From contig NZ_NJER01000001.1 of NCBI RefSeq assembly GCF_002753895.1, positions 496,001 through 560,000 of the forward strand: a stretch of 64,000 bases of DNA, given 5' to 3'. A program made the position numbers and the translations under genes. The DNA comes from Halobacteriovorax sp. JY17. GTDB taxonomy: Bacteria > Bdellovibrionota > Bacteriovoracia > Bacteriovoracales > Bacteriovoracaceae. The notes below the pieces were generated by a model. That model had not been told where the DNA came from, did not search any database, and was given only the letters and a program-made list of their open reading frames with translations. Positions 1-64,000 of the stretch are shown here, in pieces. How positions within the stretch are numbered: position 1 is the first letter of the stretch; the number at the start of each line of letters is the position of its first letter.

Positions 1-3000
1 GCTACAAAGGCAACTAATACTTATGTTGTTGGCGGTGGAAGTATTGTTTTTGAAGCTCTTCACGCTGGAGAGAATATGAATGGTGTAGATATCATTATTC
101 AGGACTCTGTCATTGCTGATAGTTTAGGAACATTTGTTTCTGTTGATAGTAATTCTGCTACAGATATTAATGTTAATGTCTTTATAAATTTAGGTGTAAC
201 AACTCTTGCCGATATTTCAGCCGCAATTCTAGCGGATCCTTATGCAGGACAATTAATCGCGACTCCAACAGTGGTCCTGGGAACTACTCTTGCTACTGCT
301 GGAACAATTACATTAGCAGGAGCTGTGAATGCTACAGATATTTTAGAATACAAAGTTACAGACTCTACTGGTGCTATTGCATATGGTTCAGTTCATTTAA
401 ATTTAACAGTAACAGATGACTCACCAGTTGTTTGCCCTTATTCTGACTTTGTTGACGCTCCTGAGTGTGGTCTTGCTGGATGTCTTGGAACTACAACTCC
501 AGTTTCTAATATTAAACCAAAGAGTATCGGTGTTCTCTATTATGATAAGGGATCAGCTGTTTGTTATAGAAGTACAGGTATTTCTTCAACTAATGATTGG
601 GAAATTATCACTGACTTCACAAGTATTATTGAAAAGAAAGTCGTCAATCAAAATGGTTATGTTGAAATAGATAATATTAGAATTGATGAGGGGGGAGCAG
701 ATACTGTTGAAGATGCAGATACTATCTCTATTAAAGACATCACAATTGCTGATGGTGGAATGGGACTAATTCCTAGAAAGTCCGCCAATATTCAAGTCTT
801 CTATGATGGAGCTTCTGTTGCCCTCGCTCCGGCCGTTCCTGGAGTAGGTGTTCCTATGACTGGAACTCTTCCTGACGGTGCCGCTAGTTCAGATGAACTG
901 CCAGTTAAAGTAAAAATCATTCCAAGTGATGGGGTTACTGGGACTGCTGTTGTAACAATTACTTTTACTGATGGTGTGAACGATGTGGATCTCGCCATTC
1001 CTGTTGAGATTACTGATGTCGCCGTTCAACATAAGGGATGGGCGAATATCGTGGCAATGGGTCCTAAGGTCGATAAGAGTGGAAATGTAAAAGATGCTAA
1101 TTATGTTTGTAATTATAGTGAAACAAAGTGCGATAGTGGAGAGTCTTGTTCTGGTGTAAGCGTTCCTACTGCCAATATTTCCGCCGACGAAGTAAACGCT
1201 ATCTACTACGAACAACCATCTGTTGCTAAGCCTAATGGGCAGTGCTACTACGCAAGTGCAACGGGAAATTCAAACTGGATTCCTTTCAATTCATATTGTA
1301 ACATGACGGCTAGCTACTACGATTCAGCTTGTTCAACTGCAACTTGCTTAGATAGTGCAGCACCTGCTGATGAACCAGAGAATCTTAACACATTCTTTAC
1401 AGACCTTCAGTACGATAGTGTTAATCAAATTGCACAGACGACTTGCTATAGATCTATTGGTAGAGCTCTTCCTTCTGGAGCAGCTCTAAGCCCAGCTCAA
1501 ATTGCAAACTCCTGGCAAGAGTATAAAGGGACAGGATCAGTTGAGCTCCGTTGGAATACAATGCTCTTAACAGGGACGGGAACAATTAGTGGTTTTAATA
1601 TTTTCAGAAGACTTTCTCTTGAAGAGTTTGATTACAAGAGACCAATTAATAAGAACCTAGTTACAGCTTTTACAAATCAGTATATTGATAATAGTTCTAA
1701 TTCTAAATTAGGACCTGTTCCAGATACTGTTTATTTTTATGAAGTTGTTCCTGTTGTTTCGACAGGTACGCCTGCGCAAAATGTTCAAATTAGATCTTCT
1801 GACTTTGATAAAATTGTTCTAAGAGTATTAGTACCTGGACAAAATAAAGTTCTTGTTCCAAGAGATATCGTAAATATCACTCAATGTGGTAAGTTGTTAG
1901 ACTCTTCGGGGTCTGGAAGTACCTACGAGTATGACTCAGGACTTCAAACCTTTACTTGTCCATACGAAGGTCCTGGAGATACTGGAGCAGTTTCTGGTTC
2001 AACTATTTATGACTTTGGCAGAGATCTTATTGTAGATAGATTTGAAGCAGGCTGTCCATACACTAAGAGTAATGAAGCGATTGAAGCTTGTCCTACAGGG
2101 TTAACAAATGTTGCAACTAGTGGAAGCTGTATTGGAACTGTTGATCCAACTGTAGCTGATGGCGGAGGGGCGATCACTTTTGGAACTCCTGCTAATCAAG
2201 TCTACTATAATAGAACCAGTGGAAAATGCTTTCAGCACGATGGGGCGACGTGGAATGAATTTAATACATTAAGTCCTGCGAGACTTGCAACTCTTGTAGA
2301 TAGATATGCAAATGCTGAGTTACCTCCTGTTGTTTTCTCTTCCCAGGATACAGCAAATAATTTCTGTGCAGAAGCTTCGACTAAAGCAATTCTTGGAGTT
2401 TGTAATGTTGGGGGAACATTCTCAATTGATGGAGCCACGGGAAGATGTTCAGATTCCACAGGGGGCGCATATGAGAATTATAATAATATAGTAGGACGAC
2501 TACCTTCTAGAAAAGAGCAGGTTGCTTATTCTGACTGGGACTTAACTCAAATATCTGACTCTGTTGCAAGCACAAGAGAGGGTGGACTTTCATTAAACTC
2601 TAATTCAAAGTGTAATACGAGTTCTGCTAACGGTCTGGAAACATTCTATACCGATAGTGTGACTCCTATTTCAAATACACTCTTTACTTTACCGGGGACT
2701 CTTTCAAGTCCAATTCGTTCTCTTATGACAGGTTCTGCAAAGACAGCTCTTTGTTCTTCTAAGTATGGAGTTCAAGATTCAGTTGGGAATGTAACAGAGT
2801 GGTCTAGTGATAGATTCTACTGTGATAGTTTTAATTGTGGAGGACTCTTCACTGGAGACATTGGTTATATTGGAAACGGAGACGATGACTTCTCTCCAGC
2901 TGATGGAAATACAACTAACTTCTCAAGGTATGTCTTCAATGGTGTTACTGGTCCTTGTATTGATACTGATGTTGATGGGACTTGTGATGGATTCTTATCA

Positions 3001-3387
3001 ACGTGGATCTTTGATCAAAAGTCTAACGGAGCTTCAAGGTTCTTTACTCCAATGGGGCTTCCTGCAGTGACGAATTATATATCAGATAATCCTGGTGAGT
3101 TTATTAATTTTTTCTTTGAGCAAATTGGTATATCGAGTGGTATTACTTCGACAAAACTACATGATGATACGATTGTAGTAAATCAAGAGCGCTTAGATGT
3201 GACTAATAATCCTACTAATACGGATGGCCTTGCTGGAGTTGTAACTGGTGGTAGTTTTCTATCTAGTAATGGTGCGGGAACGTATCATCTAGAAATGATT
3301 GCCAATGATGACCCAGCGTATAATACACGTGTTGATGTTGGCTTTAGATGTGTATTCCCTGTGTCGGCCACTAATTACGTTGAGTAG
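1..3387 (+). CDS. Giant adhesin-like surface protein, C-terminal part, with FN3-like and FGE-sulfatase-like domains (5' end outside window)
   Basis: The reading frame is open from base 1, so the gene starts upstream; an internal ATG at 76 is not the real start. The early part is beta-rich (cadherin/Ig-like wording such as VTDSTGAI, VTDDSP). Four Cys-rich modules follow the pattern C...YY...GxCY...W (about 433-610, 1108-1278, 1297-1515, 2089-2253). An FN3-like stretch lies near 1530-1830 (VELRWNT ... VYFYEVVPV). From about 2010 to the end the protein reads like the formylglycine-generating-enzyme / sulfatase-modifying-factor fold: DRFEAGC, LPSRKEQ, DSVGNVTEWSSD, GGSFLSS and the terminal DVGFRCV. 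In this family many members are non-enzymatic ligand-binding modules; catalysis is not implied here. Exported location is inferred from the Cys and repeat content. Confidence 0.85.
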   Translation, partial: ATKATNTYVVGGGSIVFEALHAGENMNGVDIIIQDSVIADSLGTFVSVDSNSATDINVNVFINLGVTTLADISAAILADPYAGQLIATPTVVLGTTLATAGTITLAGAVNATDILEYKVTDSTGAIAYGSVHLNLTVTDDSPVVCPYSDFVDAPECGLAGCLGTTTPVSNIKPKSIGVLYYDKGSAVCYRSTGISSTNDWEIITDFTSIIEKKVVNQNGYVEIDNIRIDEGGADTVEDADTISIKDITIADGGMGLIPRKSANIQVFYDGASVALAPAVPGVGVPMTGTLPDGAASSDELPVKVKIIPSDGVTGTAVVTITFTDGVNDVDLAIPVEITDVAVQHKGWANIVAMGPKVDKSGNVKDANYVCNYSETKCDSGESCSGVSVPTANISADEVNAIYYEQPSVAKPNGQCYYASATGNSNWIPFNSYCNMTASYYDSACSTATCLDSAAPADEPENLNTFFTDLQYDSVNQIAQTTCYRSIGRALPSGAALSPAQIANSWQEYKGTGSVELRWNTMLLTGTGTISGFNIFRRLSLEEFDYKRPINKNLVTAFTNQYIDNSSNSKLGPVPDTVYFYEVVPVVSTGTPAQNVQIRSSDFDKIVLRVLVPGQNKVLVPRDIVNITQCGKLLDSSGSGSTYEYDSGLQTFTCPYEGPGDTGAVSGSTIYDFGRDLIVDRFEAGCPYTKSNEAIEACPTGLTNVATSGSCIGTVDPTVADGGGAITFGTPANQVYYNRTSGKCFQHDGATWNEFNTLSPARLATLVDRYANAELPPVVFSSQDTANNFCAEASTKAILGVCNVGGTFSIDGATGRCSDSTGGAYENYNNIVGRLPSRKEQVAYSDWDLTQISDSVASTREGGLSLNSNSKCNTSSANGLETFYTDSVTPISNTLFTLPGTLSSPIRSLMTGSAKTALCSSKYGVQDSVGNVTEWSSDRFYCDSFNCGGLFTGDIGYIGNGDDDFSPADGNTTNFSRYVFNGVTGPCIDTDVDGTCDGFLSTWIFDQKSNGASRFFTPMGLPAVTNYISDNPGEFINFFFEQIGISSGITSTKLHDDTIVVNQERLDVTNNPTNTDGLAGVVTGGSFLSSNGAGTYHLEMIANDDPAYNTRVDVGFRCVFPVSATNYVE
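433..2253 (+). repeat. Four diverged Cys-rich protein modules inside the adhesin
   Basis: Copies begin at Cys codons 433, 1108, 1297 and 2089. The last three end at Trp codons 1276, 1513 and 2251; the first ends near 606 (NDWE). Shared signature: a CPY/CNY-like opening, a second and third Cys within about 20 residues, then xxYYxx or its variants, then a Cys-aromatic pair (VCYRS, QCYYAS, TCYRS, KCFQH), then a Trp followed by an acidic or polar tail. Spacing between landmarks varies, so this is protein-level repetition and not a DNA tandem repeat. Confidence 0.55.
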
Positions 3388-3489
3388 TTGACTAAATCCC
3401 TTCTTTGACGGACTTATTTCTTATCCATTTACCTAGTAATGAAATCTAAGATCGGGTAGAATTTCTCTGTAATATTTATGGAGGATGAC

Positions 3490-4362
3490 ATGGGAATCTT
3501 TTTTAATAAGAATAGAGAAAAAAGACCTACTGGAAAAGGTAAAGTCATAAGTTTTCTAAACCAAAAAGGTGGTGTGGGAAAAACGACAATGGCCTTTAAT
3601 ACTGCTCACGCTCTAGCGCAAAATGGATCAAGCGTTCTCTGCATTGATATGGACCCTCAGGCAAATTTAAGTTACTTATTTGAAATTGAAACAAAAGAGC
3701 AGGGGCTAACAAGTATTTTTCAATTACTTGTGAACTCTGTCCGTGAACTTGCTCCGTTGCATCGTCCATCTCTTTGGACGGACTGTGTTTGTAAGTCGGG
3801 AAAAATTGATATTCTTCCTGCCGGCCAAGACCTCTCTGGCTTTGAATTAACTGTTGCTGGAATTTCTAGCCCGAGACAGTTAATTCTTAAAAAGTTTATT
3901 GAGATGAATGCTCTTAAAACTGTCTATGATTATATCGTTATCGATGGACCTCCAACGCTAGGTCTGCTTGTTGTAAATATTCTCTGCGCCAGTGATGGAG
4001 CTCTCGTTCCGTTTAGGCCCGATGAATTTTCATATAAGGGCTTAAGTCACTTCTATGAAGTATTAGAAGATATCAATGATATGGAGATTTCAAATATCCC
4101 AGACGTTCTCGCCCATATTCCTAACTTAATGGATAGTAGAAGAAAGCAAGAAGGTGAGGACCTTGAAATGATTTCTAAATCTCTTGGTGAAGATGCAGTT
4201 GTTGTTGAGCCATTTTTAAATAAAGCACAGCTTGTAAAAAGTCAGTCTATGAAGAAATCTGTCTTTGATTTTAATTCCAAAGAATTTCTACCTCTTCAAA
4301 ATCAATTTAGTGAAATGGCACAAATTATTACAGACTGGAAAGCGGAGCAATTACATGAGTAA
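3490..4362 (+). CDS. Orphan ParA/MinD-family ATPase
   Basis: P-loop ATPase of the ParA family, which forms ATP-dependent dimers that position DNA or protein cargo. The deviant Walker A is visible as FLNQKGGVGKTT, followed by CIDMDPQAN (Walker A') and YIVIDGPPTLG (Walker B). The length (290 residues) is normal for a ParA. An ATG at 3478 is possible, but the Shine-Dalgarno GGAGG at 3480-3484 sits five bases before the ATG at 3490, so 3490 is preferred. No ParB gene or parS-like site was seen nearby. The next gene overlaps the last 8 bases, so the pair is translationally coupled. This argues for a dedicated cargo-positioning role and against chromosome segregation, which is inference. Confidence 0.9.
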   Translation: MGIFFNKNREKRPTGKGKVISFLNQKGGVGKTTMAFNTAHALAQNGSSVLCIDMDPQANLSYLFEIETKEQGLTSIFQLLVNSVRELAPLHRPSLWTDCVCKSGKIDILPAGQDLSGFELTVAGISSPRQLILKKFIEMNALKTVYDYIVIDGPPTLGLLVVNILCASDGALVPFRPDEFSYKGLSHFYEVLEDINDMEISNIPDVLAHIPNLMDSRRKQEGEDLEMISKSLGEDAVVVEPFLNKAQLVKSQSMKKSVFDFNSKEFLPLQNQFSEMAQIITDWKAEQLHE

Positions 4363-4615
4363 GACAAGTAATCCTCTTTATCATATTTCTAAAGATGGAA
4401 AAGACGTAGAAAGCGTTAACAATATTTTTGAATTACTGGTTAAGAAATTTGGCCTTGAGCCCATTATTTCATTCTTAGAAAGTATGTTTGAGTTTATGAG
4501 TGAGCAAGTTCAGTCGTACGCAGTATTCATCGCTCTTAAAGAGCTGATTGATGAGATCGTTGAGAAGTTATACAAGGTAATCGAAAAAGTTCAACCTTTA
4601 CTAGAGAAGCTATAA
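4355..4615 (+). CDS. Small helical protein coupled to the orphan ParA
   Basis: An 86-residue protein starting MSKTSNPLYH. Its ATG lies inside the end of the ParA gene (8-base overlap), a typical coupled arrangement. A longer in-frame start at 4265 would overlap ParA heavily and is rejected. The sequence is mostly amphipathic helix (IFELLVKKFG, IISFLESMFEFM, LIDEIVEKLYKVIEKV) with no signal peptide and no clear membrane segment. I do not recognise the family. By position it is a candidate adaptor or cargo for the ParA ATPase. It converges with the next gene on the minus strand with a 6-base overlap of the ends. Confidence 0.6.
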   Translation: MSKTSNPLYHISKDGKDVESVNNIFELLVKKFGLEPIISFLESMFEFMSEQVQSYAVFIALKELIDEIVEKLYKVIEKVQPLLEKL

Positions 4616-5182
4616 GAGATGCCACTTCGGAGAAATACAATAGGTAAGGACTATACTATTCCATTTCTTAGAAGTCGTAGCGTAGAATAACCTCTTTAGT
4701 ACTTTGATCTGTTCTTTACTTATCTTTGAGTAAGGAAAGAAATCTTGGTGTATTGTTTCTAATGAACTTAGGTTAAAGTCATTTGGAGTTGTGATTTTAT
4801 GCTTCTTATAATAATGCTTCATTAGCTCTAAATCATTTACTATACTTTTACAGGTCTTCAGCATAAAGCCAGCTCTAAGTGAGTTAGAGTTCGCGCTCAG
4901 TTCGACTTTGTGATTATTCTTATTTCCAAAACATGAACCATCTATATTTGAAACGCTTGTTTGGTCTTTTCTCACTTGTTCGTAAATATCGCAAGGACCT
5001 CCAAAAATACTGATATTTGGAATGATAAACTTTCTAGTATAGCTCTTTACTTGTTGGCCAAATACTTCTAGTAGAATATTTTCTACTAAAAACCGGTTGG
5101 CCAATTGTTGCTTTCTCTCGATCGCTTCTAGGCCCTTACTGTTTAACAATAGTAAGATAAGACTAGCTATTATAAGTTTCAT
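4610..5182 (-). CDS. Small secreted protein of unknown function, last gene of DUF1501 operon
   Basis: 190 residues with an N-terminal signal peptide (MKLIIASLILLLLNSKGLEA). No known domain recognised. The mature part contains four Cys (PCDIYEQ, GSCFGNK, LKTCKS, LTYCIS), compatible with two disulfides in the periplasm. The ATG at 5182 has an AGGAGA site 6 bases upstream and lies within the end of the preceding DUF1501-like gene (20-base overlap), so it is translated as part of that operon. It may be an accessory factor of the two upstream proteins, from position only. Confidence 0.65.
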   Translation of the reverse strand: MKLIIASLILLLLNSKGLEAIERKQQLANRFLVENILLEVFGQQVKSYTRKFIIPNISIFGGPCDIYEQVRKDQTSVSNIDGSCFGNKNNHKVELSANSNSLRAGFMLKTCKSIVNDLELMKHYYKKHKITTPNDFNLSSLETIHQDFFPYSKISKEQIKVLKRLFYATTSKKWNSIVLTYCISPKWHLL

Positions 5183-6911
5183 GATTTTCTCCTATATTTT
5201 TAGCGAGCTCAACTATAGGAATAGCTCTTCCTTTTTCAACTTTTATAAGACTTGGTGAGCGTTTAATAATAGGTGGTATTCTAAGTAAACTCGATAAAGT
5301 TGAAGAGACGTGGCTAATCCCAATTTTCGAATTTAAACTACTCACTGGAGCACTATTTCCTATAGTTCCCCAGTTCTTATCTCTTTGATGAGAGCCTACG
5401 AGAATATTACCAAGTACTATCGGCCCCTGAATTATTCCTGAATAAAATGTTGAAACATGGGCCTGTTCATTATGATCACTTCCTGAGAGAGAGTTCTTCG
5501 GAACTCTATCAAACTCTGAAGTGACATGAATAATAGTTTCTTCAAAGAGAGACTTATGGTTATCAAGTTTGGTTGCCTTTAATACATTGATTAGTTCGTC
5601 TAGGCAGCTTGAAAAGATGTAGAAAAACTTAGAGCAGGTAAGAAGATTGATTAGAGAGCCTGTAGAATGAGAGTCAAAAGACAATTGAGGTCTTTCAAGG
5701 CCTGGAGCAGAAGTAGAAGTTATAGTAGTTTTGTTAGTGATTTTGTCATAACTCTTTTTAAGACTTTCTTCTTTGTAAGACGTTTTTGCCGAGACATTTC
5801 TAAAGATTTCTCCAATTTCATTCTTATTAGCGAAGACAATTGATGAGCTTAGTCCATACTTTGAAATAAATTCTGCCAGTGCAAAGTTCTGCGCAAGTTT
5901 TCCTACGTTTGCTGAGTCTAATAATTGTCGTAAGTCTTCTGACAGAATATAGATGTTATTAACTTTATATGGACCCAAAGCATCTTCAATTTCAATGTCT
6001 CCGTCTAGAGTTAGAGGAAGTGAAGGGGTGGGGATCGCTTTGTCATCAACGCCCTTTATTTTATGTTTTAGGCCAGCTGCGATAATCTCTTGATACTTTA
6101 AAATGAGAGAATCATACTCCGCCAAAAATGCTTCGATACTTTCTTTGAAGAAGATTCTTGCCCTTTTTAAATCTGATTTAAGGTTTTTTGAAGTCTCTGA
6201 CTGATTTAAGATATTTATAGCATTATCAAGGAGCTCTTCCATTTCTTTACTATTTTCTTTGTCGCCAGTTTTTAAATAAAATGGAGACAGTATATAGTCT
6301 AGATGATTTTCAATATCTCCTTTAACTTTTATATTTGAAGAAGCTCTTGACTTAAAGGCTCTGTTCACTGGAGTGTCTCCAACTGTGATGGATGTTAAAG
6401 GCTTTTTTGAGAGATCGGCTAATAAACCATCAATGCTATAGCCTCCAATACCAGGGGCGATCATTTTTGAAGAGTTCATTGGGTGACCGGTAGTCCCTTC
6501 TAAGTGTACTCCGCGAATTGTGAGAGAGTTATCTAAGAGATTTGTCATTTTTCTCTTGCTATGAAGTTCCTCTGACCAAAGTAATGGGACATGAGTTTTC
6601 TTATATTCAAATTGATAGAGCTTCTGTTGATCTAAGGGAGATGTTGGATCAAATTGATTGAACGTCATAGGGTTTTGAATGAATTCACTTCCATAAGGAT
6701 TTAAGAAATGGTCATAACACCACCTTGTGGGACCACCGTAGAAATTAAATTGAATATAATTTCTAGTCTTTGAAACCTTTGGTACGCCAAGGGGTTGGAA
6801 TTTATCCTCTTTGATTAAAGCACTAAGTAGCCTGTAGACAGGATAGGTTATGGCCGAACTAATAAATATTCCCTTTAGCAAATTTCTTCTATTCATTTGA
6901 TATTGGCCCAT
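5163..6911 (-). CDS. DUF1501-like exported protein with Tat-type signal
   Basis: About 580 residues. The N-terminus reads MNRRNLLKGIF, a twin-arginine motif followed by a hydrophobic stretch, so export as a folded protein through Tat is likely. The start may be the ATG at 6911 or the one at 6896 (MNRRN); neither has a clear Shine-Dalgarno site. After the signal comes FNFYGGPTRWCYDHF, comparable to the GGxSxxDxxD opening of DUF1501 (sulfatase/alkaline-phosphatase-like) proteins. Near the C-terminus are HVTSEFDRVP and GSDHNEQAH, matching the EFGRTP ... GxDH region of that family. It overlaps the CxxCH gene upstream by about 20 bases. In other bacteria DUF1501 genes commonly pair with DUF1549/DUF1800-type partners. 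Substrate unknown. Confidence 0.75.
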   Translation of the reverse strand: MGQYQMNRRNLLKGIFISSAITYPVYRLLSALIKEDKFQPLGVPKVSKTRNYIQFNFYGGPTRWCYDHFLNPYGSEFIQNPMTFNQFDPTSPLDQQKLYQFEYKKTHVPLLWSEELHSKRKMTNLLDNSLTIRGVHLEGTTGHPMNSSKMIAPGIGGYSIDGLLADLSKKPLTSITVGDTPVNRAFKSRASSNIKVKGDIENHLDYILSPFYLKTGDKENSKEMEELLDNAINILNQSETSKNLKSDLKRARIFFKESIEAFLAEYDSLILKYQEIIAAGLKHKIKGVDDKAIPTPSLPLTLDGDIEIEDALGPYKVNNIYILSEDLRQLLDSANVGKLAQNFALAEFISKYGLSSSIVFANKNEIGEIFRNVSAKTSYKEESLKKSYDKITNKTTITSTSAPGLERPQLSFDSHSTGSLINLLTCSKFFYIFSSCLDELINVLKATKLDNHKSLFEETIIHVTSEFDRVPKNSLSGSDHNEQAHVSTFYSGIIQGPIVLGNILVGSHQRDKNWGTIGNSAPVSSLNSKIGISHVSSTLSSLLRIPPIIKRSPSLIKVEKGRAIPIVELAKNIGENHETYNS

Positions 6912-8292
6912 TTGATGAAATATAATACTTAGATTTTATAATTTCCTCAATCGTCTTCAAGGTACTCTGATTTGTTTTCAAATCCTTTGTGAGCTTGATG
7001 AGGAAATCTCTTAGGTCTGATTCTTTATTCATAGAAGTAAAATTATTTAAGTCTATTCTTATACCTGTTAAGAAATAGAAGTATCTACTAATAGTACAAA
7101 GGTAGGGATCATCTAGTTTCTTAATTACTTCTCCTAGACGGTTTGAGTCACTGATCTCTTTATTGACTAATTTTCCTAAGTAGTCTCTAAAGTAGAGTCT
7201 CGAAGAATGCTTCTTCTGATAGAAGTCTGGATCTTTATCAGTGTACTGGTAATTTGAATTACTACTTTTTTTATATTGATAAATACCTCTAAAAACGTAG
7301 GCATTAGTATGAACTTCTCCAGCATTGAAAATTTCAAGATTACTTGTTAGGCTTGCGAATTGATCCATCGTCTCGTGACAGGCCATGCAACTTTTTTGAT
7401 TCCTAAAGCTTATCTTTGATTCTTTCTGAGGGTGAATATCTCTCTCTTCAATTACAGGAAGATCTCGGCAGAGAAAGTCTGAGAAGAAGTTACTCGCAAA
7501 TCGGCGATGGATTTTGTAGCCACCGTCAGTTTTTTCATTATCATGGCCAAGATTTAAAATGAGGTAGGGAACGCTACCAAAAGCTCCAGGGAATAAATTC
7601 TTAGTTAGAGAACTTTGGTCTAGTTTTTTTCCTTCTTTTAGCCTTTTAAAGTACGAATGTTCTTTAATTCTTTGAAATCCAATGAGCTCTCCGAATTCAA
7701 CAAGGGTAGGGTTCCAGAAGTATTCGTCGCCGTAGTCGTCGGGATTATCTTTTACTCCTCCTACGAGCCACTTTCTTAAGCCTGTTCCATCTATTTTAGA
7801 GCGCCTACCCTGGATATCTTTGTCATTACTATAAATATTCTCTTCGCTTCCTTTTCTCTTTGCCCAGATGGTGTCAGTACTTGTAAAGACTGAACTATAG
7901 GGAATATCTTTGCTTAGAAGTGCTACTGTATAGTAATAGGCCATCTGGTCAGCATCAGTGACATTTGTGACTCCGTGGTCTTGAGTTTCTCGGTTCAGAT
8001 TATATAATTTAAACCAGGAGTTATGTAGAGATTGAATATTTTTTAGGATAGCGATTGTTTTTGGGTTTTGTTCTTTTAGTTGAAGATTCTTGTTTAAGGA
8101 AGCCTTTTCCAATAAGTTAATACAGGCCTTCTGCGAAGAGACTTCACCACTTCTTATCTTAAGTAGCACCTTTGAGTCACTAGAAACTCTCTGGTTAGTA
8201 AATTGTTGATGACATTTAATATAAGTACTAATGTTCAAGTCTGCTGCGTAGACCGAACTAATAGATAGAAATGATAGAAGCACTTTAAACAA
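6889..8292 (-). CDS. Secreted protein with c-type haem motif (CMACH), DUF1588/DUF1592-like partner of DUF1501
   Basis: 467 residues beginning MFKVLLSFLSISSVYA, a signal peptide. The start codon is TTG at 8292 with GAGGAA a few bases upstream. The single CMACH motif (CxxCH) in KSCMACHETMDQF resembles the CxxCHxxxDPxG segment of the DUF1588/DUF1592/DUF1549 group, which accompanies DUF1501-type proteins. Covalent haem attachment is possible but not proven, since only one motif is present. First gene of a three-gene minus-strand operon with overlapping ends. What the pair does is not known; an exported redox or hydrolytic complex is the cautious reading. Confidence 0.65.
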   Translation of the reverse strand: MFKVLLSFLSISSVYAADLNISTYIKCHQQFTNQRVSSDSKVLLKIRSGEVSSQKACINLLEKASLNKNLQLKEQNPKTIAILKNIQSLHNSWFKLYNLNRETQDHGVTNVTDADQMAYYYTVALLSKDIPYSSVFTSTDTIWAKRKGSEENIYSNDKDIQGRRSKIDGTGLRKWLVGGVKDNPDDYGDEYFWNPTLVEFGELIGFQRIKEHSYFKRLKEGKKLDQSSLTKNLFPGAFGSVPYLILNLGHDNEKTDGGYKIHRRFASNFFSDFLCRDLPVIEERDIHPQKESKISFRNQKSCMACHETMDQFASLTSNLEIFNAGEVHTNAYVFRGIYQYKKSSNSNYQYTDKDPDFYQKKHSSRLYFRDYLGKLVNKEISDSNRLGEVIKKLDDPYLCTISRYFYFLTGIRIDLNNFTSMNKESDLRDFLIKLTKDLKTNQSTLKTIEEIIKSKYYISSNGPISNE

Positions 8293-8363
8293 TTTATTTC
8301 CTCAGTTAAGATGGAATTATTGTCTCAAATATGTGGAGGCAATGCAAGAATTGGGAAGACGAA

Positions 8364-10046
8364 TTATTTCTTTGAAAAGTCTAGGGGAATATACTTCAAG
8401 AGTTTTAGATGAGTCAGGACTTCTGGTCTATTCTTTAAGCCTTCATATATAAATGTATTATTTCCTGTACGATGTACAAGTTTTTTTACTTCCTTAATCT
8501 CTTTTTTTGACCACGTTCTTTTTAGCTCGCTCTCTATCTCTAACGCGCACTTTTTAGACGAACAGAGTTGATAGAGTTTTGGTGATAAGATCTCTAGACC
8601 GTAAATTTGATGGTACTTTGGAGCTTTTAATGGCTCTATTTCACTTCTCACTAAGTTTGAATACTCAGTTGAAATAACTTGATCGTATAAGTCAAAAAAA
8701 AGAAATTTGTCAGAGTCGCTGATGTACTTTGAGATAATCTTCCATTGATGAATTGGAAAGGTGTAGGAGATAAAATCCTTATCAGAGAAACCAAGGATTC
8801 GTGCAATCTTATGATTTAGTTTCTGAGCACCTTCTATTATTTTAGAAGGGTATGGAACTAATAATGATCTACTCATCCATTTATTTAACTTAACCGGTAC
8901 TCGACCTTGAATGCCAACAACTCTCTTATGGGGAAAGTTGGCTTTCTTTAAGAATTTGATAACAGCTCCGGCACAATTATTAGAAAAGAAAGTATACTTT
9001 CCAAGATCCTCAGAAGCAGCGCTCTTTATTTCTAAATTCTTTATAGAGAGTTCAATTGATGCTCTTTTTAGAATGGAGATATTCTCTAAGTACTCAAGAG
9101 TCATGGCATAGTATCCAATGGGCTCAAGAGCTTGATTAAATTTTTGAAAGAGCTTTATCCTATCTGTAGAGAACTTCTGCTGAGCTAAGTCTGTAGCAAC
9201 TTTTAAGTCCAGTGTTTCTAGACTCAAAATATCTGTACTACTTTCTACTTTCCATACTTCTTGGAAAAGATTGAGGACGATATCATGAGCTTCAACATCT
9301 AAAAGGTTGTAGGCCCTTGTGTATGCCTGCCTATAAAGAGCAGCATCTCTTTTTTCATTATTTTCAAAAGGAACTTCTTCCTTCTCTAGCAGTCCAAAAG
9401 AATGAATTCTCTCAACTTTAAATTCTTCATCAAAGAATTTAATTTCAAAGAGCTCATAATTATCTTCTCCAAAGAGTTTTTCTGCCTTCTTTAGCGCATC
9501 ATCTTTTGCTTCTTTAAGTGCCTTTTTATAAATGGTCTCTTTTGCAATATGAATTTCATTCCACCAATCATCTAGAGCATCCATAAGGGCCTGTTGCATC
9601 TGTGAATTAGAAGGAATAAGGTGTCTTTCAAGTGGGCGGGACTCTTCTTTTACATATTGATTCACAAAGAGTCGCAGAGATTTCACTTCAGGATAAACAC
9701 CATACTTCCCAATAACTCCGCCAATATTACTTGCTTTAGGACCATTAACATCGGCTACAAAACTTATAGTAATATCATTTCCCGGATCATCATCATTATC
9801 TACAAAGCGGAAAAGTGAATGTCCAAACTTAGATTCAACTCGCTCATCTGTGGCCGAAGCGATTATTAATTCGAGACCAATAACTTGATTGTTAGCGATT
9901 TTCTTTTTAAGCCTTTGAATATATTTCTTTGAACTCGTATAGAGTTCCTTCTTTTGAGCGTACCATTGAAGAAATTCAACAGAGTCAACTTCTTGTGAGA
10001 AGATACTCTTTGAAAAAAACAGTAAAAAGAGAAGAATTATTTTCAT
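8364..10046 (-). CDS. DUF4105 / Lnb-N-like periplasmic protein
   Basis: 560 residues from the ATG at 10046, chosen because it gives a clean signal peptide (MKIILLFLLFFSKSIFS); the frame is open further to 10154 but adds a charged Cys-containing leader. Two conserved segments are visible: KFGHSLFRF near residue 60 and FFSNNCAGAVIKFL near residue 360. They match the GHxxLR and NNCxxxxxxLL signatures of the DUF4105 / Lnb N-terminal domain, a papain-like circularly permuted Cys-His fold. In Lnb this domain belongs to lipoprotein N-acyltransferase. Lnb normally carries a membrane domain that is not evident here, so activity is uncertain. Divergent from the beta-barrel gene at 10203. Confidence 0.7.
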   Translation of the reverse strand: MKIILLFLLFFSKSIFSQEVDSVEFLQWYAQKKELYTSSKKYIQRLKKKIANNQVIGLELIIASATDERVESKFGHSLFRFVDNDDDPGNDITISFVADVNGPKASNIGGVIGKYGVYPEVKSLRLFVNQYVKEESRPLERHLIPSNSQMQQALMDALDDWWNEIHIAKETIYKKALKEAKDDALKKAEKLFGEDNYELFEIKFFDEEFKVERIHSFGLLEKEEVPFENNEKRDAALYRQAYTRAYNLLDVEAHDIVLNLFQEVWKVESSTDILSLETLDLKVATDLAQQKFSTDRIKLFQKFNQALEPIGYYAMTLEYLENISILKRASIELSIKNLEIKSAASEDLGKYTFFSNNCAGAVIKFLKKANFPHKRVVGIQGRVPVKLNKWMSRSLLVPYPSKIIEGAQKLNHKIARILGFSDKDFISYTFPIHQWKIISKYISDSDKFLFFDLYDQVISTEYSNLVRSEIEPLKAPKYHQIYGLEILSPKLYQLCSSKKCALEIESELKRTWSKKEIKEVKKLVHRTGNNTFIYEGLKNRPEVLTHLKLLKYIPLDFSKK

Positions 10047-10202
10047 AAATGAATTTCTAGCACAAGAAAATGATTTTTCCATGTAATATGAGTTATTTAC
10101 ACACTTTTTACATCGAAAAATCAATGGTTTAGGTATATATTTTATCCCTTTCATTAAATTTATATTCTAGTATATTTAAGGTAAATCTATTTAAGGAAGA
10201 AT

Positions 10203-11150
10203 ATGTTTTCAATTATAATGACTATTTTCACTCTCACTAGTTCTTTTGCAAATGAGCCGGCGCAAATAAATACTTCTCACCGCTTCTCTAATACCTCTGA
10301 TGGACTCAAAACAAAGACTACTTCAGTTGATTATAGAAGTAATCGGCGAGATATCTTTTGGTCGTACGAAGACGCCCAAGAGAGTGCTCACGACTTTAAC
10401 TTTGGCTTTACTAATACTGATGCGGAGTACTTAGGTGAAATATCTGGAAATAAACTCTATGCTGGTTATGGAAGAAAGTGGAATGCAAATTCATATACAA
10501 GTGGAAAGCTAGGCCTTCATAAACTAGATTATAAGAAGAAGTCTTCCACAACTCCTTTTGCTCAAATTGGGCAAAGAATTAGGCTTGATAAGAATACATT
10601 AGATCTAAATATTAATTACGATTTTCTCTTTATTAATGGAGGCGTTCCTGGGCCTTATGAGAATAAATTAAAGAGAATTCAAACAGACTTAAGAGGAGTT
10701 TACTCACCTAAAGACTTTCTTCGAATTCCTTACCAGCTAGAGTATTCAAAAATTAGTCAGAGCAACTCTAACAATCGACAAAGTATTTCTGTTCTTGGTG
10801 GCAGCTCTTATCCTATATGGTTTTGGATTGGTTACCGTGTGGAGAGACTAAGTTATGATAGGAGAGATTTAGGCTACTGGTCTCCTGAAAAATTTATTTC
10901 CCATGGTCCACAAGTCGAGTGGTCACAGACATTCTTCTCCAAGCTAACAGCAAAAGTTAGTTATCTTTATAGTTTTATTAAAGAAGATGACTTTGAAAGT
11001 GGAAACTCCTACTACGCCTCAACCGCTTTGGAATATGGCTCTCGAAACTCTTGGGTAGGAGGCGTGAGTCTCTTTAGAAATAAGTCTCAGCAAAACTCTA
11101 GTGAGTGGTGGAGTGAGGGAGGAGAGCTTTACTTCTCCTACTCATTTTAA
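10203..11150 (+). CDS. Putative outer-membrane beta-barrel protein
   Basis: 315 residues with a signal peptide (MFSIIMTIFTLTSSFA) and an AAGGAAG site ahead of the ATG. The mature sequence alternates polar and aromatic residues in short strands (YAGYGRKW, LNINYDFLF, VSYLYSFI, YYASTALEYG) and ends in YFSYSF, a C-terminal aromatic typical of outer-membrane barrels. No family recognised. It converges with the polysaccharide deacetylase gene (9-base overlap). A role as an export pore for the neighbouring polysaccharide system, analogous to PgaA, is possible, but the TPR domain of PgaA is absent. Confidence 0.6.
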   Translation: MFSIIMTIFTLTSSFANEPAQINTSHRFSNTSDGLKTKTTSVDYRSNRRDIFWSYEDAQESAHDFNFGFTNTDAEYLGEISGNKLYAGYGRKWNANSYTSGKLGLHKLDYKKKSSTTPFAQIGQRIRLDKNTLDLNINYDFLFINGGVPGPYENKLKRIQTDLRGVYSPKDFLRIPYQLEYSKISQSNSNNRQSISVLGGSSYPIWFWIGYRVERLSYDRRDLGYWSPEKFISHGPQVEWSQTFFSKLTAKVSYLYSFIKEDDFESGNSYYASTALEYGSRNSWVGGVSLFRNKSQQNSSEWWSEGGELYFSYSF

Positions 11151-12296
11151 GTATTTTTCCCAGACTTGATTCATGGTTAAAATTTCAATATTAGAAGAAC
11201 TTATGATTTTTGCAAGTTCTCTAAAATTGCTGGTTGAATAATCTATTTCATCTGTCGCACTTTCTTTAATATGGTGAAACATTAGAATAAGCCATTGATT
11301 ATTTTCTCTTGTTCTTTGGATAATCTCTTTAAGCTCTTTGGGAGTTGTTGTTTTTAAAACATTAAAGGCCCGAAGCTTATAAAGGTCAGCAGGAGGGATT
11401 GTTTCAATTCCTCCTGAAGCCAGCCTTGCTGTCGCAAACTTAGAGCTGACAACACTTACTGCGCTACTATTCGTTTTCCCTAGGGGGTAGGCCAGATGAT
11501 AATTGGAGCTCTTATATTTATTCTTCTTTAAAAAACTATGAATTTCGTCAATTTCTCGTCTTAGGACTTTTTGATTAAAGTGTGTAAAAGGTATTTCATG
11601 ATGAGAGTCGATATCCCAGTTTTGCTTAGAGAGGAACTTTAGCTCACTCGTAGTTAAGAAGCCTTTTGTGTTTAGTGAATTAGGCATAATATAAGCAGTC
11701 GCTGGAATATTATATTTTTTTAGTATTTTTGCCGCGAGGAGATTATCTTGGGGACCATCGTCAAATGTTAGACTGAGTACTCCTTTGCTCTTTTTCTTTG
11801 TTGTATCTACCGACCAGAGTGTAAATCTGGTCTCCGGCTTCTTCGCTGAGAAGTAGAAAGTTACATAATTAATTTTCTTAAGGGGTTTTCCTACTGCAGT
11901 AAGATTTGCACCAGATAGAGCGATCTTGGTTCTAGTTGAAGATTGAAGAAGATTAAATTCATAATCAAAGAAGATTGGAATATTAAAAGCTAGGTAGTCA
12001 TTAGACTTTCTGCTTTCCATGAGTCTTATTTCTAAACCATCTAGATTTCTTATATCGTCAACCATGAGATTAAAGAGTATATTATCTTCTTTCAAGTTAA
12101 GATTCTTTTTAGAAATATCAATTGTTAGAAAGGTCGGCTCTTTTGCACTTTTAGAAAATACGCTGACATTTTCATCTAGCTGTTGAAGCCTTCCAGAGTC
12201 CCACTCCACAAATACATCTTTCTTGTCGAAATCTGCCTGCAGATGAAGTGAGATGCAAAGAATACTAATAGACTTTAAAAAATCTTTGAATTTCAT
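11142..12296 (-). CDS. Polysaccharide deacetylase (CE4/NodB fold, PgaB N-domain type)
   Basis: Metal-dependent de-N-acetylase. The NodB catalytic core begins near residue 170 with LSLTFDDGP (motif 1, Asp pair). Motif 2 follows as SHHEIPFTH (His ligands), then HLAYPLG, where the usual RxPxG motif is replaced by a YPxG form as in PgaB/IcaB-type enzymes. The C-terminus has LILMFHHI. Start set at the ATG at 12296 because it gives a signal peptide (MKFKDFLKSISILCISL) and has a GAAAGG site; the frame is open to 12344. The first ~150 residues form a beta-rich domain of unknown type. It overlaps the upstream hydrolase gene by about 32 bases. Likely modifies a secreted amino-sugar polymer in the periplasm. 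Confidence 0.85.
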   Translation of the reverse strand: MKFKDFLKSISILCISLHLQADFDKKDVFVEWDSGRLQQLDENVSVFSKSAKEPTFLTIDISKKNLNLKEDNILFNLMVDDIRNLDGLEIRLMESRKSNDYLAFNIPIFFDYEFNLLQSSTRTKIALSGANLTAVGKPLKKINYVTFYFSAKKPETRFTLWSVDTTKKKSKGVLSLTFDDGPQDNLLAAKILKKYNIPATAYIMPNSLNTKGFLTTSELKFLSKQNWDIDSHHEIPFTHFNQKVLRREIDEIHSFLKKNKYKSSNYHLAYPLGKTNSSAVSVVSSKFATARLASGGIETIPPADLYKLRAFNVLKTTTPKELKEIIQRTRENNQWLILMFHHIKESATDEIDYSTSNFRELAKIISSSNIEILTMNQVWEKYLK

Positions 12297-13311
12297 ACCA
12301 TGCCTTTCTCTTCCAAAGAGCGTAGCCTGTTTCTCTTGGGCCATAGAGGTTCATCTGATTCTTATTTTGTGCTAGCTTTCTCCAGATGAAGATACCTTGA
12401 ATATTATCAAAGCTCTTTATTGCTTGAAGGGTTTCTCTATACGCATTTGCTTGTCTTCTTTCTTTGCCAGGAGTGAGATTTCTCCACTCGTAGGGTTCTA
12501 GGGTTCCTTTGCTAGATCCTGCGAAGCCAACTTCGTTTATAAAGAGAGGTTTCTTTAAGCGCTTAGCAAAATTTGAAAACTTTAAGAGCTTCTGTTTCTG
12601 GTAGTGATAGATATGTGAAGATTTGACGGAGTCTGGTATAGGTGAGTAGTAATCTAATCCGATATTATCTAAGAACTCCCAGATGGGAGTTTGAAAGAAT
12701 TCATTTTGACCTTTTATCGTCTCCCAATTTGCTCCGTAATTTATTGTACCTTTAAAGTTTTCTCTTATGCTTGAGATAATAGTTTGCCAGTGTTCTTTAG
12801 AAGACGAAGTTGTCAATTGACAGTATTCAGCACCAATTGTGAATGATTCGACTTTGTACTCTTCAAGAAATTGTGAAAACTCTACTAATTCTCTTTTAAT
12901 ATTTGTAAATGTAGACTTCTTGTCCTTAGGGTTCCAGTGACATCTCCACTCTTTGGTTTCTATATCAATATAATGTCGCACCGAAACTTGAAAGCCTTGT
13001 CTCTTTGCAGCTGTTATGGCCATTTCTAGAGATTCTAAAGACGGAGTATAGCTTGAGCTACAGTCAATATTGCTTGATTGAAGATTTTTCGTTTGGCAGG
13101 AATAGAGAAAAGTCGCAGTATTTGCATTCAGTAGCTTCAATTCATTTAGGTAAACTTCCACATTGCCTTTAGTGTAGCTATTTCTATCATAACCTGTGAG
13201 GACAAGTGAGCTCGTATTCTTGATCGAAGTATTTTCCTTAAATATTGGCAAATTAGCGCAAGAATAAGAGATTAGGCAAATGAAAATAATTCCGAACATT
13301 TTTGAAAGCAT
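12265..13311 (-). CDS. Clan GH-A-like glycoside hydrolase lipoprotein (GH113-like)
   Basis: 348 residues. The hydrophobic N-terminus ends in ISYSC, a plausible though non-ideal lipobox. TIM-barrel landmarks: SVRHYID, SFTIGAEYCQ (Glu after strand 4, candidate acid/base), GLDYYSP, FINEVGFAGS (Glu after strand 7, candidate nucleophile) and IFIWRK near the end. This arrangement fits clan GH-A and resembles GH113-type mannanases. Ends within the start of the deacetylase gene, so the two are co-translated. In PgaB a deacetylase and a TIM-barrel hydrolase are fused; here they are separate neighbouring proteins. Substrate is not known. Start could also be the ATG at 13299. Confidence 0.7.
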   Translation of the reverse strand: MLSKMFGIIFICLISYSCANLPIFKENTSIKNTSSLVLTGYDRNSYTKGNVEVYLNELKLLNANTATFLYSCQTKNLQSSNIDCSSSYTPSLESLEMAITAAKRQGFQVSVRHYIDIETKEWRCHWNPKDKKSTFTNIKRELVEFSQFLEEYKVESFTIGAEYCQLTTSSSKEHWQTIISSIRENFKGTINYGANWETIKGQNEFFQTPIWEFLDNIGLDYYSPIPDSVKSSHIYHYQKQKLLKFSNFAKRLKKPLFINEVGFAGSSKGTLEPYEWRNLTPGKERRQANAYRETLQAIKSFDNIQGIFIWRKLAQNKNQMNLYGPRETGYALWKRKAWYEIQRFFKVY

Positions 13312-13365
13312 TTCTGTATTATACTCTATATAAAAGAAAAATTCTTTAGAATAATTGGAGTACCC

Positions 13366-14271
13366 TTGGTTAATTCAAATGATCTTGAAAAGAAGGTTGA
13401 TAAGAAGAAAATTGTCGTTATTGACGATGAGTTAGTGACAAGGAAAATAGTTGAAAGAGCGCTTGAAAAGACTTTCGATGTTTATATTGTCACTAATATT
13501 TTTGAATCGATCAGGGTTTGCGAAATACAAATGCCTGATCTTATTCTTTTAGACTTACTAATGCCAAGTGTAGATGGTTTTGAAATCTTACAACTCTTAA
13601 AGCATCATGCAACTCTCTGTGATACACCTGTTATCTGCATGAGCTCTACTGAGGTGAAAGAAGATCGAGAAAGGGTTAGAGCGCAAGGAGCAATAGGGTT
13701 TATTAAAAAGCCTATTACCATTAAAACACTCTCTTTTGATATCAATCAAATTCTTGATTCAGTGACTAATATTATTTCTTCAAAGAAGAATAAAGTCGAT
13801 TTTATTACATCTTTTAATTTAGCAGAGAAAGATAAGTATATTAATTCAATAATATCTAATATCCCTAAGGGGGAGAAGGTTATCTTTCTATCATGGACTA
13901 GGGGAGACTACTTCTATGAAGAGAATGAATCTGTAAGGAATCTAATTGATGATGAGAGCCTCGTCTTCTTAGAAATTAAACCCACTCTAATAACTAAGTT
14001 CTCGTATATGCAGGAATTAATACCTCTCTTAGATGATTTGATAGGACTTTCTGGACAAGAGCATAGAGAGTCTCACTTAGTTTTTGATGAGCCTAGAAAT
14101 CTATTGAATATTCAAAATACTGATAAGAGTATCTCTCAGGCCTATAAAATTTCTCAGATATTTCACAATACTTTCAAACAAATTACTTATATTAATTCAA
14201 GACCTAAAGAAGATAGTGAACAACTCTTTTTAAATAAGATTGGAAAAATTCTAGTGGGAAATAGAAAGTAA
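13366..14271 (+). CDS. Response regulator with unusual C-terminal domain
   Basis: Start is TTG at 13366, supported by GGAG five bases upstream. Residues about 15-135 are a receiver domain: VVIDDE (acidic pair), LLDLLMPSVDG (phospho-acceptor Asp), CMSST (switch Ser/Thr) and GFIKKPI (conserved Lys). The remaining ~160 residues are not a DNA-binding, GGDEF or kinase domain that I recognise. They read as an alpha/beta fold (KVIFLSWTRGDYF, SLVFLEIKP, HLVFDEPRNLL). It is the first gene of an operon with the GT2 synthase (1-base overlap), so it probably regulates polymer synthesis, perhaps by direct contact. Confidence 0.8.
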   Translation: MVNSNDLEKKVDKKKIVVIDDELVTRKIVERALEKTFDVYIVTNIFESIRVCEIQMPDLILLDLLMPSVDGFEILQLLKHHATLCDTPVICMSSTEVKEDRERVRAQGAIGFIKKPITIKTLSFDINQILDSVTNIISSKKNKVDFITSFNLAEKDKYINSIISNIPKGEKVIFLSWTRGDYFYEENESVRNLIDDESLVFLEIKPTLITKFSYMQELIPLLDDLIGLSGQEHRESHLVFDEPRNLLNIQNTDKSISQAYKISQIFHNTFKQITYINSRPKEDSEQLFLNKIGKILVGNRK

Positions 14272-15572
14272 TGAAGAGTAATGTCTTAAACATTATAAGT
14301 ATTGTAACCATTACTATCATATGTTCTCTACTTACTATTACTTTCTATTTGAATATTCCAAGTAATTGGAAATTTGAAAACCCTTACGCTACTTTTGTTG
14401 CAAGTATAATGCTTTACTACTTAATACTTATTTTTATTAGAACATTTATTCTTCTTATTCTCTCTTTCTTAGAGATTGTCTTTTGCAAGAAATCAAGAGA
14501 GGTTAAATCTTTTCCTCTTGTTACCATCATCATTCCTGCCTTCAATGAGGAGAAGGTTTTAATTCCAGCTATTGAGTCTGTTTTAAAAATTGATTACCCA
14601 AATCTTGAAATATTAGTTGTAGATGATGGCTCCACTGATAACACTTTTGCTGTTGCAAAAACAATGGAGAAACATCAGCAAGTGAGAGCTATTCACCAGT
14701 CTAATGCAGGAAAGTCCAATGCGCTAAATTATGGTATCTCTCAGGCAGTGGGAGACTACTATGTTTGCATGGACGCGGATAGTGTTCTAAGTGAAAATTT
14801 ACTGCTCGAGGCCATTCCTTATTTTGAAAGAGATCCCAATTTAGCTGCAGTGGCCGGCTCTGTGGAAGTCGGAAATTCAAGAAATATCCTCACTGCATTT
14901 CAGAAATTGGAATATATCATTGGCTTAAACTTTCATAAGAAGGCCCAGTCTTTTTTGAATATGGTCACTATTGTACCAGGCCCTATAGGAGTATTCGATA
15001 GACGAAAGGTATATGGCATTGGTGGTTATAGCTCTGATACTTTTGCAGAGGATAGTGACTTGAGCATGAGACTTCTAATGGAGGGGTATAATATAAAGTA
15101 TTGCGATAAGATTTCTGCAGTCACCGAAGCTCCAGATGAGATAAATGCTCTGATCACTCAGCGCTATAGATGGTCAAGAGGGATGGTACAGTCAATCTTT
15201 AAGGGAATAGGGCTGTTGAGCATGAATTTTAGTGCTCGCGGTGCTTTTGTTGTCACTTATATGTTCTTTGAAACGATAATGATTCCTCTCATTAATTTTT
15301 CTTTTATTGTTCTAACTTTAGAGTTTGCACTCCTCTATGATATAGCAGATCTTATGGGTCCTTACTTTATTGGATTAACTCTTCTGGATGTAGCTCTTTG
15401 CTTTTACTCTATAATTACGGAGAGGAGAATATTTTCACTACTTATACTTAGTTTCTTAAACCGCTTGACCTATGGACTTATTTTAGAGGTAATTCGTTTC
15501 TTTTCAATTTTTGATGAGTTACTTAAAATACCTATGAAGTGGGGCGTTTTAGTTAGAAAAGGATTGAATTAA
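14271..15572 (+). CDS. Processive family 2 glycosyltransferase (PgaC/IcaA-like)
   Basis: 433 residues: two N-terminal membrane segments (about 7-29 and 39-70), a cytoplasmic GT2 domain, then several C-terminal membrane segments. GT2 landmarks are complete: IIIPAFNEE, VVDDGSTD, MDADS (DxD), FAEDSD (TED-type base) and QRYRW (QxxRW of processive synthases). This is the architecture of beta-1,6-GlcNAc and related exopolysaccharide synthases in the inner membrane. The ATG overlaps the stop of the response regulator by one base and the next gene starts right after its stop. The sugar cannot be assigned from sequence alone; the nearby deacetylase makes an N-acetylated amino sugar likely. Confidence 0.85.
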   Translation: MKSNVLNIISIVTITIICSLLTITFYLNIPSNWKFENPYATFVASIMLYYLILIFIRTFILLILSFLEIVFCKKSREVKSFPLVTIIIPAFNEEKVLIPAIESVLKIDYPNLEILVVDDGSTDNTFAVAKTMEKHQQVRAIHQSNAGKSNALNYGISQAVGDYYVCMDADSVLSENLLLEAIPYFERDPNLAAVAGSVEVGNSRNILTAFQKLEYIIGLNFHKKAQSFLNMVTIVPGPIGVFDRRKVYGIGGYSSDTFAEDSDLSMRLLMEGYNIKYCDKISAVTEAPDEINALITQRYRWSRGMVQSIFKGIGLLSMNFSARGAFVVTYMFFETIMIPLINFSFIVLTLEFALLYDIADLMGPYFIGLTLLDVALCFYSIITERRIFSLLILSFLNRLTYGLILEVIRFFSIFDELLKIPMKWGVLVRKGLN

Positions 15573-17558
15573 ATGGATATAAAAAACTTCTTTAACATTT
15601 TATTATTGGCGATATCTTTAACGACAATATTGGTGACTCTCGTGAGTTATATTGTCTTTAAATTAAGACTTGCTTCAGCCAAGCGCACCTTAACAGATGA
15701 TCCTCTTGAGGGAGCTTTTTTTAGAAGATTCTCTCCCTTGATCCAAAAGAGTTTCAATGAACAAAGAGAGAGACAAGATAAAGATAATAAAAAGAAAGTT
15801 TCATTTAAAGTAAAATTTGTCTCTCTCTTCTTATTTCTTTTTACGGTTATTGCTAGTCTACTTCTCTTTGAGGATTATTTTAGCTATAGAAGAGTGCTGT
15901 CAGATAGAGTGTTATCGGCAAGTAATTTTAGAGAACTTGTTAAGCAAGGTCACTTAAAGACGTATACTTATACACCTCGTGAAGAGAGTGCTGTTATTTT
16001 AAAAATGATTTCTAGAAATACAGTAGATCAGAGAGAATATCTTTTAGGACAATTAAGAAAGCAGAATTTTTGTATTATTTCTACGCCGAGGGCACTTAGA
16101 TTTTCAAAAGAGAATCATTCATTGGCCCTATTACAGTGGAAAGACTTCTTTAAAAGAAATAATTTAAATTATAGAGTGAGAAACTCTATTTTAGAGTCTT
16201 CTAATTGCTTGAGTATTTATCCACATATCCTTTCTCTTAGTAACTCTCAAAGGAAAGTTTTAAAAGAGAGTAAGTATCCATTTCTTGTCACTGGAGGATT
16301 TGGGGAAATTGATGGTCTAGGTGGAGAAGTTGAAACGAGTCTACTTGAAGATTTATTAGGTAGAAAAATTCAATCTGAAGATTCAGCACTTCCGACTCTG
16401 ATAAGTTCTGAGAGAGATTATCTCTGGGAAATTGATGGGGGGAGCTATTTGCCCTGGCTTCCTATAGATATTAGTTTTGCTCACGTGACTTCTCGTGAGG
16501 CTAATATTCTCTCTTCTAATTACAATGGGAGAGTTCTACGGAAGAATTCAAAACTTCTTAGTCGTGAAGTGCGAGAAGAAAAGTTAACTTGGACTTCTCT
16601 TGATCCTATCGATCATCCTTATTCTGACTTGGTCTTTTTAAATATCTTTGCAAAAATGAAGTCAATTCCAGTCTTTAAAATCGCAAACCATAGAGATTCA
16701 AAAACCGGAGTGAGCTTTGTTTACAGACAAGATCAGCCAAGTGACGATTTGAAAGATGCAAGAGAACTCTTTGCACCTCTTAAAGGAGCGTGGACACTCT
16801 TTACCAATAATTTCTCCTATGAAGACCTAGATGCAAGGACTTCAAAAGAGGCCACTTCAGAAGTCGCTATCCTAACTTCTCCTAATCATAATTTTGAAAA
16901 ATTAGATAATAGAAGCACTTTTAATCTTGTTGAAAACGTAAGATTAAAGCTTGAAGAATTAAGCTTCTCAGGAGTTAAGGGATTAACTAGCCACAATGAC
17001 TTCTTGAGTGATGCCTTACTCGATGCCTCAGACCAGAATAAGTTAACTTATCTCTATGGAACAACGAAGGAGATTTCTTATTCGCCGGTTTTATTATCGG
17101 GATTAAATTACTTCTTAGTGCCAAAGATGTTTAAAAGTTTAAGAGAGCTCTTAGATGACAAGTCTCTTTCAACAGCTGATGATTTAGTTAGATCACTAGA
17201 AGAAATTTTCTCAGACTCTCAGTCAGTGGGAGGCCTTGCCATTTATGATCTCTCTTCTCTAGGAGTGAGTGACTATATGGCCAAAGAAGCATTCGAAGAA
17301 ATTCTCTCCAAGGTTAAAGATAATTCTCTTGGTTTAGGAGAAATTATTAAGTGGAGAAGAGCTAAGGAAAATTTAAGAATTGCTGGAAACCCTTTAAAGA
17401 ATGATTTTGAATTTAAGATAGAAAATTCAGGAAATAGAGATGCTGAGAATTTTAGAATTTTGCTTGAAAGAGACGGAAAAAGGGAAGTATTGCTTATTGA
17501 TAAAGTGAATTCAGAGAAAGAGCTTCAAATAAATGCAAGCAATTACCTAGATCGATAA
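15573..17558 (+). CDS. Large membrane-anchored protein of the exopolysaccharide operon
   Basis: 661 residues starting immediately after the GT2 stop codon. Two N-terminal membrane segments (about 7-29 and 86-104) with a basic cytoplasmic loop between them, then a ~550-residue extracytoplasmic part. The latter shows alpha/beta-type segments (FLVTGGFGEIDG, LPWLPIDISFAHV, AILTSPNHNF, GLTSHNDFLSDALLD). The alternation of Asp/His-containing turns with strands resembles a diverged deacetylase or TIM-barrel fold, but I cannot place it with confidence. The final ~80 residues look like a small beta domain. By position it is likely a periplasmic processing or co-polymerase subunit. Confidence 0.7.
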   Translation: MDIKNFFNILLLAISLTTILVTLVSYIVFKLRLASAKRTLTDDPLEGAFFRRFSPLIQKSFNEQRERQDKDNKKKVSFKVKFVSLFLFLFTVIASLLLFEDYFSYRRVLSDRVLSASNFRELVKQGHLKTYTYTPREESAVILKMISRNTVDQREYLLGQLRKQNFCIISTPRALRFSKENHSLALLQWKDFFKRNNLNYRVRNSILESSNCLSIYPHILSLSNSQRKVLKESKYPFLVTGGFGEIDGLGGEVETSLLEDLLGRKIQSEDSALPTLISSERDYLWEIDGGSYLPWLPIDISFAHVTSREANILSSNYNGRVLRKNSKLLSREVREEKLTWTSLDPIDHPYSDLVFLNIFAKMKSIPVFKIANHRDSKTGVSFVYRQDQPSDDLKDARELFAPLKGAWTLFTNNFSYEDLDARTSKEATSEVAILTSPNHNFEKLDNRSTFNLVENVRLKLEELSFSGVKGLTSHNDFLSDALLDASDQNKLTYLYGTTKEISYSPVLLSGLNYFLVPKMFKSLRELLDDKSLSTADDLVRSLEEIFSDSQSVGGLAIYDLSSLGVSDYMAKEAFEEILSKVKDNSLGLGEIIKWRRAKENLRIAGNPLKNDFEFKIENSGNRDAENFRILLERDGKREVLLIDKVNSEKELQINASNYLDR

Positions 17559-17821
17559 CGGATACTTCTATTATCTTCAGAAGCTTGGAGTTCTTCAGCT
17601 TCTTCCTTTTTTAATGCGCTGCTCTTTAGACCAATACTATCTTCAATAATCATAGTTTCTTGTTTAGGAGCAATCTTCTTCTTTGGAGCTAGAACTTGCC
17701 ATTGGCTAAGCTCCACATTCTCTGAAGCGCTTCTTAGACTACTGAGCTCGTCTTGCATGGAGATTTCCGCAAAAATATTAATACTTAATAAGAAAATTAG
17801 GGTTGAAGCCTTGCCTAGCAT
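17543..17821 (-). CDS. Small secreted protein, unknown
   Basis: 92 residues with a signal peptide (MLGKASTLIFLLSINIFA) and a short charged mature part rich in Glu, Lys and Ser. GAGGA precedes the ATG. No family recognised. It converges with the exopolysaccharide operon, overlapping its end by 16 bases. The overlap and short length leave some doubt, but the signal peptide and ribosome site favour a real gene. Confidence 0.5.
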   Translation of the reverse strand: MLGKASTLIFLLSINIFAEISMQDELSSLRSASENVELSQWQVLAPKKKIAPKQETMIIEDSIGLKSSALKKEEAEELQASEDNRSIRYRSR

Positions 17822-17896
17822 TGATTCCTCAGTTAAAACTCAAAACTGTTTAAATACATATATTTATTATGACAAAACTCATGGAATCTAGCAACA

Positions 17897-18943
17897 ATGT
17901 CTGATGTGGATTTAAAATTAAGTAATTACGATTTCGACCTTCCAAAAGAGCTCATTGCTGAGAGACCGATTCCTGGAAGGCATAATTCTAAACTCCTAGT
18001 TTATAAACTCAAGTCTAACGAAATTATTCACGACTACTTCTATAATCTCCCAAATTACTTACCAGAGAACTCTTTACTCGTTGTAAATCAGAGCAAGGTC
18101 TTTCCATGTAGACTTATTGGAAAGAAGAAGACTGGTGGTAAGTGTGAGATTTTTCTTCTTACAACAGAGGGTGATGAGCGCGGATTTTATAAAGCTCTTA
18201 TTAAAACAAGTTCTAAGAAAAATATTGGTGATGAGTACTTCTTTGAAGATGGATTAGTGGCCACTGTTAGAGATATCGATGATGGCAATTTCTTTGTCTC
18301 TTTTAATCGTGACAACCTCTTAAGCTATCTTGAAAGCTTCGCAAAGATACCGATTCCTCCTTATATTAGAAATGGAGAAAGCGACGAGTCTGATAAATTA
18401 GATTATCAAACAGTCTTTGCTAAAGAAGTTGGTAGTGTCGCAGCTCCAACTGCAGGACTTCATTTTACAGAAGATGTCTTTAAGGGTCTTGCTAAAAAAA
18501 ATATTGAGCGAGCAGAAGTTACACTTCACGTAGGTCTTGGAACATTTGCTCCTGTAAAGACGGATAATCTCTCTGATCATAAAATGCATTCTGAAAGATT
18601 CTTTGTAGATTCAGAAAATAAGAATAAAATTTTAAACCATAAGAAAATATTTGCAGTGGGGACAACTTCTCTAAGAGTTCTTGAGAGTTGTCACAATGGT
18701 AGTGAGTTTGAAATCACTCCTGGTGAAATTAAGGAGACCAGTATCTTCTTGCATCCTGGAGTTTCGGTAAATTCTATCAATGGCCTTATCACAAACTTTC
18801 ATTTGCCAAAGTCAACGCTACTAATGCTTGTGAGCTCACTCATTGGAAGAGAGAAAACTTTAGAGCTATACCAAGAGGCCATTGCAAATGAGTACCGCTT
18901 TTTTTCTTATGGTGACTCCATGTTAATTTTGAGGGAAGAATGA
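17897..18943 (+). CDS. queA: tRNA preQ1(34) S-adenosylmethionine ribosyltransferase-isomerase QueA
   Basis: Transfers the ribosyl moiety of SAM to 7-aminomethyl-7-deazaguanine in tRNA, giving epoxyqueuosine. The 348-residue length is standard. Family signatures: LPKELIAERP near the N-terminus, LLVVNQSKVFPCRL, GSVAAPTAGLHF, LHVGLGTFAPV and FHLPKSTLLMLV. First gene of a queuosine/secretion cluster found in many proteobacteria (queA-tgt-yajC-secD-secF). Its stop overlaps the tgt start (ATGA). Confidence 0.97.
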   Translation: MSDVDLKLSNYDFDLPKELIAERPIPGRHNSKLLVYKLKSNEIIHDYFYNLPNYLPENSLLVVNQSKVFPCRLIGKKKTGGKCEIFLLTTEGDERGFYKALIKTSSKKNIGDEYFFEDGLVATVRDIDDGNFFVSFNRDNLLSYLESFAKIPIPPYIRNGESDESDKLDYQTVFAKEVGSVAAPTAGLHFTEDVFKGLAKKNIERAEVTLHVGLGTFAPVKTDNLSDHKMHSERFFVDSENKNKILNHKKIFAVGTTSLRVLESCHNGSEFEITPGEIKETSIFLHPGVSVNSINGLITNFHLPKSTLLMLVSSLIGREKTLELYQEAIANEYRFFSYGDSMLILREE

Positions 18944-20058
18944 CAACTATTTATGAAAATATAGCATATGACGGAAAGGCCAGAGCGGGAGTCGTTAAGA
19001 CTGCTCATGGTGATATTGAAACGCCAATTTTTATGCCTGTTGGAACAAGAGCCTCTGTAAAGTGTATGTGGCAGCATGAGCTTGATGAAATCGGAGCGCA
19101 AATAATTCTTGGAAATACTTACCATCTCTACCTTCGTCCTGGGCACGAGCTGATCGAAAAAGTTGGTGGAGGGTTACACGGATTTATGAATTGGCAAAAA
19201 CCTATTCTAACGGATAGTGGTGGCTATCAAGTCTTCTCCCTTTCTTCAATGAATAAGCTTTCTGAAGAAGGTGTTCGTTTTCAGTCTCATATCGACGGCT
19301 CTTATCATATGATCTCTCCTGAGAAATCGATGGAAATTCAAAGGGCCCTTGGAAGTGATATTGTCATGAACTTTGATGAGTGTCCTGCTCTTCCGGCGAC
19401 AAAAGATCGTCTTAGAGAGAGTATGGAATTAACTCTTCGCTGGGCCAAGAGATGCAGAGATTTTGAACTCAAAGATCATCAAAACCTCTTTGGAATCATT
19501 CAGGGCGGACTTCATCTAGATCTTAGAACAGAGTGTATGGAGAGGCTTACTGAAATGGACTTTGAAGGATACGCCATTGGTGGACTTAGCGTTGGAGAGA
19601 AGAACGAGGAGATGGTGGAATTCTGTGCAGACTTTGTTCACACTATGCCTAAGGATAAACCGCGCTACTTAATGGGAGTAGGAAAGCCTCTTGATATTTT
19701 AACAGGAATAAAGAATGGTCTGGATATGTTTGACTGCGTTCTTCCTACAAGAAATGCTCGCAACGGCCAATTTCTAACCCATCATGGACCACTCAATATA
19801 AAGAAAGAGCGCTTTAAAGAAGACCCTGGAGCTCCAGACCCGGACTGTTCATGCAAGGTGTGTAGCACATACTCAAGATCATATATTAGACATCTCTATA
19901 ATACGGGTGAATATCTTGCGGGACAGCTTATAAGTTACCATAACTTACACTTCTTCTTGGATATGACAAAGCAGGCCAGAGCACATATTATTGCAGGAAC
20001 GTTTGACGAATATTATAAGAACTTTTATAACAACTACACATCAAATCAATGGGTTTAG
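18940..20058 (+). CDS. tgt: Queuine tRNA-ribosyltransferase (tRNA-guanine transglycosylase)
   Basis: Exchanges guanine-34 for preQ1 in GUN tRNAs, the step before QueA. Signatures: DSGGYQVFSLS (substrate-binding Asp), MNFDECP, IQGGLHLDLR, GGLSVGEK, FDCVLPTRNARNG (nucleophile Asp region) and the zinc site DCSCKVC with the later His in SYHNLHF. 372 residues, full length. Four-base overlap with queA indicates coupling. Confidence 0.97.
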   Translation: MTTIYENIAYDGKARAGVVKTAHGDIETPIFMPVGTRASVKCMWQHELDEIGAQIILGNTYHLYLRPGHELIEKVGGGLHGFMNWQKPILTDSGGYQVFSLSSMNKLSEEGVRFQSHIDGSYHMISPEKSMEIQRALGSDIVMNFDECPALPATKDRLRESMELTLRWAKRCRDFELKDHQNLFGIIQGGLHLDLRTECMERLTEMDFEGYAIGGLSVGEKNEEMVEFCADFVHTMPKDKPRYLMGVGKPLDILTGIKNGLDMFDCVLPTRNARNGQFLTHHGPLNIKKERFKEDPGAPDPDCSCKVCSTYSRSYIRHLYNTGEYLAGQLISYHNLHFFLDMTKQARAHIIAGTFDEYYKNFYNNYTSNQWV

Positions 20059-20082
20059 ACCCCATAAATTAAGGACGCACAC

Positions 20083-20430
20083 ATGTTAGACTTACTTTTT
20101 ACTCCAGTATTAGCACAAGAAGCAGCTGCAGCAGCTGGACAACCAAATGCACTAAGCTCATTTCTTCCAATGATTGCTGTTTTTGGTATTTTCTATTTTC
20201 TTATGATTAGACCACAAGCTAAGAAAGCAAAAGAAGAGCAAGCAATGCTTAGCCAACTTGGTAAAGGTGAGGAAATTTTTACTAAATCAGGGCTTTTTGG
20301 AACTATCACTGGAATTACTGATAAGATCATCACTCTTGAAGTTGCTGAAGGAACTAAAGTAAAAGTTCTAAGAAGCCATATTGGTGGAAAGGCCTCTTCA
20401 ATCTTCGATAAGAAAGAAGATAAGAAATAA
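20083..20430 (+). CDS. yajC: Sec translocon accessory protein YajC
   Basis: 115-residue inner-membrane protein with one membrane segment (FLPMIAVFGIFYFLMI) followed by RPQAKKAKEEQ and a small cytoplasmic beta domain (GTITGITDKIITLEVAEG). YajC associates with SecDF during protein export. It lies between tgt and tatA/secD as in many Gram-negative genomes. Confidence 0.93.
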   Translation: MLDLLFTPVLAQEAAAAAGQPNALSSFLPMIAVFGIFYFLMIRPQAKKAKEEQAMLSQLGKGEEIFTKSGLFGTITGITDKIITLEVAEGTKVKVLRSHIGGKASSIFDKKEDKK

Positions 20431-20439
20431 GAGGTAAGT

Positions 20440-20706
20440 ATGTTTGGAATCGGCGGAGCTGAGTTACTAGTAATCTTTCTTTTTGCACTTCTCTTTATTG
20501 GTCCAAAGAAGCTCCCAGAGCTTGCAAGGGGCCTTGGTAAAGGGATTCGTGAATTTCAAAAAGCCAAAGATGATCTCTTTGATCAAGTAAATGCTTCTGC
20601 CGATGAGCAGAAAAAATCTCAAAATTCGAGCAATGATGACGCGACAAGTGAAGTCATTGCTGAATCAAGCGACAATAAAAAACCTTCAGACGATTCTAAC
20701 GCCTAG
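20440..20706 (+). CDS. tatA: Twin-arginine translocase TatA/TatB-family subunit
   Basis: 88 residues: short N-terminal membrane helix ([19 protein letters not shown]), the hinge [17 protein letters not shown], an amphipathic helix and an acidic Ser/Asp-rich tail. The FxGPKKLPxLxRxLG hinge is diagnostic. TatA and TatB are hard to separate by sequence; the length fits TatA. tatC is not in the window. GAGGT lies upstream of the ATG. The window encodes probable Tat substrates (DUF1501-like protein, M48 lipoprotein). Confidence 0.9.
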
Positions 20707-20733
20707 CCACCAATCTAATTATTTTGGTGGTTT
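20707..20733 (+). terminator. Weak hairpin between tatA and secD
   Basis: CCACCAA (20707-20713) pairs with TTGGTGG (20724-20730) around a 10-base loop; only a short T run follows. It may be an attenuating or processing hairpin and need not terminate fully. Confidence 0.4.
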
Positions 20734-20844
20734 GCCACTTCAATCATTGCTTTTTTACAAAGTTATCCTCTATACTTTTAAGTGATTAAAATCTTATGCT
20801 TAATTTTGGCGTTCTCGCCTATAAAATCCTATGAGGAGTATTGA

Positions 20845-22557
20845 ATGAAAAGAAGCTGGTGGTATCGCTTTATTTTCCTAATTATTGTCGCTGTAACATC
20901 TGTAGTAATTATTCTACCTACGGCTTTAGACTTTCAAGAGGAGAGTAATTACCCTGTAAAATCGAAGATTAACCTAGGCCTTGATCTCCAGGGTGGTCTC
21001 TATATGATTCTTGGAATTGATTTCAAGAAAGTATATAAAGATGAAGTTAAAGGTTATACAAGAAAAGTAGAGTCTCTCTTAGCTGATAATGGAATAGCTT
21101 CTACAATTGGGTCCCTTTCCGTTATAGATGAGTTCGACCCAATGATGACTCTAAACCTAGCAAACGCTAGTGATATGGAAGCTTCAAAGGCCAAGATTCA
21201 TGAGTTCTACCAAGGATATATTAGAATTACTGGTGACACAGGGGCTCAGCTACAACTTGCACTCACAAAAGTTTTAAAGACTCAGATTGAAGAACAATCT
21301 GTTTCAAAGTCAATTGAAGTAATTAGAAATAGAATTGATGAATTTGGTGTTACTGAGCCAGAAATTATCTCACAAGGTAATGATAGAATCATCATTCAAC
21401 TTCCTGGTGTTAAAGATATTGAAAGAGCGAAAGATCTTATTGGTAAGACAGCGAAGCTAACATTCAATCTTGTTAACAACGAAGTTGCTCCTACAACGAT
21501 TCAAGACTGGATTACAAAAGCGGAAGCTTCTGGGATTGTCTTTAAGAAAGGTGATAGATTTTCATCTTATCTCGCAAAACTTAACGAGCATTTAAAACAA
21601 GAAAAGCTTCTACCTTCTGGTTGGATTCTTGCTTTTGAAAAAACTGTTAACAAGCTTACAAATGAACTTGAGTCTAAGATTCCTTACCTTGTTGAAGAAA
21701 ATACAACACTTACTGGTGAAGCCCTTCAAGACGCTAGAGTTCAGATCGATCAACAAAAGAATGAGCCGTATGTTTCTCTTGAATTCAAATCTGCGGGAGC
21801 AAAACTATTTGAAACTATTACTGGTGAAAATATTGGAAGACAACTTGCTATCATTCTAGATGGTAACGTTTATAGTGCTCCAAATATTCAAACAAGAATT
21901 GGTGGCGGTAGAGCGCAAATTACTCTTGGGTCCGGTGGATTCAATAGAGTGATGAAAGAGGCCCGTGACCTTGCCCTAGTTCTTAGAGCTGGTGCACTTC
22001 CTGTCCAGCTAGATTTTCTAGAGCAAAGAACGGTTGGTCCATCTCTTGGACACGATTCAATTGATAAAGCTCGTTTTGCTTCATTAGTTGCATGTCTTAT
22101 TGTCTTTGGATTTATTCTAATTTACTACAGAGTGAGTGGGGCTATTGCCATCGTCACTCTTGGGTTAAACGTTATTCTTGTTATAGCTTGTCTTGTTGGG
22201 CTTGAGGCAACTCTAACGTTACCGGGGATTGCAGGTATTGCTCTTACTATTGGTATGGCGGTAGATGCGAATATTATTATCTATGAAAGGATTCGAGAAG
22301 AGATAAGAAAAGGTGTGAGTAACTATAAGGCTGTTGAAAGTGGTTTTGAATCAGCTTTCTGGACAATTATTGATGCAAACATCACAACAGCTCTTGCTGG
22401 TTTCTGTCTTCTTAACTTTGGTACAGGTCCAATTAGAGGATTTGCTGTAACTCTACTTATCGGTATTTTTGCAACGGTTTATACTGCGTACTTTGCTGGT
22501 AAATTACTATTTGAATTCTACATGGACAAAGTTCAAGGAGAAGACCTAAGTATTTAG
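20845..22557 (+). CDS. secD: Protein translocase subunit SecD
   Basis: 570 residues. One N-terminal membrane helix, the LGLDLQGG motif, a large periplasmic P1 domain, GGRAQITLG, then five C-terminal helices containing ALTIGMAVDANIIIYER, the proton-relay region of RND-related SecD. Uses the proton motive force to pull exported proteins from SecYEG. GAGGAG precedes the ATG. SecF follows 14 bases after the stop. Confidence 0.97.
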   Translation: MKRSWWYRFIFLIIVAVTSVVIILPTALDFQEESNYPVKSKINLGLDLQGGLYMILGIDFKKVYKDEVKGYTRKVESLLADNGIASTIGSLSVIDEFDPMMTLNLANASDMEASKAKIHEFYQGYIRITGDTGAQLQLALTKVLKTQIEEQSVSKSIEVIRNRIDEFGVTEPEIISQGNDRIIIQLPGVKDIERAKDLIGKTAKLTFNLVNNEVAPTTIQDWITKAEASGIVFKKGDRFSSYLAKLNEHLKQEKLLPSGWILAFEKTVNKLTNELESKIPYLVEENTTLTGEALQDARVQIDQQKNEPYVSLEFKSAGAKLFETITGENIGRQLAIILDGNVYSAPNIQTRIGGGRAQITLGSGGFNRVMKEARDLALVLRAGALPVQLDFLEQRTVGPSLGHDSIDKARFASLVACLIVFGFILIYYRVSGAIAIVTLGLNVILVIACLVGLEATLTLPGIAGIALTIGMAVDANIIIYERIREEIRKGVSNYKAVESGFESAFWTIIDANITTALAGFCLLNFGTGPIRGFAVTLLIGIFATVYTAYFAGKLLFEFYMDKVQGEDLSI

Positions 22558-22571
22558 GTTTGGGGGAAATT

Positions 22572-23495
22572 ATGTTTGAAATAATTAGAAGTAATACAAG
22601 AATAAATTTCGTAAGTAAATTCTCTGTAACGGCCGTAGTGTCTTTACTACTTGTTGCGGTTTCAATATTTGGAATCGCCAGTAGAATGAATTACGGTGTA
22701 GACTTTAGAGGTGGAGCTGAAATCCAACTTAAGTTTACTGAGACAATTAACTTAGATAATCTTCGTAAAGATTTAAAAGATGCAGGCTTCAAGGGAATTG
22801 CTGCTCAAACAATTGGAGAGAGATCTCAGAATGAATTCCTTGTAAAAGTACAAGGTGATGAGACGAACCTTAACCAAATTACTGAGAAAGTTTCAGAAAC
22901 TCTTTTAAGTTCTTACGCAAGTAAAGGTGTTGAAGTTCGTAAAGTTGATATCGTTGGTCCAAAGGCCGGAGCTCAACTTAGAATCTCTGGATTCCAGGCG
23001 ATGCTTTGGGCGCTAATTGCGATCATGATTTATATCGGTCTAAGATTTGATTTTAAATATTCTCCAGGTGCAATCGTTGCTCTCTTTCACGACGTAACAA
23101 TTATTCTTGGTGTATTTTCTTTCTTCCACGTTGAATTTACTCTGCAAACTGTCGCGGCTCTTCTTGCTGTTATTGGTTACTCTGTGAATGATACAGTTAT
23201 CGTTTACGATAGAGTGAGAGAGCATGAAGATAAGAATCCATCTCTACCACTATCAAATCATATTAATAAGGCTGTTAATGAAACACTTTCAAGAACAATT
23301 ATGACTTCACTTACAACTCTATTTGTATCTGTTGTGATGTACTTCTTTGGCGGACTTGCTATTAAAGATTTCTTCTTAGCAATTTCTCTTGGTGTTCTAA
23401 TTGGTACTTATTCTTCAATCTTCGTTGCAGCTCCTGTAACTCTATTCTTTGATAGAATAAAAGGTGCTGAGGAGAAGAACGCTGCCAAAGCATAA
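22572..23495 (+). CDS. secF: Protein translocase subunit SecF
   Basis: About 307 residues from the ATG at 22572, preferred over an in-frame TTG at 22560 because GGGGGAA (22562-22568) is placed correctly for it. Signatures: YGVDFRGGAEI, the periplasmic loop, and IGYSVNDTVIVYDRVRE with the conserved Asp in the membrane. Partner of SecD in one complex. Confidence 0.97.
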   Translation: MFEIIRSNTRINFVSKFSVTAVVSLLLVAVSIFGIASRMNYGVDFRGGAEIQLKFTETINLDNLRKDLKDAGFKGIAAQTIGERSQNEFLVKVQGDETNLNQITEKVSETLLSSYASKGVEVRKVDIVGPKAGAQLRISGFQAMLWALIAIMIYIGLRFDFKYSPGAIVALFHDVTIILGVFSFFHVEFTLQTVAALLAVIGYSVNDTVIVYDRVREHEDKNPSLPLSNHINKAVNETLSRTIMTSLTTLFVSVVMYFFGGLAIKDFFLAISLGVLIGTYSSIFVAAPVTLFFDRIKGAEEKNAAKA

Positions 23496-24144
23496 GAACT
23501 CTCTACACTTTTTAATTTTACTATTGGGCCTTGGATTTTCTATTCTAGGCCCTTTGTCTTCCATTCTTGCTCAGGACGATTATACTGAAGATAGTGATGA
23601 TCATATTGAGGAATCTCTTACCGATTATAGAAAAGAAAACCAGAAGTTGGTTGAAAGTATTCAGAGAACTCATGGAAATGGCGCTAAGGGCGGAATGCCA
23701 AAAATAGACATGTCCCCAGATAAACTTAGGCCTTTAATTACTCAAATTAATTCGCAGTATTCGCGAATGAGTTACGAATCTTCTAGAGCGCAAATCGCTG
23801 AGAATATCTCCAAATCTCCTGCTAAAGGAATGACTAAAGTCTTCCCTAAGAGTGTAGACTTTATAACTCATTTACTAAGAGATAATAGGGCGCTTCTGTA
23901 CTTGCTAGATATGTTTAAAGATAAGAAGAAGCTTCTCTTCTTCTTTTTGGCGAACCTTTTTACCTTCATTCTAGGATTTATCTTAGCTAGAATGTCTTCA
24001 AAAGAATCTTCTATGGGGAAGAGGTTTATTCGATTTTTCTTTAGAAAGTTATTTATTTATGGACTTAGAATTTTTATTCTAATTTTCTTTTTCGGGACAG
24101 AGCTTGCCCCGACATTTAATATTTTTAAGGAAGTTTTTCTCTAA
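23464..24144 (+). CDS. Membrane protein downstream of secF, unknown
   Basis: Up to 226 residues. The GTG at 23464 overlaps secF by 32 bases; no ATG exists at the head of the frame and the true start may lie slightly downstream. An N-terminal hydrophobic signal (FLILLLGLGFSILGPL) ends near ILAQDD. It is followed by an acidic segment, a region with no recognised motif, then two membrane segments near the C-terminus (LLFFFLANLFTFILGFILA and FIYGLRIFILIFFF) separated by a basic loop. Co-transcribed with secDF by position. I do not recognise the family. Confidence 0.6.
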   Translation: MLRRRTLPKHKNSLHFLILLLGLGFSILGPLSSILAQDDYTEDSDDHIEESLTDYRKENQKLVESIQRTHGNGAKGGMPKIDMSPDKLRPLITQINSQYSRMSYESSRAQIAENISKSPAKGMTKVFPKSVDFITHLLRDNRALLYLLDMFKDKKKLLFFFLANLFTFILGFILARMSSKESSMGKRFIRFFFRKLFIYGLRIFILIFFFGTELAPTFNIFKEVFL

Positions 24145-25779
24145 TTAATCAAGAGCAGGCATACACCCAAATCTCTTATCTGCAGGTGAAACAGTAGTAG
24201 GGATTCCCACTTGATCAGAGCCAACATTTAATTCATTAGGGCGTCTGATAGTATAAATCTTTTGAGTCGATTTTCTGATATACGGATTATTGACATCAGC
24301 TGGCCAGTAGAAGTGAATAGTTTTCTGAGTGGCAGTTATCTCATCTGGAACATAGTGTTGATTATTTTCATAGTAGAACCAAATCTTCTTTAGAAGGTTC
24401 TCTCTAATTATCATAATATCTGTTGGTGCAAGAACTGGCTCGTTATCATTATTAGATAAGAGTTCAGCTTCTTTAACCGCCATATACATTCCTTCAGTAC
24501 TAACTCCTATAACTTCTTTTAAAATATTAAAGAGCTTGTCACTACTATTGTAGTGAGTCTGATTAGGGCAGAACGCCCTACCACTAACAGGATCAATCCA
24601 AGGAACCATATAGTAACCAAGATTTGGTGTGTTCCCATCAATATTAGGCATATTAGGCCAAGTGAGAAGTCCAAAAATATTAATTGTCTTTGTAATGCCG
24701 TAGTCATCTAAGAGTCTTTGCTGAATAGTATCGTTGATATCTGCTCTGGAGTCAGTGTTTTGATCAGCAAAACGGATATCAGATAAGTCCCAAAGGGCCA
24801 TATGTTGTGGAATGAGCTCTAGCCTGTCATAGAGAGGAGAGTCGTCATCACCAAATCTCGTTACATCGTGACAGAATAAGAACGGGTCACCTGGAGGAAG
24901 AGATGGTGGATTATTATTACTTGCAAAGTAGTAGTGTAGTCTTGCGGCATTTTCATAAATATTTCCCGCATCAACTTGAGTACCAGCTCTAGTTAAGCAA
25001 GTGTACTGGGAGATAGGCATAATTTTTAAAGGAGCTTCATCATTATCATTACCTGTACTATATTCAATTCTTCTAATTTGAAATGACTTACTCTTTGCAT
25101 TTGATCCAGAACCTTTCTCCTTAAGTGTTGCAACATATGTTTTATTAAGAGCAAGAGAAGAAATATTTGCTTTGAAACTATTTGAGCCTGATGCAATCTC
25201 TACAGATAGATCACTCGTTCCGTTTCCGTCATAGAGCTCTAGAAAGCATGCCGGACCTGTTAGCCCATCACTAATTTCACTATTACACCATTTGTCTAGA
25301 GACCCAAGTTCTTCATTTAATTCGACGTTAGGACCTAGTGTTGTATTAACAAAGAGAGTAGGTGTATCAACAGTCTGTGAAGCACAGAAGGATTCACAGT
25401 TGTTAATAATGTCTGGGACTCCGGCCTTACAGGCGCAGAAATCTTTCTTAATAAAAATCTCATCAGTAGGACGAGTAATCTTATCATCAATACAAACACC
25501 GATTGAATTTTCAGCGATTGTCTTATTACTTTCATTTTCTTCGCCTTCAAGAAGTTCTGCAAGATCTTCTGCTGAAGCAATAGAAGTCCCTTCTGGGCAC
25601 TCAGTAACACAGGTGTCACCAGTAGAGAGAAGAAAGAAGTCGTCTTCACAACCAAGAGCTCCTGAGCCTTGATTACTCGATTTGATAACTGGCTTTCCCT
25701 TACGACCATCACCGGATACACATGACGTTAGTCCTGCGAGTGTGATGAATAAAAGTAGGTAACCAATTATTTTCTTCAA
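24145..25779 (-). CDS. Cys-rich lipoprotein, unknown
   Basis: 544 residues. Start is TTG at 25779 with AAAGGA upstream. The lipoprotein signal MKKIIGYLLLFITLAGLTSC has a clear lipobox (LTSC). The first ~130 mature residues are rich in Cys (LGCEDDF, DTCVTECPEG, CACKAG, NNCESFC). An Ig-like beta segment follows, then a longer part with DPFLFCHDVTRF, GRAFCPNQTHYN and a terminal RFGCMPALD. Not recognised; probably specific to this lineage. It is a single gene, converging with the secDF operon end to end with no gap. Confidence 0.7.
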   Translation of the reverse strand: MKKIIGYLLLFITLAGLTSCVSGDGRKGKPVIKSSNQGSGALGCEDDFFLLSTGDTCVTECPEGTSIASAEDLAELLEGEENESNKTIAENSIGVCIDDKITRPTDEIFIKKDFCACKAGVPDIINNCESFCASQTVDTPTLFVNTTLGPNVELNEELGSLDKWCNSEISDGLTGPACFLELYDGNGTSDLSVEIASGSNSFKANISSLALNKTYVATLKEKGSGSNAKSKSFQIRRIEYSTGNDNDEAPLKIMPISQYTCLTRAGTQVDAGNIYENAARLHYYFASNNNPPSLPPGDPFLFCHDVTRFGDDDSPLYDRLELIPQHMALWDLSDIRFADQNTDSRADINDTIQQRLLDDYGITKTINIFGLLTWPNMPNIDGNTPNLGYYMVPWIDPVSGRAFCPNQTHYNSSDKLFNILKEVIGVSTEGMYMAVKEAELLSNNDNEPVLAPTDIMIIRENLLKKIWFYYENNQHYVPDEITATQKTIHFYWPADVNNPYIRKSTQKIYTIRRPNELNVGSDQVGIPTTVSPADKRFGCMPALD

Positions 25780-26103
25780 GCTCTATCCTTTAGTAGTTAT
25801 TAACTCATCGACATCTTGTCCTTATACTTGAATTCTTTCCTATTATTTTAGGCCCTTAATGCACTTTTTCCTTAGCTAATCTTAACTATATGTGATTTCA
25901 TATAGTTAACTGGTTGTGTGGTGATTTTAAATGAAGATAAACTACTCATAAAATGGGCATCTTTTGAGAAGATAAATTACCAAATAACAGTGAATTAGGT
26001 TTTTATAAAAAAATGATTTAAGCTATTTAGGAATTTGAAAAAGTGCCGATAGGCTACTTAATCATACAATAATGTAAGTTGAATGTTTCTAAAGGAGAGA
26101 CGT
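25780..26103. other. Intergenic region with a long inverted repeat
   Basis: About 320 bases between the lipoprotein gene and the HU gene, which diverge. AT-rich. It should carry both promoters, but no convincing -35/-10 pair stands out. The only clear structure is the perfect 11-base inverted repeat listed separately, and AAGGAG just before the HU start. Confidence 0.6.
25882..25909. promoter_or_regulatory. Perfect 11-base inverted repeat, candidate operator
   Basis: TTAACTATATG (25882-25892), a six-base spacer TGATTT, and CATATAGTTAA (25899-25909). It has no T run and lies in the divergent region between the lipoprotein and HU genes, so a protein-binding site is more likely than a terminator. 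Confidence 0.45.
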
Positions 26104-26409
26104 ATGACTAAGGCAGATCTTATTGCTGCGATTGAAAAGCAAGCTAATTTAACACATAAGCAAGCTGAATCAATCATCAACATTTGTTTCGATTCAATGA
26201 TCAAATCTCTTTATAACGACGAGAGAATTGAAATTAGAGGTTTCGGATCATTTGCAAATAGAAATTATAAAGCGTACGAGGGTAGGAATCCTAAGACTGG
26301 AAAAGTCGTAAAAGTTCCACCTAAGAAAGTACCTTTCTTCAAAGTTGGTAAAGAACTTAGAGAAATGGTTGACTCTGGTAAAGATAAATACGTTATTAGA
26401 GAAGCATAG
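26104..26409 (+). CDS. HU/IHF-family DNA-binding protein
   Basis: 101 residues from the ATG at 26104; AAGGAG is 8 bases upstream, whereas an ATG at 26083 lacks one. N-terminal helices MTKADLIAAIEKQ and SIINICFDSM, then the DNA-binding arm: RGFGSFANRNYKAYEGRNPKTG and PFFKVGKELRE. The GRNPKTG tip with its intercalating Pro is diagnostic. Nucleoid organisation and DNA bending. HU versus IHF cannot be decided; the RGFGSF and GRNPKTG wording is shared by both. Confidence 0.95.
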   Translation: MTKADLIAAIEKQANLTHKQAESIINICFDSMIKSLYNDERIEIRGFGSFANRNYKAYEGRNPKTGKVVKVPPKKVPFFKVGKELREMVDSGKDKYVIREA

Positions 26410-26459
26410 TCGTTTTTCTTAGACAACGCAGAACTAGCTGAAATAACGCGAGTTCTGTG

Positions 26460-26488
26460 TTGACATTTCTATTCGTATAAATCATTAT
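26460..26488 (+). promoter_or_regulatory. Sigma-70-type promoter for tRNA-Cys
   Basis: A consensus -35 TTGACA (26460-26465) is separated by 17 bases from CATTAT (26483-26488, 4 of 6 match to TATAAT). The tRNA begins 20 bases further on. Confidence 0.6.
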
Positions 26489-26508
26489 ACATTTTCACAG
26501 TCAAATGT

Positions 26509-26586
26509 GGTCAGATGCCAGAGTGGTCAAATGGCGCAGTTTGCAAAACTGTTGCATCATCGGTTCGAATCCGATTCTGACCTCCA
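26509..26586 (+). tRNA. tRNA-Cys (GCA)
   Basis: Cloverleaf: acceptor GGTCAGA pairs with TCTGACC, discriminator T and encoded CCA at 26584-26586. Anticodon stem GCAGT / ACTGT closes the loop TTGCAAA, anticodon GCA. T arm ATCGG-TTCGAAT-CCGAT. The U73 discriminator is typical of tRNA-Cys. The only tRNA found in the window. Confidence 0.95.
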
Positions 26587-26591
26587 TTTTT

Positions 26592-26621
26592 AAAAAAGCC
26601 AGCTTTATTGCTGGCTTTTTT
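26592..26621 (+). terminator. Rho-independent terminator after tRNA-Cys
   Basis: An A run precedes GCCAGC (26598-26603), the loop TTTATT, and GCTGGC (26610-26615), followed by TTTTTT. The A and T runs can extend the stem. Confidence 0.9.
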
Positions 26622-26719
26622 ATTATAATGAAAAGTCTAACTCTCTCTATGTAATAAAAGTCTAAATAATTCTCGCATATCTTTTTTCAATTGTTATAAT
26701 AAATAATTATTAACTACTG

Positions 26720-27457
26720 ATTTGGTTACTTATTAAAACTCTCTACTTAATTCTTCTATTGTTATTATCTCGAGTTTCTCTTGGCGCAGGCTCAATAAAG
26801 GTTTCGATTGGAAGTGAGATGGAACCTTGGATTCGTCCAAGTGATCATACTGGATTTATCGAGAGGATGGTCGTAGCATGCTTAAAAACTAGCGGGCGTG
26901 AAATTGAGTTTAAAAACTATCCATACTTTAGAAGAATAAAGGAATTTACAAAAGAAAAATTAGACGTCGTTACTGATATTAATGAAAAGTTATATCACGA
27001 AAAGCGTATGCAAGGTTTTTATACGGGAAGAATTTATTCTTATAAGAACAAATTCTTCTCTCTAAAAAAGAATAACTTTAAAATAGAAAAAATAAGTGAT
27101 TTAAAAGATTATTCAATTGCTGCTTGGAAAGGATCTTCTACATTTCTTTCCGGCGACTATCTCTTAATGAGCCAAAATAATAAGAAATACACTGAAGATT
27201 TCAAATTAAAAAAGCAGATTCGTCTGCTCTATCTTGGGAGAGTTCAGTTTCTCATGATGGATGAACAAATATTTAAGTTCTACAGGGATCAACTTATTGA
27301 AGAGAAAGTTATATCTAGTAAGGAGTTAGTCTCTACTTATGATTTTCTTGAACCAATCCCGACTGGCTTTCTATTTCAAACTAAGAAAATGCGCGACCTT
27401 TGCGTGGAAAATACTAAGTCTTTGTCCTTTGTGAGGGAGTTTTCTTTTTTAAAGTAG
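26720..27457 (+). CDS. Periplasmic solute-binding protein (SBP family 3-like), start uncertain
   Basis: The mature part resembles family 3 extracellular solute-binding proteins: IKVSIGSEMEPWIRPSD, then RMVVACLKTSGREIEF, DLKDYSIAAWKGSS and FLFQTKKM. It is about 230 residues, as usual for that fold. The nearest standard start is TTG at 26759, but this leaves only about 10 residues ahead of the mature protein. Read from 26720 (an ATT codon), the frame gives WLLIKTLYLILLLLLSRVSLGAG, a complete signal peptide; the upstream stop is at 26711. So initiation probably uses a non-standard codon, or the sequence has a small error there. Ligand unknown; no transporter genes are adjacent. Lies 12 bases before the M48 gene. 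Confidence 0.65.
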   Translation: MWLLIKTLYLILLLLLSRVSLGAGSIKVSIGSEMEPWIRPSDHTGFIERMVVACLKTSGREIEFKNYPYFRRIKEFTKEKLDVVTDINEKLYHEKRMQGFYTGRIYSYKNKFFSLKKNNFKIEKISDLKDYSIAAWKGSSTFLSGDYLLMSQNNKKYTEDFKLKKQIRLLYLGRVQFLMMDEQIFKFYRDQLIEEKVISSKELVSTYDFLEPIPTGFLFQTKKMRDLCVENTKSLSFVREFSFLK

Positions 27458-27469
27458 TGGAGTGTTCTT

Positions 27470-28450
27470 ATGAGCGAGAAAGTTTTAAAACAATTAGAGA
27501 GAGATCTTGTAAAAGTTAATTCAACAGACCAGGGAAGAAGGGCATTTCTCGTTGCTCTTCCTATGATTCTCGCTTCATGCGCTACAGGATCAAAACATAG
27601 AATGCGTGAGGGAGATAATACAGGACAAGAAACAAGTCTTAGTTTTTCTGATGAGAGACAAATGACTAAAGAGTACCTACCTCAAATGGAAAAAGAATAC
27701 CCAAGTGTTTCTAACTCTTACGCTCAATCTTATATACGTAATCTTGGAGCTAAGATTACTTCTGCTAATGGACTAGAGGGACATCCTTATAATTATCACT
27801 TTAGAGTTGTGAACTCTAAAATGGTAAATGCCTTTGCTCTGCCTGCTGGAGAGGTCTTTGTTACGGCTCCTCTTATTAAAATGGCCAGTAGCGAAGCAGA
27901 ACTTGCAGGAGTTCTAGGTCATGAAATTGGGCATATTAAGGCCCGTCACACAGCTGAACGTATTGAAGCAGAGAAGAAATCAAAGACGAAGAATTTACTC
28001 TTTGGAATTGGTGGAGCTATTCTTGGTGGAGCGGCAGGATATGGACTCGGTAAGGCCCTTTGTAAGAAAGGTGACCGCGAATGTATCCAAAGAATTGCTC
28101 TCTACGGAGGAGCGGCCGGAGTAGGTGGAGCTCTTCTTATTCAAAAGTTTGGTTTTATGGCCAACTCTAGAGAAGATGAGATGGAAGCAGATAGAATCGG
28201 TTTTAGTACTTCTCTGGCGGCAGGCTATGATGCTAATCACATTGGTAAATTCTATGAGAAATTACTTGTAATGGAAAAGCAGTATCAGAGAAATTCAAAT
28301 GGAATCTCCAAAAAATTTGCAGATGCTCTAAGTACTCACCCTCCAAGCATTGAGAGGGTGAGACAAATGAATGAAATGAGTCAAGAAGTGAGTGGAAGAG
28401 GGGGAATTATAAACTCAAAGAGTTTTTTAAAAGTTCAAACTCTAGTTTAA
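27470..28450 (+). CDS. M48-family metalloprotease, Tat-type lipoprotein
   Basis: 326 residues. The N-terminus has GRRAFLVALPMILASC, combining a twin-arginine and a lipobox (LASC). Zinc-protease core: VLGHEIGHIKARHTAERIE (HExxH) and the third-ligand region SREDEMEADRIG. A glycine-rich hydrophobic insert (GIGGAILGGAAGYGLG and GGAAGVGGALL) lies between them. Related to LoiP/BepA-type envelope-quality proteases that degrade misfolded outer-membrane proteins. The N-terminal ~30 residues before RR are unusually long for a Tat signal. Ends overlap the convergent gene at 28447 by 4 bases. Confidence 0.88.
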   Translation: MSEKVLKQLERDLVKVNSTDQGRRAFLVALPMILASCATGSKHRMREGDNTGQETSLSFSDERQMTKEYLPQMEKEYPSVSNSYAQSYIRNLGAKITSANGLEGHPYNYHFRVVNSKMVNAFALPAGEVFVTAPLIKMASSEAELAGVLGHEIGHIKARHTAERIEAEKKSKTKNLLFGIGGAILGGAAGYGLGKALCKKGDRECIQRIALYGGAAGVGGALLIQKFGFMANSREDEMEADRIGFSTSLAAGYDANHIGKFYEKLLVMEKQYQRNSNGISKKFADALSTHPPSIERVRQMNEMSQEVSGRGGIINSKSFLKVQTLV

Positions 28451-29298
28451 GCAACTCGCTGCTCTTTTTTCTCTTTTACTCCTAAATCTATTTTTGATTT
28501 AGGTCTAACTCTCTTTAGCTTCATCTTGAGAATCTCTAATTTTATTTTCTGTTGAAGATAGGTGAGAAATGTTACTTTTCCTACTTGAATAATATCCTCG
28601 CTTTCTTCGTAGTTCACCCAAATTTTACAAAATGCTTGAAAGATATATTTATTTGCCCTGCTCAATTTATAGTAGTCGGTAGAAAAACCCATTTCAGTAG
28701 AGTTTGAAGACATGGTAAATCTCTTATCATCAACAATGACATTTGAATTTTCAGGAAAGTACTTATCCATATATTGATTTTTTAAAGCCTGAACAACTAC
28801 CTTATAGTCTTTTGGGATTACTTTTAAATTAATCTTCGGAGATGGCCATACCTGACTGATTGTATTGGTAAACACTTCAATTATTGAAGGAGTCGAAGAG
28901 ATATTAGTCGCAAAGAGAGTTCCGTATTTCTCATAGGCCATAGAGGCGTTGCAAAGAGCGGTGAGGCTCATAAAGTCTCCTCCAGGATTTCGGTTAAAAA
29001 TAATTAATCCTCCATGGAAAATATGGCCAACTTCAGACTTAATGATAGGACTAATAAGAAAGCCAAAAGGTGAAAGTTCATCTTCAATAAGAGTAATAGC
29101 GCAAGTCGCGTAGACTTCTTTTAAATCACTTAGCTTTAAATTCTTTCTTAAGTAGAGATTGTCTACTTGAGCTTTTGCATTTTGATTTATAGAAACAAGT
29201 GAGTTATGAAGTCTCATCAGGTCGAGATCATTGAGGTTCTCACCTGGGTTTAAGTAGTGCTTTGATTTAATATTGTTAAAAGAATATTGCTTAAACAT
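28447..29298 (-). CDS. Unknown partner of the E1-like enzyme, possible GNAT/FeeM-like fold
   Basis: 283 residues, cytoplasmic, no signal peptide. AGGAG lies ahead of the ATG and the gene starts 9 bases after the E1-like gene, so the two are translated together. The middle part has ATCAITLIEDELSPFGFLI, then GGLIIFNRNP, a helix, and GTLFATNIS with IIEVFTNTISQVWP. This order of strands and helices is reminiscent of GNAT or N-acyl amino acid synthase (FeeM) proteins, but the match is weak and judged by eye. The C-terminus is basic (KLKRVRPKSK). No catalytic residues can be assigned. Confidence 0.6.
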   Translation of the reverse strand: MFKQYSFNNIKSKHYLNPGENLNDLDLMRLHNSLVSINQNAKAQVDNLYLRKNLKLSDLKEVYATCAITLIEDELSPFGFLISPIIKSEVGHIFHGGLIIFNRNPGGDFMSLTALCNASMAYEKYGTLFATNISSTPSIIEVFTNTISQVWPSPKINLKVIPKDYKVVVQALKNQYMDKYFPENSNVIVDDKRFTMSSNSTEMGFSTDYYKLSRANKYIFQAFCKIWVNYEESEDIIQVGKVTFLTYLQQKIKLEILKMKLKRVRPKSKIDLGVKEKKEQRVA

Positions 29299-29307
29299 AT
29301 AATACTC

Positions 29308-30117
29308 CTAGGCTACTTTCTTAAAAGTCTTTGCTGTTCCCGCTTGCAGAGACATCTCATATTGATCAAAGAATATTCCTCTGTAGTCTGTATGAGGCTG
29401 CTTTGTTGCTAATTTAAAAACTTCATTTGCCATAAGAACTCCACTTAGCCAGACCACTGGGGCAAGTGAAGGCCTTGGGCGCTTCTTGTAAACAATATCT
29501 TGCACTAACTCTTTAGAGATAATTTTAAAAGGTGAGAAATGAGAGAAAGTATACTTCACTTCGATATCAACTGCTTCGTTACAGAGCTCTGGGGTGAGCT
29601 GATCAAAGGGAACCCCTTTTGTTGGAAGATCTAGAAAGTCCTCCCAGTGAGGAGAGTCCGGAGTCATAACAAAGACACTTGCGTAAGGTGTTAGCCAAGC
29701 ATCAACAATTGTAATTCCTTTCTTTCTAGCAGTTCTTTCTAGTATTAAAGAGTTATACATTTCATCCATGCCATTGACGACATAGTCTACTTGATCAAGT
29801 AGAGACTCAATATTCTCTAGGGAGACTTTTTCAGGAAAGAATTTAATATTTATTTTTGGATTTATTTTTAAGAACTCCTCAGCTAGTACTTCTACTTTAT
29901 ATCTTCCAATTGAATCTTTATTGGCATGTAGCTGTCGATTGAAGTTACTCTCTTCGTAGATGTCATGATCAACTAAAGTTAAATTTTCAACTCCCATACG
30001 CACTAAGACTTCAGCGCAAACTCCTCCCATTCCTCCTGTTCCCGCAATGAGTACTTTCGAGTCTCTTAAAGCCTCTTGATCTTGTTCACTTATTAAACCT
30101 AAATTTCGTGAAAACAT
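29308..30117 (-). CDS. E1-like (ThiF/MoeB superfamily) adenylating enzyme
   Basis: 269 residues from the ATG at 30117, which has AAGGAG 5 bases upstream; an earlier ATG at 30144 is less likely. ThiF-fold signatures: VLIAGTGGMGGVCAEVL (nucleotide loop), VDHDIYEESNFNRQ (Asp and Arg for ATP) and YVVNGMDEM. The Cys pairs that bind zinc in MoeB/ThiF are missing, and the only candidate thioester Cys in the usual region is in TPELCNEAVD. Family members activate a carboxylate, usually the C-terminus of a ubiquitin-like carrier. No carrier protein, ThiS or MoaD, is encoded here, and the coupled downstream gene is unknown. Confidence 0.85.
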   Translation of the reverse strand: MFSRNLGLISEQDQEALRDSKVLIAGTGGMGGVCAEVLVRMGVENLTLVDHDIYEESNFNRQLHANKDSIGRYKVEVLAEEFLKINPKINIKFFPEKVSLENIESLLDQVDYVVNGMDEMYNSLILERTARKKGITIVDAWLTPYASVFVMTPDSPHWEDFLDLPTKGVPFDQLTPELCNEAVDIEVKYTFSHFSPFKIISKELVQDIVYKKRPRPSLAPVVWLSGVLMANEVFKLATKQPHTDYRGIFFDQYEMSLQAGTAKTFKKVA

Positions 30118-30275
30118 ATGAACTCCTTTTAGAGGATTCATCATACGGCCAAGATTATTTGAGATTTAACTGTATTGAGAAATTATTTAGTAAGAGTGTA
30201 ATTTAGAAGAGTTGTAGTTATTATAGTATGGTTTAAAGTTCATATATTCTTTAGAATGAAGTCTCAAAAACTTGG

Positions 30276-31673
30276 CTACTGTAGAGTAACTGACTGATTT
30301 TCATTACCAAAGAGTAAGTTGAATTCTGTTCCGTGATTTTTTGGAAACTTATTAAACGGTCTTGAATTCACTTGAATTTCACCACCCATCTCTTTAGTGA
30401 AGTATGTCGCTTGTGTAAGTCCTACTCCGAGTCCGAGCTCGCCAGAAGTTCCTTCCTCGCTCTCACATAATTCATTGTTAAAGAAATTATTGATAGCGGA
30501 AGTCTTCATTCCTGTTCCTCTGTCAATAATACTTATCTTTATACGGCCATATTCTTCGCAGGCCTTAATGAGAATTTCTCCACCTTCAAAACTAAATTTA
30601 ATCGAATTAGAAATGATGTTTGCAAGAATAGAATTTAGAAATGTAATTCTACTTCCCTTTAGTGTTGAACTTGAATGCAGCTTGGCTTCTATGATTAATT
30701 TTAATCTCTTTTCTTCTAGAGCTTCTTGAAAGAGTTCTTTAACTTCTTCTAAAATATCTAATATATTGAATTTATCATCACACATAATTCTCTTAGCAAG
30801 GTGGAACTCCCTAAGTTCTTGAATAACATTGTGCATATTTTCTGTTGCTCTATTTAATATTTCTTTATCTCTTTGACCGAAGTCTTCCATTTCATTTAAG
30901 AGCTTTTCATTCTTTAAGCGAATAATGGCAAGAGGATTGTTGAGGTCGTGCATAATCGCTTTTATTAATGTTTCATTTAGTCTATTTGAGCTATCAAGTT
31001 TATTATTTAATAACTCGAGTTCTTGGTTTAAAAGTGATTGTTCATGTCTCTTTTCTTCAATCTCACTTAGAAGTGTTGTTGTGTTTTGCATACTTTGAAA
31101 GAATCTGCTCGCGAGGATGAATGGATTCCATAATTTAAAGCTATTAGTAAAGTAGAGATTTATAATAGGGTTCTTCTCAGTTTGATCAATAACTGCTCGT
31201 GCTGGTTTTAGTCCTAGGGCCGCAGGGAATCCCTCAAAGGCGGAAGCGTAGGCCTTGGTAAAGTTACTAAAGCAGGTATGACCTGGGTTCATTTTTATCG
31301 TAATTTGAACGTGCCCTTTAGTGACTTTCTTATACTCAAATTTTAAATTCTTATAGAAGTATTTTCCGACAAATGAGCAAAAGAACCAGTAGATATCTTC
31401 AACTCTAAAAGTCGCAGCCCCTATTTTTTTTACAATAGATAGGCCGTCGTTATTCACTCCTGTATTTCTAAGGCTATGAAGAGCTTTCTTTTCACCCACT
31501 AGAGAGAATGTATTATTAGTGATAGTCTCGAATTCTTTCCAGCTTATTTTTTCTTTTGTATTTGTGATGTGATTGAAGTCTAGCGATGTACCAAGGATTA
31601 AATCTCTTGGATCTAGGTGATGTTCTTTTAGTGTGTCAATATAAGCTACTAGGGTAGCGTTGGATACTTCCAT
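30276..31673 (-). CDS. Soluble sensor histidine kinase
   Basis: 465 residues without membrane segments. The N-terminal ~185 residues form a sensor domain (LVAYIDTLKEHHLDPRDLILG ...), arranged like the sensor of some AraC-type regulators or heme-NO-binding-associated kinases. A coiled coil follows (EIEEKRHEQSLL). The H-box is IMHDLNNPLAI (about residue 240). The ATPase part has NSIKFSF (N box), DRGTGM (G1) and GELGLGVGLT (G2). No receiver is encoded adjacent, so its partner is elsewhere. Divergent from the YcgN gene. Confidence 0.88.
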   Translation of the reverse strand: MEVSNATLVAYIDTLKEHHLDPRDLILGTSLDFNHITNTKEKISWKEFETITNNTFSLVGEKKALHSLRNTGVNNDGLSIVKKIGAATFRVEDIYWFFCSFVGKYFYKNLKFEYKKVTKGHVQITIKMNPGHTCFSNFTKAYASAFEGFPAALGLKPARAVIDQTEKNPIINLYFTNSFKLWNPFILASRFFQSMQNTTTLLSEIEEKRHEQSLLNQELELLNNKLDSSNRLNETLIKAIMHDLNNPLAIIRLKNEKLLNEMEDFGQRDKEILNRATENMHNVIQELREFHLAKRIMCDDKFNILDILEEVKELFQEALEEKRLKLIIEAKLHSSSTLKGSRITFLNSILANIISNSIKFSFEGGEILIKACEEYGRIKISIIDRGTGMKTSAINNFFNNELCESEEGTSGELGLGVGLTQATYFTKEMGGEIQVNSRPFNKFPKNHGTEFNLLFGNENQSVTLQ

Positions 31674-31784
31674 TGGGACATTTATACCAATTTTAGTTAA
31701 GATTATGAAGTAACTTGTAGAAATTATACTATATTATTTACAAGTATATTCAATAGTTAACCTCTGGAAGGTAAGTAATCTTTA

Positions 31785-32216
31785 ATGTTTTGGAAAAATA
31801 AGAAAATAGCTGAGTTTACCTCAGATGAGTGGGAATCTCTGTGCGACGGTTGTGGCAAGTGCTGCCTTGTGAAATTAGAGGACCCTGACACTTTTGAAAT
31901 CGCTTATACGGCCTGTGCCTGCTCTCTTCTTGATATTGAGAAGGTTAAGTGTAAGCAGTACTCTTCTCGCTTTCTAGTTGTTCCTGAATGTCTTAAGATC
32001 ACACCTGAAAATATAGACTCTCTTGAGTATTTACCAAGTACATGCGCCTATAAGCTGGTTGCTAAAGGTAAAGAACTTCCGAAATGGCATCACCTAGTAA
32101 GTGGTGATTCAAGTCTGGTGCATTCTCTTGGAAAATCCGTCATGGATTGGTGCGTACCTGTGGATAATGTTCCAGAAGATGATTGGGTGGACATGATCGT
32201 GGAAATCGAAGATTAA
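31785..32216 (+). CDS. YcgN-family cysteine-cluster protein (UPF0260)
   Basis: 143 residues. The clustered Cys pattern ESLCDGCGKCCLVKLED, followed by CACSLLD, KCKQYSS, PECLKITPEN and PSTCAYKL, is the full YcgN/UPF0260 signature, and so is the final MDWCVPVDNVPEDDW. The Cys set probably binds a metal or an iron-sulfur cluster; function is not established. Single gene on the plus strand. Confidence 0.93.
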   Translation: MFWKNKKIAEFTSDEWESLCDGCGKCCLVKLEDPDTFEIAYTACACSLLDIEKVKCKQYSSRFLVVPECLKITPENIDSLEYLPSTCAYKLVAKGKELPKWHHLVSGDSSLVHSLGKSVMDWCVPVDNVPEDDWVDMIVEIED

Positions 32217-32268
32217 ATTTGAAAAGCTGTATTAAGTCCTATTATAATTAGAGAAAAATAGGATTTAT

Positions 32269-32967
32269 ATGTTTAAGTTAATTACCTTCGCAGTCTCATT
32301 ACTTTGTATTTCAAACTCTTATTCGTCTGAGGCCATAGGCTTCTATTCGAAGGGCTCTATTATAAACTCAAGTTCAATCGATGAATATAGTGGCGACTTT
32401 GAAAAGCTGTTTCGCTCTAGAAAGAGATTATTTGCGACAGATCACTTACTGTCTTTTATTTCAGATTTTACAAGTGAATTTACTTCATCTCATCCTGGTA
32501 TTGAAAAGTTTCAAATCGGAGATATCTCTGCCGAGAGAGGAGGCTTTGTAAGCCGTCATAGCTCACATCAAAATGGTCTCGACGTAGACGTTGTCTATCT
32601 TCGGGTAAATAAGAAAGGCCAAGATGTAGATTATCCCGAGTGGGGAGAGTACTTTGTTAAAAATGGTAAGCTCACAAGAAATTTTGATATCTCAAAGAAC
32701 TGGCAACTTTTTCAATTTATTATTTCTAAAGGTGGAGTGGGGAGAATCTTTGTTGATACAGCAGTTAAAAAGAAGTTCTGTGAACTCTACGGAAGTTCAC
32801 CAAGTCCTAGAGAGAAAGAAACTCTAAGACGACTTAGACCCGCCGCGAATCATCTTACACATTTTCATTTAAGACTGAAATGTCATAAGTCTTACGCAAA
32901 TTGCCGCGAACAAGATGATCCTTCTAGTGGTAGTGGCTGTGCAAATTTAATAGTAGAAAGCTTATAA
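32269..32967 (+). CDS. mepA: Penicillin-insensitive murein endopeptidase MepA
   Basis: 232 residues with a signal peptide (MFKLITFAVSLLCISNSYS). LAS-type metallopeptidase that cuts D-Ala-mDAP crosslinks in peptidoglycan. Zinc-site landmarks: SRHSSHQNGLDVDVVY and NHLTHFHLRLKC. C-terminal Cys residues match MepA disulfides. In predatory Bdellovibrionota, secreted wall endopeptidases help enter and remodel prey, so a predation role is possible. Ends overlap the amidase gene by 6 bases. Confidence 0.92.
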   Translation: MFKLITFAVSLLCISNSYSSEAIGFYSKGSIINSSSIDEYSGDFEKLFRSRKRLFATDHLLSFISDFTSEFTSSHPGIEKFQIGDISAERGGFVSRHSSHQNGLDVDVVYLRVNKKGQDVDYPEWGEYFVKNGKLTRNFDISKNWQLFQFIISKGGVGRIFVDTAVKKKFCELYGSSPSPREKETLRRLRPAANHLTHFHLRLKCHKSYANCREQDDPSSGSGCANLIVESL

Positions 32968-33711
32968 AAGTGGAGGAGTCTTTACCTTGGCGAAGAACTT
33001 CTCTACCCCTTGCGCAACTGCATTAGCATAATCATTTTGAAATTTCTTTGAGATTAACTTCTTAAGTTCTTTAGTGTTGGAAATAAATCCGACTTCTAGG
33101 AGTATTGAAGGCCTCTTACTGAGGGCCATCACATAGAATATGGCCGGCTTTACTCCGCGGTCAGTGATTTTATATTTCTTGGAAATTTTAGAGCTTATTT
33201 CTTCATGTACTAACTTTGCCATTCTTCTTGAGCTTGGAGCTGTTCTATCTATTACTAAGTCGGCGAGGATTTTATTGATAATGACTTGCTCTCCCTTCGT
33301 ATTCTTATTCTCTACTTCTTCGACTTTCTTTACGGCCGCATTGTCGTGATTATCAAGGTAGAAAGTTTCAAGACCATGGGAGTATTTAGAGGTTGAGGCA
33401 TTTATATGAATAGAGATAAAAATATCTGCCTTGATTTTATCTGCTAGATCGGCCCTCTCTTCGAGTGTTACCGTTCTATCGAGACTTCTGGTTAAATAAG
33501 CTGAAAAGTTCTTAGAAAGCCTCTTGTGAATAATTTTTGCAATTGAAAGAGCGATATCTTTTTCACAAATTACTTTAAGAGTTTTTCCTACCCATAGTTT
33601 TCCTTTTGCTCCGCAGTCTTCTCCGCCATGGCCAGGATCAATGAGAATTGATTGGGCGCTAGCAGAGTAACTAATAGAGAAAAGTAAAAATAGTATAGAA
33701 ATTAACTTCAT
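32962..33711 (-). CDS. N-acetylmuramoyl-L-alanine amidase (Amidase_3, AmiC type)
   Basis: Signal peptide MKLISILFLLFSISYSASA, then the complete Amidase_3 domain: ILIDPGHGGEDCGA (zinc His), EKDIALSIAK (zinc Glu), FISIHINAS (zinc His) and the catalytic Glu in LLEVGFISN. About 249 residues. Cleaves the bond between MurNAc and the stem peptide in the periplasm. No AMIN or SPOR domain. Start chosen at the ATG at 33711; the frame extends one TTG codon upstream. It converges with mepA. Confidence 0.92.
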   Translation of the reverse strand: MKLISILFLLFSISYSASAQSILIDPGHGGEDCGAKGKLWVGKTLKVICEKDIALSIAKIIHKRLSKNFSAYLTRSLDRTVTLEERADLADKIKADIFISIHINASTSKYSHGLETFYLDNHDNAAVKKVEEVENKNTKGEQVIINKILADLVIDRTAPSSRRMAKLVHEEISSKISKKYKITDRGVKPAIFYVMALSKRPSILLEVGFISNTKELKKLISKKFQNDYANAVAQGVEKFFAKVKTPPLL

Positions 33712-33756
33712 CAAGTATATTCTAAGTTAATAATAGAGCTGATGCAAATACGTTCT

Positions 33757-34518
33757 CTAATTAAGTGCTTTTAGATTTTCGTACCAGCCCCAGCCTTTAG
33801 TGACTTTATTATTTACTAAGTCTTTATATTCAACCTGAATCCATCCACCTTTTTTATCAAGCTGAGTAAGTACTTGGTTGGGTGAGAGAGTTTTAACCAC
33901 TTTTGATTTTGGAGAATTCTCCTCTCTGAGATTAACAAATTTAAGTGTTACAAATTGGTTGAGCTTATTAATTTTCTTTAATTCTTTTTTAATGATAGGT
34001 GCTTGTGCCACTTGGACAACTTCTTTAGGACTTGAAGAGATAATTCCAAGAGTGAGGCCAAAAACTATACAAACTCCCATGACAACGTAGAGGTAGTTTC
34101 TCTTTTCTTTGAGCGAATCGAAGAGATTCTTTGAGATTTCATTGTTAATATCTTGGTCGAGTTTATTCATCTCTTCAAATTGTGTCAGCTCATCTAATTT
34201 CTTTTGAATGATATCTAATTGTTCTGGAAGTACTGACAGTTTATCTAAAGACTTTGTTAGTTGCTCGTTCTTCTCTCTTTCAATTCTTAGAAACTCATTA
34301 TTGATCATCATATCCGTTGGATAGAACTCTGTTGTTATCTGCTGTATTTGAGTCTTTGTTTCTGAAATAGGAGAGCCTAGATTATTTGATAATAAGCTAG
34401 TAAGTCCTGTAGAAGTTTTATCTAGTGTATTCTTTTTTAGAATGGAGGAAAGAGATTTTCCACCAAGTGGTTTCTCTTCAATGGTTTCTTTAACCATGTC
34501 TTCAATATTGTCTTTCAT
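33757..34518 (-). CDS. Single-pass membrane protein with bacterial SH3 domain
   Basis: 253 residues. The N-terminal ~125 residues are cytoplasmic and partly coiled coil (EREKNEQLTKSLDKLSVL ... IIQKKLDELTQFEE). One membrane segment follows at about 142-163 (YLYVVMGVCIVFGLTLGII). The periplasmic part ends in an SH3-like domain (LKFVNLREENSPKSKVVKTL, GGWIQVEY, GWGWYENL), which is commonly used to bind peptidoglycan. Together with the flanking amidase and MepA it may be an envelope protein; partner unknown. Confidence 0.72.
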   Translation of the reverse strand: MKDNIEDMVKETIEEKPLGGKSLSSILKKNTLDKTSTGLTSLLSNNLGSPISETKTQIQQITTEFYPTDMMINNEFLRIEREKNEQLTKSLDKLSVLPEQLDIIQKKLDELTQFEEMNKLDQDINNEISKNLFDSLKEKRNYLYVVMGVCIVFGLTLGIISSSPKEVVQVAQAPIIKKELKKINKLNQFVTLKFVNLREENSPKSKVVKTLSPNQVLTQLDKKGGWIQVEYKDLVNNKVTKGWGWYENLKALN

Positions 34519-34571
34519 AACGTCCCTGTTAACAAAGATTAGTGTGTGTTAGTAATATTAGCCACTTAAAT

Positions 34572-35561
34572 TTACAATGGCAAATGTTTTGGTCCGATAA
34601 TAAGTCCCGCTCTTTCTCCTATTTCGACACCTGCATTTGGAAAGATAATTCTCTGCTCGTTTCCCTTTGCTCTAATTTCTTCGCTCTGATCTTTTGAGAC
34701 TAGTTCACCGTCTTGAAACTTTGAAAAATTTGGAAGGTTATCGTCAAAACTAAAGGTAAAGGATTCATCGTGCTTGATAATTTCGACTTCCATCTCAAAA
34801 ACTTTGAGCTTAGATATTTCTCTACTCTCTTGGTATTCTCCTGTGAGAATTCCTCTTAGAGTTGCTTCAATTTCTTTGAAGTTTTCCCTGTCATTCTCCC
34901 CAAACCTTTCAACTTTTCCAAGTTCTAAAGTAAAAGAAGCTGCATTGTAAAGACTGCTAGAGTAGTAGGAGAATGTTGTAGCAATATCATCACTCAATAT
35001 GACGGCGTCGATCCCAGACTTCTCTAGAAAGCCTAGTTGTTCTGGGTCAATTGGGTTTCCTTCAGAATAAGGGTAAATCGCAAATTTCTTAAGTTCTGAG
35101 GGCTTGATTGCGGTATGAAGATCATAGTGAATTTTCTTTGTATCACTCTGATAGAAGTCATCTAGGATGCTTATAATTTCTTTGGCCCTTCTCACTTCGT
35201 AGTTATCTTCTTTGGTATCGAGCTTCCTGGCAAAGAGTCGATTGAGATTCTCTGTGCAAAATCTCTTTTCAATATTCATCGCCTTTGGATTTCCAAAAAT
35301 AAAGAGGGTGTGATGTATGCATTTGAGAGAGCTATTTTCAATACTTGTTATAATATCGTTGATGATCTCTATTGGCGCTGTCTCATTTCCATGAATACCA
35401 CTGCTGTAGACAATTTGAGTTGTGCTCGGCTGATGAGGAATAAACTCTAAGATACCAGTGCTTAAAACTTTTAAACTTCCGCCCTGGACATCTTTCCAAG
35501 TGTAAAGGTTGCCTTTATATTCTTCATTCTCTCTCGTCCACATTAGAAAATCTTTCTTCAT
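34572..35561 (-). CDS. astE: Succinylglutamate desuccinylase / aspartoacylase family (AstE)
   Basis: 329 residues, cytoplasmic zinc enzyme of the M14-like AstE/AspA family. Zinc ligands and substrate signatures: SSGIHGNETAP (His and Glu), a carboxylate-binding Arg region (ENLNRLF) and YDLHTAIK (second His). AstE hydrolyses N2-succinylglutamate in arginine catabolism. No other ast genes lie in the window. It overlaps the upstream lipoprotein gene by one base, so the two form an operon. Confidence 0.88.
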   Translation of the reverse strand: MKKDFLMWTRENEEYKGNLYTWKDVQGGSLKVLSTGILEFIPHQPSTTQIVYSSGIHGNETAPIEIINDIITSIENSSLKCIHHTLFIFGNPKAMNIEKRFCTENLNRLFARKLDTKEDNYEVRRAKEIISILDDFYQSDTKKIHYDLHTAIKPSELKKFAIYPYSEGNPIDPEQLGFLEKSGIDAVILSDDIATTFSYYSSSLYNAASFTLELGKVERFGENDRENFKEIEATLRGILTGEYQESREISKLKVFEMEVEIIKHDESFTFSFDDNLPNFSKFQDGELVSKDQSEEIRAKGNEQRIIFPNAGVEIGERAGLIIGPKHLPL

Positions 35562-36568
35562 TATTTAATCCTAAAACTTTGTCCAAAAAATGGCACGATA
35601 AATTCATTTTCTGTAATTTTAAATTCTTCTTGGGCCTTATGTAAATCCTCTATTGGCGTATTAATACCCTCATTGGTAAGTTTGAAAGTTCCAAAGTGCA
35701 TACCGATTGTCAGATTTGACTGTAAGTCTTTATGTGCAAGTATGCTATCTCTAGGATTCATATGTTGGTCTTTCATAAACCATCTAGGCTCATAGGCTCC
35801 AATTGGGATAAGAGAAATTTCCATTGGTCCATATTTTTTGAATTGCTCTTTGAAATGATCTGAATAACCAGTATCGCTGGCGAAGTAAATTTGCTTATCA
35901 CCATTTATAATAAATGAACCCCAGAGAGTTTCATTTCGATCAAAGATTCCTCTTGCCGACCAATGCTTGCAGGCAACGAAGGTGTACTTTATTTCACTTA
36001 TTGTCACGGACTGGTCCCAGTCGAGGGAGATAATTTTTTCAATACCATTTTCCATTAGGAGCCTCTCAACTCCAAGGCCCACTATGAAAGTTGGTGAATG
36101 CTCTTGATTGAGTTTTTTGAGAGTGTCGATATCGAGATGATCGTAGTGATTGTGGCCTACTAGAACGACATGAATTGGAGGAAGATCACTAAACTTCACC
36201 CCAGGTTTTCTTACTCTCTTGGGACCAATAAAACTAAAGGGTGACGTTCTCTCTCCCCATATAGGGTCAGTAAGAATATTGATATTCTTATTTTGGATAA
36301 GAAATGTGGAGTGATTTATAAAAGTGAGATGGGTTTCTTTCTCAACTCTCTCCTTTTTAATTTTTACCTGCTCTACAGGAATTTCTTCAGGCCAAGGAGT
36401 ATCATCATCTGTGAGCTTCCATTTTAAAACTTCAAAAAGAGATTTATCAATTCTTTGATTCTTATATTGAAATACTTTTCCATTGAAGTTCTTACTTTCT
36501 TTCATCTGTTTGGAAGGAGCGGCCGTGCAAGACACCAAGAGAATTATGAGTATGAAATTTAGTTTCAA
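35561..36568 (-). CDS. Metallo-beta-lactamase-fold lipoprotein (NAPE-PLD/RomA-like)
   Basis: 335 residues. TTG start at 36568 with GGAGG four bases upstream. Lipoprotein signal MKLNFILIILLVSC. The MBL core is complete: INHSTFLIQ, LTDPIWGERTSPF, VLVGHNHYDHLD (HxHxDH), FASDTGYSD (Asp) and IGMHFGTFKLTNEG (His). The sequence wording matches the NAPE-PLD-like subgroup, which acts on phospholipid-type substrates in some members. Anchored in the envelope; substrate unknown. Confidence 0.85.
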   Translation of the reverse strand: MKLNFILIILLVSCTAAPSKQMKESKNFNGKVFQYKNQRIDKSLFEVLKWKLTDDDTPWPEEIPVEQVKIKKERVEKETHLTFINHSTFLIQNKNINILTDPIWGERTSPFSFIGPKRVRKPGVKFSDLPPIHVVLVGHNHYDHLDIDTLKKLNQEHSPTFIVGLGVERLLMENGIEKIISLDWDQSVTISEIKYTFVACKHWSARGIFDRNETLWGSFIINGDKQIYFASDTGYSDHFKEQFKKYGPMEISLIPIGAYEPRWFMKDQHMNPRDSILAHKDLQSNLTIGMHFGTFKLTNEGINTPIEDLHKAQEEFKITENEFIVPFFGQSFRIK

Positions 36569-36627
36569 ATTACCTCCAAAAGTAGAAGGTAAATATAACT
36601 AAGATGGGATATTTAGTCTAATGCTGT

Positions 36628-37128
36628 CTAAGCGGGAAGCCACTGAAACCATTCACTAGGATCATTCTCTTTAATTCTAAGACACATTGTAGCAGACCAT
36701 CCTGGCTTTTTTGGAGGCTTCATCAACTTAAAGCCCGTCTCCTTCAAAGTCTTTGCGCCCTTCTTGGAGTTGCACTTCTTACAGCACGTGACAATATTCT
36801 TCCAATTAGTTTTTCCCCCTTTACTGACAGGGATAACATGATCGAAAGTGAGGTCTTTAAAAGCAAAACCTTTAGTGCAGTATTGGCAGGTATAGTCATC
36901 ACGTAGGTAAACATTTAGGCGGGTGAATTTAACTTGTCTTTGAGTATTATGGCGATTGTAGAGGCGAAGAATTTTGGGCAAACTAAAGCTTTGTGAGGTG
37001 GACCGAATAAGAGTGTCGTCATATTCGGTGACGACTTCGGCCCGACCGGTGAGAAGCAGAATCATGGCCTTTTGCCAGTTGATGATTCGCACCGGGAAGA
37101 AGGTACTATCTAAGAGCAGGGTTCGCAT
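36628..37128 (-). CDS. HNH endonuclease family protein
   Basis: 166 residues from the ATG at 37128, preceded by AAGGAG; an upstream TTG at 37152 is unlikely. The HNH core is visible: CQYCTKGF (zinc Cys pair), LTFDHVIPVSKGG (DH), NIVTCCKKCNSKKG (N and Cys pair). The N-terminal portion (LLDSTFFPVRIINWQKAM, GRAEVV) is the common chromosomal type found in many bacteria. No intron, intein or phage context was seen. Confidence 0.9.
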   Translation of the reverse strand: MRTLLLDSTFFPVRIINWQKAMILLLTGRAEVVTEYDDTLIRSTSQSFSLPKILRLYNRHNTQRQVKFTRLNVYLRDDYTCQYCTKGFAFKDLTFDHVIPVSKGGKTNWKNIVTCCKKCNSKKGAKTLKETGFKLMKPPKKPGWSATMCLRIKENDPSEWFQWLPA

Positions 37129-37243
37129 GGTTAAAACTCCTTGGAGATTCAATACTCTTAAATTTTATCATAACTCTGAAATAAACAACAAATTAGGAAA
37201 TATAATATCTTCTGTCATCCTAAGTACTTGTAAAGGCTATCTA

Positions 37244-38050
37244 TTAAAGGCCTAAAGTGATCTTGCTGGTCAGTTTCTTCCACATTGCTTGCCCTAGAGT
37301 AGAAGGGTCTATGGCCAAGTGATAGATGCTCTTCTCATTTCTAGTAGGTTTTGATTTGAGTTCTATAAAGGTACAATTCTTCCATTTCTTGCATAAATCT
37401 CTCGTTGAATAGAAGTCAATGAGCTCATCTCTCATATCCATAAGAATAGTTTTTGGAATTTGATCTTGAAAAGCTAGATCCTTATTAATTTCCCACATGG
37501 CTTTATAGGCGAGAAGTCCTGTACTTGATTTCGCTCTATATTCAACAAAGTTTCCGCTTGGAAGATTAAAGGTGAGACCCATTTTAAAGAGTAGTGTAAT
37601 AAAGCTAGTGTACCATCTCGTTTTGAAAGCTGGAGCGATATAAGTAACACTTTTAAAGGGGGCCTTAAATTTTTCAATAGAGTGTTGAATGAGTTCAGCT
37701 CCAAGAGAGAAGCCTAGTCCATAGAGAGGAACTTTTAATTCCTTTGAGCTTAAATAGGCCTGACAAAGTGGAATGTAGAAATCCTTTATCCATCTCTCTT
37801 TAGAGACGCTCTTCCAATTTGTTTCTTTTGTATGACCTGTAAGCTTTATGTAGAGTGGGGAGATACTTTGTGACTTATAGTAATTGCCTAAAGTCTCCAT
37901 TTTCTCTGAATTAAGATTTAAACCGTGAGCAATGAGGACGATGCCTTTAACGTCTCCCTCGAAAGTTATTTTCTGTGTGGCGTTATTGCAATTTAGAGCA
38001 AGGCTTTTAGTTGAAATAAGAAGTAGTAGTATGAAGATAAATTTTTTCAT
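37244..38050 (-). CDS. Secreted alpha/beta-fold hydrolase
   Basis: 268 residues with a signal peptide (MKKFIFILLLLISTKSLA). IVLIAHGLNLN (oxyanion region), LYGLGFSLGAELIQ (nucleophile Ser in GFSLG), MDMRDELIDFY (candidate Asp) and IYHLAID (candidate His). Resembles lysophospholipase/carboxylesterase-like enzymes. Periplasmic or exported. Confidence 0.82.
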   Translation of the reverse strand: MKKFIFILLLLISTKSLALNCNNATQKITFEGDVKGIVLIAHGLNLNSEKMETLGNYYKSQSISPLYIKLTGHTKETNWKSVSKERWIKDFYIPLCQAYLSSKELKVPLYGLGFSLGAELIQHSIEKFKAPFKSVTYIAPAFKTRWYTSFITLLFKMGLTFNLPSGNFVEYRAKSSTGLLAYKAMWEINKDLAFQDQIPKTILMDMRDELIDFYSTRDLCKKWKNCTFIELKSKPTRNEKSIYHLAIDPSTLGQAMWKKLTSKITLGL

Positions 38051-38134
38051 TTCAAAATCTTACCATTTCTATCATCATTTGTACTTTGAAAAAAAGAAAA
38101 CTAACATATTGATAACTTTATTAAGGAGAATTAC

Positions 38135-38692
38135 ATGAAGTCACTTTTGAGCACGGCAGCTCTCTTACTTCTTTCACTTTCGTCTGTTGCCCATACGGGT
38201 TTAAAAGCAGGGGAGAAATTTGAAAATCATAGAATCCAGGGACAGATTAGAGTTAGTTGTTATGAACGAGGACAGAGCGATTACGCCTATGTGAACTGCA
38301 CTGATAGTTATCTGACTCCTTCCATTAGATCTACTTTTACTTTTGATTCAGGAGTTGAAGCGGATAAGGTTGAGCTTAAATATGTTAATTCTAGTGGCAA
38401 GACTAAGACGAAGTCATCTAAAATTAAAGGTAATGAGAGTAGAGAGAATTTTAATCTTTGGATTTGGACACTCACACAAAGACCTCTTTTAAAGAGCGGT
38501 GAAAATACTATTGAGTATAAACTTACAAATTCTGGAGATACAGTTGAAACAGGTTCATTTGATGTTCTAGTAGAAACTCAGGCGATTCGTACATGTGGTT
38601 ACAGATCTTATACATCTAGTCGTTTAAGTGATTGTACTAACGCTTCAAATGTTTGCGCTCAATACTTTAGAGAAATGAACGATTGTCAGTAA
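38135..38692 (+). CDS. Secreted Cys-containing protein, unknown
   Basis: 185 residues, AAGGAG ahead of the ATG, signal peptide MKSLLSTAALLLLSLSSVA. Beta-rich mature part with Cys in VSCYERG, VNCTDS, RTCGYRS, DCTNASNVCAQ and NDCQ, enough for several disulfides. No family recognised. Followed by a strong terminator, so it is transcribed alone. Confidence 0.7.
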   Translation: MKSLLSTAALLLLSLSSVAHTGLKAGEKFENHRIQGQIRVSCYERGQSDYAYVNCTDSYLTPSIRSTFTFDSGVEADKVELKYVNSSGKTKTKSSKIKGNESRENFNLWIWTLTQRPLLKSGENTIEYKLTNSGDTVETGSFDVLVETQAIRTCGYRSYTSSRLSDCTNASNVCAQYFREMNDCQ

Positions 38693-38708
38693 GTTAATTA
38701 ATACCTGG

Positions 38709-38735
38709 GCCACGTACTAAGCGTGGCTTTTTTTT
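38709..38735 (+). terminator. Rho-independent terminator
   Basis: GCCACG (38709-38714) pairs with CGTGGC (38722-38727), followed by a run of nine T. The next gene's ribosome site (GGAG at 38736) begins immediately after the T run. Confidence 0.9.
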
Positions 38736-38744
38736 GGAGTCTCT

Positions 38745-39242
38745 TTGAAAGCACTACTCTTATTTTTATTTCTTTCTACAAACTTAATGGCCTCTCCTAT
38801 TTTGCATGATATTGCAAAAGGACAACATCATAAGGGCGGTGAAATAAGAATAGAGGTCTCAAGTAATACTGCTACATCATTTACCGCAAAGATTGCTTAT
38901 AAAATAAAGAAGAAATTCTATGTACCCGTGGGAGATAGTAAACTCCAAGGTGATGTTGAGCAGGGCCTGCCAAAAATATTCTCCACTAAAGAGGGTTATA
39001 CTCATCTTGAGCAAGTCGGTTCAATTAAAGTTGATAGGGCCACAGTAAAGTTTATCAAGAGGGAGAGCATAGGCGAGTACTATGACGCCTTTAAAATCGA
39101 AATTATTCCTGATAATGGAAAGTGGAAGGGATTTCTCTGGTACCACCCAAGTGTAGAAGGGGTGGGATGGATTAAGAGTGATCTAACTCTTCTAAGTATC
39201 CCAGTTCTTGGGGACTATAGTCTAACGAGCTTTATTCGCTAA
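38745..39242 (+). CDS. Secreted protein, unknown
   Basis: 165 residues. TTG start, supported by GGAG five bases upstream. Signal peptide MKALLLFLFLSTNLMAS. The rest has no motif I know (GGEIRIEV, YKIKKKFYVPVG, GFLWYHPSVEGVGW). Its ribosome site abuts the terminator of the preceding gene, so expression depends on read-through or on a promoter inside that gene. Confidence 0.6.
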   Translation: MKALLLFLFLSTNLMASPILHDIAKGQHHKGGEIRIEVSSNTATSFTAKIAYKIKKKFYVPVGDSKLQGDVEQGLPKIFSTKEGYTHLEQVGSIKVDRATVKFIKRESIGEYYDAFKIEIIPDNGKWKGFLWYHPSVEGVGWIKSDLTLLSIPVLGDYSLTSFIR

Positions 39243-39247
39243 TCTAT

Positions 39248-39271
39248 TGTCTAATTAATAGACAGTTTTAC
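39248..39271 (+). terminator. Weak hairpin after the 165-residue protein
   Basis: TGTCTA (39248-39253) pairs with TAGACA (39259-39264) around a five-base loop, followed by GTTTTA. Short and AT-rich, so only a possible terminator. Confidence 0.35.
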
Positions 39272-39345
39272 TTCGTTCTGTTTAAAAAATTAACAGGCTT
39301 CTTGAGCTTTAGGGCTTATCTTCTTAATAATAAGACTTGAGGAGT

Positions 39346-39361
39346 TGGTACGTTTCTTGGA
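39346..39361 (+). promoter_or_regulatory. Sigma-54-like promoter of first major pilin gene
   Basis: TGGTACGTTTCTTGGA against the consensus TGGCAYRNNNNTTGCW. The GG at 39347-39348 and the -12 element are exactly 12 bases apart, and only the C of GGC and the C of TTGC differ. It lies 43 bases before the pilin ATG. Confidence 0.6.
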
Positions 39362-39403
39362 TATAGATAGGTAACTTTCAATTTTCTTAGAGGAGAAAAC
39401 ATC

Positions 39404-39886
39404 ATGAAGAAAACATTAATTGCTACCGCTGCTATGGTAATTATGGCAAATCCAATATTCGCTGCTACGCAGGGAACTCTCTTACTTCAAGGTCAAGTTG
39501 ATCAGGTTCTATCGCTAACTGTTACTGCAGAATCTGGTGTAAATACTAATCTTGATTTAGTAAATGGAGAAGAGGACTTGAAAGTTGCAGTTGTGACAGA
39601 AGAGACAAACTCAAATACAGGTTATAAAATTCTTGTTAGATCTGCCAATGGTGGACTCTTAAAAAATGGTGCTCTTGATAGTGTAGCCTATACTGTAAAA
39701 TATGATGGTGAAGCAACTGCTAGATCGTTAACTACATCTGATGTAGCAGTAAAAAATGTCTCAACAGGTGGTGTTTATGATCACGAGAGTGATTTTGAAG
39801 TAAGTCTTACTGGAAGTGGTTCTGCTGCGGCACTAACTCAAGGTACTTATTCTGATACCGTGACTTTTACAATCCAAGTTAACTAA
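39404..39886 (+). CDS. Major fimbrial subunit (chaperone-usher type), copy 1
   Basis: 160 residues, signal peptide MKKTLIATAAMVIMANPIFA. The mature protein starts TQGTLLLQGQVDQVLSLTV and ends GTYSDTVTFTIQVN, the strand pattern of chaperone-usher pilins in which the N-terminal strand is donated to the next subunit. It has no Cys, unlike type 1 pilins. A close paralogue follows at 40367. AGAGGAG precedes the ATG. Preceded by a sigma-54-like promoter and followed by a strong terminator, so it is expressed mainly as a single-gene mRNA. Confidence 0.75.
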   Translation: MKKTLIATAAMVIMANPIFAATQGTLLLQGQVDQVLSLTVTAESGVNTNLDLVNGEEDLKVAVVTEETNSNTGYKILVRSANGGLLKNGALDSVAYTVKYDGEATARSLTTSDVAVKNVSTGGVYDHESDFEVSLTGSGSAAALTQGTYSDTVTFTIQVN

Positions 39887-39897
39887 TTGAATATAGG

Positions 39898-39933
39898 GCA
39901 TACTTGAGAATAGTTCTCAGGTATGCTGTTTTT
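39898..39933 (+). terminator. Strong Rho-independent terminator after pilin 1
   Basis: GCATACTTGAGAA (39898-39910) pairs with TTCTCAGGTATGC (39914-39926), 13 pairs with one G-U, then TGTTTTTT. Confidence 0.93.
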
Positions 39934-39961
39934 TGTCCGATAATACTCTGAGGAGTTTATT

Positions 39962-40219
39962 GTGATAAAAGTCAGCTTCATTCTATTTGCCCTTACTTCG
40001 TCTCTATGTATTAATGCTGCTAATTCTGGCTCACTTCTCTTATCTTCAAGAATTGGTGTTAATATCGATTACCGTATTGATGAGAATAATAATATTCGAA
40101 TTGTCTCTAATGCTCCCTTTAAGAAAAACTTAAGATCCTACGTTTTTAAATCTAGAAATCTTAGCTTAAGTAAGAATGATAAAAGTCGCTATCAAGTCTT
40201 AGAAATCGAAGCAAATTAA
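39962..40219 (+). CDS. Short pilin-like secreted protein
   Basis: 85 residues. GTG start with GAGGAG six bases upstream; signal peptide MIKVSFILFALTSSLCINA. The mature N-terminus NSGSLLLSSRIGVNIDY parallels QGTLLLQGQV of the two flanking pilins, but the protein stops after about 65 residues and lacks the C-terminal strand GTYSDTVTFTI. It may be a pilus terminator, an assembly inhibitor or a remnant. The intact signal peptide and ribosome site argue against simple decay. Confidence 0.55.
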   Translation: MIKVSFILFALTSSLCINAANSGSLLLSSRIGVNIDYRIDENNNIRIVSNAPFKKNLRSYVFKSRNLSLSKNDKSRYQVLEIEAN

Positions 40220-40293
40220 TTATCTTTTTTAATTTCTTTTTGACCCTAGCTCTAGTTCTAAATGACACTAAAATGACTTTTTGACTCTAAAAA

Positions 40294-40309
40294 GGAGGAT
40301 AATGCCTCC
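40294..40309 (+). terminator. Short hairpin upstream of pilin 2 promoter
   Basis: GGAGG pairs with CCTCC around ATAATG. Only a TTTT tract follows a few bases later. It sits between the short pilin-like gene and the next sigma-54-like site and may act as a weak terminator. Confidence 0.4.
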
Positions 40310-40316
40310 CTGCTTT

Positions 40317-40332
40317 TGGCATGCACCTTGTA
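40317..40332 (+). promoter_or_regulatory. Sigma-54-like promoter of second major pilin gene
   Basis: TGGCATGCACCTTGTA matches TGGCAYRNNNNTTGCW at every fixed position except one (TTGT for TTGC), with the correct 12-base spacing between GG and the -12 doublet. It is 35 bases before the pilin ATG. Confidence 0.7.
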
Positions 40333-40366
40333 TATACTATTAGTAACTTATTCATATGGAGGAAAT

Positions 40367-40837
40367 ATGAGAAAATTACTAATTGCTTCTACACTTTCAA
40401 TTCTAACGTTGAGCTCTTTCGCTGCTCCTCAAGGAACGCTCTTACTACAAGGTTCAATTGGCCAAGTTCTATCTCTAACTGTTGAGGCAGAAGCTGGTGT
40501 AAATAATAGTTTAGACCTAACTAGTTCTGAATCCGATTTAAAAGTAGGTACTGTCACCGAGCAGACAAACTCAAATACAGGTTATAAAATTCTCATTAGA
40601 TCTGCTAATGCTGGACAATTAAAGAATGGCTCCCTTGATCAAGTGGATTACACTCTTAAGTATGACGGAACGGCGGTTTCTCTTTCTCAGTCTGACACTG
40701 AAGTAAAGAATGAATCCACTGGTGGAGTTTACAATCACGCTAGCGATGTAGAAATTTCGTATACTGGTCAACCTGCTGCAAGTCTTACCCAAGGTACTTA
40801 CTCAGATACTGTGACTTTTACTATTCAAGTTAATTAA
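40367..40837 (+). CDS. Major fimbrial subunit (chaperone-usher type), copy 2
   Basis: 156 residues from the ATG at 40367 (GGAGG upstream); an open frame from 40316 is rejected because it would overlap the promoter and lose the signal peptide. Signal MRKLLIASTLSILTLSSFA. Shares with copy 1 the blocks QGTLLLQG, QVLSLTV, EQTNSNTGYKILIRSAN, KNESTGGVY, LTQGTYSDTVTFTIQVN. The two are a tandem paralogous pair separated by the short pilin-like gene. Followed by a hairpin terminator, then the chaperone gene 72 bases further on. Confidence 0.75.
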   Translation: MRKLLIASTLSILTLSSFAAPQGTLLLQGSIGQVLSLTVEAEAGVNNSLDLTSSESDLKVGTVTEQTNSNTGYKILIRSANAGQLKNGSLDQVDYTLKYDGTAVSLSQSDTEVKNESTGGVYNHASDVEISYTGQPAASLTQGTYSDTVTFTIQVN

Positions 40838-40840
40838 GAC

Positions 40841-40864
40841 AGGGCCTTAAGGGCCCTTTTTTTT
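40841..40864 (+). terminator. Rho-independent terminator after pilin 2
   Basis: AGGGCC (40841-40846) pairs with GGCCCT (40852-40857) around TTAAG, followed by a run of T to 40864. Partial read-through would supply the chaperone-usher genes downstream, a usual way of making the pilin in excess. Confidence 0.88.
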
Positions 40865-40909
40865 GTCTTTATCATTGAGTCTTCTCTACTTGCGAGCTAT
40901 AATTTTAAA

Positions 40910-41614
40910 GTGAAAAAACTAACTATAATATTCTTATTTCTTATTTCCTATTACTCCCATGCTTTTAAGCTCATGCCTATGAGCTACACCATTAAAAGCT
41001 CTGATAAATCGAAGACGGCTCTCTTCACTGTTTTAAATGATTCAGATTCTCCCATTGCTATTCAGCTCGATATACGTGTTCGAAAAATGAAAGTCGATGG
41101 TAGTGAAGAGCACCCTGAGTCTGATGATTTTCTCATCTTTCCTGATCAACTCGTTCTTGGGGCCAAGAAAAGGCGTGTCATTAAAGTGAAGTGGCTTAAA
41201 GGTGAGGTTAAAGACATTGAAAAGTCTTATAGACTTATTGCCGAGCAACTTCCAATTGATGTGACAAAGAAGAAGGCCAAGCAAACAGATATTAAAATAC
41301 TTCTGCGCTATATTGCAGCTCTCTATGTAGAGCCTGAGAAGGGGAGTTCCAAATTAAAAGTTATCAGCAGTAAGACGACCAAAGATTTAAATAGAGTTGT
41401 TTTCTATGTTGAAAATAGTGGAAATATTCATCAAGCTCTTTTGAAGCCAACTCTGACAATTACTCAGGAAGGTAAGAGTTTTCAAGTGACAAACTTAGAA
41501 GGAATTCGCGGTGAGAATATTCTCGCCATGACTAAGAGGTACTTTTCATTTATTCCACCGAAGGGAGTTAATATTCAAAAGCCTTATAGCGTTGAATTAG
41601 TTAATGATGACTAA
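40910..41614 (+). CDS. Periplasmic pilus chaperone (PapD-like)
   Basis: 234 residues, GTG start, signal peptide MKKLTIIFLFLISYYSHA. Immunoglobulin-type chaperone: SDSPIAIQLDIRVRKM, FLIFPDQLVLGAKKRRVIKVKW, and SYRLIAEQLPID, the conserved YRLxxExLP strand, then LRYIAALYVEP. Ends with a second beta domain. It delivers pilins to the usher. The stop overlaps the usher start by 11 bases. Confidence 0.9.
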   Translation: MKKLTIIFLFLISYYSHAFKLMPMSYTIKSSDKSKTALFTVLNDSDSPIAIQLDIRVRKMKVDGSEEHPESDDFLIFPDQLVLGAKKRRVIKVKWLKGEVKDIEKSYRLIAEQLPIDVTKKKAKQTDIKILLRYIAALYVEPEKGSSKLKVISSKTTKDLNRVVFYVENSGNIHQALLKPTLTITQEGKSFQVTNLEGIRGENILAMTKRYFSFIPPKGVNIQKPYSVELVNDD

Positions 41615-44000
41615 GTCTCTCCTTGCGCTGCTCATGTTCTCTATTTCTTATTACTCTGTCGCACAGAGCGAGTCGGAAATATTCTCTAAAGTATTTAAAA
41701 CAAAATCTAGATGGGTTCCTACGAGCTTTATTTTTCAACGAAAAGATATAGGAGAGATTCCTGTTAAGTTCGTAGGTAATGATCCCGTTGCTATCTTGAA
41801 TGGAGCGACTTTATTATCTAAGTATATTCGAAGTGAGATTGAGCTTAAAGAATCTCAAATGACTTTTAAAGAATTAGAGGCGCTAGGGATTCATCTCTCT
41901 CTAAATGAAGAGAAGTTTTATATCGAAGTCGATCTCAAGGCCGAAGTGGTAAAAGAGAAAACGACAAGTTTTGGATATGAGTATAAACCTCTCTGGGTAA
42001 AAGAGACAACTCCTCCAAGTGATTTCTCATTTTATACTAATCTCTACTATTATAGACCTTATAGGCATAATGTTAGAAAAGATAACTCTGATGAATTAGA
42101 TATTCAGCCGAACTTAAACTTTAAGGGTGTAGTGATTGAGTCTTCTCACACATATCAAAATGATGTTCTTCATAGAAATAGTACACGCGCGCTCTATGAC
42201 TTTCACAAATATTCCACGAGATTATCAGTTGGAGATAGCACAACTCCTTCTACTGATTACTTATCAGGTATCAGTCTTCTAGGTGCAAGTTATGGAAAGG
42301 ACTTTTCTCTTAGACCCTACGATACAACAGTTCCAAGAGGGAAGGCAGAATTTGACCTAAGAGAATCCTCAACCGTAAGAGTTTTTGTAAATGGAACTTT
42401 AATTAATATTTTAAAGCTTGAAGCAGGTACACATAAACTAGAGGACCTCCCTCTTATCCAAGGCCTAAATGAAATTAAACTTGTGATAGAGTCAGATCTT
42501 GGACGAGTTGATGAGATCGTTATTCCTGCGGCCTTCAGTCAGGATCTTTTAAAAGTTGGACTTAATGACTTCTACTACGGAGTGGGGAGGAAGAGCGATA
42601 TTATTGATAATGAACGTAGATACGAAGAAGACGAATATGTTTACACTGCCTATTTTAGAAAAGGTCTAAGCGACACATTTACTCTCGGAGCATTCTTTCA
42701 AGCAGATCGTGAGGCACAGCTTTTGGGCTCAGATCAAGTTCTCTCAACGAAGTATGGACAAATCAAAACTCAGCTTGCAGGAGTTCGAAATGGTTCGTCT
42801 ACAGGGTATTCAATAAAGGGAGAGTATTTCTTTTTAGACCAGAGAGTTGTTGGAGAATCTGCTTCGGGTCACTTATTTGGGCTTGAGCATAGAGATAGAA
42901 ATTTTAAGTTAGTCGATCAGGGACAATCCTTAGGTTTTAACAAAGATATTCTAAGCTACTCTTTTAACAAAAATATTTATGGCTATAGTTACCGCATTGG
43001 TGGGCAGTATGATTATAACCAAAATCAAGATAATACTTGGGCCCTGACGGGAAGTGTTGGAAAGACTTTTAATAGAAGATTTAATATCAATACTGTCACT
43101 AGTTACAGAACTCTTGTAAGAGGAGATGACAGCTTTGAAGTTTCCCTCTACTTTAGTTGGTTTCTTCCGGAAAAAGGGCATAACTTCTATGGAAGTTATA
43201 ATTCTCTTAGTAAAACCTCACAGGCTTCATTACAGAAAATTAAAACAGCTAGTGATGATAATCTCTCTTATCAATTTACGGGAAGAAATTCTGAATTTGA
43301 AAAATCAATAGAATTTGATAGTCGCTATGAGGCAGAGCGCTTTGAGGTTGGGCTTAGACATTCTCAGGAGAAATCTGAAGCAACATTCAATAAGTGGAGT
43401 AGTTATAGTGGAAATGTAAAAGTTGCTACATCTCTCGCTTTTGCTGGAAGTGCTTTCACTTTTGGTAAGCCTATTACAAATTCGTTTGCAATTTTAACAC
43501 GAGATAAGAATTTAGAAGGTGAGAAAGTTCTTATTAATAATAATGGCGACCAAATTGCTAGAGCAGGACTCTTAGACAATATTCTTATTTCTAAGATGCA
43601 ACCATATAGATATTTTAGATTGAGTGCTGATGGAGCGCTTTTAAGTGATGGACTTTCCTTAGAGGAGTCTGACTTCGCTCTTCTACCGACTTATAAGTCT
43701 GGTTCTCATATTCCTCTCTCTGCTAAAGGCGCCATGTCTATTTTCGGAAGAGTCTTACTTCCTAGTAACCAACCTGCAACTCTTTCAGTCTTTGATATTT
43801 TAAATGAGAAAGGGGATATTGTTTTTGGAAGCTTTACTAATAGAAAAGGGAAGCTACTGATTGAGGGACTAGAGTTTGGAAAATATACACTGAGATTAAA
43901 CTTCAAAGATGAAATTTATACAGCTTCTTTTGAATTACCAAGTGATAAAATAGGCTTTATTAATCTAGAGGCCATTAATTTAATAAAGGCTAAGAAATGA
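41604..44000 (+). CDS. Fimbrial outer-membrane usher
   Basis: 798 residues, two adjacent ATGs at 41604 and 41607, signal peptide ending YYSVA. N-terminal domain (ILNGATLLSKY), barrel region with repeated aromatic strands, plug/POTRA-type segment DTTVPRGKAEFDLRESS, VRVFVNG, GLNEIKLVIESDLGR and a C-terminal domain KGAMSIFGRVLLPSN with KGKLLIEGL. The wording matches FimD/CsuD-type ushers of the chaperone-usher pathway. The last 4 bases overlap the adhesin gene. Confidence 0.9.
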   Translation: MMTKSLLALLMFSISYYSVAQSESEIFSKVFKTKSRWVPTSFIFQRKDIGEIPVKFVGNDPVAILNGATLLSKYIRSEIELKESQMTFKELEALGIHLSLNEEKFYIEVDLKAEVVKEKTTSFGYEYKPLWVKETTPPSDFSFYTNLYYYRPYRHNVRKDNSDELDIQPNLNFKGVVIESSHTYQNDVLHRNSTRALYDFHKYSTRLSVGDSTTPSTDYLSGISLLGASYGKDFSLRPYDTTVPRGKAEFDLRESSTVRVFVNGTLINILKLEAGTHKLEDLPLIQGLNEIKLVIESDLGRVDEIVIPAAFSQDLLKVGLNDFYYGVGRKSDIIDNERRYEEDEYVYTAYFRKGLSDTFTLGAFFQADREAQLLGSDQVLSTKYGQIKTQLAGVRNGSSTGYSIKGEYFFLDQRVVGESASGHLFGLEHRDRNFKLVDQGQSLGFNKDILSYSFNKNIYGYSYRIGGQYDYNQNQDNTWALTGSVGKTFNRRFNINTVTSYRTLVRGDDSFEVSLYFSWFLPEKGHNFYGSYNSLSKTSQASLQKIKTASDDNLSYQFTGRNSEFEKSIEFDSRYEAERFEVGLRHSQEKSEATFNKWSSYSGNVKVATSLAFAGSAFTFGKPITNSFAILTRDKNLEGEKVLINNNGDQIARAGLLDNILISKMQPYRYFRLSADGALLSDGLSLEESDFALLPTYKSGSHIPLSAKGAMSIFGRVLLPSNQPATLSVFDILNEKGDIVFGSFTNRKGKLLIEGLEFGKYTLRLNFKDEIYTASFELPSDKIGFINLEAINLIKAKK

Positions 44001-44893
44001 AAATAGTTTTACTTCTTTTAATTTTATTCTCTTTTAACTCCTTTGCTGAAAATTGCTATGTCTATGTAACGTCTCCTGTCGTTAATTTTACGCAGTCAAC
44101 ATCGGATCAAAGTGTTGCACTTGATCTAGATCTCGTTAAATTTTCAAATTCAAATAGATGTAGGAGTTATTACTTGGGCTTTTCAAAGGGAAGTGCTGGC
44201 TCCTATGATAGAAAACTTTATAATGGTGGATACTCAGTTAATTACAATATTTACGAAAAAGAAAATACAAGTAAAGAACTTTGGAGTGCTTACGAAAATA
44301 GTAGCAGTAGAAAAGTTAAAGTTGACATGGACTCTTGGTATAAGAGAGTGACTGTCTATGTAAAGTTACCGGCCCCTACTTCAACGTTGCAGACAGGTCT
44401 CTATACGGATTCAACTCAAATCCAGATACTTCCTAGAAGTAGTGGAAGTACAGGAGGAGGCTTTAGCCAACTTACTACAAATTTAAATATTCAATCTGAC
44501 ATTAACCTCTCTCTTGTTGGAAGAGGGGGGCAGTATGATGAGAATCAAACATCACACACTTTAAACTTTGGAACAATGACTACTGGAAAGATGAGGAGCT
44601 TTGATTTAATTGTGAAAGCAAATACGGGCTATAGAATAAGTGTTTCTAGTGAGTATGATGGAAGCCTTGCTCATAATGAAAAATCAAATTACAAAGTAGG
44701 ATATACTTTTGGTGTGAACGGTTCTGGCATGAGTTTAGTAGGATCTAAGAGTTCTCCTAAGCAAATATATTCCTCAAACACTCCTAGTCAAAATGGTAGA
44801 GTTATTGAGATAGATGTATCTCTTTTAAATACTGAGCAGAAGCTATCAGGGCCTTATTCTGACTATATTTACTTTACAGCAATTAGTAATTAA
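43997..44893 (+). CDS. Fimbrial tip adhesin / minor subunit with two spore-coat-U-like domains
   Basis: 298 residues, signal peptide MKIVLLLLILFSFNSFA. The first domain (ENCYVYVTS ... NRCRSYYLGFSKGSAGSYDRKL) has a Cys pair and the GFSKGS wording of the spore coat U / Csu tip family. The second starts near residue 155 after a Gly/Ser-rich linker (GSTGGGF) and repeats the pattern LTTNLNIQSDINLSLV ... GPYSDYIYFTAISN, like a pilin. Two-domain architecture is that of tip adhesins (compare CsuE). Overlaps the usher by 4 bases. Confidence 0.75.
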   Translation: MKIVLLLLILFSFNSFAENCYVYVTSPVVNFTQSTSDQSVALDLDLVKFSNSNRCRSYYLGFSKGSAGSYDRKLYNGGYSVNYNIYEKENTSKELWSAYENSSSRKVKVDMDSWYKRVTVYVKLPAPTSTLQTGLYTDSTQIQILPRSSGSTGGGFSQLTTNLNIQSDINLSLVGRGGQYDENQTSHTLNFGTMTTGKMRSFDLIVKANTGYRISVSSEYDGSLAHNEKSNYKVGYTFGVNGSGMSLVGSKSSPKQIYSSNTPSQNGRVIEIDVSLLNTEQKLSGPYSDYIYFTAISN

Positions 44894-44901
44894 GAGGTTT
44901 T

Positions 44902-45621
44902 ATGAAGAATGTATTAGTTCTATTTACTAGTGAAAGTGATAGCTATATTTATGCCGATATCATTCTTCAACTTGAAAAAAGTTTTAGCGTCACTTTTGAA
45001 GTCATATCGTGGAGCAGAGAGTTTAAAAGACTTGAGGAACGCATTGAAAGAGAAGACTTCGATTTTGTCTTAGCCGGAGGAGGTCTTGCTGCTTATCTTC
45101 CTGGTCTTTGTGCTTCACTGACTTTAAAACCTGTGTTTGGAGTCCCCGTTAGTACTAACTTTGGAGGACTAGATGCTTTTCTTTCTATACTCCAGATGCC
45201 TTTTGGCAATCCTGTTGGGGCATTAGTGCCTAATGGTGTTGACTCAGTTGCGAAATTGCTTTCTTTTGTCGAGAAGAATAAGGTCAGAGAAATTACGATT
45301 GTCTATGGCGCTGATGTGGAAAATCATGAATTCTTCAATGTTGAATTTAACAGACTTTCTCTCTACGCAAATGATTTAGGTTATATTCTGAATAAGTCAC
45401 ATGTGATAGATGAAGAAAGAGTGAATATTGTCTTTGTTCACAATGAATACAAGCATAGTGTTACTAGTAATGCTCTCTACATTCCGTTGTTGACGGATGG
45501 AGATCGAAATGGCCCGACAAGCAGTTTGAAAGTCTTAGACTTAGCTGCACAGGGAGGCGTGTGGTTTGGTGTGAATAATTCTAGAAATGCCTTAGCATTT
45601 CTAGATAAGTTTATGGGGTAA
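44902..45621 (+). CDS. PurE-like protein with extra C-terminal part
   Basis: 239 residues. The first ~125 residues follow PurE (N5-carboxyaminoimidazole ribonucleotide mutase): SESDSYIYADI at the GSxSD site, LAGGGLAAYLPGLCAS, FGVPVSTNFGGLDAFLSILQMPFGNPVGAL. The SAHR segment of PurE reads VISWSREF, so the catalytic His is missing. After that come ~100 residues (ITIVYGADVENHEFF ... YIPLLTDGDRNGPTSS) and a closing GVWFGVNNSRNALAFLDKFM that resembles the PurE end helix. Not a normal PurE; probably a diverged relative with another role. Starts 9 bases after the adhesin stop, and converges with the methyltransferase gene by 11 bases. Confidence 0.7.
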   Translation: MKNVLVLFTSESDSYIYADIILQLEKSFSVTFEVISWSREFKRLEERIEREDFDFVLAGGGLAAYLPGLCASLTLKPVFGVPVSTNFGGLDAFLSILQMPFGNPVGALVPNGVDSVAKLLSFVEKNKVREITIVYGADVENHEFFNVEFNRLSLYANDLGYILNKSHVIDEERVNIVFVHNEYKHSVTSNALYIPLLTDGDRNGPTSSLKVLDLAAQGGVWFGVNNSRNALAFLDKFMG

Positions 45622-46540
45622 TCTTTTTTCGAATTTCAAAGCAAACGTGTATTTTACTATCTTTAAAATCTTCGGGGATACTTTGAGGGGAGATATCTTT
45701 AATTTGAAAATTCTCTTCAAGCTCTGGATCGATTTTAAAGCCTCTCTTATTATTTGAAAAAATAAGAAGGCCATTTTCACTTAAAATATTCATACAACCT
45801 TTTACGAGTTCTACTTGATCACGTTGAATATCTAGTGTGTTTTCCATTTTCTTTGAATTACTAAAAGTAGGAGGATCTAAGAAGATGAGATCAAATCTCT
45901 CTCCTTGGTATTCTTTCAAGTAACTAAAGACGTCGGCGCGAATAAACTCGTGGTCACTCAATTGTATTTCATTGGCCAAGAAATTTTCCTTACTCCAAGC
46001 AAGATAGGTGTTGGACATATCTACATTTACTGTCTTTGCTCCAACTAATGCTGCATGCACGGAAACCATACTTGTGTAAGAGAATAGATTTAAGAGCTTC
46101 TTCTCCACAGCTAGAGAAGACATTTTTAAGCGCATTGGCCTATGGTCTAGGAACAGACCTGTATCAAGGTAGTCATGGAGATTCACCAGTGATTTAGCAC
46201 TTCCTTCATTGACTAGAAATCTATTTCTAGTAGAGTCTAATTTCTCATAGCGCTGCTCTTTGGTTTGAATAATTCTCTTTTTTAAAATAATATCATCTGA
46301 TTTAATTTCAAAAATTTCACAAAGCGCGCAGATCATCTGATCATAATTCTCGGTCTTGTCAGAATCTATTTTATCTATTCTTCTATCATAGACGAGAACT
46401 TTATCTCTGTAGAGATCAATGAGATAGGGATATTGTGGAATTTCCTTGTCATAGAGTCTGAAGCAGTCAAAATTATTTCTCTTGGCCCACTTTCTCTTGT
46501 GTTTTAAATTCTTGAGTAATTTATTCTTTATTTCGCTCAT
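45611..46540 (-). CDS. RlmK-like 23S rRNA methyltransferase (standalone C-terminal half of RlmKL)
   Basis: 309 residues, class I SAM methyltransferase. LLNLFSYTSMVSVHAALVGA (SAM-binding), NVDMSNTYLAWSKEN, FIRADVFSYL and FDLIFLDPPTFSNSKKM, the latter being the catalytic motif of the m7G2069 RlmK domain. In E. coli this half is fused to RlmL; here it stands alone with a short N-terminal domain. Target inferred from the family. Confidence 0.82.
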   Translation of the reverse strand: MSEIKNKLLKNLKHKRKWAKRNNFDCFRLYDKEIPQYPYLIDLYRDKVLVYDRRIDKIDSDKTENYDQMICALCEIFEIKSDDIILKKRIIQTKEQRYEKLDSTRNRFLVNEGSAKSLVNLHDYLDTGLFLDHRPMRLKMSSLAVEKKLLNLFSYTSMVSVHAALVGAKTVNVDMSNTYLAWSKENFLANEIQLSDHEFIRADVFSYLKEYQGERFDLIFLDPPTFSNSKKMENTLDIQRDQVELVKGCMNILSENGLLIFSNNKRGFKIDPELEENFQIKDISPQSIPEDFKDSKIHVCFEIRKKITP

Positions 46541-46587
46541 AGATGACTTTTTATTTAGATTTCTCTTAAATTTCCGATAATTAGAAG

Positions 46588-49011
46588 ATGATTAAAATAA
46601 TTCTTACTATTTTTATATTACTCTCTCTTTCTCCTTTTGCCAATGAACTGGTTTCTGAGAGAATAGCTGATAGAAAAGTTAAATGTGAGCATCCTCTCTC
46701 TGGGTCAACTTCTGAAGAAGTTGACGAGTTAGCAAGTGAGGTTGATGAAAAAATTCCTTATCTCTGTATGGAGGAAAAGGATCTTAATAAAAGGTGTCAG
46801 TGCTTTTCTGACATAAGTTATACGATGTCAAAGGAAGAGCACTCTAATCTTGCACAGTCTCTTCGTGATCAGTATTTAGAATTTAAACTCCAACGAAAGT
46901 TAAATAAGTTAAATGAGAAATGGTATTACTATAAGAAACTCTTCTCTATCAATAAGCTGGAGCTACCTAAGTGTAAGTTGAAAGATGAACAAAAAGAACG
47001 CTTAGATGAACTAAATTTCTGGACTGGGGATAGTCATTACTTTAAGCACTACGGAAACCCTTTTAGTAAGCAATTAAATATTTATAGAAATTTAAAAGGA
47101 CTTGGCGAAGATAAGCATTTGTATAAGAGCTATTTAAATGTCGATAGCTTTAATGCATTTACTGCTAGAGTTCTTCTTCTCTCGGAGAGGAATGGTAAAA
47201 TAGACCAAGAGTTATTGGAGAAGAATTATCATAAGCTCATTGATGAATACGTAGCTTCTTATTTAAATATAAAGAAGAGCGAAGTAAAATCAAAGAAGCT
47301 TCGAGCGGATACTTTTGATCTACTTAACTTAGTAGCGAATACTGTAAATGGGGCGAGTGTTTTAACTGAGGAGAATTCTTCAAATTATGAAGAATTTAAA
47401 GGTTACGTTGTGGGAACGATGAGTGCATACCTTGTTTCGGCATATAATGATTACGAGGCGGATTGTCTCAATCTTCAAAAAGAGGTTAATAAAATACTCG
47501 CTTTAAAAAGCGCTCCTATTTATTCAATTGAAGGAATTCCTTTTACTAGTTTCATGAACTCACTCAAAAAAGAAGATGATCAAAGTGGTTATTTAAATCG
47601 CCCTGAGGTGAGTTTTCTCTATTGTCAGTCGGTAAAAGAGCACATTCCTGAAGTGTATGACGATTATATGTCTGCGACGAGGGCTCTCTTTAGTTTTGCT
47701 AATAAAATGAGACTTGATTTTGTGAATGATCAATTGAAATTGAATATTGAAAATCCAATTAGCCCTCATGAAGGGCGAGGTATTGTTGCTACAGCTAGGA
47801 GTGAAATTATTTTAGATGAGAGTTTCTTCTCTATGGATTTTAAATACTATAAGCGTCCGACTATTGTAGAAATGTCTGCAGTTTCAAGTGTTGAAAGTAG
47901 ACTTGTCAGAGAAGTAAGTCTTGAAGATGTTGAAGGGCGACAAGAGAGTATCCAGAGGCCAAGGGGCGCATCATCTAGGTCTTTTAAGCCTACTGTTAAC
48001 CCGATTAAAGAGACTCAAAGAAAAATTATTAACCATGTTGCAGGGATAGTAAATAGAAGAGAGGCCTCTGATGTTGTGAAGATTTCAGAGAAACTAGAGC
48101 AGGATAATGGTGAGGAATCTAGCGAGAGTAAAAGAGAAGATAAAATACAACGAAAATTAAACTTACATAATTACTTTACGAGTCCTAGAACATCTTCTTT
48201 GACTGCTTTTTATAAGTTTGATTATGTAGATCCTTATTCAATTAAGGGAGCTCAATCGCTTTCTATTGTAGATAGCACTAGCTCTAATCGTAAGAAAATT
48301 ATTGATAAAATTAAAGCGCGCAATAAGAGAATTCCAGATTCTGTAAGAAAGTATAATGATTATAATCAAGTTGAAAATTCAGAAAGTGTAAATGAAGCTA
48401 GAGTCAAGAAGAGTGAACTCTTCGATTATTACCGACCGGTGATACTACCTGATAATACTATTTCTCAAAGAAAGTCCATAGAAAGAGGCGCAAAGATTTC
48501 TGCAATTAAAGGCGTGCAAGGTCCTAGTCAGAAATTGGAATCATTCACAGCAGTGAGTGAGAATATAGATACGAAACGGCCTTCTTCTAGTTCTGCATCA
48601 AGTGCTTCAAGTGTGATCCCTATGCCTGCTGGAATGATGGCGACCTCTAGAGATCAGAAAGCCGCTAATTCAGAAACTAAAGAGATAGGGATTTCCTCTT
48701 CCAAGGAAGGAGTCTCAAAAGCTAAGAATATTGCGAGAAGTTTCCTATTAGAAAATGAATTTAAAAGTATTAATGATACTGAGTTAAGCCGCTACAAGAC
48801 GAGTAGTGATTTTATTTTTGTCTTTATTTCGAGAGAGGTCTATAATATTCCAGTTTATTACCTTCAAACTTATCGTATAGTCTACAGTAGTGGTGAGTAT
48901 CAAAGAGAATTAATTTCGACAGAGAGCTTATACCGTGTTGATATGAACTCGGATAAGATTCGTGTCATTAACGAGTTCTTTGATCTAAAAAAGAAAGGTG
49001 AGATCTTATAA
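46588..49011 (+). CDS. Large secreted protein, unknown
   Basis: 807 residues with a signal peptide (MIKIILTIFILLSLSPFA). Early Cys cluster (KCEHPLSG, YLCMEEKDLNKRCQCF), then a long, mainly helical, charged region. Around residue 668-690 is a Ser-rich low-complexity stretch (RPSSSSASSASS), followed by a final ~100-residue domain (FIFVFISREVYNIPVYYLQ). No family recognised. Overlaps the opposing hybrid kinase gene at its 3' end by 44 bases. Expression context unknown. Confidence 0.65.
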   Translation: MIKIILTIFILLSLSPFANELVSERIADRKVKCEHPLSGSTSEEVDELASEVDEKIPYLCMEEKDLNKRCQCFSDISYTMSKEEHSNLAQSLRDQYLEFKLQRKLNKLNEKWYYYKKLFSINKLELPKCKLKDEQKERLDELNFWTGDSHYFKHYGNPFSKQLNIYRNLKGLGEDKHLYKSYLNVDSFNAFTARVLLLSERNGKIDQELLEKNYHKLIDEYVASYLNIKKSEVKSKKLRADTFDLLNLVANTVNGASVLTEENSSNYEEFKGYVVGTMSAYLVSAYNDYEADCLNLQKEVNKILALKSAPIYSIEGIPFTSFMNSLKKEDDQSGYLNRPEVSFLYCQSVKEHIPEVYDDYMSATRALFSFANKMRLDFVNDQLKLNIENPISPHEGRGIVATARSEIILDESFFSMDFKYYKRPTIVEMSAVSSVESRLVREVSLEDVEGRQESIQRPRGASSRSFKPTVNPIKETQRKIINHVAGIVNRREASDVVKISEKLEQDNGEESSESKREDKIQRKLNLHNYFTSPRTSSLTAFYKFDYVDPYSIKGAQSLSIVDSTSSNRKKIIDKIKARNKRIPDSVRKYNDYNQVENSESVNEARVKKSELFDYYRPVILPDNTISQRKSIERGAKISAIKGVQGPSQKLESFTAVSENIDTKRPSSSSASSASSVIPMPAGMMATSRDQKAANSETKEIGISSSKEGVSKAKNIARSFLLENEFKSINDTELSRYKTSSDFIFVFISREVYNIPVYYLQTYRIVYSSGEYQRELISTESLYRVDMNSDKIRVINEFFDLKKKGEIL

Positions 49012-51298
49012 GATCAACACAATCTTCTCTTAGAAATCTTGACGAGAGATATTTCACATCTAGTTTCTCGGAAAAATCCCACCCTGTCATAAGGTAAGCT
49101 TCAATACCTTTATATTCTCTTTCTATTACTTCTATAACCTCAAGCCCATTTAGTATTCCTCCTCGTTCATGAAGATCGTAGTCGCAAAGAAGTAGTGCAG
49201 AGGGATAAGAGTTGACTCTTTCAAGTAGTTCTTCTCCAGTTGCAAAGCTTTGAAAGGTTAGACTAATTCCTTGAAAGGACTGTTCTATGACTCTTGTAAA
49301 AGTTGTTTCTAAATTGATATTCGTAAGAAGATCATCATTACACGAGAGAACTATGATTTCCTTCGTTGTATTATCTGTAGGGAAATCTTTTCTTTCTTTC
49401 TCAGTATCGAGGTCTTTTCCTGCCTCTAATTGAAAGAAGAATGTCGTTTCATTTTTTGCTCGATCCGATTCTACCCAAATATTCTTGTTGTGAAGCTCTA
49501 AGTTCTTCTTACAGCTCGCAAGGCCTAGACCTGTACCATTTGACTTTCCTTTTGAATAGAAATTCTCAAAGACTTTCTTGCGATCATCTTCTTCTATAAA
49601 TGAGCCCGTATTTGTAATCTTAAAGAGAATATCTTCTTCAAGTTGAGTGGTTTCAATTATTACTTTATCCGTGGTACTAATTTCAACTGCATTTTGTATA
49701 ATATTAGTGATAACTCTCTCTATCTTTGAAGAGTTACAGAGAACTTTGCTTCTATGTAGAAAATTGAGATTTAAAGTTATATTTCTACTGTCTAATTCAT
49801 CTCTTAAAATAAGAATTGATTCATTTATTAATTCTCTTGGAGAACACAAACTCATTTCAATACTACCTTCCTTGGAAAAGTCGAGTAGACTAGAGAGAAG
49901 CCTTTCGGAGTGAGCAATATTGCGATTCATTTGATGACTTACATCAGTGAGTAGTTTAGGGTCTTCTTTATAAATAAGAATATTTTCTAAAATAGACGAT
50001 ATTTGAGATAGAGGCTTTCTTAGGTCATGGGCCATGGCCTTGGCGGTAAAACTAATAGCAGAGTCTTGAGCAAGTGAGATGAGCTGCTCTCTTTGTTTCT
50101 CAATAGTTTTCTCATTTAATCTAAACTCTAAAATACTATTAAAAGATAATAGAAGCAGAACGAAGAAATCAAAGTAGTAGATCATTGAAAGATCAGACGT
50201 AGAAATGAGAGTAATACCTGATAAAAGTAACAAGCTAAGTATTCCCGAAAGATAACTTAGGTAAACTCCTTTCTTCTTTTGCTTTCTTGAATTTTTTATT
50301 TTGACCAGTACTGAAATGAGTGAGACGAGTACTGGTAGAATAACAAGAGTAGAGAAGGAGAGTCTAAATGTTTCATTCTCCGGGGTCGTTTTAAGCTGAA
50401 AGTAAGTAACTACACAAAGAAGAAGTAGGTGAAAGAAGATAGTTGAAATTTTAAAAATGGAGCTCTTGAGTTTTGCAATATCTAGAAAAATATAGATGAA
50501 AGTCAATGACCATACAGTTCTTAAGATAATAAAGTAATAAAATATATTATTTTGATCAATGAATGATAGAGGAAGATAACTCGTTAGAAAAATACTTACG
50601 CTTGAGAGAAGAGCTAGTACCACTTGCTTCCAGTAGAGATCTTCTTTCTTTGAGAGAAATTGAAAAAGAAGGAAGATGACAATAAATGTAATACTTAACA
50701 TTATATAGAGTAGAGGTGTTGTAACCTTCTCTCTCTCTGTATGAAATAAGACATTGGTTAGAGAGCTTGTTCCTCCGAGAAAGACGAGAGAATTAAAAAA
50801 TAAGAGATTTCTAGAAGTACTTTTTGTAATAAGAATAAGACTTAATTCATTTGAGTAGTCTTTTAAATCAATTGGTATTTTAATAAAATCTTTTACAGAG
50901 GCGCCACCTTGGTAACTTCCTCTTCTTCCACCCTTCGTCCAAATGTCGATTTCTTCAAAGTCGTAGTAAGCAAGCATTAGAGCGAGAGGCCCAGTTAAGA
51001 AATTTAGCTCTGAAGAGAGTTGGATTGTTACTTTGTAGATATTTTCTGATGATGTCGTAGTGGAGTTCTTTTCTATATTTTCCCACTCTTTTGAATGATT
51101 TAATTTTTCAAAGCAGTTTAAGCGACAGGATTTCTCTGTAAGGCTTTTTTCAATTTTTAGAGCGTAGTTGGGAATGAGTATTATATTCTTCTTGTCGCTA
51201 GAAGATATTGTTGAATTAAGACTTGAGAGAGTTAGATAAACAGCACATCCAACAAATAGAATTATAATTAGTGAAGATATTATTCGAATATTTTTCAT
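48968..51298 (-). CDS. Hybrid histidine kinase with 7TMR-type membrane sensor and C-terminal receiver
   Basis: 776 residues. One N-terminal helix, a periplasmic domain (about 30-190), seven membrane helices (about 195-390), then H-box AMAHDLRKPLSQ. ATPase domain follows: NIIQNAVEIS, KSNGTGLGLASCKKN. The C-terminal receiver has the acidic pair (LSCNDD) and the phospho-acceptor in LLCDYDLHERGG, but the usual KP is replaced by FLREDC. The order resembles 7TMR-DISM kinases, which sense through a periplasmic domain. Terminal overlap with the 807-residue gene. Confidence 0.85.
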   Translation of the reverse strand: MKNIRIISSLIIILFVGCAVYLTLSSLNSTISSSDKKNIILIPNYALKIEKSLTEKSCRLNCFEKLNHSKEWENIEKNSTTTSSENIYKVTIQLSSELNFLTGPLALMLAYYDFEEIDIWTKGGRRGSYQGGASVKDFIKIPIDLKDYSNELSLILITKSTSRNLLFFNSLVFLGGTSSLTNVLFHTEREKVTTPLLYIMLSITFIVIFLLFQFLSKKEDLYWKQVVLALLSSVSIFLTSYLPLSFIDQNNIFYYFIILRTVWSLTFIYIFLDIAKLKSSIFKISTIFFHLLLLCVVTYFQLKTTPENETFRLSFSTLVILPVLVSLISVLVKIKNSRKQKKKGVYLSYLSGILSLLLLSGITLISTSDLSMIYYFDFFVLLLLSFNSILEFRLNEKTIEKQREQLISLAQDSAISFTAKAMAHDLRKPLSQISSILENILIYKEDPKLLTDVSHQMNRNIAHSERLLSSLLDFSKEGSIEMSLCSPRELINESILILRDELDSRNITLNLNFLHRSKVLCNSSKIERVITNIIQNAVEISTTDKVIIETTQLEEDILFKITNTGSFIEEDDRKKVFENFYSKGKSNGTGLGLASCKKNLELHNKNIWVESDRAKNETTFFFQLEAGKDLDTEKERKDFPTDNTTKEIIVLSCNDDLLTNINLETTFTRVIEQSFQGISLTFQSFATGEELLERVNSYPSALLLCDYDLHERGGILNGLEVIEVIEREYKGIEAYLMTGWDFSEKLDVKYLSSRFLREDCVDLIRSHLSFLDQRTR

Positions 51299-51329
51299 AC
51301 TTTAGATTATAAATTTATAATTGATTTTG

Positions 51330-51359
51330 AAAAAGAGGGGGAAGAACTCCCCCCTTTTT
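51330..51359 (-). terminator. Rho-independent terminator of the papain-like gene
   Basis: Read on the minus strand, GGGGGG pairs with CCCCC around AGTTCTT, followed by TCTTTTT. It sits directly after the stop of the gene that ends at 51362. Confidence 0.85.
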
Positions 51360-51361
51360 AT

Positions 51362-52489
51362 TTATTGAATTGGGTAAATTTGGTAAGCGTGATTAATGAG
51401 GTGCTCGGCCCATTCATACTCTCTTAGGATAACCTTTGCATTTAGGTGAGTTTCCTCTCCCTCATTTTCTAAATCGTAATCATAGAGAGGCATTGAAGGA
51501 TCAGAGTAGATCGAGTCTCTTACATAGAAGACTCCTTTATCTCTACAACCACCACGAGATGTTAGAGAGTCATCTACTTGCTTTCCTCTCTTTCTAAAAT
51601 TCTTTGCTTTTCGTAGTAATTTATTCTTTTCAGAAGTGGTGCTGGCGGCATTGGCTTCCTCGACAATTTCATCTGCTCTTGCGTTCATTCTCTGGTCATA
51701 AGTTCCAACAAAAGGGCAACCCTCTGTACTAGCATGATCATTAAAGCCAACGATCATTGTTGCATGCCAAAAACCTACGTGATTATAAATAGCGAGAACC
51801 GGAGCGTTTCTCTTTTTAATCATATTTTTAATTTTACTTACTATATCTTTTGGAGCTGTTGTCACATTCCATCTATTGGCCGCTGGGTCTTTGAAAATTA
51901 TTTCTCTCTCAAACTTTGGGAGCTTTATCATTGGCGCCGTTAGATCATCGTATAAGCTTATCCAGCTATAAGAGATTCCATAGTACGCTTTCTCTTCGTG
52001 TGCAATGGCCGGAATCCTCTTTCCACCTACAGACTTATACCAGCCCTTCGTGTATCTATAGTCTTCGTTGCGATAAATTTTTCCACGCTTATTAAGAGCG
52101 TAGATCATATCAGTAGGCCAATAATCTAAGTCATTATCAAGACCCTCTTTTGAAAGATTCATAAAATACCTCTCTGAGAGGTCTTTATCTTTTGGATTTG
52201 TAATTTGTGGATTAAGTTTCGAGTACCACCATTCTACAGTTCCAGTACTACTCATAAAAAGGCAGCTTCCTGCATTTTCTTGGTCTGGCGAAGCGGTTAC
52301 GTATTGGAGAAGAGAGTTATAACCCCCGTTGAATGATTCACTACTTGGGATAATAGCTTTTGAGTACACAGGAGTCGTTCCCTCGCTCTTAGTGTTTGGA
52401 TATTTAAGACCAGTTATAAGACGTGAGTTACTTTCAGTAAGTGCGAATGTAGGTAGTGTAAATAATAATAATAGTAATAGCTTGGCCAA
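51362..52489 (-). CDS. Secreted papain-like (C1-type) cysteine peptidase, divergent
   Basis: 375 residues. TTG start with AAGGAG seven bases upstream; signal peptide MAKLLLLLLFTLPTFA. DQENAGSCLFMSS has the Gln six residues before the Cys, as in papain. DLSERYFMNLS resembles the LSEQ segment. The His region reads VGFWHATMIVGFND. Where papain has KNSWG, this protein has VRDSIYSD, so the triad would be Cys-His-Asp. A long insertion rich in Ala/Lys (ADEIVEEANAAS) lies between the His and the end. Divergent from the 52697 operon with 207 bases between, consistent with a shared regulatory region. Confidence 0.72.
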   Translation of the reverse strand: MAKLLLLLLFTLPTFALTESNSRLITGLKYPNTKSEGTTPVYSKAIIPSSESFNGGYNSLLQYVTASPDQENAGSCLFMSSTGTVEWWYSKLNPQITNPKDKDLSERYFMNLSKEGLDNDLDYWPTDMIYALNKRGKIYRNEDYRYTKGWYKSVGGKRIPAIAHEEKAYYGISYSWISLYDDLTAPMIKLPKFEREIIFKDPAANRWNVTTAPKDIVSKIKNMIKKRNAPVLAIYNHVGFWHATMIVGFNDHASTEGCPFVGTYDQRMNARADEIVEEANAASTTSEKNKLLRKAKNFRKRGKQVDDSLTSRGGCRDKGVFYVRDSIYSDPSMPLYDYDLENEGEETHLNAKVILREYEWAEHLINHAYQIYPIQ

Positions 52490-52696
52490 TTTTCTTCTCC
52501 TTGTAGTTGGAGGAGAATCTTAGATTCTTGAAATATCTTTGTCCCGACGCAGCGAGCATGGTTTACGTAAATTCAATATCTTACTTGATTTATAAAATAA
52601 TACTCAAGTATTTTGATCGGCTATCCGTAAAGTCTTGGGAATAGTTTATTTATTCAAATTGAATTTGGTAGTGAGAAACCAAAGAAAGGGGTTTTA

Positions 52697-53671
52697 ATGA
52701 AACAATGGAAAATGAAATTTCCAAAGGCTCTCTGTATTGTAGGAATGTCTCTTGCAATTCAAGTACAGGCCTTTGCTTCACCTATAAAACTGGTGGATGT
52801 CCTAGTCAATGAGTCAGGTTTGACTGAGTCACTTTCTAAATTTGGTATAAGAGGCTCAAGCGCATTACAAGTAAGAAGTTATGTGAATAATTCTATTACC
52901 TCTCTTTATCTCTTCGGAAATAAGAAACCAACGGCTAGTCAGCTAAAGAGGTTCATTGCAAATCTAAATACTACTAGTAGTAAAGATAAGCGGTATCAGG
53001 CGGATCTTGTAAAATTGCTCTCAAGATCTGAGAGTGAAATTAGTGAAGAGGATTTAGTAAAATCAATTAACTCTCTTATCTACTTGGCGAATAGGCATGG
53101 AAAAAATAGTGCTGCTGTTTTGGCCTGTACTGCTTGTGTGAGCGATACATTGAGTTCTAAGGGCTTTAAGTTTACTCTTGAAACGATGAATAATTCTAAG
53201 TCAAAAGAAGTTCTTTCTAAGATTCTTCCGTCTAACCCAAGAAGTCTCACCAATTATATCAACACAAAATTAACAAAATTTAAAATTGGTGATCTCTCAC
53301 GTTCTGGAAACTTAGTTGCCTCTGAAGAAGAAAAAGCTCTTGGACTTTTTCTAGGGCTAAAAGAAATAGGATCAGTGGAGCAGAAGAATTTAATTCGTGC
53401 GATAGAGTCAGTTTCAAAAGACTCTGCTGGAAACGTAAATATAGTAAGCACTGCCAATCCACATAAGCTTTGGAAAATTTTTAGTGAAGATATTTCTGAA
53501 AGCGAAATGGCGGGATGGACAAAACTCTTAGATGAAGTTGCGGCCAAGTCAAAAGGAAGTGCTAAGAAGAAAGATATATTCTTTGAAGTTCTTGAAAAGC
53601 GTGCAAAGGATAGTCCTGAGCTTCAAGACAGAGTTCAGATTTTAAAGAATAAGAATTGTTTTTTTCAATAA
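52697..53671 (+). CDS. Secreted protein, unknown, operon partner of the amidoligase-like lipoprotein
   Basis: 324 residues with a signal peptide (KALCIVGMSLAIQVQAFA). AAAGGGG lies ahead of the ATG. The mature part is helical with a Cys pair in VLACTACVSD and ends KNKNCFFQ. Not recognised. The next gene starts 20 bases on, so the two are co-transcribed; this one could be a chaperone, substrate or inhibitor of the 1005-residue protein. Confidence 0.65.
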   Translation: MKQWKMKFPKALCIVGMSLAIQVQAFASPIKLVDVLVNESGLTESLSKFGIRGSSALQVRSYVNNSITSLYLFGNKKPTASQLKRFIANLNTTSSKDKRYQADLVKLLSRSESEISEEDLVKSINSLIYLANRHGKNSAAVLACTACVSDTLSSKGFKFTLETMNNSKSKEVLSKILPSNPRSLTNYINTKLTKFKIGDLSRSGNLVASEEEKALGLFLGLKEIGSVEQKNLIRAIESVSKDSAGNVNIVSTANPHKLWKIFSEDISESEMAGWTKLLDEVAAKSKGSAKKKDIFFEVLEKRAKDSPELQDRVQILKNKNCFFQ

Positions 53672-53690
53672 GATGTAAAAGGAAATATAT

Positions 53691-56600
53691 ATGACTACTA
53701 ATAAGAAAAAGAATTTAGTTTGGAAACAGTTGCCAGCTCATCTGGCAATGATGTCTCTTCTCTATAATTGTGCAGGCGTTGGCACAGGCCCTCGCTATAT
53801 TGCCGATGATAGTGGAGATCCAAAGAGTGCTTATGAAGTATGGGGATTACTGCAGCAAGGTGCTACGAGGTATAATGCCAATGCTGTTCAAGTGGGAGGC
53901 GAAAATATTGACGGCTTCCTTGCTGGGGTAACTTTTGGCGCGGAAAAAGAAGCCTCATCAGGCCTTATCACAAGAATTATGGGACCTAATGGAGAAGATT
54001 TTCAGCGATATATTTCAAGTCTACCTGATGAAAAGAGGAAAGTTTTTATTTCTGATTTCTTAGGTAATTATATAAAGAATGCAAACGGCTACAGAACTTA
54101 TGTGACTGATGAAGGGGTGAAAGTTGACCTTGCTAGTGATGTAAAAGACGTTGATGGAGTCGCAAAGGTGATTGACCTTGAACAACTAAGAGGTGTTGAT
54201 TACGCTACAGCTGACTTAGAAGTTTTAGATGCGAAATTCGCTAAATTTGTCGAGATGACAGAAGATAGGCCAATGTCTTTCATTAAGCCTTCTGTGAAAA
54301 TGAAATTCTTTAAAGCAAATATGCCCGGTCTAGAGGGAACAAATTTTCCAAAGAGTTATAGTAACTATATTACAAACTTCGGTCTCCCTCAAAAATATAT
54401 TGAAGATGCTCACGGGCACTATGGTGGTGTAGGCGGAGGATGGGAATTAGGTTTTACTCCTCAAAATAGTTACGCTGAATTTGAAGAGATGGTTGCCTGG
54501 TTTAGAAAGTCTTTAAAGAATGCGGGACAAATATTTCAGTCTCCAGGACACCAGAGAATGGTGTTTAAAGCTCACGCAGATTTACCAGAAGGAAAACTCG
54601 CCGAATTGTACCGTGGTATTCAGGCGCTAATTGTCATCGATGGAATTAAAGGTGGCACTGGAATTGAGAAGGCTAATTATAAGGGAGTGCAGACAGATAA
54701 TATGCTTGCGAGTCTAAGAACGGCCAGAGGTGTGATTAGATTAGAGGGAGCTAGATGGAAAGAGGGAACGCACGGGGTTGAATTCCGTGCAGGAACTAAG
54801 GACTTAAAGCTTGCAAGATTCTATCAAACAGTTCTTGCCTCGAGAGTGTCGGCCAATGACTTTAGTGGGCTAAGCGATATTGGAGATTGGAGTCTATGGG
54901 ATGGAAATGTTCCAAGTGCTGCAACACTGGCCCAGAGGCACGGAATAAGTGAAGAGGTCGCACAAAAGGCTTTACACAATATTAGTGCAGGTAGCTTGAA
55001 GAAAGAGTTTACTCTTCCTCTTTGGGATTGGACTGATGCTAATAATCCAATTATTAAAAAGAATAAGAGAGCGATAATAAATTCTCTTTCAAAAGACTTC
55101 TTTGAGCAAGTGGCAGCACTTGATCCAGAAAGTAATACCATTGAAACCGAAGTGCGAAGCCTTCTAAGGTCTTGGACTAAAATGACAAGACTCTCTGATG
55201 AGTTTAGAAGATACTTACAGCCAAGACGTGGCCTTAATATGGCGCAGGATCTTCTCCAATTTAATTTGCCAGAAGATGGTAGACCTTTTGTTAGAGCAGT
55301 GACAGATGTGAATAATATCGACCTTGGTATTGAATACTCAGGTAAGATGCCGATGATGGTCAATGCTGATTTCACTCCAGATAAAATGGTGGATAATAAG
55401 AAGGCATGGCTTCAAACATACGGTGATTTATCAGAAGATGAAAGAGAGGCCATCATTAGAAATGTGGCGCAAGATCTTCATAAGTCTCTAGGCGGAGAAG
55501 GTGTGGCAACCAAGATAGAAGATGGTGGTGGCCATGGGCACGGTCTTGAGCTCTCTTATGAGATTCGAGATCCAAAGAATAGAAAGTGGATTGTAGAATG
55601 GGATGGTATCGGAAGAACTTATACTCCTAATGGGGATGTAATCGAAGGATCAGCGAGAGCAGGGTCGATCGAGCTGGTAACACCAAAGTTTACTCCTGAG
55701 ATTGCGGATATATCGGCAGTCTATGAGGCCTTTGAAAAGAATAATATTCTTCCTAATATTCTCTCTGGTGGTGGACACGTTAATATTGACCTCGCTGCCT
55801 TTGATGGAAAGCCAAAGGAGCTTGCAAGATTTCTAACAATATTCCATGAGAATAGATCTGTGATGTCTCTTATGTTTCAGCACGTAAATCGTGTGAAGAC
55901 ATCTGAGCCAATAGCGATTTCTGATAATCTTAGAAATCAACTTAAGAACTTTCAAGGTAGTGAAGAGGACCTTAAGAAGCTTCTCTACAATGAAGAGTAC
56001 TTCAATACAAGATTTGGAAGAAAGTCTAGGTATCTACAACTTGATATGTCAGCGTACTTTCAAGATGTGATTCCTGAGCAGTTCTTATCTGATGATTTTG
56101 ATATTGCAAATCCTACAGTTCCTTGGAGAAGACAATTTAGAGTTGATCCTAGAATTAGAAAAGCAGAATTTAGAATGTTTAATGCGCCTAGAGACACGGC
56201 TGAATCCGCTCTTCAGATTAGACTTGTAAGAGCAATGCTCTCTAAGGCCCTTAATGAAGAGGACGCTCTAAGCGGTACAGTTCAGAATGTATCTCATACT
56301 GATTATCTAAAGACGCCTGACAAGGCCTATGCAGACCTTGAGAAGTTATGTGCTCAACTTGGGTTAAATGCTGATGACTTTAAACCAGCGGTCGCAGAGG
56401 GACTTTCTGAGACAGATTTGGCCACTAGGTCTATTTTCTTTGAGCCTTTTGATCAGAAGATGAAAATGCACCCTAAGCAAGTTGGTTGGGGAGAAGCGGT
56501 TGCTCCTAGAGAAACCCCTTTAAATTCAGCAGGGCGAGCGTGGGAGCCTGGTGCAGCCGATGAGCTAAATACTATGACTCATCAATTTAGAATCGAAGCC

Positions 56601-56708
56601 GCCGAAGCCGCTGAGCAGAGACGAGCGGGGATTGTTCCTGATCGCTATGTTCCGGGGCAATTTAAGAGAACCGATAGTTGTATTGATGCTATAGGTCCTT
56701 TGCTCTAA
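53691..56708 (+). CDS. Lipoprotein-like protein with two amidoligase/glutamate-cysteine-ligase-like domains
   Basis: 1005 residues. AAGGAAA precedes the ATG. The N-terminus has a hydrophobic stretch ending LLYNC, an imperfect lipobox. Copy 1 (about 240-390): GGGWELGFTP, SPGHQRMVFKAH, GVEFRAG. Copy 2 (about 610-850): GHGLELSYE, WDGIG, SIELVTPKF, GGGHVNIDLAAF, KAEFRMFN. The order ExE, D, E-x-x-P, GxHV(N/H), R..EFR is that of the amidoligase branch of the glutamine-synthetase/GCS fold. Copy 2 keeps most landmarks and copy 1 is more diverged. Known relatives form amide bonds with ATP and are often encoded near peptidases. An exported location conflicts with ATP use, so it may bind or hydrolyse instead. 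Family call is by eye and moderate. Confidence 0.6.
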   Translation: MTTNKKKNLVWKQLPAHLAMMSLLYNCAGVGTGPRYIADDSGDPKSAYEVWGLLQQGATRYNANAVQVGGENIDGFLAGVTFGAEKEASSGLITRIMGPNGEDFQRYISSLPDEKRKVFISDFLGNYIKNANGYRTYVTDEGVKVDLASDVKDVDGVAKVIDLEQLRGVDYATADLEVLDAKFAKFVEMTEDRPMSFIKPSVKMKFFKANMPGLEGTNFPKSYSNYITNFGLPQKYIEDAHGHYGGVGGGWELGFTPQNSYAEFEEMVAWFRKSLKNAGQIFQSPGHQRMVFKAHADLPEGKLAELYRGIQALIVIDGIKGGTGIEKANYKGVQTDNMLASLRTARGVIRLEGARWKEGTHGVEFRAGTKDLKLARFYQTVLASRVSANDFSGLSDIGDWSLWDGNVPSAATLAQRHGISEEVAQKALHNISAGSLKKEFTLPLWDWTDANNPIIKKNKRAIINSLSKDFFEQVAALDPESNTIETEVRSLLRSWTKMTRLSDEFRRYLQPRRGLNMAQDLLQFNLPEDGRPFVRAVTDVNNIDLGIEYSGKMPMMVNADFTPDKMVDNKKAWLQTYGDLSEDEREAIIRNVAQDLHKSLGGEGVATKIEDGGGHGHGLELSYEIRDPKNRKWIVEWDGIGRTYTPNGDVIEGSARAGSIELVTPKFTPEIADISAVYEAFEKNNILPNILSGGGHVNIDLAAFDGKPKELARFLTIFHENRSVMSLMFQHVNRVKTSEPIAISDNLRNQLKNFQGSEEDLKKLLYNEEYFNTRFGRKSRYLQLDMSAYFQDVIPEQFLSDDFDIANPTVPWRRQFRVDPRIRKAEFRMFNAPRDTAESALQIRLVRAMLSKALNEEDALSGTVQNVSHTDYLKTPDKAYADLEKLCAQLGLNADDFKPAVAEGLSETDLATRSIFFEPFDQKMKMHPKQVGWGEAVAPRETPLNSAGRAWEPGAADELNTMTHQFRIEAAEAAEQRRAGIVPDRYVPGQFKRTDSCIDAIGPLL

Positions 56709-56727
56709 CAGTTTGATAATAGAATCG

Positions 56728-56757
56728 ACCCCTCAATAAGAGGGGCTTCTTTCTTCT
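56728..56757 (+). terminator. Terminator after the amidoligase-like gene
   Basis: CCCCTC (56729-56734) pairs with GAGGGG (56740-56745) around AATAA, followed by CTTCTTTCTTCTT, a T-rich but interrupted tract. Confidence 0.7.
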
Positions 56758-56817
56758 TAAATTTGACAAAGATTTTCTAAGATAGAACAATTTCCTTTTT
56801 TTTATTGGGAACTCTTA

Positions 56818-57906
56818 GTGAAATTCATTTCAATACTTATTCTTCTACTTTCTTTAACAAATTTAAACGCTGGAGAAGTGGCCTACGAGTCTCCTTATAT
56901 AGAAGATTCAAAAGCTTTAGATGATCTTCATAGCGTAAAGAGTCTCTTATCTTCATCCAACACTCACTCTCTCATTAAATTACAAACAAGTGTTAAGTCT
57001 CAGAAATCGAGAGGGACGTGCACAATGTTTACTTCCATTGGACTCTTAGAGCACCTACTCATTAGAGAGAGAGGATATGATAAAGAGCTTGATCTATCTG
57101 AAGAATGGCTGGAGTACTTAATCATGACAAGTAAGACCAGTGAGGGGTCGTCCACATCCAGAAACCTGAAGGCCATTTTTAATTATGGTGTAGTCTATGA
57201 AGCTACTCTTCCTTATATTGGTGAGAGATGGCGCGCTCTTGTGGATTCACCACTAGCGGTGAAAAGATGTGGAGAGTTCAGTGGAATGAGACTAGAGAGC
57301 TGTCTCCTTGGTCATAGAGACCCTTACTTACTTTCAATGAGTGATGAAGAAATTTTGGAAACAGGAGATTTGAATTTTATTGAGATTAGAAATGAGTCAC
57401 GTCTTTTAAAAGATGAGATAGTAGAAGGGATTCTACCATTAAAGAAATCTTATAAGATTAGAAAACTCTCTGAAGTTAAAAGAGACTTAAAGGAAGGAAG
57501 ATCCGTTATCGTTGGAATGAAGCTCTACTACGGATCGTGGAATCATAGTAAGACGGATAAGCTCTCAATTCAAAAAAGAGATAAGCGTAAGTGGTATGAG
57601 GGGATTGTGACATATCCTGAGATGGGGAGTGTGGACCGAAGAATTTCAGGAAAAGAAGGTGGGGGACACTCACTTATTCTCGTTGGCTACGATGATGAAA
57701 GAGTTATAACTTCTAAAATGCTAATGGAAGATGGTACTTGGAAAGAATTTTCTTATAAAGGTGTGTACTACTTTAAGAACTCATGGGGCGTCAGAGGTTC
57801 TGGCAGAGACTTCTCTCTTGATGGAGTTAGCTATCCTGGCTATGGAATGATTTCACAGAAGTATCTTCACGAGTTTGGATCTTTTTATACCATACCCAAA
57901 AACTAG
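56818..57906 (+). CDS. Secreted papain-family (C1A) cysteine peptidase
   Basis: 362 residues, GTG start with GGGA upstream, signal peptide KFISILILLLSLTNLNA. Active-site motifs are complete: SQKSRGTCTMFTS (Gln and nucleophile Cys), LDLSEEWLEYL, GGGHSLILVGYDD (His) and YYFKNSWGVRGSG (Asn). Full papain-type triad, with an N-terminal ~60-residue segment after the signal that may be a short propeptide. Acts outside the cytoplasm. Lies behind the terminator of the amidoligase-like gene and converges with arfB by 4 bases. Confidence 0.88.
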   Translation: MKFISILILLLSLTNLNAGEVAYESPYIEDSKALDDLHSVKSLLSSSNTHSLIKLQTSVKSQKSRGTCTMFTSIGLLEHLLIRERGYDKELDLSEEWLEYLIMTSKTSEGSSTSRNLKAIFNYGVVYEATLPYIGERWRALVDSPLAVKRCGEFSGMRLESCLLGHRDPYLLSMSDEEILETGDLNFIEIRNESRLLKDEIVEGILPLKKSYKIRKLSEVKRDLKEGRSVIVGMKLYYGSWNHSKTDKLSIQKRDKRKWYEGIVTYPEMGSVDRRISGKEGGGHSLILVGYDDERVITSKMLMEDGTWKEFSYKGVYYFKNSWGVRGSGRDFSLDGVSYPGYGMISQKYLHEFGSFYTIPKN

Positions 57907-58298
57907 AATTTCTCTTGTCTGAGTTTCTTAGTGAGTCCTTGAAGTTTCTTATTCTTGATGCGCTTTTCTTTAGAGGACCTGGTAGGCTTTGTCTTAACTC
58001 TTACTTTCTTAAATTCCTTTGCTTTTAAGATGAGCTTCTCTAATTTTCTTAAAGCGCCTTCTCTATTGAGCTTTTGGGTTCTATGTTCAGACGAAGTAAT
58101 TAAAACGCTACCACCATCTTTAATCATATTGGGAAATTTTAATTTGAAGTTTTCTTTTTCTCTGTAGCTGAGAAGATCTGTCTTATAGATATTCCAAGTG
58201 AGATTGGCCTTAGTATTGACCTTGTTCACATTTTGACCTCCTTTGCCGGAGGCCCTAGAAAAACTAAATTCAACTTCTTTTTCAATTAGATCAATCAT
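57903..58298 (-). CDS. arfB: Peptidyl-tRNA hydrolase ArfB (YaeJ)
   Basis: 131 residues. The release-factor GGQ motif is present in FSRASGKGGQNVNKV, and the C-terminus is a basic unstructured tail (KPTRSSKEKRIKNKKL) that binds in the empty mRNA channel. This domain alone, without the codon-recognition domains of RF1/RF2, is ArfB, which rescues stalled ribosomes. Its ATG overlaps the stop of the giant repeat gene by one base (TAATG), so the two are translationally coupled. Confidence 0.93.
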   Translation of the reverse strand: MIDLIEKEVEFSFSRASGKGGQNVNKVNTKANLTWNIYKTDLLSYREKENFKLKFPNMIKDGGSVLITSSEHRTQKLNREGALRKLEKLILKAKEFKKVRVKTKPTRSSKEKRIKNKKLQGLTKKLRQEKF

Positions 58299-61200
58299 TA
58301 TGGAAGAAAGTATTCCCCAATTCCGTAGAGACCATTTTGCTCAAATGGGAAAATAATAGAGTTATTGGTTGGATTATAATCCATACTTAATCCTCGACAA
58401 TAGAGATTGGTAATAGGCCAACTTAATCCTCCCATATCAGAATCGGTCGTAATATTATGCTGATAAATTCTACCACCATAGCAGTAGTAGAGGTAGTCAT
58501 TACCTGCAGAGTTTATCCAAATAGCACTATCATCTATATTTCTAGCAGTTCGAGCAAGCTTAACAGCATTTCCCCCTGGAGTCATTGACCATACTTGCCC
58601 TTCAATTCGGTATCGACCTGCAAGAATCCAGCGATTATTAGTAGCGTCCCACCAAGCATTAGATCCCCACGTATCATAGTAAGGGACTTTACAAGTTGCC
58701 GCTGTTGAACCTGAGGCACAGATTCCAGAATAACCGCCGACATAAGTTTCCGCCGGATCATTTGTTCCTGCAAGATGAGCTTGAGTGAAGCTATTAGTGG
58801 CATCATAAGTTTTTAAAGCAAAGTCTTGCCAGTGAATATCTGCTGATTTATAGCGCATTCTAGTCATTAGAAGCTTTCCTCCTCCATAACCAATTGGCAA
58901 TGCGTGGTCTTGGTTACCAGAAGTTGAGCCATAGAGACTTAAACCTGGTTGTCCGTCACCACTCCAGAAGTTTGTACTACTTCCTCCAATAATTCTCTCC
59001 CATAGGTTTGTTGAACGGTTAAGACGAGTAATATCACCATTACTTCCTCTTCGAACCATTATATCTCCGGTGGCCTTATCTGCTACCCAGTATGATCCAG
59101 TGTAAAATCCCTGTTGCTTTGGGTCTGTTGAAAAATTTTGATAACCACTATTTCCATTACCAGCAAGGGTATTTATATTTCCCTCTATGGCAAACTCTTT
59201 AAAGTAATAGGTCCTTGGATCTGAAGTGATAATTTTTCCGTTATCTAGACGAGCGACAGTATCTATATAAGAGAATCTTGCATTTAAGGCGTTGATATTA
59301 TCCCCGTAAGCTGGATGTTGACCAAAGAGTGTCACAACGTTTCCATTTGAATCAAGAGTCCTTATTTGTCCAGCATCAGTGAAGTAGAACTTACCTGTTG
59401 CTGTTACAAAGAAGTCTTGAATATCCATATTACATGAGAGGGCCGCAGTTCCATCACTGCAATGACCTCTCGTTCCACTTCCTAGAACCTTTGTATAAGA
59501 GCCATCCCAATTATTTCTCATAATATAATTTCTATCTATGATTTGATATTGCTTTCCATTCATTCCTGTAATTGGAAAATATCTATAGTATCTATAACTA
59601 TCATTATAGAAGTCATTTCTTGCAACAAAAGTTTCTGGGTCTAAGAATGCCTTAGTGTATCTATCGTTAAAGTCATTACAAGTTCCATAACTATCTTCGT
59701 GATAAGTTTGAACCCATGCTCCAGTAAGAGCTGAGGTTGTAGGGTTGTAGGCCATCCCTAAGTGAGAGAGGCGACACTCTAAAATATTTTGAGAGTGATT
59801 GAGAGCGTCTCCAGTTCCCGTGACATATTTGGAAGTAATACTTCCAGAGGCCGCTTTAAAAATACGGAGTCTATAACTTGGAGAATTCCAATTCTTAATT
59901 CCATAGTCAGACATAAAGTATATGTCTCCATTTGGTGTCGCAAAGAATGGGATATTTCGTGATGCCCATGAGTTTGAAGAGTGGGTCGTCATCGCTAGAT
60001 CTAGTGGATTAGCAATGGTATCAGTTGTGTCAGCTCCTCCTCCAATAATTGTTTCTATTGTTGGAGTGGCCTCATTTAAATTTACTCTTCTAATTCTATT
60101 CGTATCGAGAATAAGCAGTCTATTTTGAAAGTCTAGTGCTATCTTAGTTGCATATCTAAGCGTTGCATTTGTCGCTGCACCACCGTCACCTGTACTTGTT
60201 CCCGTACTTCTAATGAAAATTTTCTGCTTTCCATCTTCAGGGTCAATAATAAGAATTCCTCTCTTATAGTCACTAAAGTAGACCGTTCCATTCTCTGTCA
60301 CAACTAATGTTCCAGGGTCAGATTCAGATCCTTCTTTTCTAGTAAAGAACATTGCAGAGACTGCAGAGCCACCAAGACCTGATTCTGTATTACCGGCGAT
60401 AATTTTAATTGTATCCGAGTTCAACGGATTAGAAATAGACTGCGCACTAATAGAAGTTCCATCAGTTACTTTTGCTCTAATTTTATATGAAGTATTGTAA
60501 GGTGAACCACCGGTCCACTTAAAACAACCTTCGTTGGCCTCAAGAGTATAACCTGAGCAACCATAATTTGTATTTACATCAAGAGTTTCTGCTCCAGCGA
60601 TGAGAGTAAAGTCTATTTCATTTGGACTATAGTAGAGTGAAATTGCTCCGGCCGGCAGAGCAGCGTTATCTGTAATGGTATATCTAATATAAACGTCTGA
60701 GCCCGCAGGCACAGCTGACTGCGCCCTTGTTGGAGGGTTAGGAGAGTTCGGAGTATTGGCCGCAATAACGTCAGAGGCTTTTGGAGGCTCTCCTGGATCA
60801 TAGACTCTGTCAAAAGTATCTACTGTCGCCGTCCCTGTACCAGCATTGGTTAGGTCTGAGATATTTGAAGCTTCATCTTTTACCCAAGCATAGACGTTGA
60901 GAGTACTATTTGGAGTCCAGCCAAGAAGGTGAAAGTATTCTCCGTTTAAATTTAGAGTCTGAGCAATGGCCAGACCAACGGAAGGATCATTCACTCCTAC
61001 CCAGCATGCATCAGTAACAATAGGTTTATTTGTATCCTCTGTTTTTATACAGAGATGTGAGATTCCAACGTTGGTGTTCTGACTTGTTGCCGTCATATTA
61101 ATTGTTATATTCGCATTCTTTGTCGGATTAGGTGAATTTGATGAGAATGCGCTAATCGTTGGAGCATCTGTTTCTCTAATCCAAGTTCCAGAAACTGTCG

Positions 61201-64000
61201 TTGTATTTAAAACGGCATTTGTCTGAGAGAAATTATAAGTTCTTGTGGCATCAGTTGTTTCAGAACTTGTGACCCAAGTCCATGATCCAGCAGCACAAGA
61301 AGTCGTTGTACTTTCACTTCCTGTAATATCAATAGTGAGTCCTGCCTCACAACTTCCTTCGAAGGTCGTCGTGTCTTCATTAGATTTAGCTGAATTACTT
61401 GCAATTGTTAATGCTGGACCAGTTGTATCTCTTGTCCAATTAATTGTTATGGTCGATGTATTTCCTGCAGGATCGCTTTGAGTGAGAATAAAGCTTCTCG
61501 CCCCATCAGTTGAGTAAGTTGGCGTTGTCCAATTCCAGTTTGTAGATGAGCAACCAATCGTATCAGTTGTATCTCCTGTTATAGCGACACTATTTGATCC
61601 TTCACAAGATCCTGAAAATGTAAGCGCGTCGTGGTTGGTTGTCTCTGTAATAGTTCCTCCCGCGCTCGCTATATACGGAGAAGTTGCAGTAAAGCTTGGA
61701 GGTGTCGCATCTCTATCCCATGAAAGAGATAGGGAAGTAGATGTATTTCCTGCGCCATCAGTTTGTAAGAGAGAATAAGAATAATTTCCATCTACTGTCT
61801 TTGCTGATGGTGTCCACGACCAACTTCCTGAAGAACACGGAAAAGTTGTTGTTTCATCACCAGAAACTGAAATAGTGTAAGTTCCTTCACAAGTACCACT
61901 CCATTGATTAGGAGTATTATTCTTTGTGAAATCAGGTGAAACGCCACCAGTCTTTGTTAGAATTGGAGCAACTTCATCTCTTATCAAGCTTCTTGATAGA
62001 GAAGTGATATTTCCTGCAACATCAGTTTGTTTAACTGTGATATTCTTTGTTCCATCTCCATTAGAGAAGTTAATTAATTGACTATAAGTTCCAGCAGGAC
62101 AAGTAATATCAAAGCTTGTTTGAATATCTCCACTGAAATTAACATTAATTCCTGTTTCGCAGACCCCTGCTATTGTTGCACTAGAGGTGTGGTAACTTCC
62201 ATTGGCCGGAGAAGTAATCGTAAGCCCCGGAGGCGTAGAGTCTACATCAAAGTCGATAGAAGAAACGCTTCTTGAATTACCTGCTAAGTCAGTAAAGTCG
62301 ACTCTAAATTTTGCATTACTTATATCTAAACTTGGCGTTGTCCAAGAATAATTAAAAGGAGCGTTTGACAGAGGACCGTTGGAAGAAGTCGTCGTTCCAA
62401 GTGTTGACCAAGATGAACCATTGTAGAATGAGACCGTGTAATTTAGAGACGTGCTTGAGTTAAGCTCCGTTGTTGTCCAATTGAGAGTGTTGGAGGCTCC
62501 ACCTTTTAGGGCAACTGGGTCTATTGTCGATAATGATGGAAGAACAGTATCGTAAGTGACATCAATACTTGTCGCGGTATTAGAAACATTTGCATGACTA
62601 TCTTTTGACCATAATTTTACAGAGTGAATTCCTTGATTTGTTGTCGCCAAAGTAAATGAGAGCGCTGAAGCTGTCGTTGAGCAAGTTTGCCACCCTGCTG
62701 CTCCCGCAGAAGGTTTAGATCCTTCATTAATGTAGATCTGAGGTGTGTCTGCACAAGTAGAAGCTGTAAAAGTTGTCGCTGTTGAATTTGTAAAAATTGA
62801 CGATGAAAGAGCAACTGCTGGTGGTGCAGGGGCCGTTTTGTCAGTAACAGCTATGGTTACAGTCGCAACTGATAGCGCGTCTATTGTTCCATCATTTGCA
62901 ATAAAAGTGAATGAATCAGTACCATGGAAATTAGCGTTGGCATCATAGTTACAAGTGAGGTCTGAACCATAACTTCCTGTTGTAATACAATTTGAAAGCG
63001 TTCCATTTGATGGAGCAGTCATTACTTTATAGTTTAGGGTGTCTCCGTCAATATCTGTTGCATTTGAAAGAGTAATAGATAAAGTGACATTGTCATCTGT
63101 ATTATAATTTTGATCAGCGGCCATTACTGGGCGATCATTAACGGCATTAACTGTTATTGATACAGTTGTATTTGCAATTGAGTCAAGTGCTCCATCATTC
63201 ACTTTATAAGTAAATGAGCCACTACCGTTGTAATTTCCATTTGGAGTATAAGTACAGGCCTGGGCTGTACAGTTTAGAACTCCATTACTTGGATTTCCTA
63301 CTATAATATAAGTTAGAGTGTCTCCCTCTACATCACTTCCAAAGTTTAGAGTGAAGTTAATCGCAGTATCTTCATTTGTTGCGATCGATTGATTTGCTGC
63401 TTTTACAGGAGCGTCGTTTACAGGAGTTACAGTGATAGTCACAGTATTAATTGTCGAATCAAGATTCCCATCATTGACTTTATAAGTGAAAGTATCAGTT
63501 CCGTTAAAGTTTAATGATGGTGTATAACTACAACTTCTTGAAGCTCCTCCTGTACAAGAGAGAGTTCCACTAGCAGTAGATGAAACTACTATGTATGAAA
63601 GAGGATCACTTTCTATATCACTTCCTGCTGTGAGGCTAAAATTTAAAAGTGTATCTTCATTTGTTGAAAGCGATTGAGTTGCGGCAAGAGTAGGAGCATC
63701 ATTTACTGCGCTTATATTAACAGTCACAGTATTAACTGTTGAATCAAGACTTCCATCGTTCACTTTATAGGTAAAAGTAGTAGAACCATTGAAATTTGTC
63801 GCAGGAGTGTAAGTACAGGCTCTAGAAGTTCCTCCTGTACAAGATAAATTTCCTGAAGAAGGATTCGCCACAATAATATAACTTAGTGTATCTAGGTCAA
63901 CGTCAGCACCTGCTGTTAAATTGAAGTTTAGGGCGGTATCCTCTGTTGTCGCAATTATCTGTGTCGCAGCTAACGTTGGAGCGTCATTAACAGCATTAAC
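58298..64000 (-). CDS. Giant cadherin-like/Ig-like repeat protein with NHL-type C-terminus (5' end outside window)
   Basis: The frame is open to base 64000, so only the C-terminal ~1900 residues are visible. From the outside inward: tandem 95-residue cadherin-like repeats with VNDAP / NEDT / FTYKVNDG (about 64000-62845), a linker with Big-like domains, four Ig-like repeats with the GSCE...W pattern (about 62245-61165), then a propeller-like region (about 60350-58298) with NHL-like units (GILIIDPEDGKQKIFI, IRRVNLNEATPTIETII, IRTLDSNGNVVTLFG). These repeats are typical of very large cell-surface or secreted adhesins, often calcium-dependent. Which secretion system exports it cannot be told from this part. 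Ends with a 1-base overlap with arfB. Confidence 0.88.
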   Translation of the reverse strand, partial: VNAVNDAPTLAATQIIATTEDTALNFNLTAGADVDLDTLSYIIVANPSSGNLSCTGGTSRACTYTPATNFNGSTTFTYKVNDGSLDSTVNTVTVNISAVNDAPTLAATQSLSTNEDTLLNFSLTAGSDIESDPLSYIVVSSTASGTLSCTGGASRSCSYTPSLNFNGTDTFTYKVNDGNLDSTINTVTITVTPVNDAPVKAANQSIATNEDTAINFTLNFGSDVEGDTLTYIIVGNPSNGVLNCTAQACTYTPNGNYNGSGSFTYKVNDGALDSIANTTVSITVNAVNDRPVMAADQNYNTDDNVTLSITLSNATDIDGDTLNYKVMTAPSNGTLSNCITTGSYGSDLTCNYDANANFHGTDSFTFIANDGTIDALSVATVTIAVTDKTAPAPPAVALSSSIFTNSTATTFTASTCADTPQIYINEGSKPSAGAAGWQTCSTTASALSFTLATTNQGIHSVKLWSKDSHANVSNTATSIDVTYDTVLPSLSTIDPVALKGGASNTLNWTTTELNSSTSLNYTVSFYNGSSWSTLGTTTSSNGPLSNAPFNYSWTTPSLDISNAKFRVDFTDLAGNSRSVSSIDFDVDSTPPGLTITSPANGSYHTSSATIAGVCETGINVNFSGDIQTSFDITCPAGTYSQLINFSNGDGTKNITVKQTDVAGNITSLSRSLIRDEVAPILTKTGGVSPDFTKNNTPNQWSGTCEGTYTISVSGDETTTFPCSSGSWSWTPSAKTVDGNYSYSLLQTDGAGNTSTSLSLSWDRDATPPSFTATSPYIASAGGTITETTNHDALTFSGSCEGSNSVAITGDTTDTIGCSSTNWNWTTPTYSTDGARSFILTQSDPAGNTSTITINWTRDTTGPALTIASNSAKSNEDTTTFEGSCEAGLTIDITGSESTTTSCAAGSWTWVTSSETTDATRTYNFSQTNAVLNTTTVSGTWIRETDAPTISAFSSNSPNPTKNANITINMTATSQNTNVGISHLCIKTEDTNKPIVTDACWVGVNDPSVGLAIAQTLNLNGEYFHLLGWTPNSTLNVYAWVKDEASNISDLTNAGTGTATVDTFDRVYDPGEPPKASDVIAANTPNSPNPPTRAQSAVPAGSDVYIRYTITDNAALPAGAISLYYSPNEIDFTLIAGAETLDVNTNYGCSGYTLEANEGCFKWTGGSPYNTSYKIRAKVTDGTSISAQSISNPLNSDTIKIIAGNTESGLGGSAVSAMFFTRKEGSESDPGTLVVTENGTVYFSDYKRGILIIDPEDGKQKIFIRSTGTSTGDGGAATNATLRYATKIALDFQNRLLILDTNRIRRVNLNEATPTIETIIGGGADTTDTIANPLDLAMTTHSSNSWASRNIPFFATPNGDIYFMSDYGIKNWNSPSYRLRIFKAASGSITSKYVTGTGDALNHSQNILECRLSHLGMAYNPTTSALTGAWVQTYHEDSYGTCNDFNDRYTKAFLDPETFVARNDFYNDSYRYYRYFPITGMNGKQYQIIDRNYIMRNNWDGSYTKVLGSGTRGHCSDGTAALSCNMDIQDFFVTATGKFYFTDAGQIRTLDSNGNVVTLFGQHPAYGDNINALNARFSYIDTVARLDNGKIITSDPRTYYFKEFAIEGNINTLAGNGNSGYQNFSTDPKQQGFYTGSYWVADKATGDIMVRRGSNGDITRLNRSTNLWERIIGGSSTNFWSGDGQPGLSLYGSTSGNQDHALPIGYGGGKLLMTRMRYKSADIHWQDFALKTYDATNSFTQAHLAGTNDPAETYVGGYSGICASGSTAATCKVPYYDTWGSNAWWDATNNRWILAGRYRIEGQVWSMTPGGNAVKLARTARNIDDSAIWINSAGNDYLYYCYGGRIYQHNITTDSDMGGLSWPITNLYCRGLSMDYNPTNNSIIFPFEQNGLYGIGEYFLP
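61165..62245 (-). repeat. Four Ig-like repeats in the giant protein
   Basis: Units of roughly 85-90 residues with the frame GSCEGxxxVxITGDxxT...CSSGSWxW..., GxxSxxxTQTDxAGNTS and xWxRDxTxP. Visible openings are GVCETGINVNFSGD, GTCEGTYTISVSGD, GSCEGSNSVAITGD and GSCEAGLTIDITGS. Adjacent copies share DAGNTS or DPAGNTS. Protein-level repeats of the bacterial Ig-like type. Confidence 0.75.
62845..64000 (-). repeat. Four tandem 95-residue cadherin-like repeats
   Basis: Copies begin at VNDAP codons near 63991, 63706, 63421 and 63142, giving periods of 285, 285 and 279 bases, and the last ends near 62845. The core frame is NEDT..NF.L..GSD...D.L.Y.., CTYTP..N.NG...FTYKVNDG. The array probably continues beyond base 64000. 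Confidence 0.85.

Follow-up and report, generated by a model that had tools for sequence, protein, structure and literature searches.

The window, a stretch of 64,000 nucleotides from Halobacteriovorax sp. JY17, harbors at positions 10203-17558 a locus of the exopolysaccharide type, and the question that it raises is which secretion system these genes encode. A sequence-only reading had described a single locus in which the functions of PgaB are split between two genes. All of its ORFs are found at the coordinates given there, and Pfam assigns the products of 11142, 12265 and 14271 to families; the Pfam scan yields no family for the products of 10203 and 15573. The genes listed in that reading are real, but the list omitted a response regulator (13366-14271) that is part of the conserved core. 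The locus is best read as synthase-dependent exopolysaccharide export, with parts differing from those first proposed. Its features are the following.

10203..11150, + strand: candidate export pore, TPR-less 16-strand outer-membrane barrel with a PgaA/BcsC/PelB-like fold (AF2, Foldseek, VIA)
11142..12296 (ORF called from 12344), - strand: secreted CE4/NodB-type deacetylase with an N-terminal extension and a variant metal site (PF01522)
12265..13311, - strand: GH113 glycoside hydrolase, probable lipoprotein (PF22612, E 2.9e-31)
13366..14271, + strand: response regulator with a receiver and an output domain of ~162 aa; TTG start; overlaps the GT2 start (PF00072)
13783-14268, + strand: output domain of the response regulator, ~162 aa (no family match)
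14271..15572, + strand: membrane GT2 polysaccharide synthase, PgaC-related (PF00535, TIGR03937)
15573..17558, + strand: 661-aa membrane-anchored PelA-like protein with a degenerate CE4 domain, a pseudo-deacetylase (AF2, VIA, Foldseek, motif audit)
15573..15977, + strand: N-terminal part of the 661-aa protein, with TM1, a basic loop with LEGxFFRRFxP, TM2 and a long helix (hydropathy, charges)
16059..16667, + strand: ThuA/GATase-like alpha/beta domain, residues 163-365 (VIA)
16698..17366, + strand: degenerate CE4/NodB domain, residues 376-598 (VIA, Foldseek, motif audit)
17370..17537, + strand: C-terminal beta-rich domain, residues 600-655 (strands in the AF2 model)

Conservation of the cassette

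The order of the genes is kept in relatives, and the locus is therefore not a chance assembly. The regulator, GT2 and 661-type genes are adjacent in 15/15 cassettes found, an adjacency seen in four of the phylum's families (f1, f6, f8 and f26). In 11 of the 15, the contig also has the barrel gene beside the cassette; the other four are on short contigs or on contigs that end beside the cassette, and the contigs of L026, L030, L032 and L125 stop within or next to it. Matches to the 661-aa protein are present in 13 of 129 genomes; one of these, in G031, is a 93-residue stretch with five stops and does not count as a member. At E 1e-50, the GT2 is detected in 15 of 125 genomes, of which 12 harbor the cassette type and three a type B locus only. 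The locus genes are absent from G044 and G046, which belong to the same genus as the window. Among the papers listed in a literature search, none describes an exopolysaccharide system in these predators.

The hydrolase and the separate deacetylase

The 12265 product was suspected to be a GH113-like hydrolase, which the profile PF22612 bears out (109.3 bits against a cut-off of 27). It also matches the PDB GH113 beta-1,4-mannanase 5ylh (E 7.6e-8), and the catalytic Glu pair, both positions of which are altered in deposited variant chains, is Glu in the window. The lipobox is weak in the window and better in the L089 and L091 relatives. A GH113 match is also present in G069.

The 11142 product belongs to Polysacc_deac_1 (PF01522, E 4.8e-11), with 4hd5 as its nearest PDB match (E 6e-5). 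The start of this gene was over-called at 12344 and is likely the ATG at 12296 (codon 17); hence the overlap with the GH113 gene, correctly recognized as one between separate genes, extends over ~32 nt rather than 80. In this CE4 family, D195, D196, H248, P287, G289 and H357 are invariant in 12/12 members, and none of the 12 has the usual second His of MT2 at its canonical position, where P252 is invariant instead. The window protein contains TFDD, AYPLG and LMFH motifs beside this missing His, and an MT5-like HH at the C-terminal end (ILMFHH). Owing to the absence of the canonical second metal His, the separate CE4 protein of the window may, as judged from its sequence, be weak or inactive.

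The structures solved for GH113 relatives are those of mannanases, Bdellovibrio deacetylases act on prey walls, and most cassettes lack both GH113 and the 11142-type CE4 family, which together lend some weight to an unlikely reading in which the GT2, the regulator, the 661-aa protein and the barrel make a polymer while GH113 and CE4 are unrelated catabolic or prey-wall enzymes lying between them. However, in four type A loci (the window, L021, L022 and L032) and four type B loci, the GT2 and the barrel are again accompanied by GH113 and the CE4 family. In another lineage, moreover, the hydrolase slot between the barrel and the regulator is held by a GH18-like protein (E 8e-9), whose presence fits a GlcNAc-type polymer.

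The synthase and its relation to the Pga system

The GT2 matches PF00535 (E 3.7e-33), and its best NCBIfam model is PgaC_IcaA (TIGR03937), at 182.9 bits and below the cut-off of 422; it shares 31% identity with K-12 PgaC (E 1e-34). It carries the motifs DDGS118, DADS168, EDSD260 and QRYRW297, and its hydropathy peaks lie close to those of K-12 PgaC. On these motifs and membrane segments, it is predicted to be a processive-type membrane synthase. Other GT2 matches in its own genome are partial, with identities no higher than 34%, and the candidate of a second copy was rejected.

A phylogeny, proposed beforehand as a check that could overturn the assignment, leaves the GT2 on the PgaC side relative to BcsA and the presumed NodC, in a tree that joins these two on long branches and leaves out hyaluronan synthase; the row named NodC is the top-scoring GT2 of a pSymA stretch without a gene table, hence a presumed name. 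Within the tree, the GT2 groups with CE4-GT2 and GH18-CE4-GT2 fusion proteins (80/81), while K-12 PgaC is placed in another supported clade (100/99). The description of the synthase as PgaC-like holds as relatedness, by NCBIfam and tree side, but the protein is sister to CE4-GT2 fusions. These fusions, from Kocuria, Sulfitobacter and Novosphingobium, are its nearest GT2 neighbours in the tree outside the phylum; the Sulfitobacter and Novosphingobium rows are, judging by length, presumably GH18-CE4. They share the placement of a CE4 next to a GT2 and differ in being one polypeptide, and no barrel or regulator is annotated in the Kocuria and Sulfitobacter stretches examined.

The locus shares with Pga of E. 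coli K-12 a PgaC-side GT2 with DDG, DAD, ED and QxxRW motifs, a PgaA-like 16-strand barrel, and a CE4 and a hydrolase in the locus. It differs in having no TPR domain, PgaD family protein or GH153, in a CE4 that is not of the PgaB type, and in having in their place a membrane protein like PelA and a response regulator. PF14883 (GH153), the hydrolase family of PgaB, is found in 0/120 family genomes and the PgaD family PF13994 in 0/1 own genome, with positive E. coli controls for both. The motif order of PNAG deacetylases is the reverse of that of the 11142 protein (PMC10967932), and neither blastp nor the family HMM connects this protein with K-12 PgaB; the assignment of a PgaB-type deacetylase does not hold.

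A plain divergent pga operon, in which a PgaC orthologue makes poly-beta-1,6-GlcNAc and PgaB is split into deacetylase and hydrolase, would explain the best NCBIfam model, the identity to K-12 PgaC and a barrel nearest to PgaA. It is nonetheless quite unlikely given the grouping of the GT2 with the fusions, the absence of PF14883 and PgaD in the genomes searched, the different motif order of the CE4 gene and the PelA-like partner. The idea of split PgaB functions was likewise rejected, on the type of the deacetylase, the lack of PF14883 in the genomes searched and the five relatives with an apparently intact CE4 domain inside the 661-type protein. It is better to say that the membrane partner of the synthase carries a fused deacetylase domain, which in the window lineage has decayed.

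The outer-membrane barrel

The barrel, whose failure to form in a model had been set beforehand as grounds for refutation, does form in the AF2 model (window and six relatives; pLDDT 82.7, pTM 0.77), with 16 strands. The top PDB match in Foldseek is the PgaA barrel 4y25 (E 3.5e-10, TMq 0.75). In VIA, the model aligns with PgaA at Z 24.0 (rmsd 2.9 over 276), with BcsC at 23.6 and with PelB at 23.6, and the next fold among those listed is OmpG at 18.1. The sequence as read has a signal-like N-terminus and a terminal Phe. That the export protein lacks TPRs is also correct: the model contains no helical repeat, and a Pfam scan of the cassette proteins gives no TPR match in any of them. The TPR-less barrel and the position of the GT2 on the PgaC side support the proposal of a variant of synthase-dependent secretion.

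It is very improbable that no polymer is secreted and that the cassette builds a cell-bound or periplasmic glycan beside an unrelated porin: barrel relatives do occur without the GT2/661 cassette (L094, L095 and L096), but all five listed rows at Z of at least 23 are polysaccharide exporters (PgaA, BcsC and PelB), other porins drop to 18.1, and the barrel gene accompanies the cassette on the same contig in 11/15.

The 661-aa protein

The product of 15573 was originally considered a membrane protein of unknown fold. The AF2 model (pLDDT 74.8, pTM 0.73), searched with VIA and Foldseek, shows known folds instead, with ThuA-like, CE4/NodB and beta domains following two membrane helices. In VIA, the alpha/beta domain aligns with 5xb7 (Z 15.9, rmsd 2.9, 184 aligned) and with the ThuA-like 4pxy (Z 13.9), and the CE4 domain with 3rxz (Z 16.1, rmsd 3.5, 221 aligned). 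The top Foldseek match of the whole model is 7bkf (E 1.2e-5), the Bacillus protein BA3943, a CE4 fold titled as a pseudoenzyme; BA3943 is single-domain by its title, whereas the 661-aa protein is multidomain and encoded in a synthase locus.

In PelA of the Pel system (P. aeruginosa/P. thermotolerans), a ThuA-like alpha/beta domain, an esterase domain and a beta-rich domain follow one another as they do here (PMC12022489). The PelA structure 9cgy spans residues 165-661 of the model (Z 12.6 over 356 residues; rmsd 11.7, as the domains shift) and ranks 50th among the folds listed. The 661-aa protein differs from PelA in lacking the GH166 domain, with two helices followed by the alpha/beta domain from residue 163, and in being tethered in the inner membrane by these helices. 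PelA (CE21) is without the MT3 Arg; intact 661-type relatives carry it (RPP) as CE4 does, and the window copy has lost the site.

In the N-terminal part, the LEGxFFRRFxP motif columns are conserved at 0.75, compared with 0.33-0.49 in regions outside TM1 and 0.70 in TM1. The likeness of this part to PgaD is an analogy of place and topology: hhalign with two PgaD sequences and four 94-95-aa type B proteins gave nothing significant, and homology was rejected. The 94-95-aa type B proteins were also rejected as PgaD candidates, with no family match of weight in the three scanned.

Decay of the fused CE4 domain

The CE4 domain of the window protein has lost all four scored motifs. At the columns where an intact relative reads DSEDKF, HTKDH and RPPKEE, the Asp, both or all canonical His residues and the RPP are gone. 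Among the 13 scorable cassette copies, with L030 and L032 left out for their cut 661-type genes, the motifs are intact in seven and destroyed in the window and five others. The mean identity of CE4 is lower than that of the alpha/beta domain in degenerate lineages (0.23 and 0.256) and higher in intact lineages (0.352 and 0.262).

A degenerate CE4 domain is accompanied by a separate CE4 gene in 4/5 evaluable degenerate loci, and no such gene was detected in 5/5 evaluable intact loci, with 7-19 kb read in each; the screen used our own HMMs and phmmer, with Pfam on chosen neighbours rather than every ORF. As three of these four degenerate cases belong to one genus, the association rests on two independent cases, the genus of the window and once in another family. 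This coincidence of CE4 decay with a separate deacetylase gene suggests that the deacetylase function moved from cis to trans. The g40 lineage (L029) is the exception: its CE4 is degenerate, yet 18.4 kb of sequence revealed no separate CE4 gene. G022 has an intact fused CE4, but a CE4 gene and GH113 elsewhere. In two of the five evaluable intact loci, a PIG-L deacetylase is convergent to the cassette, as identified by Pfam in L027 and by sequence likeness only in L028.

A proposed mechanism

The reading that we favor, and hold to be rather probable, is that of a synthase-dependent exopolysaccharide machine of Bdellovibrionota-type bacteria consisting of a GT2, its 661-aa partner, a TPR-less barrel, modification in trans and a regulator. 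In this mechanism, the GT2 would polymerize an amino-sugar polymer and extrude the chain through the inner membrane. The 661-aa protein would be its constant partner, in which the N-terminal helices and the cytosolic LEGxFFRRFxP loop may dock on the synthase and the periplasmic ThuA-like, CE4-like and beta domains may receive the emerging chain. Each of the well-studied systems, for PNAG, alginate, cellulose and Pel, has a periplasmic TPR-containing scaffold (PMC9384988). The periplasmic domains of the 661-aa protein could take the guiding place of such scaffolds in the Pga, Pel, Bcs and alginate systems, and the chain would exit via the 16-strand barrel. In roughly half of the lineages that could be scored, the fused CE4 domain has the look of a catalytic one; in the window genus, it is putatively a pseudoenzyme retained as a scaffold or polymer binder, and the CE4 protein and GH113 hydrolase encoded nearby would modify the polymer in trans.

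If this reading is true, the pairing of a TPR-less barrel with a membrane-tethered PelA-like protein would be a further means of taking a polymer through the periplasm and would show how one modular system can lead to another. The CE4 site has been lost repeatedly, which offers natural experiments on the role of the domain without catalysis. A dedicated response regulator fixed to a synthase would likewise be a means of control distinct from c-di-GMP.

The response regulator gene overlaps the GT2 gene, and its product probably sets synthase activity in answer to a phosphorelay signal. A more specific proposal, which we regard as doubtful, is a phosphorylation-gated synthase in which the output domain, by binding to the GT2 or to the 661-aa protein's basic loop, turns polymer synthesis on or off directly, without transcription and replacing c-di-GMP, combined with a tethered PelA-like scaffold instead of TPRs that is a pure pseudoenzyme here and with deacetylation by a separate gene. 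The receiver domain matches PF00072 (E 5.7e-19), and its residues D20, D63 and K115 are invariant in 12/12 rows. The output domain has no Pfam or PDB relative by profile search; a KaiC/MEDS-like domain was suspected on reading and found no support in profile searches. This domain is present in 15 of 339 phylum genomes, including a weak fragment in G071, and all 14 clear cases have it next to the genes for the GT2 and the 661-type protein. A hybrid kinase, receivers and HPt adjoin two cassettes, an arrangement compatible with a phosphorelay.

Organization of the locus

The genes that the sequence-only reading had assigned to an exopolysaccharide locus are real and clustered: ORF reading and Pfam place six genes in one locus at 10203-17558 of the window, as follows.

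Genes of the locus
10203-11150, + strand, outer-membrane barrel
11142-12296, - strand, deacetylase (likely start 12296), between the barrel and regulator genes
12265-13311, - strand, GH113 protein, between the + strand barrel and regulator genes
13366-14271, + strand, response regulator (TTG start behind GGAG)
14271-15572, + strand, GT2 synthase
15573-17558, + strand, 661-residue membrane protein

The regulator and GT2 genes overlap by one base and the GT2 gene directly abuts the gene for the 661-residue protein, so these three, referred to here as the cassette, probably form a single operon. The locus is real and conserved, and probably encodes a synthase-dependent export system that is variant in its make-up.

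Conservation of the cassette and its accessory genes

Neighborhood reading revealed 15 cassettes with adjacent regulator, GT2, and 661-type genes across four families of the phylum. In 11 of the 15, the barrel gene neighbors the cassette on the same contig; the other four contigs are short or end next to the cassette. A phylum-wide search of 339 genomes detected the regulator output domain in 15, and all 14 clear cases are within cassettes. Among cassettes, the GH113 and deacetylase genes accompany those of the window's genus and of L032, a relative's neighborhood, and are add-ons to the conserved core. Of 129 genomes searched in the class, 13 encode the 661-residue protein (12 once one stop-filled stretch is excluded). 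Within the 125 genomes of the family, the GT2 is found in 15 at E 1e-50 (12 of the cassette type), the barrel in 18, the GH113 protein in 10, and the deacetylase in 8 at E 1e-10. Named relatives are labeled as Bacteriovoracaceae, Halobacteriovoraceae, Oligoflexia, Deltaproteobacteria or Proteobacteria MAGs. The window's genus is represented by five genomes, of which two lack these genes, and the locus is therefore accessory.

Two further types of locus were detected. Four neighborhoods (L089, L091, L092, and L093) harbor the barrel, GH113, a GT2 with a membrane protein of 94-95 residues, and two deacetylases, with neither the cassette regulator nor a 661-type protein; the deacetylases flank a protein of 347-395 residues without a family. 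The third type (L090:3106-6408), a second GT2 locus in genome G076, consists of a GT2 and a 652-residue relative of the 661-residue protein with an intact CE4 domain; it adjoins a FecR-domain protein and has no cassette-type regulator. The barrel family is also present without the GT2/661 cassette (L094:8641-9627, L095:7821-8873, and L096:8608-9666), with small CE4 proteins on the same stretches.

A survey of pga operons reports rearranged operons without pgaB or pgaD, and the portion of its text available held no operon of the present make-up (PMC7112194). No such exopolysaccharide system was found in the part of the literature on Bdellovibrio, Halobacteriovorax or Bacteriovorax that was covered.

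Domain architecture of the 661-residue protein

This protein had been described as a membrane protein of unknown fold, a description that no longer holds. The AF2 model (pLDDT 74.8, pTM 0.73) begins with two long helices, which are followed by three domains. In structure comparison, the first domain (residues 163-365) aligns with its counterpart in GH42 enzymes (Z 15.9) and with ThuA-like folds (Z 13.9), and the second (residues 376-598) with CE4/NodB (Z 16.1); the C-terminal domain is beta-rich. Among the matches listed, PelA (9cgy) alone was aligned over residues 165-661 of the model (Z 12.6, rank 50), and its high rmsd of 11.7 probably reflects different domain placement. In the available text of PMC12022489, PelA comprises GH166, ThuA-like alpha/beta, esterase, and beta-rich domains, an organization called unique among solved structures; on that description, the last three are present in the same order in the window protein.

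The highest conservation scored (0.75) is that of the motif LEGxFFRRFxP in the membrane-proximal loop, followed by TM1 (0.70), with other regions at 0.33 to 0.49; a motif akin to it is also present in the L090 relative. The loop is basic (11 K/R, 7 D/E), and from this charge pattern we infer that the remainder of the protein is periplasmic.

Decay of the fused deacetylase domain

A motif audit revealed that the DxE-type first motif, HxxxH, RPP, and the late HT are kept in 8 of 14 661-type sequences and lost in six, namely the window copy, its two genus sisters, and those of groups g40, f26, and f8. One of the eight intact sequences is the L090 relative, which leaves intact motifs in 7 of the 13 cassette copies that could be scored. 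In agreement with the audit, the Pfam family Polysacc_deac_1 was matched in six of ten members of the first alignment and not in the window copy. Degenerate copies occupy at least three places on the GT2 tree. CE4 domains share a mean pairwise identity of 0.352 among intact copies and 0.23 among degenerate ones, while that of the alpha/beta domain is level (0.262 versus 0.256).

A separate CE4 gene is present in the locus in four of five evaluable degenerate cases (the window, its two sisters, and f8, whose L126_2 keeps the canonical motifs), and HMM and Pfam screens detected none at the five evaluable intact loci (g8, g46, g35, g35b, and f6). Three of the four cases belong to one genus, however, and g40, with a degenerate CE4, is a plain exception; genome G022 (g8), with an intact CE4, has CE4 and GH113 elsewhere in the genome, and PIG-L-type deacetylases flank both g35 cassettes. 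Deacetylation has therefore likely moved from cis, in the fused domain, to trans, in a separate gene, in the window's genus; the shift is proposed for this genus and not as a general rule. The g35 PIG-L genes and accompanying glucosamine-6-phosphate isomerase-type genes (L027:12251-13577 and L028:6355-7681) are convergent to the cassette, and were assigned by Pfam for L027 and by sequence likeness for L028.

Both MT1 Asp, the first MT2 His, YPLG, and the late His are retained in the separate deacetylase. All 12 relatives compared lack the canonical second metal His of MT2 and share an invariant Pro near that position, which suggests an unusual metal site or loss of activity, so that activity is uncertain. 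Its assignment as PgaB-type is not sustained, as its late HH-motif differs in order from that of PNAG deacetylases as far as described in the available text of PMC10967932.

Synthase, candidate exporter, and hydrolase

The catalytic motifs of the GT2 are intact. In a 30-row tree it falls in a phylum clade of 20 rows (96/96), next to CE4-GT2 and GH18-CE4-GT2 fusions and GT2s of Halorussus and Mesorhizobium (80/81), with presumed NodC and BcsA outside (91/80). The tree thus does not place it far from the poly-GlcNAc synthases, which would have spoken against the sequence-only reading. K-12 PgaC groups separately, with a plasmid PgaC and a GT2 of Lactococcus (100/99), and the GT2 of the window is a PgaC relative that need not be its ortholog.

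The barrel model (AF2, 7 sequences, pLDDT 82.7, pTM 0.77) forms 16 strands. The closest PDB structure is 4y25 (Foldseek E 3.5e-10, TMq 0.75; structure comparison Z 24.0, rmsd 2.9, 276 aligned, 10% identity), which is labeled a bacterial polysaccharide outer membrane secretin in the comparison table and which we take to be the barrel of PgaA. BcsC and PelB are tied with it (Z 23.6 each), and other porins come next (18.1). Sequence searches found no relatives of the barrel, and no TPR is attached. The proposed outer-membrane barrel without TPRs is thereby borne out by the model, with polysaccharide exporters nearest.

The GH113-like assignment likewise stands, with both catalytic Glu kept relative to solved mannanases; given that match, the enzyme may act on something other than a GlcNAc polymer. 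In L023, a GH18-like protein occupies the hydrolase slot (E 8e-9).

Regulator and flanking genes

All 12 regulators compared carry the receiver residues, and sequence profile searches with the output domain returned no Pfam relative, PDB relative, or DNA-binding match. A bold reading is that the regulator controls the synthase directly; it may instead work by transcriptional or other control. Two cassettes are flanked by a hybrid histidine kinase, receiver proteins, and small HPt proteins (L126:7539-14078 and L023:2-5743), a possible phosphorelay feeding the regulator.

In the window, an Lnb_N domain protein (8364-10154) is divergent from the barrel gene and keeps this position in L021 and L022. 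A 92-residue secreted-looking protein (17543-17821), also present in both, is convergent with the end of the 661-residue protein gene. A tandem pair at 5163-8292 comprises a protein resembling DUF1501, with a score below cut-off, and one that may bear CxxCH, an arrangement typical of Planctomycetes-style pairs.

What the first reader, a model, noticed from the sequence alone, without database searches (positions are those of the whole stretch)
53691..56708. Exported lipoprotein-like protein with an internal duplication of an amidoligase/GCS-like fold
Two halves of the 1005-residue product line up by landmark: GGGWELGFTP with SIELVTPKF, FQSPGHQRMVFKAH with LSGGGHVNIDLAAF, then L-P-E-G-K-L-A-E-L with G-K-P-K-E-L-A-R-F, and GVEFRAG with KAEFRMFN. 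Known amidoligases and glutamate-cysteine ligases use this order of residues and ATP, and are usually cytoplasmic. Here the hydrophobic N-terminus ends in LLYNC, which suggests envelope anchoring. Either the protein is cytoplasmic after all, or it is an ATP-independent exported derivative, perhaps binding or hydrolysing peptides. I know of no described system with this form.
Basis: partly seen in the sequence, partly recalled or inferred. Interest (0 to 1): 0.78.

Follow-up and report, generated by a model that had tools for sequence, protein, structure and literature searches.

The report
Exported amidoligase-fold protein of predator-type bacteria
A bacterium of the Bdellovibrio phylum makes a large exported protein whose second half belongs to an enzyme family (amidoligases) that normally joins peptides inside the cell using ATP; it is one of many exported relatives in that phylum, usually encoded beside secreted proteases, which suggests an undescribed peptide chemistry outside the cell or in prey.

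Summary
The ORF is real and conserved. It belongs to a family found in about 60 of 369 Bdellovibrionota genomes, aligned down to 21% identity. The C half (about 538-860) is an amidoligase-fold domain: PF12224 matches 28 of 37 members (best 4.8e-8), and it matches other exported amidoligases of the phylum (hhalign 95%). GxE, EWDG, E-x-x-(S/T)-P, GGxHxN and ExR are conserved, but the second Glu of GxExE is Ser/Thr in 42/42. The proposed internal duplication is not supported. The N half has invariant ExE, His and ExR in amidoligase order, but no profile comparison rises clearly above controls and AlphaFold models were too poor to judge. Export is well supported across the family; lipidation of this copy is not (N at -1 of LLYNC; own-genome lipoboxes use S/G/A). 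The gene follows a secreted CxxC protein and faces a secreted papain-like protease in 16-18 loci; another clade neighbours a secreted subtilase. Members keep one cysteine near a terminus. Exported amidoligases recur in the phylum, some fused to ATP-grasp domains, so export does not by itself exclude ATP use. Best reading: an active, exported, derived amidoligase acting on envelope or prey peptides. New variant of a known kind; chemistry undetermined.

The parts
53691..56708 (+). 1005-aa exported protein with a C-terminal amidoligase-fold domain (the finding)
   Evidence: ORF list; ribosome-binding site AAGGA; family alignments
53691..53771 (+). N-terminal export segment, residues 1-27 (..LAMMSLLYNC); lipobox not canonical
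   Evidence: 33 of 42 family members score above 1.9 on a hydrophobic-core scale, window copy 1.55; canonical amidoligases at most 1.05, GCS2 proteins at most 1.72; -1 residue of lipoboxes in the genome sample S 11, G 4, A 1
53904..54890 (+). N half, residues 72-400, fold not established; invariant E85-K86-E87, W251, H287, E364, R366, R385
   Evidence: alignment of 42 sequences; no significant profile match
55302..56270 (+). C half, residues 538-860, Amidoligase_2-type domain; E548, D638, E661, H696, N698, R734, E826, R828 conserved, second Glu of GxExE replaced by S550 (S or T in 42/42)
   Evidence: Pfam, whole-genome family search 22.7 bits, hhalign, alignment
56679..56681 (+). Cys997, near-C-terminal cysteine conserved in all 32 main-clade members
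52697..53671 (+). 324-aa secreted protein, directly upstream, same strand; conserved C144-x-x-C147 and C-terminal C321-F-F
   Evidence: conserved directly upstream in 18 loci; conserved columns; no Pfam or NCBIfam family
51362..52489 (-). secreted papain-like cysteine peptidase, divergently transcribed
   Evidence: conserved in 16 loci; invariant C76, H242, D325; a homologue matches Peptidase_C1 only weakly, E=0.03, below cut-off
56818..57906 (+). secreted papain-like cysteine peptidase with full triad, downstream
   Evidence: Peptidase_C1 3.3e-5; C68, H284, N321 invariant in 7 loci

Best explanation
An exported enzyme with a derived amidoligase-fold C domain. Shown: family conservation, amidoligase relationship of the C half, family-wide export-type N-terminus, conserved neighbours. 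Inferred: it acts on carboxyl or amide groups of peptides in the envelope or in the prey compartment, with the N half and the co-encoded secreted protein as substrate-holding or regulatory parts, while the neighbouring secreted protease trims or reverses the product. Most likely single mechanism (inferred): amide-bond formation with nucleotide from the invaded or lysed prey, because the residues matching the phosphate-side metal site of the glutamine-synthetase fold (E548, H696, E826, R828; mapping recalled, not tested) are invariant and exported ATP-grasp/amidoligase fusions exist in the same phylum. About 0.35 for ATP-using ligation, about 0.3 for nucleotide-independent hydrolysis or transfer.
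For: Amidoligase_2 matches 28 of 37 members, best 4.8e-8; hhalign of the C half against exported amidoligases E 3e-8 to 5e-8, about 95%. Active-site-like residues invariant in 42 sequences down to 21% identity, which argues against a dead domain. Export signal across the family. Secreted CxxC partner and papain-like peptidases in one clade, subtilase in another. Exported amidoligases are common in the phylum (17 of 20 checked), five with ATP-grasp matches.
Against: The second carboxylate of GxExE, a metal ligand in the fold, is Ser/Thr in every member, unlike all other exported amidoligases examined. The window copy scores 21.0 against a cut-off of 22 as a whole protein, just over it. ATP outside the cytoplasm is not shown for this organism, whose lifestyle is unknown. 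No structure or biochemistry.
Confidence: 0.4

Rival explanations
1. Nucleotide-independent enzyme: the exported fold has dropped ATP and hydrolyses or transfers peptide amide bonds in the envelope.
For: Export; loss of the second Glu of GxExE in 42/42; added invariant H615-G-H617 and R777-K778 not seen in the relatives compared; coupling to proteases.
Against: E548, H696, E826 and R828 stay invariant; exported relatives with ATP-grasp domains imply that ATP chemistry outside the cytoplasm is used in the phylum.
Confidence: 0.3
2. Catalytically silent peptide- or wall-binding scaffold, held to a partner through the single terminal cysteine.
For: One conserved Cys near a terminus, the only mature Cys in some members up to 2075 aa; helical HEAT-like tails in one clade.
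Against: Invariance of all the catalytic-type positions at 21% identity.
Confidence: 0.18
3. About architecture, not exclusive of the others: the N half is a second amidoligase fold, so the chain is an internal dimer.
For: Order E85-x-E87, E252 (main clade), H287, E364-x-R366; the E252-to-H287 spacing equals E661-to-H696, 35 residues; N residues 78-240 against the C half, main clade, score 23.4 where 21 controls reach 20.3 at most; hhalign P 0.03 over the first helix.
Against: No comparison significant; E252 is not kept in the subtilase-linked clade.
Confidence: 0.4
4. Cytoplasmic after all: the hydrophobic start is incidental.
For: Window copy has a modest hydrophobic core (1.55) and no canonical lipobox.
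Against: All family members carry an N-terminal hydrophobic segment, 33 of 42 strong, many with AxA or canonical lipobox sites; neighbouring genes encode secreted proteins.
Confidence: 0.05

Closest known systems
Amidoligase_2 (PF12224), COOH-NH2 ligases of the glutamine-synthetase/GCS fold
   Same: C half: order and identity of GxE, E-x-x-(S/T)-P, HxN and ExR-type motifs; profile match in 28 of 37 members
   Different: Exported; GxExE reduced to GxEx(S/T); long insertions; about 500 extra N-terminal residues; proteases next door
Exported amidoligases of Bdellovibrionota without ATP-grasp (e.g. L088, L107, L116, L117)
   Same: Signal peptide or lipobox, GGxHxH/N and ExR-FN motifs; closest profile match to the C half
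   Different: Keep GxExE, single amidoligase domain, no shared N half
Exported amidoligase plus R2K ATP-grasp fusions (L098, L104, L106, L109, L111)
   Same: Same phylum, exported, amidoligase domain
   Different: Carry an ATP-grasp domain; weaker profile similarity to the C half
RimK/RimB and RloA-C systems (ATP-grasp protein with opposing peptidase; PMC12239564)
   Same: Logic of a peptide ligase paired with a peptidase, RloA being secreted
   Different: Ligase there is ATP-grasp and cytoplasmic; no homology claimed

Membership tests
Amidoligase_2 (PF12224) | Score over Pfam's curated cut-off | tested here: inconclusive
   Window protein 21.0 against 22, 22.7 as a domain; 28 of 37 members match at E up to 1, best 4.8e-8
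Amidoligase_2 (PF12224) | GxExE metal-binding motif | tested here: not met
   G546-I-E548-Y-S550; Ser/Thr at the second Glu in 42 of 42; GxExE kept in the other exported and canonical members
Amidoligase_2 (PF12224) | E-x-x-(S/T)-P strand, G-x-H/Q-x-N/H strand and ExR-xFN hairpin, in order | tested here: met
   E661-x-x-T-P665, G694-G-H696-V-N698, E826-F-R828-M-F-N
Amidoligase_2 (PF12224) | ATP-dependent carboxylate-amine ligation | not testable with these tools
   Needs biochemistry
GCS2 (PF04107) | Profile match | tested here: not met
   GCS2 not among the listed Pfam families of the 37 members; PF04107 search finds nothing in the genome; hhalign 20% at best for the C half
Carboxylate-amine ligase clan, N half | Profile match of residues 40-470 to clan members or to the C half | tested here: inconclusive
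   Insignificant, but in the same windowed test the known distant pair GCS2/exported amidoligase reaches only about 30%, so absence is weak evidence
Carboxylate-amine ligase clan, N half | Fold | tested here: inconclusive
   AlphaFold2 mean pLDDT 32 full length and 42 for residues 69-395, two-sequence alignment
Lipoprotein (signal peptidase II substrate) | Lipobox [LVI][ASTVI][GAS]C | tested here: not met
   L-Y-N-C in the window copy; genome sample uses S/G/A at -1. Orthologues in sister genera have VGC, TGC, PGC, SSC; others look like signal peptidase I substrates
Papain-like peptidase C1 (neighbour 56818-57906) | Profile over cut-off and Cys-His-Asn triad | tested here: met
   24.5 against 20.7 bits; C68, H284, N321 invariant

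The most novel reading that the evidence does not exclude
Bdellovibrionota export a whole set of ATP-dependent peptide ligases (amidoligases and ATP-grasp/amidoligase fusions) that build or tag peptides in the envelope or in the prey with prey nucleotides; this family is a two-domain branch with a remodelled metal site, paired with a secreted protease and linked to a partner by one terminal cysteine.
Probability: 0.2. Interest if true: 0.85.

Novelty: new variant of a known kind. Interest (0 to 1): 0.55.

Why it matters
Amidoligases are known or assumed to be cytoplasmic and ATP-driven. A conserved, exported radiation of them in a phylum of predatory bacteria, with a branch that has altered its metal site and partners with secreted proteases, would point either to ATP-dependent chemistry inside prey or to a new nucleotide-free use of the fold. 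Both are directly testable on purified protein.

Tried and rejected
Duplication by profile comparison: hhalign of N against C, trimmed windows, global mode, main clade only, reversed and unrelated-family controls, ungapped profile scan: no support beyond a marginal helix-1 hint. Solved structures: nothing. Viral, plasmid and phage collections: no relatives of the protein. A general C-terminal-Cys sorting tag of exported proteins: rejected, 29 seen against 24 expected in the genome sample. Secreted partner as a detached HEAT tail: its profile finds only its own family, not the HEAT tails of the long forms.

Full report
Observation. The ORF 53691-56708 (+, 1005 aa) exists with a good ribosome-binding site 19 bp after the previous gene. 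It is single-copy in its genome. The protein is 81-88% identical over its length to orthologues in its genus. A profile of the family finds matches in 67 of 369 Bdellovibrionota genomes, 61 of them strong (E below 1e-25). The nearest named record is a Bacteriovoracaceae assembly. No relatives of the protein were found in phages, plasmids or viral contigs.

C half. Hmmscan puts residues 590-728 in Amidoligase_2 at 3.4e-4, 21 bits against a cut-off of 22; as a domain in the genome search it scores 22.7. Among 37 members 28 match the same model, best 4.8e-8. HMM-HMM comparison with exported amidoligases from the same phylum gives 95% probability and E of 3e-8 to 5.5e-8, higher than with short cytoplasmic amidoligases (4-9%) or GCS2 (20% at best). 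Conserved residues line up: G546-x-E548, E636-W-D638, E661-x-x-T-P665, G694-x-H696-x-N698, R734, E826-x-R828. One feature departs: the second Glu of GxExE is Ser or Thr in all 42 family members, while the other exported and canonical members keep it. Motif 1 is assigned by its local match (second hhalign alignment) and invariance, not by the significant part of the alignment.

N half. Invariant E85-K86-E87, H287, E364-x-R366 occur in the amidoligase order, and the E252-to-H287 distance equals E661-to-H696. The best hints are another register over the first helix (offset 469; hhalign P 0.03) and a score of 23.4 against a control maximum of 20.3. As the known pair GCS2/exported amidoligase reaches only about 30% in the same windowed test, the negative result is weak. 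The duplication remains open.

Export. All 42 members start with a hydrophobic segment; 33 score above 1.9 on a simple scale where short cytoplasmic amidoligases reach 1.05 and GCS2 proteins 1.72. The window copy scores 1.55. Its LLYNC is not canonical: lipoboxes in about 460 kb of its genome have S (11), G (4) or A (1) at -1. Some orthologues have canonical lipoboxes and others AxA sites, so the family is exported by either route; lipidation of this copy is undecided.

Neighbourhood and clades. A tree of the C half shows three groups, each one side of a branch. The window's group (17 members in the tree) has a secreted 306-367-aa protein with conserved CxxC and C-terminal Cys 10-54 bp upstream in 18 loci; a divergent papain-like peptidase is kept in 16 loci and a second one downstream in 7. 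A second group carries helical, HEAT-like tails, up to 2127 aa in total. A third group, with only 21-25% identity, sits beside a secreted subtilase in most loci. Thus unrelated secreted peptidases accompany the family. A second cysteine (C887) is found in all members with the upstream partner and in only one other.

Cysteine. All 32 members outside the third group keep a Cys 5-16 residues from the C-terminus; in several it is the only mature Cys (for example one in 2075 residues). The third group has instead a Cys just after the signal peptide (9 of 10 without any other mature Cys). The genome shows no general excess of C-terminal Cys in exported proteins, so this is a family trait; disulfide tethering is inferred only.

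Wider context. Of 20 longer Amidoligase_2 proteins inspected in the phylum, 17 have export signals by the same scale, and five match R2K-type ATP-grasp domains, two of those over Pfam's cut-offs. Full-text searches found no description of exported amidoligases in Bdellovibrio relatives; the foundational amidoligase survey (PMC3268129) was not available, so novelty is limited by that gap.

Mechanism. Shown: conserved amidoligase-type active-site pattern in an exported protein with protease neighbours. Inferred: peptide amide chemistry outside the cytoplasm. ATP use is undecided; the lost carboxylate argues against standard ligase chemistry, the retained residues and the exported ATP-grasp relatives argue for nucleotide use.

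Noticed in passing
L098, L104, L106, L109, L111: Signal-peptide or lipobox proteins joining an Amidoligase_2 domain to R2K-type ATP-grasp domains (L111 seems to carry a further ATP-grasp domain by eye): exported proteins with two ATP-dependent ligase folds.
   Followed up: partly
window 52697-53671 and orthologues: Uncharacterised secreted family with invariant C144-x-x-C147 and C-terminal C-F-F; no Pfam or NCBIfam match.
   Followed up: partly
L047, L050, L053-L059, L063: Relatives of the target with HEAT-like C-terminal tails, up to 2127 aa, keeping one near-C-terminal Cys.
   Followed up: partly
L070-L076: Target relatives next to a secreted subtilase (PF00082) with a conserved C-terminal Cys pair.
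   Followed up: partly
window 58298-64000 (-): Very long repeat protein, open at the window edge, with repeated VNAVNDAPTLAATQ-type (cadherin/Ig-like looking) units.
   Followed up: no
window 41604-44893 (+): Pair of secreted proteins that look like an outer-membrane usher and a small partner (by eye only).
   Followed up: no
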